Assembly: GCA_027364845.1 (NCBI GenBank)
Contig: DAHXOO010000005.1
Span: forward strand, 1-35,197
Source: Pseudomonadota bacterium
Lineage (GTDB): Bacteria > Pseudomonadota > Gammaproteobacteria > Acidiferrobacterales > UBA6901
DNA length: 35,197 nucleotides
Direction of reading: 5' to 3'
Shown here: positions 1 through 35,197 of the stretch, piece by piece
How positions within the stretch are numbered: the stretch's first letter is position 1
Layout: every line of letters begins with the position of its first letter
Translations under genes and position numbers: made by a program
The notes under the pieces: model-generated
The model's database searches: none
What the model saw: only the letters and a program-made list of their open reading frames with translations
What the model was told of the DNA's origin: nothing

Positions 1-16
1 CATCCCGGCTCTATCG

Positions 17-35
17 AAAACCTGCCATTTGGCAG
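17..35 (-). terminator. Rho-independent terminator of the att-like ABC operon
   Basis: Read on the minus strand, a 5-bp GC-rich stem (CTGCC/GGCAG) with an AAAT loop is followed by G and then TTTT. It lies about 115 nt beyond the stop codon at 150. The rest of 1-149 shows no coding signal; a second small hairpin (TCCGG/CCGGA, 110-124) lacks a T run. The orientation fits termination of the minus-strand operon. Confidence 0.55.
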
Positions 36-149
36 CGTCAACCCGAATGCCCGCAGTAGGGCGAGGCTTCATGGTGTTTCGCGCAACTTTCCCAGCAGTT
101 GCGGTGAAGTCCGGTTAAGCCGGAGAGCGTTGTCGCTGCGGCACGATCA

Positions 150-1328
150 TCACTGGCGGGGCGGCTGAACCCGGGAAGTCGGCGCGTAGCCCGTTAGTTC
201 GACATAGCCTTCGCCTCTGATCAGATGTCCAGCGTAATAGCCATGCACGTCGACTGCGCCTTCCCAGTATCGTACCCCGACGTCGAGTTCCTGATCCGCA
301 AGGATCGGTGTTACATCGAGCGTCAAGTGTTCAGATTTGATGAACAAACGCCAGCGTGCCGGATAAGTGCCGCCGAGTGGGCTTAGCCAGTGCTTGAGGA
401 CTTGGATGCGCACATCCGCCGTGGTCAGTCGCATCACCTTCCCCCGCCGATCAACGAGACTTCCTTGGCTCAAAGGATCGGTGGCGCCATTTTTGCGTCT
501 CAAGCGGTAGAACATCAGATCAGATCCGTCCGACAGCTGCAGCCCGAACCAGTCCCAGCCGGCCTCGTCGGGCGCCAGTGTGCTCGTGCTCCACTCACGA
601 TCCAGCCACGATAGGCCTTTTACGGCAAATGATCGTCCGTTCAGGGACAAGGTTCCACGGGTCTCCAGACGCGGAATCGAGTAGTAATACGATGCGTTAC
701 CCGGGGCGAGGCCTTTGCGACTCAGGCCGTGACTGCCTTGCAGCACGGGAGCAAGCAGTGGAGTGAGGTTAAGATTCAGGGATACGTTCTTGGCGTCCGC
801 ATGCAAGTGCCATGGCCATTCTGTGCCGGCAGATGCCCCGACACCCCAGTTGTACACCCAGACCCGGAAGGGCGCAGCCTGTGTGCCGGCAAGGCCGATG
901 GCGGCGCGTGCCTCCTGCTGGAAGAAACGGAAGCGCTTTCCTGCAGGGTCGGTCACCGCAAAGTGAGCTACATACACCTGGTTGGTCGACCAGCGGGACG
1001 GACTCTGTATGGCATGTGGACTCAGGGAAAAGCGGAACAGGGTTAGTTCGTAGCCGAAACGCTGCCCGTGAGCGCTGTCGAGATTTCCAGTGAAATACCA
1101 CCACTCGGTCTTGAACGCACGATGCGGACCGAAATCGTGGGGAAACCGGAATGTGCGCGGGTGATCAGCGCGCGCGTAGCCGCTTGCGGTTCCGGTTCCG
1201 AGCACTGTCTCCAAATCCGGCGCCGGCAACGCAGTCCGCTCCTGTGCATCGTGCGCAAATGTCGTCATTCCGGTGCCGAGCGAAACCAGCGCCAGCATCA
1301 GCCAGACTTGCCCTCGCCGCACGCTCAT
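150..1328 (-). CDS. AttH/CrtC-like secreted lipocalin-fold protein
   Basis: This 392-residue protein belongs to the AttH/carotenoid 1,2-hydratase (CrtC-like) lipocalin-type family. Residues 1-25 form a signal peptide with a hydrophobic core ending near AHA, so the protein should be exported. Family hallmarks are EWWYFTGNL near residue 75, SWLDREWS in the middle, and YWEGAV and GEGYVELTGY near the C-terminus. The ATG at 1328 overlaps the permease stop (ATGA), which fixes the start; the open frame upstream of it is only the overlap with the permease. Its position behind an ABC ATPase and an FtsX-type permease matches the attEFGH arrangement known from Pseudomonas and Vibrio, where AttH is the exported partner. 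A hydratase activity on isoprenoids is possible by homology, but no other carotenoid gene is present, so the substrate is unknown. Confidence 0.85.
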   Translation of the reverse strand: MSVRRGQVWLMLALVSLGTGMTTFAHDAQERTALPAPDLETVLGTGTASGYARADHPRTFRFPHDFGPHRAFKTEWWYFTGNLDSAHGQRFGYELTLFRFSLSPHAIQSPSRWSTNQVYVAHFAVTDPAGKRFRFFQQEARAAIGLAGTQAAPFRVWVYNWGVGASAGTEWPWHLHADAKNVSLNLNLTPLLAPVLQGSHGLSRKGLAPGNASYYYSIPRLETRGTLSLNGRSFAVKGLSWLDREWSTSTLAPDEAGWDWFGLQLSDGSDLMFYRLRRKNGATDPLSQGSLVDRRGKVMRLTTADVRIQVLKHWLSPLGGTYPARWRLFIKSEHLTLDVTPILADQELDVGVRYWEGAVDVHGYYAGHLIRGEGYVELTGYAPTSRVQPPRQ

Positions 1329-3868
1329 TCCTCTCTCAGGGCATCTGCTGGACTTACGCGCGCCATGCGCAAGCCTGGGTAAAAACCGGCAATCAGTGCC
1401 GCCACGACGGCAAGGATCAGGGCCTGAATCAGCACACCCGGCATGACCAGCGTCTCCATGCTCCAGCCAAATGCGCGGCGGTTTATCACATGAATCAACA
1501 GCAGCGCCAGCGCGAGGCCGACCGGAAGCGCCAGCAGTCCTGCGCAAAATCCCATGAATCCGGTCTGGAGGGTGACCAGTCCCCATATCTGCATCGGGGT
1601 AAAGCCTGTCGCCCGTAGCACCGCCAGCTCGTGAGATCGCTCGAGCTGCAGGGCCATGAGTGCACTCAGTATTCCGACTACGGCGATCACCATTGCCAAT
1701 ACCCTGAGCACATTGGTGATCGCGAAGGTTTGGTCGAATATCTTGATCGAGGCGGAGCGGATCGCGCGGTTGGAGCGTACAAAGAGCGCCTGCCTGTGCG
1801 CGGCCGCAGTGCGCACTTTGCTGATTGTCTTTTGCATCGATACTCCGGGCCCGAGATACAGTCCGAGCGAACTGATGCCATGGTCGTTGAAATCGCGTTC
1901 GTAGAGCCGGCGGTGCATCAGCACGATGCCCTGTTCGGACCCGTAATCGTAGAAAATACCGGCAACCGGAAGCGACTTGTAGCCACGGTTGGTGCGCAGT
2001 TGCACATGCCCGCCCACGCGCAGCCGGTTGCGGTAGGCATAGGGCTCTGACACAAGCACGGCATGGCCGGAATTGAATTCAGACCAGGCCGTCTGAGCGT
2101 CACCGTTCTTGAGCCGGAAGCGCGGCATGTGACCGGGGGCGAAATCCACCGCGAGAATCTGGGTCAGGCCGCGGGTCGATTCCACGGTAACCCGCCGTCC
2201 ACTGGTTATTCCAGAGATGCCGGAGATGCGCGCGACGCGCGCGATGATCTTGGGGTCGATGGTTGGCGGTGTGCTGCCGGGATCAATCTGCGGTACGGAG
2301 ACGTAGATATCCGCACTCAGGGTGGCAGCCAGCCATTGCTGCACCGTGGCGCGAAAGCTTCCGACCATGACCCCGACGCCAACCGTCGTTGCGACAGCTA
2401 GCATAAGGGCGGATATCGCGACTCCGGTGCGGCTCAGTGAGGTCGTGATCCCGCGCAAGGCGTAACGCGCAAGCATGCCGCCGGCCGGTCCTGGTGCCCG
2501 GCTCAGAAGCAGTCTGACGACTATGCTCATCCACGCCACTGTCAGTGGCGCGACGAACGCAAGTCCCAGGATGACCATGAACAGCACGGCGAAACCGAGA
2601 ATCAGACTCCTCGTTGGCAGCATGAGAAGCAGCAGCGCTGCTGCTGCCAGCGCACAGCCTGCAAGTGCCAGGCGCGGCGCTAGGACTTGCGCCTGCTGTT
2701 CGATCGTCGAATGGCGCATCGCAGTTCCGGGTTCGGAGCCGGATGCCTCGAGCGCTGGGACTAGCGATGCTAGAACGGTCGCGCCTAGCCCGAGGGCGAC
2801 CCCTTCCGCAAGGGGTGCGGGAGTGATTAGCAATCGAGTAACCGACACCACGAAGTACAGATCGTTAATCGTGCGCGTGACCAGATGCACGAGGGTCTCT
2901 CCCAGTCCGATTCCCAGGACAAGCCCCGCAATCGTGCCGATCGTTCCGAGAACCACCGCCTCGGTGAGCACCGTCGCAAACACTTCACGCTGGGTCACCC
3001 CCATCGCGCGCAGCATGCCGATGAGTTGCCGTCGCTGCAGCACGGCGAACGTCATGGTGTTGTAGATCAGGAACATGCCCACGACCAATGCCAGAAGGCT
3101 CATGGCGGTAAGATTGGTTCGGAACGCGCGGGTCATCTGAACCAGAGCCCCGGTGCGTGCTTGCGTCGGCAGGATCCGGGTCCCTGCGGGCAGGAATCCG
3201 GTGATCCGCGCGCGCATGCGTTGCCCCGTTACGCCTTGCGGGAGTGAGAGATTGATCCAGCTCAATCTACCGATCCTTCCCGTCAGGATCTGAGCCGTCG
3301 AAATATCGGTGATCGCGAGTCCGTCTTCCGCTGCTGCATCCGTTTTCGGGAGCAGCCCAGCCAGGATCGCGGTGTGGCTGCGGCCGGCATATTGCACCGT
3401 GAAGCGTTTGCCCACCTTCAGGCTCAGACGGCGGGCTGTAGCGGGCGCGAGCAGAAGCGTCCCTGGTTCGACCAGCAGTCGCCGGATGGCTTCCGCGTCG
3501 ATGCCGGAAAAGCGTCCCCCGGAGCGGTCCTCGGCGAACGGATCAATGCCGAGGACATGCAGAGTCTCGCCGCCGGCTTCGGCATAGCCGTCGACGATCG
3601 GAGCGCTACCCTCGATCCCTTCATTCACACGAAGGCGGGTGTACAGGCGTTCCGCTACGCCCGTGGGTCCACCGACTATCCGGTCGGTCGCGCCGCCGGA
3701 AACTGTTTTCGAAGACAGACGGAATGCGCGGATGGCGCTGGTATTCGCAAGTCCGACTGCGACTACCACCGCGACACCGAGGGCAATGCCGAGAACGGCG
3801 AAAAATATCTGCCAGGGATGGTGAGACAGGAAGCGGAAGTTCGCCCGCCACACCATTGCGGACATCAA
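1325..3868 (-). CDS. Fused FtsX-type ABC transporter permease (AttFG-like)
   Basis: This 847-residue inner-membrane protein carries two FtsX/MacB permease halves. An N-terminal helix (about residues 15-40) is followed by a large periplasmic domain. A first FtsX block follows (TMSLLALVVGMFLIYN region, with the cytoplasmic coupling segment QRRQLIGMLRAMGVT). A second helix set and periplasmic domain come next, and a C-terminal FtsX block includes ERSHELAVLRATGFT and ends in SPADALREE. The duplicated coupling segments show that one polypeptide supplies both membrane halves, whereas AttF and AttG are separate in the named cluster. The ATG at 3868 overlaps the ATPase stop codon by 4 bp and the 3' end overlaps attH by 4 bp, implying translational coupling. 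Related YbbP/LolCE-type systems act on lipids or lipoproteins in the outer leaflet; the substrate here is not evident. Confidence 0.88.
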   Translation of the reverse strand: MMSAMVWRANFRFLSHHPWQIFFAVLGIALGVAVVVAVGLANTSAIRAFRLSSKTVSGGATDRIVGGPTGVAERLYTRLRVNEGIEGSAPIVDGYAEAGGETLHVLGIDPFAEDRSGGRFSGIDAEAIRRLLVEPGTLLLAPATARRLSLKVGKRFTVQYAGRSHTAILAGLLPKTDAAAEDGLAITDISTAQILTGRIGRLSWINLSLPQGVTGQRMRARITGFLPAGTRILPTQARTGALVQMTRAFRTNLTAMSLLALVVGMFLIYNTMTFAVLQRRQLIGMLRAMGVTQREVFATVLTEAVVLGTIGTIAGLVLGIGLGETLVHLVTRTINDLYFVVSVTRLLITPAPLAEGVALGLGATVLASLVPALEASGSEPGTAMRHSTIEQQAQVLAPRLALAGCALAAAALLLLMLPTRSLILGFAVLFMVILGLAFVAPLTVAWMSIVVRLLLSRAPGPAGGMLARYALRGITTSLSRTGVAISALMLAVATTVGVGVMVGSFRATVQQWLAATLSADIYVSVPQIDPGSTPPTIDPKIIARVARISGISGITSGRRVTVESTRGLTQILAVDFAPGHMPRFRLKNGDAQTAWSEFNSGHAVLVSEPYAYRNRLRVGGHVQLRTNRGYKSLPVAGIFYDYGSEQGIVLMHRRLYERDFNDHGISSLGLYLGPGVSMQKTISKVRTAAAHRQALFVRSNRAIRSASIKIFDQTFAITNVLRVLAMVIAVVGILSALMALQLERSHELAVLRATGFTPMQIWGLVTLQTGFMGFCAGLLALPVGLALALLLIHVINRRAFGWSMETLVMPGVLIQALILAVVAALIAGFYPGLRMARVSPADALREE

Positions 3869-4554
3869 TCCGTCTCCGCCTGTTTGTTCACGATGCGGCC
3901 ATTCTCGAGTGTCAGTACGCGGTCAGCCTGGCGCGCGACATCATAAGAATGGGTGACCATCAGAAGCGCCCGGCGCGTCGTCCGAGCCAGGGATTCCATC
4001 AGTCGCAGCATCTGATCGCCGGTGGTGCTGTCGAGGTTTCCGGTCGGTTCGTCGGCCAGCAGCAGAAGCGGATCGTGCGCCAGCGCCCGCGCAATGGCCA
4101 CCCGCTGCTGCTCCCCGCCAGACAGCCGGTCCGGAAAGGATGCGTGCCTGTCTTCCAGCCCCACGGCCGCGAGCAGTTCGTACGCACGCGCGTGGTCCAG
4201 CCGGTTGAGTTCAATCGGCAGCAGCAGGTTTTCCACCACGGTCAGCGTCGGGATAAGATTGAAGAACTGGTAGACGAAGCCGATGTTCCTGCGTCGGAAC
4301 AGGGTGCGCTCGCGTTCCGTCAGGCGCGTGATACTGCTGCCATTCACACGGATGTCGCCGCTGTCGGGTCGGTCTATGCCACTGATGAGGTTCAGAAGTG
4401 TGGACTTCCCGCATCCGCTGCGGCCGACAAGTGCAACCCACTCGCCAGGTTGTACGTCCAGGTCGAGTCCGTGCAGGACGACCCGTGTCCGGTCTCCCTC
4501 GCGGTAACTGCGGTCGACGCCACGCAGCGATACGACAGGCTGGTCGGGTTCCAT
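3865..4554 (-). CDS. LolD/MacB-type ABC transporter ATPase (AttE-like)
   Basis: This 229-residue nucleotide-binding protein of the LolD/MacB/FtsE group powers the adjacent FtsX-type permease. It has Walker A GRSGCGKS (44-51), signature LSGGE (144-148), Walker B LLLLADEP (163-170) and the switch histidine in THSYD (about 202). I chose the ATG at 4554 because the protein then begins right before the first strand of the domain ([12 protein letters not shown]), the family's usual layout. An ATG at 4620 is in frame, but neither start has a convincing ribosome-binding site. It is the first gene of the three-gene operon, with 4-bp overlaps between genes. The upstream 208 bp hold a repeated 12-mer and a palindrome that may be operators. 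Confidence 0.9.
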
Positions 4555-4625
4555 GGCCGTGATTGTCGCGCGCCACGGCGAGGTTGTCACATGGGAAGCG
4601 GTCTGGTGCCATTGGCACATGCCCG

Positions 4626-4704
4626 ATCGGGTATGTGCACCCTGCGTTTCTCGTGTCGGTGCGAAACCGGCGGAGAATCGGGTATGTGTATCATGGACAC
4701 GTAC
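4626..4704. promoter_or_regulatory. Candidate operator: repeated 12-mer plus 23-bp palindrome
   Basis: The 12-mer ATCGGGTATGTG occurs twice, at 4626-4637 and 4677-4688, exactly 51 bp apart (about five helical turns). The second copy runs into an imperfect 23-bp palindrome at 4682-4704, in which seven of eight arm positions match (GTA.GTGT against ACAC.TAC). Both lie in the leader of the minus-strand att-like operon, 72-150 bp before its ATG. The arrangement resembles a two-site operator for a dimeric regulator, but no regulator gene is adjacent. Confidence 0.3.
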
Positions 4705-4762
4705 AGACCGCCGGCGTCAGGACAGAGGGGAACGTCCCACCAGCAGGCCGGCATCAAGTTGA

Positions 4763-5269
4763 TCAGACGCCGAGCACGCCGATGATCCAGCCGACGCCGC
4801 CGGCGGTGACTTCAGGGTGGTGTCTTTCAGCGACCTCTTCAATTTCATGGACGCGTGCTTTCGGCACGTCCACCATCAGCACGATATCGCCGTGGCTGAG
4901 CGCGCTGCGCAGATCGCCGAGATGCGTGCCCGGTACTCGCGATGCGAACAGCACACCAGCGACGATGGTTGCGGTGACCACGAGCAGGGCAACCGCGGTC
5001 CACAGCACAGAATTGCGCGCCAATGCCTGGATCAGTCCGATCAGAGCGATGAAGAAAATAACAAGGTTCGTTATCCAGATCATCTTTCCGATCCGGCCAG
5101 CTGCATCGCGCTGCTGACGTGGTGTGGCCAGGTGCAGCTGGGCGAGTGTCACCCTATGCCCGGGAACGACATGAATGTGGTTGTGGTCGACTCCCGATGC
5201 TTCGATGTCATGCACGACCTGCATCGCGTGGGTTTCATCCGGTAATACGAAAAACAGTCTGCGGTACAT
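4763..5269 (-). CDS. Small membrane protein of unknown function
   Basis: A 168-residue protein. The start at 5269 is firmly supported by a strong Shine-Dalgarno sequence (AAAGGAGG) four bases before the ATG. It has three parts. Residues 1-40 resemble the soluble N-terminal domain of a proteobacterial family of small membrane proteins (MYRRLFFVLPDETHA, then a VxxIHVV strand). Two transmembrane helices lie at about 60-83 and 87-112. The C-terminal segment is soluble, rich in His and Glu (HEIEEVAERHHPEV), and ends in a short hydrophobic tail. The layout recalls DUF1269-like proteins, but I cannot assign a function. It is followed on the same strand by the att-like operon after a 208-bp gap containing candidate operators, so it is probably transcribed separately. 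Confidence 0.75.
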   Translation of the reverse strand: MYRRLFFVLPDETHAMQVVHDIEASGVDHNHIHVVPGHRVTLAQLHLATPRQQRDAAGRIGKMIWITNLVIFFIALIGLIQALARNSVLWTAVALLVVTATIVAGVLFASRVPGTHLGDLRSALSHGDIVLMVDVPKARVHEIEEVAERHHPEVTAGGVGWIIGVLGV

Positions 5270-5550
5270 GCTGCCTCCTTTGCCCGGCGCCAATCGGTGA
5301 TCCGGCTGGTGCCGGTTAGTCGCCGATCCGGACATGTTGGCTAATACCATTCAATGCGGTTGCAACCGCGTTTTTCAACTGCATAAAAAGTATGTCTTTC
5401 CGCGGCTGCTTCCAGGCTGCCGCATACAGAGTGCCCGGGGCTGTCCGATGCGGCGGACGGCTCCGGAAACCAGTAGGGGTAAGGGCTATGGAGTTAAGCC
5501 CGGCCGGAGCGTCGTTCCTTCCGGTCCGTTCGGCTGGGAGGCCCGGCGGC
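5270..5550. other. Intergenic region with several inverted repeats
   Basis: The non-coding DNA between the divergent gene at 5269 and the lexA promoter contains a perfect 14-bp palindrome at 5356-5369 followed by five T residues. Further on lie a hairpin GTCCG/CGGAC at 5443-5458 and a larger stem GCTCCGG/CCGGAGC (5460-5466 with 5504-5510) enclosing GGGCT/AGCCC (5483-5487 with 5497-5501). No convincing ORF is present. The promoter of the minus-strand membrane-protein gene must lie here, but I cannot identify it confidently. Confidence 0.5.
5356..5375 (+). terminator. Perfect palindrome with T run; terminator-like or operator
   Basis: GCGGTTGCAACCGC is a perfect 14-bp palindrome followed by G and five T residues on the plus strand. 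By form it is a rho-independent terminator, yet no plus-strand gene ends upstream. It could instead protect lexA from upstream transcription, or be a regulator site 87 bp upstream of the minus-strand gene that starts at 5269. Confidence 0.35.
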
Positions 5551-5603
5551 TTGCGCCAAGCTTCAATCTATATATAATTACAGTACTGGACTTATATACA
5601 GGA
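5551..5603 (+). promoter_or_regulatory. lexA promoter with overlapping LexA (SOS) box
   Basis: A -35 element TTGCGC (5551-5556) and a perfect -10 TATAAT (5573-5578) are 16 bp apart, placing the transcription start near 5585. The LexA box lies directly over this start: CTG at 5586-5588, ten bases, CAG at 5599-5601 (CTGGACTTATATACAG). It keeps the CTG-N10-CAG core and AT-rich centre of the E. coli-type box. Its right half overlaps the AGGA that serves as the ribosome-binding site for the ATG at 5613. Repressor bound here would block RNA polymerase, so the cassette should be autoregulated and damage-inducible. Confidence 0.85.
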
Positions 5604-5612
5604 TATTGAAAA

Positions 5613-6212
5613 ATGGATGCTTTGACTTCGCGCCAAGCCCAGATTCTGCACATGATACGTCGCTTCATGGCGGATTCAGGTCGGCCACCGACGCGTTTGG
5701 AGATCACCGCCGCGCTCGGCTTCCGATCGCCGAATGCGGCCGAAGATCATCTGCGGGCGCTCGCGCGAAAGGGGGCGATCGAGCTTATACCGGGTACTTC
5801 GCGCGGTATCCGCCTCAAGGAGGAGGGGCTGCCGGTGGTAGGCAGAGTGGCAGCCGGCAGTCCGATTCTGGCGGAAGAGCACATCGAGGACCGCTATCAG
5901 GTTGATCCGGCACTTTTCCGTCCACACGCCGATTATTTTCTGCGGGTACGTGGTCATAGCATGCGCGATGCTGGCATCCTGAACGATGACCTGCTCGCAG
6001 TGCATCGCACGCCCGAGGCGGGCAATGGCCAGATCGTAGTGGCGCGCCTGACAGACGAGGTCACCGTGAAGCGTTTCCAGCGCCGTGGTTACCAGGTACG
6101 GCTGTTGCCGGAGAATCCCGATTTCGAGCCTATCGATATTGATCTGCGGCGCGATGCCTTCGCTATCGAGGGCATTGGCGTGGGCATTTTGCGCAACGGC
6201 AAACTCCGATGA
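5613..6212 (+). CDS. lexA: LexA-family SOS repressor of the imuAB-dnaE2 cassette
   Basis: This 199-residue repressor has a winged-helix DNA-binding domain (1-68) whose recognition helix GFRSPNAAE (36-44) matches E. coli LexA. A C-terminal S24-type self-cleavage domain follows, with the Ala81-Gly82 cleavage bond in VAAGSP, the nucleophile Ser116 in GHSMRD and the general base Lys153 in TVKRF. RecA-stimulated self-cleavage would inactivate it after DNA damage. The start at 5613 has AGGA nine bases upstream, and a LexA box covers its own promoter. The stop codon overlaps the imuA start (ATGA), tying it to the mutagenesis genes as in known lexA-imuA-imuB-dnaE2 cassettes. A second, global lexA may exist elsewhere in the genome; that cannot be judged here. 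Confidence 0.95.
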
Positions 6213-6862
6213 GCCTGCAGGACCTGATACAGGGCGCCGAGGTTTGGCGCGCCAGCGCCGCATCACCGTTTGCTCCGGGGGTGCCCAGCGGTTTTCCGCA
6301 ACTGGATGCGCTGCTGCCTGGGGGCGGTTGGCCATCCGGCACGATCACGGAGATCCTGATTCCGTGTCTGGGTATTGGCGAGTTGCAGTTGTTTTTGCCT
6401 GCTCTCGCGCGACTGAGTCATGGCAACCGCTGGCTCACCTTCATTGCACCGCCGCATATTCCCTATGCCCCGGCGCTGGCGGCGGCGCAGGTGGATTTGT
6501 CGCGGGTGTTGCTGGTTCATCCGCGCGCCACTATCGACGGGCTGTGGGCAGTGGAGCAGTCCTTGCGTGCCGGTACCTGCGGTGCGGTACTGGCCTGGCC
6601 GGCGGCCGCCGATGTGCGTGCCCTGCGGCGTTTGCAACTGGCGGCGGAGGCGGGTAGGTCCTGGGGTGTGCTGTTTCGTCCAGGGCAGACGGCTGTTGCA
6701 GGTTCTTCCGCCGCACTGCGCCTGCAGCTTGTACCCACCCCTGGTGGCATCGACGTATACATCCTGAAGCGGCGCGGTGGCTGGCCGGTTGGGCCGGTGT
6801 CGTTGGACCTGAGATTGAATCATGCTGTGGCTATGCCTGTATCTGCCGGATCTTGCGCTTGA
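6209..6862 (+). CDS. imuA: ImuA, RecA-like accessory protein of translesion synthesis
   Basis: This 217-residue protein of the ImuA family works with ImuB and DnaE2 in damage-induced mutagenesis. The family hallmark near the N-terminus, [14 protein letters not shown] (36-49), sits where RecA has its Walker A region but lacks a GKT/S triplet, so ATP binding may be lost. The central part (residues 60-175) follows the RecA/SulA-like alpha-beta pattern, ending in LLFRPG-type strands. The ATG overlaps the lexA stop, and the 3' end overlaps the start of imuB by 41 bp, so the three genes form one translationally coupled unit under the SOS promoter at 5551. The basic segment [18 protein letters not shown] near the C-terminus is typical of the family. 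Confidence 0.9.
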
Positions 6863-8303
6863 GATATTTACTCGCGGTGTGCCGGCAACTGATCCACTGG
6901 TCGTGGTTTACGGCAATGGACGTAATCGGCGGGTGGCATTGTGCAATGCCGCCGCGCGTCGCCGTGGCATACAGCCGGACATGGGCCTGAATGCGGCGCA
7001 TGCACTTGCCGGCTCATTACAGGTATGCGAGCGTGATGGAGAATCTGAACGTGCCGCGCTCGACCGTCTTGCAGCCTGGGCCGGTCAGTTCACCTCTGTC
7101 GTCAGCCAGATGCCACCGCAGGTGCTGTTGCTGGAAGTGGCCGGCAGCTGCCGGCTGTTCGGTGGCCTGGAACAATTGAGAGAGGCAGTTAGCCAAGGGG
7201 TTTCGGAACTCGGCTATTGTGTGTCTCTGGCAGTTGCGCCGACACCGCTTGCTGCTTTATGGCTGGCGCATGCCGGTTGCGAGATATGTGTTACCAGGCA
7301 GACCACGCTTGCTGCCGTGCTAGCCCCCCTGTCATTCGCGTGCCTCGGCCTGACTGCGAAGCAGGGCGAGACGCTGCATGGAATGGGAGTACATACGATT
7401 GGTGAATGCCTGCGTCTGCCACGAGACGGGTTAGCGCGACGCATGGGGCCGGAGTTGATCCACGTCCTCGACCGTGCCCTGGGACGCATTCCGGATCCAC
7501 GTCCGGCGTTTGTTGCGCCATCCGGGTTTGCGAGCAGTCTGCCGCTGCCGGGTGCGGTAAGTGCGGTCGAAGGGCTGCTGTTTCCTCTACGCCGATTGCT
7601 GATCGAACTCGAGGGGTTTTTACGTGCGCGCGATGCCGGCGCGCGTTCCCTGACGTTATCGTTGCATCACACGGCGGTCGGGGCTACACGGGTGGGGCTC
7701 GAGCTTGCGACGCCGTCGCGCGATGCAGCATATCTGGCGATGCTTCTGCGCGAGCGTCTGGAGCGCGTTGCATTGTCTGCGCCGGTGGAGGAGGTTTCGT
7801 TGCGTGCCGCGGATCCATGCCCGCTTGCCTTGCACAGTCTTGATTTCTTTGTGCCTGCGCATGCGGCGGAGGAGGCGCTTATTGAACGTCTGCGCGCGCG
7901 CCTGGGGAGGGATGCAGTACGTGGCTTGTGCCAGGTGGCGGAACACCGTCCGGAACGGGCCTGGACCTATGCTGAGCCGGGGGGTGATGCAACAACCCGC
8001 GGCGGGTCCGGCCGGCGGCTGTCACAACGCAGCGCATGTGCATCTCGAGGAGCAGGAGACCGGAATCGACCTCTGTGGCTACTGCATGAACCGATGCTGC
8101 TGGAAATGCGCGACGAACATCCGTATCTCGATGGCGTGCTGGTGCTTGGGCGGGAATGGGAACGTATCGAAAGCGGCTGGTGGGACGGGCAGGACGTCGC
8201 GCGTGATTACTTTATCGCCCGTAGCGAGCAAGGCATGCGGTTATGGGTGTACCGGGAGCTTGCAGGTGAGTATCGCTGGTTTCTCCACGGTGTGTTTGGC
8301 TGA
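6822..8303 (+). CDS. imuB: ImuB, catalytically inactive Y-family polymerase homologue
   Basis: A 493-residue member of the Y-family DNA polymerase fold that serves as a hub linking DnaE2, ImuA and the beta clamp. It begins [16 protein letters not shown]. The usual catalytic Asp of the first motif is missing, and the second catalytic motif has become LLLEVAGSCRLFGG (102-115) without the Asp-Glu pair, as expected for a non-catalytic ImuB. FASSLPLPG near residue 240 could be a clamp-binding-like motif, but that is inference. The C-terminal part keeps the family's conserved segments RPLWLLHEP, ESGWWDG, RDYFIAR and RLWVYREL. The start overlaps imuA. The ORF is intact despite a low-complexity Gly/Arg/Ser stretch before RPLWLL. 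Confidence 0.93.
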   Translation: MLWLCLYLPDLALEIFTRGVPATDPLVVVYGNGRNRRVALCNAAARRRGIQPDMGLNAAHALAGSLQVCERDGESERAALDRLAAWAGQFTSVVSQMPPQVLLLEVAGSCRLFGGLEQLREAVSQGVSELGYCVSLAVAPTPLAALWLAHAGCEICVTRQTTLAAVLAPLSFACLGLTAKQGETLHGMGVHTIGECLRLPRDGLARRMGPELIHVLDRALGRIPDPRPAFVAPSGFASSLPLPGAVSAVEGLLFPLRRLLIELEGFLRARDAGARSLTLSLHHTAVGATRVGLELATPSRDAAYLAMLLRERLERVALSAPVEEVSLRAADPCPLALHSLDFFVPAHAAEEALIERLRARLGRDAVRGLCQVAEHRPERAWTYAEPGGDATTRGGSGRRLSQRSACASRGAGDRNRPLWLLHEPMLLEMRDEHPYLDGVLVLGREWERIESGWWDGQDVARDYFIARSEQGMRLWVYRELAGEYRWFLHGVFG

Positions 8304-8578
8304 GCGCCGGCAATGTGGTTATGGTGTGGACCGCAGGTGCAAAGAAAGATTTCAGATTGGGGGAGGGGTTGCACAACTGCCGCGGCGACGCGCGGAGTGC
8401 AGTCTCGACCGGGATGTTTCAGCGGTAACCCGGGAGAATCCAGACACCCCATGTTGGCCACCTTCAAAACCCACGGCCTTGACCCATGGGAACGTTCAGC
8501 ACGGATGGCAGAATCTTTCGTGGGGCGACCCGCCTGTTTTGGTTGTGCCGGCCTGATATGCCGGCTGCGGATGTCATC
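8304..8578 (+). other. imuB-dnaE2 spacer with a hairpin before the start codon
   Basis: This gap is unusually long for this otherwise overlapping cassette. It contains a perfect 6-bp stem-loop (GCCGGC, loop CTGATAT, GCCGGC) at 8547-8565, 13 bases before the chosen dnaE2 ATG; an alternative in-frame ATG (8558) sits in its loop. I found no CTG-N10-CAG LexA box and no convincing promoter, so dnaE2 probably depends on readthrough from the lexA promoter. Open frames here have no recognisable protein features. Confidence 0.5.
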
Positions 8579-11500
8579 ATGGATACCTTGCCTGCCTACG
8601 CCGAACTTCACTGCCTTTCGAACTTCAGCTTCCTACGCGGTGCTTCGCGTCCCGAAGAGCTGGTCGAGCGTGCTGCTGGCCTAGGCTATACCGCGCTGGC
8701 CATCACCGACGAGTGCTCGCTGGCCGGAGTAGTGCGAGCGCATCTGGCGGCGCGTGACCGGCGGATCAGACTGATTTTGGGCAGTGAATTCGTGCTCGCC
8801 GACGGCCTGCGGTTAGTGTTGCTTGCGGCCGACCGCAGCTCCTATGGAGAGTTGTCGGAGTTGATTACCTGTGGTCGGCGCGCGGCGGGGAAGGGCAAAT
8901 ACAGCCTGGGGCGCGCGGACGTGGCGCGCATTGTTACTCGCTGTCTGGCGCTGTGGTTGCCAGAAGAGACTCCCGGATCGGTGCCAGACCCCGAGCCCGG
9001 GTTGTGGCTGCGACAGTGTTTCCCTGACAGCGCATGGATTGCGGTCGAGTTGACGCGTGATGGCCTCGATGGCGCGCGGCTTGAGTGCCTCACCGATCTG
9101 GGAAAGCGGACTGGCCTGCCACTTGTCGCCAGCGGGGATGTGCACATGCATGTGCACGCTCGGCGTACCCTGCAAGACACGCTTACTGCCATCCGTCTGG
9201 GCGTATCGCTGGACAAGGCCGGCTTTGCGCTGTATGCCAACGGCGAACGCCATCTGCGTACCCGTCGGGCTCTGGCGCGCCTCTATCCGCCAGAGCTGCT
9301 CTCCGAAACGGAGCGCATCGCTGAACGCTGCCATTTCTCTCTGGACGAACTGCGCTACGAGTATCCGGAGGAGCTGGTGCCGGCAGGCGAGACGCCCGCT
9401 GTTCATCTGGCGCGGCTTGTCACTGAAGGTCTGAGTCGGCGCTGGCCCGCCGGCGCGCCAGTCAAGGTGCGCGGATTGGTAGCGCACGAACTCGCGCTCA
9501 TCACTGAACTCGGCTACGAACCGTATTTCCTTACCGTGTACGACATCGTGCGCTTCGCCCGCTCGCGCGACATCCTCTGCCAGGGGCGTGGGTCCGCGGC
9601 CAACTCGGCAGTGTGCTACTGTCTCGGCATCACCGAAGTTGACCCGGCCCGCGTTGAGACCCTGTTCGAGCGCTTCATATCGAGAGAACGCAACGAGCCG
9701 CCCGATATCGACGTGGATTTCGAGCACGACCGGCGTGAGGAAGTGATCCAGTATATCTATGGCAAGTACGGCCGTGGGCGCGCGGCCCTTGCAGCGGCCG
9801 TTATCACCTACCGCCCGCGCAGCGCAGTGCGCGACGTGGGCAAGACGCTGGGGCTGGCGCCCGAGCAGCTGGACCGTTTGACTGCGAACCTCCAATGGTG
9901 GGATGGCTGTGATATCGTTCCGGCTCGTCTCGCCGAGGCCGGATTCGATCCAGCTAATCCCACAATCCGGCGCCTGATGGCGCAGGTGCGCGAGCTCCTG
10001 GGTTTTCCGCGCCACCTGTCCCAGCATATAGGCGGTTTCGTGATCGCGCGCGGGCCGCTGTCGTCCCTGGTGCCGATCGAAAACGCCGCCATGCCCGAAC
10101 GCACGGTGATCCAATGGGATAAGGACGACCTTGATGCGCTGGGTCTGTTGAAGGTCGACTGCCTGGCGCTCGGCATGCTTAGCGCCATCCACCGTACCTT
10201 TGATCTCATAGAGGAGATTAGAGGGCAGCGGCTCACGATGGCAACCCTGCCGGCTGAGGATCCTGCAGTGTACGCCATGCTCCAGCGAGCCGACACGGTG
10301 GGCGTATTCCAGATCGAGTCGCGCGCACAGATGGCGATGCTTCCCCGTCTCAAGCCTGATTGTTTCTACGACCTCGTGATTGAGGTGGCTATCGTGCGGC
10401 CGGGTCCGATCCAGGGTGGGATGGTACATCCCTATTTGCGCCGCCGGCGGGGCGAAGAGCCGGTGAGCTACCCTTCGGAAGCGGTGCGTGAAGTGCTTGC
10501 GCGCACGCTGGGTGTGCCCATCTTCCAGGAACAGGTGATCAGACTTGCCATGGTGGCGGCGGGATTCAGCGCCGGCGAAGCCGACCGGCTACGCCGTGCC
10601 ATGGCTGCCTGGCACCGGCGCGGCGGGCTCGAGCACTTCGAGCAACGCCTGATCGACGGTATGCGCGAAAACGGTTATACGGAGGATTTCGCGCGCCAGA
10701 TATTCGCCCAGATCCAAGGTTTCGGAGAATACGGGTTTCCCGAGTCCCATGCCGCAAGTTTTGCGCTGCTGGTGTATGTGTCGGCATGGCTTAAGTGTCA
10801 CGAGCCGGCAGCGTTCCTCTGCGCGCTACTGAACAGCCAGCCGATGGGATTCTATTCCCCGGCGCAGCTGGTGCAGGACACGCGCCGCCACGGTGTGGAA
10901 GTCCGGCCAGTGGACGTGTGCACCAGTGACTGGGATTGCACGCTGGAGGACAAGCGTTTTTCCGCGCCTGCCGTGCGACTGGGATTACGCTTGGTGCGGG
11001 GGCTTTCGCGTGCCGGAGCACGGTGCCTGGTCGATGCACGAACGCAGGCGCCGTTCATCGATGTCCCTGACCTGGCGCGGCGCGCACGTCTCGCGCGGCA
11101 CGACCTCGGCATGCTTGCCGCCGCCGGAGCGCTCACCGGGCTGGCCGGTCATCGGCATGCGGCGCGTTGGGCGGTTGCCGGAGTGGAGCCCGATCTGCCG
11201 CTGCTCGAAAATATCGACGTCGTCGAGGCACAGCCGCTGCTGCGCCGGCCCACGGAGGGAGAGGATATCGTTGCCGATTATGCCAACCTGGGACTCAGTC
11301 TGCGTCGCCACCCCCTGGCTCTGCTGCGTCTGCGCCTGGATCACCTCGGCGTGTCCCGTGCCGCAGCGATGCGCATACTTTCCCAAGGCAGTCCGGTACG
11401 TGCTGCCGGCATGGTCATCGGCCGTCAGCGTCCTGGCAGTGCCGGGGGTGTAATTTTTGTGACGCTCGAGGATGAAACTGGCAATGTCAATGTCATCGTC

Positions 11501-11671
11501 TGGCCGAAGGTGGCGGAGCGTGAACGCAGGGCACTGCTCGGCGCGCGTCTGCTGTTAGTGACTGGAAAGATCCAGAGAGAAGGCGAGGTGCTGCACGTGA
11601 TTGCCCGGCACCTGGAAGATCGCTCGGAGCTGCTCGGTGCGCTCGTCACTCATTCGCGCGATTTCCATTGA
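8579..11671 (+). CDS. dnaE2: DnaE2 (ImuC), error-prone C-family DNA polymerase
   Basis: This 1030-residue homologue of the DNA polymerase III alpha subunit performs damage-induced translesion synthesis with ImuA and ImuB. An N-terminal PHP domain begins [17 protein letters not shown] (about 7-23) and includes [12 protein letters not shown] (185-196). The palm carries PPDIDVDF with catalytic Asp378 and Asp380, and KVDCLALG with the third Asp at 527. A helix-hairpin-helix region and a C-terminal OB fold (about 925-1010: [31 protein letters not shown]) follow. I chose the ATG at 8579 because the family consensus starts just before [13 protein letters not shown]. In-frame ATGs at 8486 and 8558 would add 31 or 7 residues, and none has a strong ribosome-binding site. 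Length and all catalytic residues look intact. Confidence 0.95.
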
Positions 11672-12144
11672 TCCGGCGCATCAGGAACGGATGGGCAGTA
11701 CGCTTTCCATCACAGCGGAAGCCGTCAGACCCGGTGACTGCCGTCTTTGATGTAGCGGGGTTTTCTGCCAAGCACCCCAATACGACCGCCTTCCTATCCA
11801 ATTCCGGAGCATGATTGTAAACTCCATCTTCTCGCCATCATCAAGCGATGGGCTGGTAAAAAGAAGATGACCAGGCACGACAATGTCCGCTTCCGCATCT
11901 GTCCCATCCCAAGTCGCACATGAGTGCGACCGTGCAGCGTAATCCGCACGCGATGCCCGTGAGAGAAAAGACTCCTCGTCACGGTGATGTTGGCCAGAAT
12001 CCTACGGTAGCCTGACCAGGCTTCTTGACACAGCCTGACTAAAAATGAGGAAATCCGGTGGCTCGAAAAGGCCCGAAGTACCTCCTGCTGCACAGGATGT
12101 TGGAGTTCGATACGCCTACCTACGATCCATATCCAGGATGTCGG
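11672..12144. other. Intergenic region, possibly with a decayed minus-strand gene
   Basis: No gene is recognised with confidence. A perfect hairpin GTCGCAC-ATGA-GTGCGAC at 11913-11930 is followed by a second, CGTGC/GCACG (11931-11950); neither has a T run. On the minus strand, one frame from about 11960 down to 11684 reads as plausible protein (for example VVPGHLLFTSPSLDDGEKM) and ends at a stop, but it lacks a good start upstream, so it may be the remnant of a small gene. An isolated TTGACA at 12025-12030 has no -10 partner at proper spacing. Confidence 0.4.
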
Positions 12145-13503
12145 ATGGCGCCCGCAGCTTCCGGCCGGACACGTTCGGCCGGAAAGCGAGTGATCTGGTT
12201 TGCGGCTCTGGTCCTGATGCTGGCAGCGCCGTTGCGTGCGCAGGCCGAGGATCTCATTGGCGTCTACCGCCAAGCGATGTCGTCATCGCCTGTGATCGCG
12301 CAGAGTCGCGCGCTGTTGCAGGCCGATCATGCCGGCCATTCAGTCGCCCGGGCACAGCTGCTGCCGCATCTTTCAGCAGGCGCCAGCGCCGGCATAAACA
12401 GCACCACAGTTACCGGAGTACTTCCCCAAAAGATCTCGGGATCATTTTACTCGGACAGCTACAGCGTTACGCTCACCAAGCCGCTACTGGACGGCTCGGC
12501 GTACGCCGCACTTCATGCTGCCGATAGCCGTGTCCGCAGCGACCAGGCGGCGCTGGCGTATGTACGACAGGCGCTGATCCTAAATGTCACCGACGCCTAT
12601 TTCGGAGTGTTGCGGCGCATCGCCGATGCACGAGTGGCGCGCCACCAGGCTCGACTTCTCAAAAATCTGTACCATGAGGCCCAGGCCCGCCTGAAGATCG
12701 GGGCCGGGGATATTGTCGCGGTCGCGGAGGCCAGGGCAAGGCTGGACGCCGCCAGGTCGACGCTGATCAGCGCGGACGATGCGGTTTCAGTTGCGAATCG
12801 GCAACTCGAGCGCCTGACCCATGCTCCGGTGGCACACTTGTGCGATGTCAGTCCGTTTGCGCCGCGCGGCCCGGATCCGGAACGCATGCAGCAATGGGTG
12901 GCAATGGCCCTGCGCGACCAGCCGCTTCTGAGACAGGCGCAGGCGCAATTGCGGGCGGACAAGGACCAAGTCGACGTGCGCCGGCGGGCCGCATGGCCGA
13001 CGATCAGTGTTTCCGGGATTGCCCAGCATAATTACGGGATTCTCCTGCCCGACATGCAAATGAACTCGGCGGGCGCCAGCATCAATTTTGCGATGCCGAT
13101 TTATGCTGGCGGCGCAATCGATGCCGGCGTACGCCAGGCGTACGCGCAGGTCCGGGCGCAGCAAGCGCATATCGAAGATCTGAATGACGGGATCCGCCTC
13201 GATACCCAGACCGCATATCTGGCGTTGCGCGACAGCGTTCCGCAACTCACGGAGGCGCGCGCGGCGCGCCGTTCTGCCGTCTTATCGCTGAAGGCGACGC
13301 GCAAAGGTTACGATCTGGGGGTCCGGTCGATTCAGGATGTGCTGACCGCGGCGTCCGACGCTGCTCAGGCGCAACGCGACTTCGATCGTGCGGTTTACGG
13401 CCAGATCATTGCGCGCATCCGGCTGAAGGCTGAGACCGGCATTCTCGCCCCGGCAGACGTTGTTGCCGTCAACGATCTGCTGCGTCGGTGCCCTGCCCCA
13501 TGA
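12145..13503 (+). CDS. TolC-family outer-membrane efflux protein
   Basis: A 452-residue protein of the TolC/OEP family that should form the trimeric outer-membrane duct of the export system encoded downstream. With the ATG at 12145 (AGGA six bases upstream) it has a clear signal peptide: basic start (SGRTRSAGKR), hydrophobic core WFAALVLMLAAPL, cleavage near AQA-EDLIG at residue 34. A GTG at 12058 would add 29 residues that spoil this signal and was rejected. Two OEP repeats are visible, each with long Ala/Gln/Arg-rich coiled-coil helices and a beta segment (SVTLTKPLLDGSAYAAL near 110; ASINFAMPIYAGGAIDAG near 310). The adaptor gene follows after 31 bp. The family serves multidrug or toxin export; the substrate here is unknown. 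Confidence 0.9.
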   Translation: MAPAASGRTRSAGKRVIWFAALVLMLAAPLRAQAEDLIGVYRQAMSSSPVIAQSRALLQADHAGHSVARAQLLPHLSAGASAGINSTTVTGVLPQKISGSFYSDSYSVTLTKPLLDGSAYAALHAADSRVRSDQAALAYVRQALILNVTDAYFGVLRRIADARVARHQARLLKNLYHEAQARLKIGAGDIVAVAEARARLDAARSTLISADDAVSVANRQLERLTHAPVAHLCDVSPFAPRGPDPERMQQWVAMALRDQPLLRQAQAQLRADKDQVDVRRRAAWPTISVSGIAQHNYGILLPDMQMNSAGASINFAMPIYAGGAIDAGVRQAYAQVRAQQAHIEDLNDGIRLDTQTAYLALRDSVPQLTEARAARRSAVLSLKATRKGYDLGVRSIQDVLTAASDAAQAQRDFDRAVYGQIIARIRLKAETGILAPADVVAVNDLLRRCPAP

Positions 13504-13534
13504 ATCAAAATTGTTTCTATAAAGGAACCGCATC

Positions 13535-14572
13535 ATGGTGATAACCCGAAAACAGCGTTTAATCGCGGTCGTGGCGGTACTGGTCATCGCCGCCGGTGGG
13601 GCGTATCTGTATGTCAGGCGCGCCGGCCGTCCCGCAGGCGCGCTCACGGTCTATGGTTCCATCGACATTCGGGAGATTCAGCTTGCTTTCAACGACAGCG
13701 GCCGTATCGCTACCATCGCGGTGCAGGAAGGCGACCGCGTACACCGCGGACAGCTGCTGGCAAAACTCGATCCAGCGAGGTTCCAGGATGCGGTTGCCCA
13801 GGCACAGGCAAGGCTTGCCGTTGCCCGGCAGGTGCTCGCCCGCCTCCTCGCTGGCTCGCGTCCGGAGGAAATCCTCGAGGCGCGGGCGAATGCTGCGGCG
13901 GCACTGGCCACCTGGCATAATGCCAAGAAGACGTATCACCGCAATGCCGTGCTTGCGAAGGAACACTACCTGCCGCAGCAGGCAAGCGACGATGCCCGCC
14001 AGGCCCTGGCGGTCGCACGTTCGCGCTGGCAGGCGGCTGAGCAGGCTCTGCGGCTGGCCATCAGGGGGCCGCGGTTGCAGGACATCGCAGCTGCCCGCGC
14101 CCAGGTGGCGGCCGATGCGGCGACGCAAGCTTTGGCGCGCAAGGAACTGGCCGACACGCTCCTGTACGCTCCGGAAGACGGCTTTATCGACAACCGGATC
14201 CTGGAGCCGGGCGATATGACGAACCCGCAGTCTCCAGTGCTTACCATCGCGTTGGACAATCCGGTATGGGCGCGGGCCTACGTTCCCGAGCCCGCCCTAG
14301 GCGAGCTGCGCCAGGGTATGCGAGCTGTTATTTCGAGCGACAGCTTTCCCGGTAGGCGCTTCGATGGATGGGTGGGGTTTGTCTCGACGGTCGCCGAGTT
14401 TACTCCGAAGACGGTGGAGACAACGCAATTGCGCACCGAGCTCGTCTATCGCATCCGGGCCTATGTCTGCAATCCCCAGGGTCAGCTACGTCTCGGCATG
14501 CCGGTCACGGTGACCATCCCGCTTCCGGCTCGTCCTGTCCACGGCCAACCGCGTCACCCCTGCGCCCGTTGA
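13535..14572 (+). CDS. HlyD/YbhG-type periplasmic adaptor subunit
   Basis: A 345-residue membrane-fusion protein that would connect the inner-membrane ABC transporter to the TolC-like duct. One N-terminal anchor helix (about 8-27, LIAVVAVLVIAAGGAYLYV) is followed by a first lipoyl half (DSGRIATIAVQEGDRVHRGQLLAKLD, about 50-75), a long Ala/Arg-rich alpha-helical hairpin (80-205), the second lipoyl half (DTLLYAPEDGFI) and a beta-barrel domain (PVWARAYVPEPALGEL). AAGGA lies eight bases before the ATG at 13535. The gene sits 31 bp after the TolC-like gene and 3 bp before the ATPase gene, in the order adaptor-ATPase-permease-permease of the E. coli ybhGFSR locus. The last 15 residues are Pro/Arg/His-rich and look dispensable. 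Confidence 0.92.
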   Translation: MVITRKQRLIAVVAVLVIAAGGAYLYVRRAGRPAGALTVYGSIDIREIQLAFNDSGRIATIAVQEGDRVHRGQLLAKLDPARFQDAVAQAQARLAVARQVLARLLAGSRPEEILEARANAAAALATWHNAKKTYHRNAVLAKEHYLPQQASDDARQALAVARSRWQAAEQALRLAIRGPRLQDIAAARAQVAADAATQALARKELADTLLYAPEDGFIDNRILEPGDMTNPQSPVLTIALDNPVWARAYVPEPALGELRQGMRAVISSDSFPGRRFDGWVGFVSTVAEFTPKTVETTQLRTELVYRIRAYVCNPQGQLRLGMPVTVTIPLPARPVHGQPRHPCAR

Positions 14573-14575
14573 TCC

Positions 14576-16315
14576 ATGGCAACAGCCGCCTTAGTGTTCA
14601 AGGACGTGGAGAAGCGCTTTGCCGCTGGTGGCGGGCGCATAACCGAGGCGTTGAAGGGGCTCAGTGTTGAGATGGCGGCGGGCGTCATTACCGGTCTTCT
14701 CGGGCCGGACGGTGCCGGCAAAACCACCCTGATGCGGCTCGCCGCAGGACTGTTGCTCCCTGATCGCGGACAGATCGCCGTCTTTGGACACGATGCCCTG
14801 AGCGGGACACGCGCCATTCCCGACTCGATCGGGTACATGCCCCAGCGGTTCGGTCTCTATGAAGATCTGACCGTTCGCGAAAACTTGGAGCTATACGCCG
14901 ACCTCCAGGGGCTTGCGCCCGATGCGCGTTCGGCGCGTTACGACGAGCTGCTGGCGATGACCGCGCTCGGACCATTCGGAACGCGCCGTGCCGGTGCGCT
15001 GTCCGGCGGTATGAAGCAGAAGCTCGGGCTCGCGTGTGCATTGTTGCGCACACCGCGGCTACTGCTGCTCGATGAACCGACGGTCGGCGTGGATCCGATA
15101 TCCCGCCGCGAGCTGTGGATCATCATCGAGCGGCTGGCGCAGGACGGTGTGACGGTGCTCCTGAGCACGGCTTACCTTGACGAGGCGGAGCGCTGTCACG
15201 ATCTCGTGATGCTGAATGAAGGCAGGTTGCTCGGTCAGGCAAACCCGGCATCATTCCGCGCGCCGCTTGTTGGGCGGTCCTTTCTGGTGCGTGTGGCGGA
15301 TGGCGGGCGGCGCCAATTGCAGAAGCAGCTTGCGTACCGGACGGGCGTCATCGATGCGCAGCTGCAGGCCAGCGAAGTCCGTGTCATTCTGTCTGAAGGT
15401 GCGGCGCCGCGTCCTGAACCGGGGGAAACCTGGGAGCCAGCTGAACCGCGTGTCGAAGACGCCTTTGTCGCCCTGCTGCAGGGTTCACGCGTACAGGCGA
15501 AGCGTGAAGCCGCAACGATAGGACCGGGTTCCGAACCGGTACGGTTACCCCCGGGTGTGATGATCATGGCCAGGGATCTGCGGCGCTCGTTTGGAGCGTT
15601 CGAGGCCGTCAAGGGGATCAGTTTTGACGTATCCACCGGAGAGGTGTTTGGGCTTCTCGGCGCCAACGGTGCTGGCAAGACCACCGCTTTCCGGATGCTT
15701 TGTGGACTGCTTCTGCCCACATCCGGCAAGCTGAGCGTCGCTGGCGTGGATATGTATCACGCCGGCGCGGCCGCGCGGCAGCGCATTGGCTATGTATCGC
15801 AGCGCTTCGTTCTCTACGGTAACCTGAGTGTGGCGCAGAATCTGCAATTCTTCGCCGGGGTCTATGGCCTCGGGCGTGCGGCCCTCGAAGCGCGCCTGCG
15901 CTGGGCCGAGGAGGAATTCGATCTCGGACCCTACCGCACCGTCAATGCGGGCGCGCTGTCGGTCGGCTACAAGCAGCGATTGGCACTCGCGTGCGCGCTG
16001 CTTCACGATCCGCAGATCCTGTTTCTAGATGAACCGACTTCTGGCGTGGATCCACTCGCCCGGCGTGAGTTCTGGGCGCGCATCAACGCGCTGGCGCACG
16101 ACGGGGTTACGGTGATGGTCACCACCCATTTTATGGAGGAGGCCGAGTATTGCGACCGTCTGGTACTCATGTCGCAAGGCGAGGTGCTTGCGGCCGGCAC
16201 ACCACCCGAGATCCGTCGCCTCGCGCAGGCTCCGGATCGGCCGGATCCCACGATGGAAGATGCATTCATCGCGTTGATTGCGGAACATGAGCAAAGCATC
16301 CGGAGGGCTTCATGA
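14576..16315 (+). CDS. YbhF-like ABC transporter protein with two ATPase domains
   Basis: This 579-residue protein contains two complete nucleotide-binding domains, as in E. coli YbhF. Domain 1 has Walker A GPDGAGKT (43-50), signature LSGGM (142-146) and Walker B LLLLDEP (162-168), but the switch histidine is replaced (LSTAYLDEAE, Tyr at 200). Domain 2 has GANGAGKT (362-369), a non-canonical signature LSVGY (461-465), Walker B ILFLDEP (481-487) and a normal switch histidine (TTHFMEEAE, His518). The two composite ATP sites are therefore probably unequal, which fits known YbhF proteins. A linker with a regulatory-type domain (230-325) separates them. The gene starts 3 bp after the adaptor stop and overlaps the first permease gene by 4 bp (ATGA), so the subunits are translationally coupled. 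Confidence 0.93.
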   Translation: MATAALVFKDVEKRFAAGGGRITEALKGLSVEMAAGVITGLLGPDGAGKTTLMRLAAGLLLPDRGQIAVFGHDALSGTRAIPDSIGYMPQRFGLYEDLTVRENLELYADLQGLAPDARSARYDELLAMTALGPFGTRRAGALSGGMKQKLGLACALLRTPRLLLLDEPTVGVDPISRRELWIIIERLAQDGVTVLLSTAYLDEAERCHDLVMLNEGRLLGQANPASFRAPLVGRSFLVRVADGGRRQLQKQLAYRTGVIDAQLQASEVRVILSEGAAPRPEPGETWEPAEPRVEDAFVALLQGSRVQAKREAATIGPGSEPVRLPPGVMIMARDLRRSFGAFEAVKGISFDVSTGEVFGLLGANGAGKTTAFRMLCGLLLPTSGKLSVAGVDMYHAGAAARQRIGYVSQRFVLYGNLSVAQNLQFFAGVYGLGRAALEARLRWAEEEFDLGPYRTVNAGALSVGYKQRLALACALLHDPQILFLDEPTSGVDPLARREFWARINALAHDGVTVMVTTHFMEEAEYCDRLVLMSQGEVLAAGTPPEIRRLAQAPDRPDPTMEDAFIALIAEHEQSIRRAS

Positions 16316-17424
16316 ACGGCATGCGGCTGCGTGGCCTGATTCGCAAGGAATTCCTGCAAATCGTGCGCGATCCGTCGGCAATTGCCATTGCGGTGGCTCT
16401 GCCGATCTTCCTGCTGCTGCTTTTCGGATATGGCGTATCGCTCAATGCACGGCGCGTGCCGCTGGCGCTGGTTGCACCGTACTCGCCGCAGGCGCAGGAG
16501 CTACTGGGAGGTTTCGATCGCTCGCCCTATTTCGTGCCGCATCGTTACGCAACCATGGCGGCGGCGAAAAGTGCTCTCGGTCGCCGCCGGGTGGACGGCA
16601 TCGTGTGGCTGCGCAGTGACTTCGGGCGTCGCATGCTGGCACAAGGCAATGCCGGAATCGGCGTGTTCGTCAATGGTGTCGACGCCAACAACGCCGGCCT
16701 GCTCGAGGCCTATATCCGCGGGGTGTGGCTCGGCTGGCTCTCGCGGCAGGCACAGGACCAGGGCAGCACGCTCAGTGTGCCCGTTACGGTGGAGCAGCGC
16801 ATCTGGTTCAATGCCGCGTTGCGCAGCCGTAATTATCTGGTTCCCGGCCTGATTGCCATCATAATGACTTTGATCGGTGCGCTGCTGACTGCACAAGTGG
16901 TGTCACGCGAGTGGGAACGCGGCACCATGGAAGCACTTATGGCGACCCCGGTCAGTATGGGCGACATTCTGCTGAGCAAGCTCATTCCCTATTTTGTTCT
17001 CGGCATGGCGGGAATGGCGCTGTCGGTGGTGATGGCGGTGTGGCTGTTCGCTGTTCCGCTTCGTGGGTCCCTGCTCGTCCTGTTTTCGGCATCGGGGCTG
17101 TTTATGCTTGTCGCGCTCGGCATGGGGTTGCTCATCTCGACGGTTGCCAAGAACCAGTTTATATCGGCAACGATCGCTATCGTTGCGACCTTCCTGCCGG
17201 CGTTCATCCTGTCGGGCTTTATCTTCGACCTGAACTCGATGCCGGTGCCGATCCGCCTGCTGACACACATCGTTGCTGCCCGGTATTTCGTCGCCATTCT
17301 TCAGACGGTATTCGGCGCGGGCGATGTGTGGCCGGTGGTGCTGGCTAATGCGGCTGCCTTGTGCGCCATGGCGGCCTTCTTTCTCGGTCTCACCTGGCGG
17401 CTGTCGCGCAAGCGCCTGGATTGA
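16312..17424 (+). CDS. ABC-2 type permease, YbhS-like
   Basis: A 370-residue integral membrane subunit of the ABC-2 export family. It begins with the amphipathic coupling segment RGLIRKEFLQIVRDPSAIAI and a first transmembrane helix (about 24-43). An extracytoplasmic domain of roughly 130 residues follows, then five helices. The family motif SREWERGTMEALMATPVS (about 200-217) sits on the cytoplasmic side, and GFIFDLNSMPVPIRLLTHIVAARYFV lies near the C-terminus. It overlaps the ATPase gene by 4 bp and is followed after 4 bp by a second permease of the same family, so the transporter probably uses a heterodimeric membrane unit. The large periplasmic loop is expected to contact the HlyD-like adaptor. 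The substrate is unknown. Confidence 0.9.
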   Translation: MNGMRLRGLIRKEFLQIVRDPSAIAIAVALPIFLLLLFGYGVSLNARRVPLALVAPYSPQAQELLGGFDRSPYFVPHRYATMAAAKSALGRRRVDGIVWLRSDFGRRMLAQGNAGIGVFVNGVDANNAGLLEAYIRGVWLGWLSRQAQDQGSTLSVPVTVEQRIWFNAALRSRNYLVPGLIAIIMTLIGALLTAQVVSREWERGTMEALMATPVSMGDILLSKLIPYFVLGMAGMALSVVMAVWLFAVPLRGSLLVLFSASGLFMLVALGMGLLISTVAKNQFISATIAIVATFLPAFILSGFIFDLNSMPVPIRLLTHIVAARYFVAILQTVFGAGDVWPVVLANAAALCAMAAFFLGLTWRLSRKRLD

Positions 17425-17428
17425 CGCC

Positions 17429-18538
17429 ATGGGGCCGCGGATCCGGGCATTGGTCATCAAGGAATTTCTGGCGCTCCTGCGGGACAAGGTGGCCCGCATG
17501 ACGCTGATCGTACCGCCTTTGCTGCAGCTGATCATTTTTGGTTACGCCGCGACGTTCAACATCCGTGATATTCCCTATGCCGTATACAACCAGGATGGCG
17601 GCGCGGCGTCGCACGAGCTGCTGGCGCGTTTTCAGGGGTCTCCGGTCTTTCTCCAAAGGGCGGTGCTTACCGCCGAACGCCAGATCGCGCCGGTGATCGA
17701 CGATAAGCGCGTGTTGTTGGTTATTCACATCGGTCCGCAGTTTAGCCGCGATCTGCTGGCCCACCGTCCGGCGCGAGTCCAGGTGATCATCGATGGCAGA
17801 AACTCCAATACCGCTGCGCTCGCGGGCAACTACGTGAATCAGGTTGTGCAGGCCTTCGACACTGAGTGGGCTGCGGCCCATGGCTGGCAAGTGCCTCCGG
17901 CGCAGCTCGTCGTGCGCTCCTGGTTCAACCCAGATCTCCTGTCCCGCTGGTTCATTGTTCCCGGGATCGTCGGACTGCTCACGCTGGTGGTCACCCTGTT
18001 GACGACCGGACTGTCGGTCGCGCGCGAGCGCGAAAGTGGCACGTTCGATCAGTTGCTGGTGACGCCGCTGGCGTCGGTCGAAATTCTGATCGGCAAGTCG
18101 ATACCGGGGTTCGTCATTGGGTTGATCGAGGCAACCGCGATCCTGGCCGCAGCCGTATTCTGGTTTGATGTACCCTTTACCGGCAGCCTATGGGCGCTGT
18201 ATCTCGGGGTTTTTGTGTTCCTGCTCTCCGGCATCGGAATCGGGCTGATGATTTCATCCATTTCCGTGACCCAGCAGCAAGGAACGCTCGGAGTTTTCCT
18301 GTTCATGGTCCCGGCGGTGATTCTTTCGGGATTTGCCACACCGATAGCCAACATGCCCCTAGCGGTGCAGTACCTGACCTACCTTGACCCGCTGCGCTAT
18401 TTTCTGGTGATTCTGCGGGGCACCTTCCTCCAGGGTGACGGCGCTAGCGTGCTCGGTTCGCAGTATGCCGGGCTCGCGGCGCTTGCGCTCGCCAGCATGA
18501 CGCTCGCCGCCTGGCTTTTCCGCCATCGCATGGCCTGA
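17429..18538 (+). CDS. ABC-2 type permease, YbhR-like
   Basis: The 369-residue second membrane subunit of the exporter. The start at 17429 lies 4 bp after the preceding stop; the longer upstream frame is only the overlap with the first permease gene. It opens with RIRALVIKEFLALLRDKVARM, then a first helix (LIVPPLLQLIIFGYAATF), an extracytoplasmic domain of about 140 residues, and five helices. The conserved ABC-2 motif ARERESGTFDQLLVTPLAS is near 195-215, and PLAVQYLTYLDPLRYFLVILRGTFL is near the C-terminus. It resembles its neighbour in layout but not closely in sequence, as expected for the YbhS/YbhR pair. It is the last gene of the five-gene exporter unit; a GGATCGC/GCGATCC stem (18620-18643) follows, without a T run. 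Confidence 0.9.
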   Translation: MGPRIRALVIKEFLALLRDKVARMTLIVPPLLQLIIFGYAATFNIRDIPYAVYNQDGGAASHELLARFQGSPVFLQRAVLTAERQIAPVIDDKRVLLVIHIGPQFSRDLLAHRPARVQVIIDGRNSNTAALAGNYVNQVVQAFDTEWAAAHGWQVPPAQLVVRSWFNPDLLSRWFIVPGIVGLLTLVVTLLTTGLSVARERESGTFDQLLVTPLASVEILIGKSIPGFVIGLIEATAILAAAVFWFDVPFTGSLWALYLGVFVFLLSGIGIGLMISSISVTQQQGTLGVFLFMVPAVILSGFATPIANMPLAVQYLTYLDPLRYFLVILRGTFLQGDGASVLGSQYAGLAALALASMTLAAWLFRHRMA

Positions 18539-18904
18539 AATTCGCAGACCCTGCCGGGGCAATTCAGCCAATCTATTGCAGGAGGACAACCGGGTGTTAG
18601 CCGGATGTGCACCCGACGAGGATCGCAAAGTGGGCCGCGATCCGATTATGGTCCCAGTGATATTCCGGCCGATGCATGACAATCCGGCCCGGCGGATTCA
18701 GGCGTCACACCGCCGCGGGAGGGCCGCCACCGCTTTCGATTTGTGAATCTTGATGAGGATCAATGTTCGGCCAATCCGCTCAGGTATCGTGAAAGTATCC
18801 GGGAAAATGAAAATTCGAGATGCACACCGCTCCGGCGGGCGATCAGCATGCGGGTTGTGGACCGCGGAGCATGGTCTAAGGCTGCGGGTCGTCGACGGCA
18901 ACGC
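18539..18904. other. Intergenic control region of the acetate kinase-phosphoketolase unit
   Basis: This non-coding stretch separates the exporter genes from the metabolic operon. A 7-bp stem GGATCGC/GCGATCC (18620-18626 with 18637-18643) and a CGGGTG/CACCCG stem (18591-18596 with 18610-18615) may mark the end of the upstream transcript, although neither carries a T run. The FNR-type box at 18750-18763 is annotated separately. An in-frame ATG at 18743 would extend the kinase by 54 residues, but it lies before the box and the added sequence lacks family features. Confidence 0.5.
18750..18790 (+). promoter_or_regulatory. FNR/Anr box and putative class II promoter
   Basis: TTGATGAGGATCAA (18750-18763) is a perfect match to the FNR/Anr consensus TTGAT-N4-ATCAA. 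A -10-like TATCGT lies at 18785-18790. That puts the expected start near 18797 and the box centre at about -41, the spacing of FNR class II activated promoters. It lies about 140 bp upstream of the acetate kinase-like ATG and is on the correct side to activate the acetate kinase, phosphoketolase and glucan phosphorylase genes at low oxygen. The match is seen directly; regulation is inference. Confidence 0.7.
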
Positions 18905-20014
18905 ATGAACATACTGACAGTAAACAGCGGCAGCTCTTCTGTGAGGCTCGCGGCCTTCAGGAGCTCAGACGAAGGCCGGCTGGAAGTGGTTGCGTCAGCG
19001 CATGAGGAACGAGCGATCGCAGCTCAGGAGGATTTTCTCGGGCGCTTTATCGTACAGTACGGTCTGACCGATGTGTCAGTGGTGGCGCATCGCGTTGTAC
19101 ACGGTGGCGCCTTGTTGACGGGATCGCGTTACGTTGACGAGGAAGTCGAGCACGAGATCGAGCGGCTTGAGCCGCTGGCACCCCTGCATAACGAACAGGC
19201 GCTGAGCTGGATCCGGTCGTGTCGCGCTCATTTTGGACTCCGAATACCGCAGGTCGCAGTATTCGACACTGCGTTCTATTCCAATCTGCCCGAAGCTGCG
19301 CGCAGCTATGCCTTGCCGCGGCCGATGACCGAGAAATACCGGCTGCGACGCTTCGGATTCCACGGGCTCGCCCACCGGGCCATGTGGCGGCGATGGACGC
19401 AACTGCACGAGGCGCAGGCCGGGCGCGGCCGGATCATCAGCCTGCAGCTCGGGTCCGGCTGCTCGGTGACGGCCACCAGGGACGGGGCTGCGCTCGATAC
19501 CTCGATGGGGTTCTCGCCCCTGGAAGGCCTAGTCATGGCCACCCGCTGCGGCGATATCGACGCGGGACTCCTCACCTACCTCCAGCGCAGCGAGGGGCTG
19601 ACGCCGGATCAAACGGACCGGATGCTGGAGAAGCAGTCTGGGCTCCTGGGTATGTCGGGCGTGAGCGGCGACATGCGAGAACTGCTTGTGGACGGCGGGG
19701 AGGGGGCGCGGCAGGCGATCGAGCTGTTCTGCTATCGCGCACGCAAGTATGTCGGCGCCTACCTCGCGGTACTGGGCGGAACGGACGGCATCGTGTTCGG
19801 GGGCGGCATCGGCGAGCATGCGCCGCAGGTGCGTGAGCGCATCCTGTCCGGCATGGAATGGTGCGGGGTCGTTCTGGACAAAGCCGCGAACGGTACGGCC
19901 GGCGGCGAACGGCGCATCAGCAGCGAGAAAAGCGCGGTGGATGTCTGGGTTTTCTCGGTAGATGAAGCTGGGGAACTCGCACGCGAGGCGCTCGCAGTTA
20001 TGACGCGACGTTGA
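18905..20014 (+). CDS. Acetate kinase-like enzyme (acetate/propionate kinase family)
   Basis: This 369-residue ASKHA-fold kinase should convert acetyl phosphate and ADP into acetate and ATP. Family motifs are NSGSSS (7-12), HRVVHGG (62-68), FDTAFY with Asp121, RFGFHGLAHR (149-158), DTSMGFSPLEGLVMATRCGDID (198-219, including Arg214) and FGGGIGEHA with Glu304. The protein is shorter than typical AckA (about 400 residues), and the usual HLGNG motif is QLGSG, so Gln181 replaces the catalytic-site histidine of the archaeal prototype. I chose the ATG at 18905 because MNILTVNSGSSS is the canonical start; there is no clear ribosome-binding site. The gene lies 54 bp before phosphoketolase, whose product acetyl phosphate is its substrate, and an FNR-type box precedes it. 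Confidence 0.88.
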   Translation: MNILTVNSGSSSVRLAAFRSSDEGRLEVVASAHEERAIAAQEDFLGRFIVQYGLTDVSVVAHRVVHGGALLTGSRYVDEEVEHEIERLEPLAPLHNEQALSWIRSCRAHFGLRIPQVAVFDTAFYSNLPEAARSYALPRPMTEKYRLRRFGFHGLAHRAMWRRWTQLHEAQAGRGRIISLQLGSGCSVTATRDGAALDTSMGFSPLEGLVMATRCGDIDAGLLTYLQRSEGLTPDQTDRMLEKQSGLLGMSGVSGDMRELLVDGGEGARQAIELFCYRARKYVGAYLAVLGGTDGIVFGGGIGEHAPQVRERILSGMEWCGVVLDKAANGTAGGERRISSEKSAVDVWVFSVDEAGELAREALAVMTRR

Positions 20015-20068
20015 GATGGTCGCGTGGGCCACGCCACTTGGTGGATGAATCAAGCTGGAGGGACAAAC

Positions 20069-22486
20069 ATGAAGAATAGCGAGGGCAAGGCCCCCAATAG
20101 TGACGGCAGAGCTACCGGCTACGGTGCGGGCCCGCTGTCGGCCGAGGAACTGCGCAAGATAGACGCCTACTGGCGGGCGGCCAATTACCTTTCGATCGGC
20201 CAGATCTATCTGGTCGACAATCCGCTGCTTTCAAAGCCGCTCGCGCTCGAACACATCAAGCCGCGCCTGTTGGGTCATTGGGGGACGACTCCGGGGCTCA
20301 ATTTCATCTATGCCCATATGAACCGGCTGATCAAGGCGCAGGATCTCAATGTCATCTACGTTACCGGTCCCGGGCATGGAGGCCCCGGACTTGTTGCCAA
20401 TACCTATCTGGAGGGCAGCTACAGCGAGTTCTATCCCAACATTTCGTGCAATACGGAGGGCATGAAGCGGCTTTTCCGGCAGTTTTCCTTCCCAGGCGGT
20501 ATTCCCAGCCATGTCGCGCCGGAAACCCCCGGATCCATCCACGAGGGTGGAGAGCTCGGCTATTCCCTGTCGCATGCATTCGGTGCCGTTTTTGACAATC
20601 CGGATCTGATTGCATGCTGTGTCGTCGGCGACGGGGAAGCCGAGACCGGACCGTTGGCTACGGCCTGGCATTCCAACAAGTTCCTCAACCCGGCGGGCGA
20701 CGGCGTGGTGCTTCCCATCCTTCATCTGAACGGCTACAAGATTGCCAATCCGACGGTGCTTGCACGCATAGGCCACGAGGAGCTGGAGAGCCTGTTGACA
20801 GGCTATGGCTATCATGCGTATTTCGTGGAAGGTTCGGATCCGGCGCTGATGCATCAGCAGATGGCGGCGACGCTGGATCGCGTGATTGCAGAGATCAAGG
20901 AGATCCAGGACGACGCGCGTTTGCATGGCGTCGCGCAGCGGCCGCGCTGGCCGGCCATCGTGCTGCGGACGCCCAAGGGGTGGACCTGCCCGGCCGAGGT
21001 CGATGGCAAGAAGCTAGAGGGGTATTGGCGCTCGCACCAGGTTCCGATCACCGAGATGGACAGCAAGCCGCAGCACGTGAAGCTGCTCGAGCAGTGGATG
21101 AAAAGTTATCGCCCCGAGGAGCTGTTCGACAGCGACGGGCGGCTGCTTCCCGAGCTGGCGGCCATGGCGCCTGCGGGCGCGCGGCGGATGGGATCCAACC
21201 CTCACGCCAATGGCGGGCTGCTGCTCAGAGAGCTGGACCTGCCTGATCTGGAGGATTACGCGATCTCGGTACCACGGCCCGGTGCGGTACAGGCCGAATC
21301 GACGCGCGTGCTCGGGATATTCCTGCGAGACGTGATGACACGGAACCTCGCAGCGCGCAATTTCCGGGTCATGGCCCCGGACGAGCTTGCGTCCAACCGG
21401 CTCGAGGCGTTGCTTGAGGTGACCGGACGTGCGTGGATGGCGGAAATTCTGCCGGAGGACGACCATCTGGCGCGCGATGGCCGGGTGATGGAGATTCTTT
21501 CGGAACATACCTGTCAGGGCTGGCTCGAGGGATACCTGCTTACCGGGCGTCACGGTCTTTTCACCTGCTACGAGGCGTTCATCCACATCGTGGATTCGAT
21601 GTTCAACCAGCATGCCAAGTGGCTCAAGGTCAGTAGCAGGGAGATTCCCTGGCGCCGTTCGATCGCCTCCCTAAACTACCTGCTTACTTCCCATGTCTGG
21701 CGCCAGGATCATAACGGCTTTTCCCATCAGGATCCCGGATTCATCGATCATGTGGTCAATAAAAAGGCCGACATAATCCGGGTCTATTTGCCTCCGGACG
21801 CCAATACGCTGCTTTTGGTCGTTGACTCCTGCCTGCGCAGCCGCAATCGGGTCAACGTGATCGTTGCCGGAAAGCAGCCCGAGGGGCAATGGCTCAATCT
21901 GGATGCAGCGCGCAAACACTGCGCTGCTGGCATCGGCATCTGGGATTGGGCAAGCAGCGATCAGGGTAGTGATCCCGAAGTGGTCATGGCCTGCGCCGGG
22001 GATGTGCCGACGCTCGAGGTCCTGGCGGCCGTCGACCTGCTGCGGCAGCACCTGCCGCAGCTTCGCATCCGGGTGGTGAACGTCGTGGATCTAATGACTC
22101 TGCAGCCGAAGGAAGAGCACCCGCATGGGCTGTCCGACAAGGATTTTGATGCGATCTTTACCCCCGACAAGCCGGTCATTTTTGCCTATCACGGATATCC
22201 ATGGCTGATTCACCGACTGACGTACCGACGTACAAACCACGCGAACATCCATGTGCGTGGCTACAAAGAGGAAGGGACCACCACAACGCCGTTCGATATG
22301 GCGGTACGCAATGATCTCGATCGGTTCCACTTGGTGGAAGACGTGATTGACCGGGTCCCGACTCTAGGATATCGCGCGGCCCACTTGAAGCAGGCGATGC
22401 GCGACAAGCGTGTCGACCATGTCCAATATATTAGAAGTTACGGCGAGGACATGCCTGAGGTACTCGAGTGGAAGTGGCCATATTGA
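20069..22486 (+). CDS. xfp: Xylulose-5-phosphate/fructose-6-phosphate phosphoketolase
   Basis: This 805-residue thiamine-diphosphate enzyme cleaves xylulose 5-phosphate or fructose 6-phosphate with phosphate into acetyl phosphate and a C3 or C4 sugar phosphate. Recognisable segments are IYLVDNPLL (46-54), [11 protein letters not shown] with the active-site His70, GPGHGGPG (100-107), the TPP motif [22 protein letters not shown] (187-208) with NGYKIANPT (221-229), and the C-terminal [17 protein letters not shown]. Length matches the bacterial family. The start at 20069 is fixed by GGAGGGA six bases upstream; an earlier in-frame ATG at 20024 lacks one. Placement between acetate kinase and glucan phosphorylase implies a phosphoketolase route to acetyl phosphate, acetate and ATP. 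Confidence 0.96.
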
Positions 22487-22542
22487 TGGAATCTGCAGGC
22501 GATCATACCAATGGCTAGTCTGTCCGGGCGAGGCACCTTCCC

Positions 22543-25098
22543 ATGATAATCACCAGAAGCCCGATACCCGTTGAGATGCCTACCGAGCTTCATGCTCTGG
22601 CTGAGCTGGCGACCGATGTCTTCTGGACATGGAGCCATGCAGGCGACGCGCTGTGGAAGAAGATTCATCCAGAAATCTGGGCGCAGACCGAGAATCCCTA
22701 TGCCATCCTTCAAAACCTCTCGCCTGAGCGCATGCGAGAGCTGGCGCAGGATGCTACATTTCGCGGTGAGCTTGAGCGCCTGGTGCAGGCTAGACAAGAG
22801 TATCTCGAACGCTCAAGCTGGTATGACAAGATTCCGAACGCGCGCAAAGTGCCGGTAGCCTACTTCAGCATGGAGTTCGGCCTGAGTGAAGCGCTGCCGC
22901 TCTACGCTGGCGGCCTCGGGATACTCGCCGGAGATCATCTCAAGGCTTCGAGTGACCTGGGGGTTCCGCTGGTCGGCGTCGGGCTGCTTTACCAGGAAGG
23001 GTATTTTCGCCAGACGCTCGATACCGGCGGCCGGCAGCTGGAAACTTATCCCTATAACGATACGACGAGCCTGCCGATTGTGCCGGCAGAAATCGGCGCC
23101 GGCGGCTGGCTGCACGTATCGATCGAGTTTCCGGGGCGACTGGTCAGGTTCCGGGTATGGCAGGTACGCGTGGGGCGGGTCTTGCTTTATTTGCTGGACA
23201 GCAATGATCCGCTCAACAGTCCGCGCGATCGCGGCATCACGAGCAGGCTCTATGGCGGCGGTCAGGAGCTGCGGCTGGTACAGGAGATCGCGTTGGGTAT
23301 CGGAGGCTGGCGCACGCTGGAAGCGTTGGGACTGGCAGTTGAGGTGTGTCACCTGAACGAGGGGCACGCTGCATTCGTGACGATTGAGCGGGCGCGGGCG
23401 TACATGCAGTCGCATGGTGTGGATTTCTGGGAAGCCTTGTGGGCGACCCGCGTTGGCAATGTCTTCACCACACACACTCCGGTGCCGGCGGGCTTCGACA
23501 GTTACGATCCGGCGCTGTTGGCGCGCTACGGAGGCGATTACGTCGCTGGTTTCGGTGTCTCCGCTAAGGAGCTTATGGCTCTGGGGCGCAAGAATATGGC
23601 TGACACAGGCGAGGCATTCAATATGGCCTATCTGGCTGCGCGTACCTGCGGCGTGATCAACGGTGTCAGCCGTCTACATGGACAGGTGAGTCAGCGCATT
23701 TTTCAAGGCCTTTATCCGCGCTGGCCGCAGTGCGACGTTCCAGTCGTGCACGTGACCAATGGCGTGCACGTGCCAACCTGGGACTCGGCATGGGCAGACG
23801 AAATTTGGACTGAAGCATGCGGAAAGGAGCGCTGGCTCGGGACCCTGGAAGATCTCGGTTCCGCGATCGAGGCTCTGGATGACGATGCGCTGTGGGCGTT
23901 TCGCGGCCGGCAGCGCAGCGACCTCGTACACTCCGCACGACAACGTCTTGCCCGCCAATTTGGGCAGCGCGGCGCGGAGGCACCGGCGATAGTGAGTGCG
24001 CATGACATTCTCGATCCGAATGCCCTGACTCTTGGTTTTGCGCGGCGTTTTGCCGAATACAAGCGCCCCAATCTGCTGCTGCATGATCACCGGCGTCTGC
24101 TGCGACTGCTGACCAACCGCGACTGCCCGGTCCAGATCATCGTGGCGGGGAAGGCGCATCCCCAGGATGAGGAGGGAAAGCAGTTCGTACGCGAATGGGT
24201 CGAGTTCGTGCAGCGTCCCGAGGTGCGAACACGCGCAGTTTTCCTCGAAGACTACGACATGACACTGGCGCAGGAGATGGTGCAGGGTGTCGATCTGTGG
24301 ATCAATACGCCCCGGCGTCCATGGGAAGCGTGCGGTACCAGCGGCATGAAGGTGCTGGTGAATGGAGGCATCAATTTATCGGAACTCGACGGCTGGTGGG
24401 CCGAAGCCTATTCGCCGGAAGTTGGTTGGGCACTCGGTGATGGGCGCGAGCACGCCGAGCTGGACTGGGATGCGAGCGAGGCCACGCAACTCTATCGCCT
24501 GCTGGAACAGGAGGTTCTGGGGGAGTTCTACGGGCGCGATGCTCGAGGTATTCCGCACCGCTGGGTGGCGCGGATGCGCGCAAGCATGGCGCAGCTTGCG
24601 CCCAGATTCAGCAGCAACCGCATGGTTCGGGAATACGTGGAAAACATATATCAGTCGGCGGCGAGCGCTTTTGAACAGCGTGCGGCCAATGCGGGAAAGT
24701 TCGCGCACGAGCTGCGCGTGTGGGAGCAGAACCTCGTCCGGCATTGGCACGGAGTACATCTGGGCAATCTCGAGGCCTGGCAGGAACCCGACGGCTGGTC
24801 GTTCGCATTGGCCGTGTATCTCGGTGAGATCTCACCCGATGAGGTGGCGGTTGAGCTTTATGCCGATCAGATTGATACGCAGCCGCCAGTGAAGGAGGCG
24901 ATGGAACGCCGAGCGATAATACCGGGTGCGGCAAACGGCTATGTCTATCATTGCCGCATTGCGAGCACGCGTCCCGTGTCACACTTTACTCCGCGGGTGA
25001 TCCCCTACCACGCTTTAGCACGTGTGCCTGGCGAGCTCAACCTGGTACTGTGGGGTATGAGCGCGGTTACCATTCATGCGCTGCAGGCCGGTGCGTAA
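22543..25098 (+). CDS. glgP: Alpha-glucan (glycogen) phosphorylase
   Basis: This 851-residue protein of the shorter, bacterial/archaeal-type alpha-glucan phosphorylase family releases glucose 1-phosphate from glycogen or maltodextrin. The N-terminal domain (from about residue 12) is the DUF3417-type region typical of this branch. The catalytic part includes VAYFSMEFGLSEALPLYAGGLG (about 106-127), HLNEGHAAF, VFTTHTPVPAGFD, and the PLP site EACGTSGMKVLVNGGIN with the cofactor lysine at about 603. A C-terminal extension (710-851) continues beyond the catalytic core. The gene starts 56 bp after phosphoketolase without an intervening terminator, so co-transcription is likely; the ribosome-binding site is weak. 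It converges with the helicase gene, 116 bp beyond its stop. Confidence 0.93.
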   Translation: MIITRSPIPVEMPTELHALAELATDVFWTWSHAGDALWKKIHPEIWAQTENPYAILQNLSPERMRELAQDATFRGELERLVQARQEYLERSSWYDKIPNARKVPVAYFSMEFGLSEALPLYAGGLGILAGDHLKASSDLGVPLVGVGLLYQEGYFRQTLDTGGRQLETYPYNDTTSLPIVPAEIGAGGWLHVSIEFPGRLVRFRVWQVRVGRVLLYLLDSNDPLNSPRDRGITSRLYGGGQELRLVQEIALGIGGWRTLEALGLAVEVCHLNEGHAAFVTIERARAYMQSHGVDFWEALWATRVGNVFTTHTPVPAGFDSYDPALLARYGGDYVAGFGVSAKELMALGRKNMADTGEAFNMAYLAARTCGVINGVSRLHGQVSQRIFQGLYPRWPQCDVPVVHVTNGVHVPTWDSAWADEIWTEACGKERWLGTLEDLGSAIEALDDDALWAFRGRQRSDLVHSARQRLARQFGQRGAEAPAIVSAHDILDPNALTLGFARRFAEYKRPNLLLHDHRRLLRLLTNRDCPVQIIVAGKAHPQDEEGKQFVREWVEFVQRPEVRTRAVFLEDYDMTLAQEMVQGVDLWINTPRRPWEACGTSGMKVLVNGGINLSELDGWWAEAYSPEVGWALGDGREHAELDWDASEATQLYRLLEQEVLGEFYGRDARGIPHRWVARMRASMAQLAPRFSSNRMVREYVENIYQSAASAFEQRAANAGKFAHELRVWEQNLVRHWHGVHLGNLEAWQEPDGWSFALAVYLGEISPDEVAVELYADQIDTQPPVKEAMERRAIIPGAANGYVYHCRIASTRPVSHFTPRVIPYHALARVPGELNLVLWGMSAVTIHALQAGA

Positions 25099-25160
25099 TG
25101 TACGAATGTCAAAGCTGTGGCACCATGGCTGTATGGGCGGGTCCCGTCGAAGCGCAGTGA
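25098..25160 (+). CDS. Possible 20-residue Cys-pair microprotein (doubtful)
   Basis: A very short frame starts in the stop codon of glgP (TAATG overlap) and encodes 20 residues beginning MYECQSCGTMAVW, with a CxxC knuckle like the first half of a zinc ribbon. It has no separate ribosome-binding site and could only be made by translational coupling. It may be the stub of a lost zinc-ribbon gene, or chance. Confidence 0.12.
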   Translation: MYECQSCGTMAVWAGPVEAQ

Positions 25161-25214
25161 TCATGCGATGCCCGGAAGCGAGTACTGGCCCGACACAGAG
25201 AAGTTGTTGCGCGG

Positions 25215-28200
25215 TCAGTTCAGATGACCACGCACTGGATGCGCGATGCGCGTGCGAAGCAATGCGTTGCGCGCTTCCCACTGTAACGCAGGTTCCAGCG
25301 AGTCGAGAAAGCGGGTTTCGCCACCGACGTGCACCGCGATCGGGGCCCCGTCGCGGAACAGAACGCGGTTTCCTGAGAGGGCCGGAACGCGCGCCCCTGG
25401 TGTCAGGATCCCCACAAGATTCAGAGGATCGGACGCGCTCAACGATACCAGCGCCCCACTGGGATCCCTTTTTTTCGATGTGCGCAGAGTGTCAATCGCG
25501 CCGGGTAGGGCGTATTGTTCACCGGAGAAGCCGGCGACAAAACGCCCGCCCCGGATCTCGCCACGTGCCTCCAGCCTCCGGTACACGCGCAGCAGCTCAT
25601 ACCAGGATGGCAACCATGCGCCTTCACGTTCCAGCAGCCGCTTGAATACTACGCCATAGCGGCGTAGCAGGAGACGCGCGACCTGTTCGCACGTCTCCTG
25701 CCCAGTTCCAGATGTGTTTGCAGGTCCGGGCTGGGCAACCGGATGCGCGTCGCTGGTAAGGGATTCCAGTAATGTCCAGCGACCGGCATTGCCGATTCCC
25801 GATGCAGATGCGCGCAGGCGTCGATGTCGGTCGGATGGGATGATCATGGCACGCAGGCCGCTGAAGCTGTCGGAGTGTGCCAGGCCGCTCGCGACAAGCT
25901 CCGCCAATGCTTCCTCCGCCTGGGTCCTCAACAGGCCGCTGCCGCTGAGAAGTTCTTCAAAGAATGACGCGCCGTGCCCTGACAGAAAGTCCGCCAGTGC
26001 CTGCGCTCGGGCCGAGAGACGCACGCCGGTGGGGCGCTGCGTGCGTGCCAGGGTGCGCCACATGCCCAGATGCTGGCGCGCGGTCAGGGAGATGGGTGCG
26101 ATGCGTACGGAGACGGCGGTGCGTTCTTTGCCGGTGGAGAGTCGTGGCGGTGTGAGCCGCGCCCATGTCACACGACCAGAAAGGCACAGGCTGTCGAGCC
26201 ACTGCGGATCGTACTGCTGTATGCGGCTCGCCAGAATGTCCTGTTCCCAGGTGCAGCCGGGCGCCTCGAAGCCCTCGAGCTGGTCGATGACTGCCACCAG
26301 ACCCTGGGGTCCTTCCCGCTGCTGGTCGGATCCGAGGCCGTGCCATTCGAGCAGGAAGCGCAAAAAGTCAACTGAACTGACCGGTTCGATCTCGGCGCGT
26401 AGTTGTTTAATGGTGTATCGGTGAATCCGTGCAAGCAGCCGGCGTTCGCACCACTCAACGTCAATTTCCCTGATGGCGGTGTATGGAGTGAATTGCCCGC
26501 GCAGGGCAAAACCCTCCGCTTCCAGCGCTGCCAGTGCGTGCTCCACAGCACTCGGGTCAGCGCCGATGCCGCTGGCGAGGACTGCGGCCGTGATCGGGCC
26601 GAGCCCCTGGAGGCGGCCGCGTACCACTTCCCTTACCGCCTCGTCTGCAGTCCAGATGCGTACGCCGAACTCTGGAGGCGTGTCAATCGGCGGTTCAAGT
26701 CGCGCTTCCGGAAACGCCGCGAGCAGCATCGGCAACTGTTCCGCTGCGGCCCACAGCAAGGTCTTGTTGGCGTGTAACCGCGTCGCTCGGCGTGCGACAA
26801 TCAGCTGCTCGAAGTGATCAGCCCAGCTGCTGGAAAGGCCTTCGCGTTCGCTGACAACGAGCAGCAGCATCAGGGCGTCATGCAGCTCATCGGCACTTGC
26901 GGCCTCTGGCCATGCCTCCTCCCGCACGCGCCCTATCGCTGCAGGGTCGAGCTGGCCCAGGTCGGCGGCAGATACCGGGTCCAGCCAGCGTCGATTCATG
27001 ACCGCCTGGGTCCGCCGTTCCTCCAGTGGCGCATCGTCGAGGAAGGCATAGGGCTTAGCATTCAGAATCTCTCGGGCGAGAGGCGATGGATGCGGCAGAT
27101 CGTGTGCAACGACCGACTTTTCACCGTTTTCCAGATCCTGCAGAAGGCGAACGAGACCGTCGATGTCCATGGCTGTCTCTAGGCAATCGGAGATCGTCTG
27201 GTTCACGAGTGGATGGTCCGGCACGGCACGGTCACCGATGATATTCTCGGCGCAGGCGATCTGGTCCGGAAATACTACTGCCACCAGGTCCTCGGCCTCC
27301 ATGCGCTGCAGGGCGGGCGCTGTTCTGATACCGCCGCGGTTTCGTCTTACGGCGAGCGCGATGCTTGCGCTCCAGCGCCAGCGCGTAGTGAACAGCGGTG
27401 CAGCAAGAAGCGCCTGGATCAGCAGCTTGCGGACACTGACGCTTTTCAGGTAGTGCGCGACGTCCTCTAGCGGAAAACTGTGAGTCTCACCCAAAGACAG
27501 CACAATTGCGTCCTCGGTGGCGGCTGCCTGCAGTTCGAAGTTGAATTGCCGGCAGAAGCGCTTGCGCAGCGCGAGGCCCCAGGCCCGGTTTATTCGGCTG
27601 CCGAACGGGGCATGCACAACCAGCTGCATGCCCCCGGTCTCATCGAAAAATCGCTCAAACACAATCGTCTGCTGTGTAGGCAGGACACCGAGCATAGCCT
27701 TTGCCGTAGCCAGATACTCTGTGATCTGGGTGGCAGCGGATACGTTCAGGCCAAGGTTCCTGGAAAGCTCCAGAATTGTCTTGGCAATCGACGCCGGGCT
27801 AACTTCCGCGAGCGACTGTGCAACATCGGTGCGCAGTCGCGAGACCGCTGCAGACAGCTCATCACTGCGTGCCGGCGCTTCGCCAATCCAGAACGGAATG
27901 TTCGGAGGCTGCCCGTGGGCGTCTTCGACGCGCACGCGACTGGCTTCAATTCTGCGGATCCGGTAGGAACAGTTGCCCAACTGGAAAATATCGCCGGCCA
28001 TGCTTTCGACGGCAAAATCCTCGTTCAGTGTGCCGATAAATACATCCGCCGGTTCAAGGATAACCTGGTAGTCGGCATTGTCCGGGATGGCTCCACCGCA
28101 AGTGAGTGCCGTAAGGCTGGCGCCCTTGCGGGCGCGCAGGCGTCGGTTCACGGCATCGCGGTGCAGGTAAGCGGAGCGCCGGCCGCGGCGAGTGCTGAAA

Positions 28201-29564
28201 CCATCCGCCAGCATGCGCGCAACATCATCGAACTCGGCGCGCGTCAACTCGCGGTATGGATAGGCACGGCGCAGACATTCAAAGAGTTCGTCTTCACTCC
28301 AGTCGCGAGCCGACACCTCGGCGACGATCTGCTGTGCCAGAACGTCGAGCGGCTTGGACGGAATGGTTATCCGATCGAGCTCACCGCGCCGTACTGAATC
28401 CAGCAAAGCGGCGCATTCTACGAGTTCGTCGCGGCTGAGGGGAAACAGCCGTCCGCGCGGGGTAGTTCCCATGGTGTGTCCCGACCGTCCAACACGCTGC
28501 AAGAACGTGGAAATTGACCGCGGCGACCCGATCTGACACACCAGATCGATGTCGCCGATGTCGATACCGAGTTCAAGCGAGGCGGTGGCCACCAATGCTT
28601 TGAGGTGGCCCGACTTGAGCCGTTGTTCGGCATCCAGGCGCTGGTCCTTGGCCAAGCTTCCATGGTGCGAAGTTACATGTTCCTTGCCTAGGCGTTCGCT
28701 CAGATGACGAGTGACACGTTCGGCGAGGCGACGGGTGTTGACGAAAACGAGAGTGGTCCTGTGGGATGCGATGAGCAGGGTAAGCCGGTCGTAGATCTCC
28801 TCCCAGGTTTCAGTCGACATCACTGCGTCGAGCGGCGTACCGGGCAATTCCAGTGTGAGGTCGCGATCGCGCGCATGGCCAATGTCTACGATGGCGCAAT
28901 CGGTCGCATCTGTCCCTGTGAGGAATCGCGCCAGCTCGGAGATCGGCTTCTGGGTAGCGGACAGCCCGACACGTACTAGCGGTCGTGCCACGAGGGCGCT
29001 CAGGCGCTCCAGTGACAGACTCAGATGTGCGCCGCGCTTGGTTCCGGCGACCGCGTGGATTTCATCCACAATCACGGTGCGGATGTCCGTGAGCATTCGT
29101 CGTCCTGACTCCGCCGTCAACAGCAGATAAAGGGACTCTGGCGTCGTCACCAGGATGTGGGGTGGCCGCCGGATCATCGCCGCGCGTTCTGCGGGTGTGG
29201 TATCGCCACTGCGCACTTGGGCGCGGATTTCCACGCTATCTAGTCCGAGTGACTGGATCTGTGCGCTGATTCCAGCTAGAGGCTCGCGCAGGTTGCGTTC
29301 GATATCGTTGGAAAGCGCCTTGAGCGGTGAAACGTAAAGAACCTGGGTCTTGCTTTCAAGTCCACCAGCCGTAGCCTGGCGGACAAGCGAATCGATGGCG
29401 GCGAGGAAGGCGGCCAGGGTCTTTCCGGAGCCGGTGGGGGCGGCGATCAGAGTATGCCGGTTGCTCTGGATCGCTGGCCATGCTGCTTGTTGCGGTGGCG
29501 TCGGTGCCCCGAATTTCTGGACAAACCAGGCATAAACTGCCGGGTGGAAGCGAACCGCACTCAT
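25215..29564 (-). CDS. lhr: Lhr-type ATP-dependent DNA helicase, long form
   Basis: A 1449-residue superfamily 2 helicase of the Lhr (large helicase-related) family; E. coli Lhr has about 1540 residues. The Lhr core has Q motif region [11 protein letters not shown] (22-32), Walker A APTGSGKT (42-49), motif Ia [10 protein letters not shown], motif II DEIH (167-170) in [14 protein letters not shown], motif III GLSAT, and motif [13 protein letters not shown]. The winged-helix and Lhr-specific domains follow. The extra C-terminal half (from about 900) is the Lhr-CTD, whose E. coli counterpart has been linked to uracil-DNA glycosylase-type repair; that activity is not readable here. The gene stands alone, convergent with glgP and divergent from the phosphodiesterase gene. 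No good ribosome-binding site precedes the ATG at 29564. Confidence 0.94.
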
Positions 29565-29647
29565 CTTTGAAGGGTATCACGCTGTATCGTCCCTGCACAT
29601 CCCGTTGTCGTCCCTGACACAGCGTAGTGGGCGCTCGTGATGCTGGC

Positions 29648-29661
29648 ACTTTGCGCAAAGT
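29648..29661. promoter_or_regulatory. Perfect 14-bp palindrome in a divergent promoter region
   Basis: ACTTTGCGCAAAGT is perfectly self-complementary and lies in the 227-bp region between the divergent lhr (ATG at 29564) and phosphodiesterase (ATG at 29792) genes. The length and two-fold symmetry fit an operator for a dimeric repressor serving either gene. No cognate regulator is identifiable, and no clear -35/-10 pair could be assigned nearby. Confidence 0.35.
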
Positions 29662-29791
29662 ATCCATGTCTCAAGCGAAAATGGACGCAAAACGCCATGC
29701 GGCGTGCGGGTATCCTTGGCCTGCATAATTCGGTAACATCGGATCCTACTCAGCAGTATGCAGGGATGCGCAATAGCGGACCAAGGTGACC

Positions 29792-30952
29792 ATGCCACTC
29801 CCCGATTATCGAGGTGGCAGCATAGTGAACCTCATGGCCTCTCTGGTCACAGGGTTGGGTGGTGGCGACACCGGCTATATTTCTCTCGCAGCGCTGGGAG
29901 CTGAAGCGATTGCCAGCCGCCGGCACGCAATATTGCTGATTATCGATGGACTTGGTCACGAGCATCTGATCCGCTCTGAACCCGGAGCCGCCCTGCGGCG
30001 CGGACTGCGCGGGCGCATCACCTCGGTGTTTCCTTCCACGACAGCGACCGCGATAACCACGTTTCTGACTGCGACTGCTCCACAACAGCATGGTCTTACC
30101 GGCTGGTTCACTTTTTTTCGTGAGCTGGGTAGCGTTGTTGCCGTGCTCCCTTTCCAGGATCGCCATGGAGGCTCAGGGCTCGAGGAAAATGGTATTGATG
30201 CAGGGCAGCTGTTTGGAAATCGATCGGTGTTCGATCGTATCCGTCGTCGCTGCTACATGGTGACGCCACGGCGTTTAATAGACTCGGCATTCAATGTTGC
30301 CCACAGTCACGGTGCGATACGGCGCGCCTACAACACGCTTCCGCAGTTTTTCGACGCGATTGGAAGATGTCTCGATGACGGAGCCGAACCAAGCTTTACC
30401 TATGCCTACTGGCCGGAGCTGGACCGGCTAGCACATGAGCATGGCGTTGCGAGCCGTCAGGTGTCGATGCACCTGGAAGAACTCGATGCTGCCTTCGACT
30501 ATTTTCTCGACGCCATACGTGGTCGCGACGCCATCGTGATTGTAACTGGAGATCATGGGTTCATCGACACCACTCCTGACACCGTAATCGAGTTGGAAGC
30601 TCATCCGGTTCTGGCGGAAACGCTGGTTATGCCTTTATGCGGAGAGAGGCGCGCAGCGTTTTGCTACGTGCGTCCGGACAAATGCATCCAGTTTGAGAGC
30701 TACGTCAAAACACGACTCGATCGTGAGGCAACTCTGATCAGCAGTGCCGAATTGCTACGGCAGGGATATTTCGGCCTCGGAACACCACATTCGCGCCTGA
30801 CTGATCGAATTGGCCACTATGCCTTGATCATGAACGAGAATTTCATGATCAAGGATTGGTTGGCGGGCGAGCGCCGGCATATTCAGGTGGGTGTGCATGG
30901 TGGCCTGAGTCCGGAGGAGATGTTCGTTCCGCTGATCGTCTTCACGCCCTGA
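29792..30952 (+). CDS. Alkaline phosphatase-superfamily phosphodiesterase
   Basis: A 386-residue protein of the type I phosphodiesterase/nucleotide pyrophosphatase family. All expected metal and nucleophile positions are present: Asp52 in LLIIDGLGHE, the nucleophile Thr84 in FPSTTATA, Asp211 and His215 in ELDRLAHEHG, Asp254-His255 in TGDHGFID, and His369 in GVHGGLSPEE. There is no signal peptide, so the enzyme is probably cytoplasmic, unlike many relatives. The ATG at 29792 is preceded by AAGG at five bases; a GTG six bases earlier is also in frame. The substrate could be a nucleotide, a phosphonate or a phospho-lipid headgroup and cannot be chosen from sequence. A hairpin with a broken T run follows the stop codon. 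Confidence 0.85.
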   Translation: MPLPDYRGGSIVNLMASLVTGLGGGDTGYISLAALGAEAIASRRHAILLIIDGLGHEHLIRSEPGAALRRGLRGRITSVFPSTTATAITTFLTATAPQQHGLTGWFTFFRELGSVVAVLPFQDRHGGSGLEENGIDAGQLFGNRSVFDRIRRRCYMVTPRRLIDSAFNVAHSHGAIRRAYNTLPQFFDAIGRCLDDGAEPSFTYAYWPELDRLAHEHGVASRQVSMHLEELDAAFDYFLDAIRGRDAIVIVTGDHGFIDTTPDTVIELEAHPVLAETLVMPLCGERRAAFCYVRPDKCIQFESYVKTRLDREATLISSAELLRQGYFGLGTPHSRLTDRIGHYALIMNENFMIKDWLAGERRHIQVGVHGGLSPEEMFVPLIVFTP

Positions 30953-30993
30953 CGGCAGGCGCCGACTGTTGCAGGACCTGCCGGCCGGATTTC
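30953..30993 (+). terminator. Possible terminator after the phosphodiesterase gene
   Basis: A 7-bp stem CGGCAGG/CCTGCCG (30953-30959 with 30977-30983) with a 17-nt loop is followed six bases later by TTTCTT. It starts right after the stop codon. The long loop and imperfect T run make it a weak candidate. Confidence 0.35.
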
Positions 30994-31571
30994 TTGACTG
31001 ATGTGTTCAGTGATTGGTGGCACCGTACGTACGTGCTTCGGTTTCACCGCAGGTGCGGCTGGCTGCGGGAACGACTACGGAGAAGGATATCGTCACGCAT
31101 CGTTTGCTTCGAACTTCGACATCAGGCGGTCGCGTTGTAGATGCGATGCATCGAGTGTGGCTACATGCGCTTAGTGTGCGGTGGGTATACAATGGCCGTG
31201 TCGCTGTGACCAGCGCGAATCTGCGATTGGAACAGATGTTTCGAATCGAGACAGTGGCTGTGCCGGGGCCCGGCTTTTGCGGTTCTCCGCTCAATAGCTT
31301 CGCGCGTTCGGCTGGATGCCCGCTCGCGGATTGCGTTACGCGGGCTGTCACATAGAAGCTGGCATGGGTCGGGGCGGGTGGTACGCGCTCACGTTGCGTG
31401 GCAGGGTCGGTACCTCCTGATTGGTCTCAGTCGAGCGCACCGCCATGCAGTATGGTGACTGGGTTTTCCGGGGAGGTGTGCCCGGTTTTCTGAGGCAGAC
31501 GCTCATCGCATGGCTCTGTGTTTGAGCGTCACGGCGGACACTAGACCCGGATGCAATTGACGGAGGTGGAA
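30994..31571. other. Intergenic region upstream of the universal stress gene
   Basis: No gene is recognised. Frames of about 113 residues are open on both strands over 31007-31355, a frequent artefact in GC-rich DNA. The plus-strand frame reads somewhat protein-like (for example RVAVTSANLRLEQMFRIETV) but has no ribosome-binding site and no recognised family. A GCCGG-GGC-CCGGC hairpin followed by TTTT (31262-31278) could be a terminator or the end of a small RNA. No FNR-type box is found here. Confidence 0.35.
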
Positions 31572-32027
31572 GTGTACAAGAATATCCTGGTTCCGGTAGA
31601 TGGTAGCGATACAGCGAAAGCGGCCTTGCAGGAGGCCATAAAACTTGCTCACAGCGAATCCACGGGGTTACGAATCATTTATGTCGTTGATTCCGCTGCC
31701 TCCGTCTGGGATTCCGAATTCACTCCCATTGACCTCGATCAGATTCAGGAATCGGTGCGAAGCTACGCGCACGGTATCCTCGAGAGCGCGCAGCGCATAG
31801 CCCGCGACGGGGGAATTGATGCGGAAGCCCGTCTCGTCGAACCCCAAAAACCCGGTCAGCGGGTCGCCAAGGTGATCGCCGAGCATGCCCTAGAATGGCC
31901 GGCCGATCTTATCGTAATCGGTACGCATGGACGCCGCGGCCTCGACCATCTGCTGCTTGGGAGCGTTGCCGAAGGCGTGATGCGTACATCTCCGGTACCG
32001 GTACTGCTGGTCCGCGGACATCGCTAG
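31572..32027 (+). CDS. Universal stress protein (UspA family)
   Basis: A 151-residue single-domain Usp protein. It begins YKNILVPVDGSDTAKAAL, with the conserved Asp10 of the first strand, and keeps the ATP-binding signature GTHGRRGLDHLLLGS (117-131: G-x2-G-x9-G-S), so it is probably the nucleotide-binding type. The final strand is SPVPVLLVR. I chose the GTG at 31572 because GGAGG lies five bases before it and the family normally starts at this point; the in-frame ATG at 31551 lies before that ribosome-binding site. The gene is convergent with the HPF-cold-shock gene, 48 bp apart. Such proteins are commonly induced on energy limitation, oxygen limitation or stasis, which suits its neighbours. 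Confidence 0.92.
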   Translation: MYKNILVPVDGSDTAKAALQEAIKLAHSESTGLRIIYVVDSAASVWDSEFTPIDLDQIQESVRSYAHGILESAQRIARDGGIDAEARLVEPQKPGQRVAKVIAEHALEWPADLIVIGTHGRRGLDHLLLGSVAEGVMRTSPVPVLLVRGHR

Positions 32028-32043
32028 GCACGCTGCCAGAATG

Positions 32044-32060
32044 GCCGCGTGCGCGGCTTT
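32044..32060. terminator. Hairpin between convergent genes
   Basis: GCCGC-GTGC-GCGGC forms a 5-bp GC stem followed by TTT on the plus strand, in the 48-bp gap between the convergent universal stress and HPF-cold-shock genes. It may end the plus-strand transcript; it lacks a T run in the other direction. Confidence 0.4.
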
Positions 32061-32075
32061 CCTGCAGCCTGGCGC

Positions 32076-32639
32076 TCAGTCCGGGGCGCCATGCTTGCCG
32101 CTTGCCACCCAAGCTGCCTGGGGTCCTTCGTAGCCCTCTTCTTCGGTGTAAACCACTTCGGTACCCACGTCCAGACGCTCGAAATCCAGGTCGCGCAGGC
32201 TGTTTGCGTGGAAGTAGATATCACGATCGTCGGCAGTGCGCAGAAAGCCGTATCCTTGCGCCGGAAACATTCGAAGCACATGCGCATGGCGCACGATCTC
32301 TTGGGTTTTCACTTCGCCCCGTTCGCGGCGCGCGTAATCCTGCAACTGACGCCTGGCGGCATCGAATGCATCGCGGATCGCGACATAGACGTCTTCATGC
32401 GAGTCATTACCGGATGGGTCCCGCGTTACCGCGAGTTCGCTGCCAGGCACTGTAATGTCGATTCGTACCTGGTAGTGTTTGCCTTGATGCTGGTGACGAT
32501 GCATAGCCTCAACCAGAACGCGGCAGCTTGTGATTCGGTCGTAAAACCGGTCGAGCTTTTGTGCTTTCTTACGGATCGCCCCATCGATCGCTTCCGAATG
32601 GGGCATGTCGCGCACGGTGATTTGTAATGAAGCTGTCAT
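32076..32639 (-). CDS. HPF/RaiA ribosome hibernation domain fused to a cold-shock domain
   Basis: A 187-residue two-domain protein. Residues 1-105 form an HPF/RaiA-type sigma-54 modulation domain: LQITVRDMPHSEAIDGAIRKKAQKLDRFYDRITSCRV, a basic His-rich hairpin (MHRHQHQGKHYQVRIDITVPG) and the helix DVYVAIRDAFDAARRQLQDY. Residues 118-180 form a cold-shock OB fold with RNP-like motifs GYGFLRTAD and DIYFHANSL. Such proteins are expected to bind the decoding region of the 30S subunit and single-stranded RNA, stabilising idle ribosomes. I chose the ATG at 32639 because the domain begins there; an ATG at 32678 adds 13 residues and lacks a ribosome-binding site. Upstream is a long leader headed by an FNR-type promoter. 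The fusion is a known but uncommon architecture. Confidence 0.9.
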   Translation of the reverse strand: MTASLQITVRDMPHSEAIDGAIRKKAQKLDRFYDRITSCRVLVEAMHRHQHQGKHYQVRIDITVPGSELAVTRDPSGNDSHEDVYVAIRDAFDAARRQLQDYARRERGEVKTQEIVRHAHVLRMFPAQGYGFLRTADDRDIYFHANSLRDLDFERLDVGTEVVYTEEEGYEGPQAAWVASGKHGAPD

Positions 32640-33036
32640 AGTCAGGTTCCCATTTTTGAATTGATGCGTCGGGTCCATAATTGCGGCACCGCAACTGGAT
32701 TTCGCGGCGCAGGCTTCCGTGGATCCGGCTCAGATCTTTCTCAGCACGCGGGCATGCCGCCACGGAAAACGCCGTTGCCTATGTGTCGCCGGTATGAATA
32801 AAGCAGCCGCGGATTCCGGTGTCGAAATCGTCATATCGAAAATACCCCCTTTTGATATTGTCGAATGCGGGCAAGATCGGGAGCCACATTGTCGACGACC
32901 GCAGCAGTCTGTCTTGCCATGGACTCTGAAGCCTCCAGGTCGCTTCGTTCTGTTACTGCCTCGCCTGACGCCATGTGGCCGTATGAAACTTCCGGATTCT
33001 GCTTGCCTAAGGTGTCACGCAAATCCTCATGTTTTT
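32640..33036 (-). other. Long leader of the HPF-cold-shock gene, with short ORFs
   Basis: If transcription starts near 33030, the message has a leader of about 390 nt. It contains three short minus-strand frames. The first is a 7-codon frame MRICVTP whose ATG (33030-33028) coincides with the predicted first base. The second is a 63-codon TTG frame (33022-32831). The third is a 34-codon frame (32834-32730) that overlaps the second by ATGA and has AAGGGGG ten bases before its ATG. None has a recognised family. The leader may hold real microproteins or translational control; no T-rich terminator is seen within it. Confidence 0.35.
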
Positions 33037-33078
33037 CTTATACACAATTTCGCTGTATTGTGATTTGATCCAGATCAG
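33037..33078 (-). promoter_or_regulatory. FNR/Anr class II promoter toward the HPF-cold-shock gene
   Basis: On the plus strand, TTGATCCAGATCAG (33065-33078) matches TTGAT-N4-ATCAA at nine of ten defined bases. Read on the minus strand, a -10 element TATAAG occupies 33042-33037. The predicted start is then at 33030 and the box is centred at exactly -41.5, the classical geometry of an FNR-activated class II promoter. On the plus strand no comparable -10 lies at the right distance, so the direction is toward the HPF-cold-shock gene. Spacing and sequences are directly seen; oxygen control is inferred. Confidence 0.7.
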
Positions 33079-33340
33079 ACCCCGGGGTCGGTACTTCCCC
33101 GGAATATGCGGCTGGGACGCCGGATCGGGCCGATCTGCTCCGGAACTGTGGGGCATCGTGCCGGCCAGCGTATGGCTCTGGGCATTGCGATTAATCCGGT
33201 TTGATTGTGGCCATGCCGCTGTATCTGGCAAAGTAATTGACGCAGTCTCGCCCGTCGTCCAGTCGGCGCAGCTATGGCATTTTGGGTCCGAATATCCCTA
33301 TTCGTGGCTTGACAGCAGATCATAACCAGGCAGAGCTCAA
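33079..33340. other. Non-coding stretch between FNR site and small membrane ORF
   Basis: I see no supported gene here. Frames open on both strands are short and lack ribosome-binding sites. A TTGACA at 33309-33314 has no -10 partner at normal spacing. Confidence 0.3.
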
Positions 33341-33553
33341 ATGCGTTACCGAATCAACGGACATCACGCTCACGCTGCCGCCGTGGTCACCGATCATACG
33401 GTGCTGTTCACAGTGGTGTTGTCGCTGTTGCTCGGCATTGTGTTAGTCCGCCTCAGCCTGTATGGGCGGCAAAGATGGTTGACTTTCTGGGCTGCCAGCC
33501 TCGTGCTGGCATCGCTGATCTATCTTGTGGCCACGTGGTTGGGCTACCAGTAG
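33341..33553 (+). CDS. Small two-helix membrane protein, hypothetical
   Basis: A 70-residue frame with two strongly hydrophobic stretches: TVLFTVVLSLLLGIVLVRLSL (about 20-40) and FWAASLVLASLIYLVATWLG (about 49-68). A basic loop (YGRQRW) between them would favour a cytoplasmic hairpin turn. AGAG lies five bases before the ATG, a weak ribosome-binding site. I recognise no family. The clean membrane pattern and natural stop favour a real gene over a chance frame, but it stands alone between non-coding stretches. Confidence 0.45.
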   Translation: MRYRINGHHAHAAAVVTDHTVLFTVVLSLLLGIVLVRLSLYGRQRWLTFWAASLVLASLIYLVATWLGYQ

Positions 33554-34084
33554 GGGACACGCCGCTACTTCCCATCGAATGCTGGTGCCCATCAACCGGG
33601 GTAAACTTGATCCCTATGCTGCCCTTATCATCTGTATATCTGCATATTAAAGTGTTTTTTTGGGTGGGACACGATCCATCAGTAGAGCCGAAATGCCAGT
33701 CTCGCTGCCTTAAAATTTGGGGCGGAGCCCTCTTCCCGGCTTCGATCGTCGACCAGGCGGGTGTCGCGGCGAGTTCGGCACGAGGTGCTTGCATGCCGGA
33801 CCCGCCTTGCTTGTCTTGGTGTTCACGGAAGCGCGGCAGTCCTTGTGGGCATAGTGATGGATGCGATCGCGCAGACAATAAGGAGCCAGTTCGGGGAGTT
33901 GTGGACGCCGGTTCGTTGCATTGAATGTGGAGGTGCCGCGGGATATGCTGCGCGCGGGTACCGGAGTGCTGCCGGTATACCGGGAAACACCACGTACCAA
34001 GCCTGTGGGATCATCCTTTCACGCTAAATGTCGTCGGTGTCGCGGTCGCACTGGCAACGGCGCGTTGCTGATGGAGAAACGGCC
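33554..34084. other. Intergenic region without a recognised gene
   Basis: It includes an AT-rich patch (about 33625-33660) ending in a run of seven T residues without a strong stem before it. Frames of 88-149 residues (33475-33924 plus, 33761-34027 plus, 33710-34000 minus) overlap one another and have no recognisable domain. A CIECGGAAGYAARG stretch in the plus frame ending at 34027 is the only faintly protein-like piece. A decayed gene is possible. Confidence 0.35.
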
Positions 34085-34744
34085 ATGAAGCCGGAGTTCT
34101 GGTTGGAGCGGTGGCAGAACAATGAAATCGGTTTTCATCAGACCGAAATCAATGTGCATCTGCAAGACTATTGGATGCATCTGCGCGTACCTGCCGGTGG
34201 AGTGGTGTTTGTACCACTGTGCGGGCGGACGCGTGACATGACATGGCTGCGGGCGCAGGGCCACAAGGTCCTCGGAGTCGAGATTAGTCCGATCGCGGTG
34301 CGTGATTTCTATGCCGAAAATCGTCTGAAAGCCCAGACGAAGACCCAGCCGCCTTTCGATCGCTGGGAGGCAGATGGTGTGACCCTGCTGCGCGGCGACC
34401 TGTTCGATCTGAGTGCTGGCGACCTGAAAGATGTCGTTGCAGTTTACGACCGTGCGTCGCTCATTGCCTTTCCTGCGGATATGCGCCAGCGCTACGTCAG
34501 AAAGCTTGCCGCGATTCTGCCACCGCACGTCGGGACACTGCTAGTGGCGATGGATTATCCGCAGGGCGAAATGCCAGGTCCGCCATTTTCAGTTTCCGAA
34601 CGCGAAGTGCGGGACCTTTATGAGCCGAATAATCGCGTGGAACTTTTGCATACGCGGGATATTCTCGATGAGAACCCCAGATTTCGGGCGCGCGGCCTGA
34701 CGCAGCTTGTCGAGAAAGTCTTCTACATCCGGCCCAATGGCTAG
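34085..34744 (+). CDS. tpm: Thiopurine S-methyltransferase
   Basis: This 219-residue SAM-dependent methyltransferase matches the length of bacterial TPMT proteins (about 218). It opens with the family signature FWLERWQNNEIGFHQTEIN (5-23), followed by the SAM-binding segments FVPLCGRTRDMTWL (42-55) and GHKVLGVEISPIAV (59-72), then YDRASLIAFPADMRQRY and MDYPQGEMPGPPFSVS. In Pseudomonas this enzyme methylates thiopurines and is linked to selenite and tellurite methylation; the natural substrate here is unknown. The start at 34085 has GGAG eight bases upstream; an earlier in-frame ATG at 34028 has none. It is followed by a candidate terminator, so it is probably transcribed alone. Confidence 0.93.
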   Translation: MKPEFWLERWQNNEIGFHQTEINVHLQDYWMHLRVPAGGVVFVPLCGRTRDMTWLRAQGHKVLGVEISPIAVRDFYAENRLKAQTKTQPPFDRWEADGVTLLRGDLFDLSAGDLKDVVAVYDRASLIAFPADMRQRYVRKLAAILPPHVGTLLVAMDYPQGEMPGPPFSVSEREVRDLYEPNNRVELLHTRDILDENPRFRARGLTQLVEKVFYIRPNG

Positions 34745-34808
34745 ATGGCAGGATGAGATCTATTCCACTCATCTTGGAAGAGTAACGAGCGAGAAGGCGA
34801 CCAGCACC

Positions 34809-34830
34809 ATCGTCGAACGACGATTTGTCT
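34809..34830 (+). terminator. Candidate terminator after tpm
   Basis: A perfect 7-bp inverted repeat ATCGTCG-AA-CGACGAT (34809-34824) is followed by TTGTCT. It lies 65 bp after the tpm stop. A smaller stem GATGAG/CTCATC (34752-34773) precedes it. The T run is imperfect. Confidence 0.4.
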
Positions 34831-34866
34831 CACCGTCCTCCCGATTTTTTCGCTACACTTGCGCGG

Positions 34867-35197
34867 ATGACGGCTCTCAAGGCGAAAAAGCGCAGAACGA
34901 AGGCAACTCGAAGGCCCAGTGCCCGCTCAGCATTGGTTCCGCGCAAGGCCAAGCTAGGGCTGGCGGCAGCGGATATCGTGCTGGAGTTTGAATCTCCCGA
35001 CCTAGCTCCCTTGGTGGAACAGGTGCGTTCGGCCGGTGGCGCCGCCATCGGTGCCTATCATGAGCCGTTGTCCGGCCGGCCACTACTGTTGGCGGCGTTG
35101 CCGCTTTCGGCGGTGCAGCCAACGCCATTTCAGAGAGATTTGTCCCCCACGCATACCAAGCGTCTGGCAAGCAAGATCGAGGAGGCCGGTGCATTTC
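34867..35197 (+). CDS. ParB N-terminal-domain protein, 3' end outside window
   Basis: The frame stays open from the ATG at 34867 to the window edge (110 codons). After a very basic N-terminus (KAKKRRTKATRRPSARSAL), a segment about 50 residues in reads AGGAAIGAYHEPLSGRPLLLA. Next comes LPLSAVQPTPFQRDLSPTHTKRLASKIEEAG, the start of a ParB/Spo0J nuclease-like domain (box I-like PTPFQRDLS). It belongs to the ParB-domain proteins encoded apart from parA; canonical chromosomal ParB starts differently. DNA or CTP binding is possible but the key arginine motif lies outside the window. There is no ribosome-binding site; a -10-like TACACT at 34854-34859 puts the transcript start at about the ATG, so the message may be leaderless. 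Confidence 0.7.
   Translation, partial: MTALKAKKRRTKATRRPSARSALVPRKAKLGLAAADIVLEFESPDLAPLVEQVRSAGGAAIGAYHEPLSGRPLLLAALPLSAVQPTPFQRDLSPTHTKRLASKIEEAGAF

Follow-up and report, generated by a model that had tools for sequence, protein, structure and literature searches.

A conserved FNR/Anr class II-type promoter block upstream of the ribosome hibernation factor gene HPFcold in a gammaproteobacterial genus

The DNA analyzed in this work (hereinafter the window, a stretch of 35,197 nucleotides from an uncultured Pseudomonadota bacterium of the order Acidiferrobacterales) harbors on its minus strand, at positions 32076–32639, a gene coding for HPFcold, a protein of 187 amino acids in which an N-terminal S30AE/HPF domain (PF02482, 61.9 bits) is joined to a C-terminal cold-shock domain (PF00313, 37.2 bits). 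Residues 3–179 of the 187 match chain 9 of the PDB entries 9t0z and 9tze (E = 2.6e-40), and the protein present in 9T0Z is the HPFcold of Coxiella burnetii (CBU_0020), so that the likeness embraces the two domains and nearly the full length. In the Coxiella structure the protein occupies the decoding centre and the mRNA path, and its cold-shock domain covers the anti-Shine-Dalgarno sequence (PMC13392368); by analogy, the window HPFcold would bind the 30S decoding centre and the anti-Shine-Dalgarno as well. On one side the gene is adjoined by a convergent universal stress protein gene (31551–32027, plus strand; PF00582), as it also is at locus L002, and on the other side lies a divergent ORF (33341–33553, plus strand) for a small predicted membrane protein of 70 amino acids, which has no match in Pfam and a similar counterpart in the same place in L002. 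Elsewhere in the window (5613–11671, plus strand), a LexA-like gene is followed by ImuA-, ImuB- and DnaE2-like genes, a putative SOS mutagenesis cassette, as judged from the translations.

Upstream of the HPFcold gene, and on the same strand, the elements of an FNR/Anr class II promoter can be recognized. An FNR/Anr box (CTGATCTGGATCAA, 33078–33065), matching the consensus at 9 of 10 positions, is followed by a 22-nt spacer (ATCACAATACAGCGAAATTGTG, read from the sequence between 33065 and 33042) and then by the -10 element TATAAG (33042–33037), which agrees with TATAAT at five of six positions and is separated by AAAAAC from an ATG at 33030. The geometry alone places the predicted +1 at A33030, so that the centre of the box falls at -41.5, which, together with the 22-nt gap to the -10, is the arrangement of class II FNR promoters. 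Two further short motifs lie within the spacer, namely ATCACA (33059–33064, from -34 to -29) and TGTG (33043–33046, from -16 to -13), the latter abutting the -10 on its upstream side. A good -35 element is absent from the window sequence; class II promoters do not require one. The coordinates that the initial annotation had assigned to the box, the -10 and the -41.5 geometry on the minus strand all hold, and so does the distance of about 390 bp to the HPF-cold-shock gene, whose start (32639) lies 391 nt downstream of the predicted +1. The same annotation had called the promoter near-ideal, which is slightly overstated in view of the left half-site (CTGAT here, CTGAC in four related species) and of the lack of a good -35. 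When the whole window was subjected to dinucleotide shuffling, the combination of a box carrying no more than one mismatch with a -10 matching five or more of six positions, 21–23 nt apart, appeared once in 60 shuffles (mean 0.017), and three one-mismatch FNR boxes are present in the window against 0.46 expected. An action of FNR on the divergent ORF was discarded, since inspection of the sequence revealed, towards that ORF, no -10 spaced as in class II promoters.

The organization of this region was compared between the window species and four other species of the genus (G001–G004), which were found through the protein (72–83% identical) and whose contigs, in their named copies, are metagenome-assembled genomes. 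In all five species the orthologous HPFcold gene is preceded by the block CTGA(C/T)-N-TGGATCAAATCACAA-N11-TGTGTATAA(G/A), in which the box is conserved as CTGA(T/C)N(1)TGGATCAA, the left half-site being CTGAT in the window species and CTGAC in the other four, and the -10 is TATAAG in four species and TATAAA in one. The distance of 22 nt from box to -10 is identical in all of them in spite of the indels that surround the block. Pairwise column identity amounts to 0.92 in the box, 1.0 in ATCACAA, 1.0 in TGTG and 0.93 in the -10, in contrast to 0.31–0.44 in the upstream flank and 0.35–0.37 in the downstream one, and all the identical words of at least 8 nt that the five species have in common within the 750 nt that precede the gene come from the promoter block. 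In a search allowing up to three mismatches, GATCAAATCACAA-N11-TGTGTATAA was found once per genome, with no mismatches, in each of the five genomes of the genus, with no second copy in any of them and none in the 52 other genomes of the order. The conservation of both block and spacing amid diverged DNA represents strong evidence for a functioning promoter, and the idea of a class II FNR-type promoter aimed at the HPF-cold-shock gene stood up to the comparison with related genomes that the initial annotation had proposed, at least for box and spacing, the leader frame not being kept (see below). We regard activation of this promoter by FNR/Anr as the best reading, and as a quite probable one. 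Against it speaks the left half-site, a weak match (CTGAC) in the four relatives, where the two half-sites are present and the box as a whole scores 8/10, rather than the 9/10 of the window.

ATCACA and TGTG are invariant in the five species, while the bases between them vary, and this conservation exceeds the need of a class II FNR promoter; thus, some additional function may reside in these bases. One reading of ATCACA is a degenerate -35, matching TTGACA at four of six positions with a 16-nt spacer, and this would be the simplest account of its conservation. The two motifs also form a dyad, CACA-N12-TGTG, which is centred at -22.5 and grows in G004 into a perfect palindrome of 20 nt. In addition, a perfect palindrome, CCAAGTCTGACTTGG, lies over the left FNR half-site in G002, G003 and G004 (loci L173, L172 and L171, respectively), each of these genomes having no other perfect copy of it, and it may be because of this overlap that the half-site reads CTGAC. 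One might then imagine a second operator within the block, whose ATCACA/TGTG arms would be bound by a putative repressor or co-regulator, FNR exerting only part of the control. That the arms are as conserved as the box, the spacer between them not being so, and that the single perfect CCAAGTCTGACTTGG of three genomes spans the half-site are in agreement with this idea, which we nonetheless consider unlikely: the part of the CACA/TGTG dyad common to all the species comprises just four base pairs, ATCACA could be the degenerate -35 mentioned above, TGTG could serve as a contact preceding the -10, and the CCAAGTC palindrome is missing in the window species and in G001. Improbable as well, in our opinion, is a composite oxygen switch of about 42 bp, in which FNR and a putative second regulator would act on interlocked palindromes, in one genus and solely for HPFcold, upon the stop of respiration.

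Activation by FNR requires a resident regulator, and the genome of the window species encodes two FNR-type proteins scoring above the NCBIfam Fnr cut-off, with the cysteine clusters CKDCSLRELC and CRECTLFQLC (CxxCx5C) and ETVSR helices; hence, the Fe-S cysteines and the ExxSR helix of a cognate regulator are both encoded. Both kinds of protein occur in all five species, two per genome. The presence of the box and of the two resident FNR proteins leads us to infer that oxygen is the signal. A third FNR-like protein (L062, G000:C131) is devoid of the cysteine cluster and carries ALETVSRLL in its recognition helix, and proteins with similar scores are encoded by G002–G004. The boxes recognized by DNR and by FNR hardly differ. 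It might be, therefore, that the box is mainly read by an FNR relative with a different sensing mode (a DNR/NNR-like NO sensor or a FixK-like protein), in which case the signal would be NO or a cascade rather than oxygen directly. This possibility, which the helix of L062 and the likeness of the two boxes favor, appears rather improbable when set against the two true CxxCx5C FNR-type proteins of every member of the genus and against the genes preceded by such boxes in this genome, which are classic genes of oxygen limitation.

Genome-wide, ten perfect FNR boxes were counted versus none for the reversed pattern, and 27 class II sites (box, 22 nt, TAnnnT) versus three in the control. Others of these class II sites precede ORFs that we read, from their sequences, as probable CydA (cytochrome bd oxidase), HypA, catalase and others. 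The two FNR-type proteins and the excess of class II sites before typical targets make it likely that a working FNR regulon exists in this genome. Within the window itself, a perfect box (TTGATGAGGATCAA, 18750–18763, plus strand) stands before genes for acetate kinase, phosphoketolase and alpha-glucan phosphorylase (18905–25098); this site is kept in all five species with a gap of 21 nt and TATCGT, the box being perfect in four of them and carrying TTGAC in one, which suggests an FNR-driven fermentation of stored glucan. At L159/L160 and L161/L162 (G000:C118) and at L165/L166 (G000:C121), both strands carry FNR boxes together with -10-like elements of the class II kind, and these are possible divergent FNR promoters. 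Each genome of the genus also encodes one additional, short HPF; in the window genome the locus of this gene has no FNR box at up to two mismatches, and FNR control of the short HPF was accordingly rejected there.

The transcript expected from this promoter would carry a 5' leader of 391 nt (32640–33030, minus strand), whose length and sequence, except next to the ATG, are not conserved in the genus; indeed, the distance from the predicted +1 to the HPFcold ATG is 391, 369, 370, 148 and 236 nt in the five species. No Rfam match was found in the leader, and the folding energies of the leaders fall between about +0.5 and -2 SD of mononucleotide shuffles, with no shared length; on these grounds a leader RNA element was set aside. 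The ATG on the predicted +1 opens a seven-codon frame (ATGAGGATTTGCGTGACACCTTAG, MRICVTP, 33030–33007, closed by TAG), exactly as the initial annotation had reported, and this coincidence of start codon and start site had given rise to the suggestion of a leaderless leader peptide coupling translation at +1 to expression. The relatives do not bear this suggestion out. An ATG on the predicted +1 is missing from all four other species, and an upstream ORF common to the five was not found, either by position or by sequence: the first ATG frame has seven codons in the window, 81 in G002 and 24 in G003 (both at +12), starts at +8 in G004 and does not exist in G001. Moreover, the leaders of L002 and L003 differ by frame-breaking indels, and since such indels break the frames between the closest species, a conserved leader ORF or a degraded gene between promoter and HPFcold was likewise rejected. 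An ATG occurs by chance at a given position about once in 64 times. The ATG at +1 is thus probably a coincidence, and the peptide an exceedingly unlikely explanation.

The length of the leader bears also on another interpretation, according to which the real message would begin near 32639 from a different promoter, the FNR site serving a non-coding transcript or a lost gene. A leader of this length and divergence could accommodate a second start closer to the HPFcold gene, and in other lineages HPFcold lies 48–141 nt downstream of the box. However, the minus strand shows no promoter-like site from 33030 to the gene, and the leader contains no further conserved long word, no common open frame and no Rfam match; we hold this scenario to be very unlikely, and keep to the FNR-activated promoter as that of HPFcold.

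Outside the genus, 11 of 76 HPFcold loci have, in the 300 nt upstream of the gene, an FNR box with one mismatch or none, in comparison with none in the matched downstream stretch of the same loci and with a mean of 1.2 (maximum 5) for 19 control palindromes; the box-to-gene spacing varies among these loci. Since the other 65 of the 76 are devoid of a box, FNR control does not extend to the HPFcold family at large; it seems, rather, to have arisen or to have been kept in several lineages, which represent a minority. At L068 (2953–3003), a perfect FNR box, a 22-nt gap and CAAAAT put the predicted start on the HPFcold ATG itself, and the message may there be leaderless.

On the basis of these data, the following scenario can be depicted for the window species. 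As oxygen falls, one of the two FNR-type proteins would regain its 4Fe-4S cluster, dimerise and bind the box at -41.5, and the bound protein would contact the RNA polymerase in the class II fashion, offsetting the missing or weak -35. Transcription from TATAAG would begin at about 33030 and yield an mRNA with an untranslated leader of about 390 nt, whose translation would start from 32639. HPFcold, placed on the 30S decoding centre and on the anti-Shine-Dalgarno, might then preserve unused ribosomes in a silent state during energy shortage. What we read in these genomes suggests that bacteria of this genus shelve their ribosomes once oxygen is gone.

We place the promoter, as a new example with HPFcold as its target, in the FNR class II type, which is already known. 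With the FNR/Anr class II promoters of gammaproteobacteria it shares the TTGAT-N4-ATCAA-like box at -41.5, the 22 nt to the -10 and the lack of a notable -35, and it differs from them in its target, a hibernation factor, and in the additional conserved ATCACA and TGTG of the spacer. Unlike what is described for the Coxiella HPFcold, in whose paper FNR is not mentioned in the main text (PMC13392368), the window gene carries an FNR-type promoter. In Escherichia coli, the hibernation factor raiA is also tied to FNR or anaerobiosis, with a sign opposite to the activation proposed here for HPFcold, a review (PMC10502375) describing raiA as repressed by FNR; an RNA-seq paper on Shigella (PMC4229854) shows an anaerobic increase of yfiA and does not list this gene as FNR-dependent. 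A further related case is mycobacterial RafH (Rv0079/MSMEG_3935), a second hibernation factor that is induced at low oxygen through DosR (PMC10799931); it has in common with the case under study the low-oxygen induction via a dedicated regulator, and differs from it in that DosR belongs to an unrelated two-component system and in its HPFlong-type architecture.

Ribosome-bound HPFcold has had a published structure only since 2026, and our search of open-licence papers retrieved nothing on the regulation of HPFcold and no report of FNR activating an HPFcold gene. If the proposed activation is true, the standard oxygen sensor of proteobacteria would be linked directly and positively to ribosome storage and, given that mycobacteria do something similar via DosR and RafH, the FNR/HPFcold pair would represent an independent solution to the same problem. 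The loss of oxygen would also provide a testable condition for when HPFcold acts.
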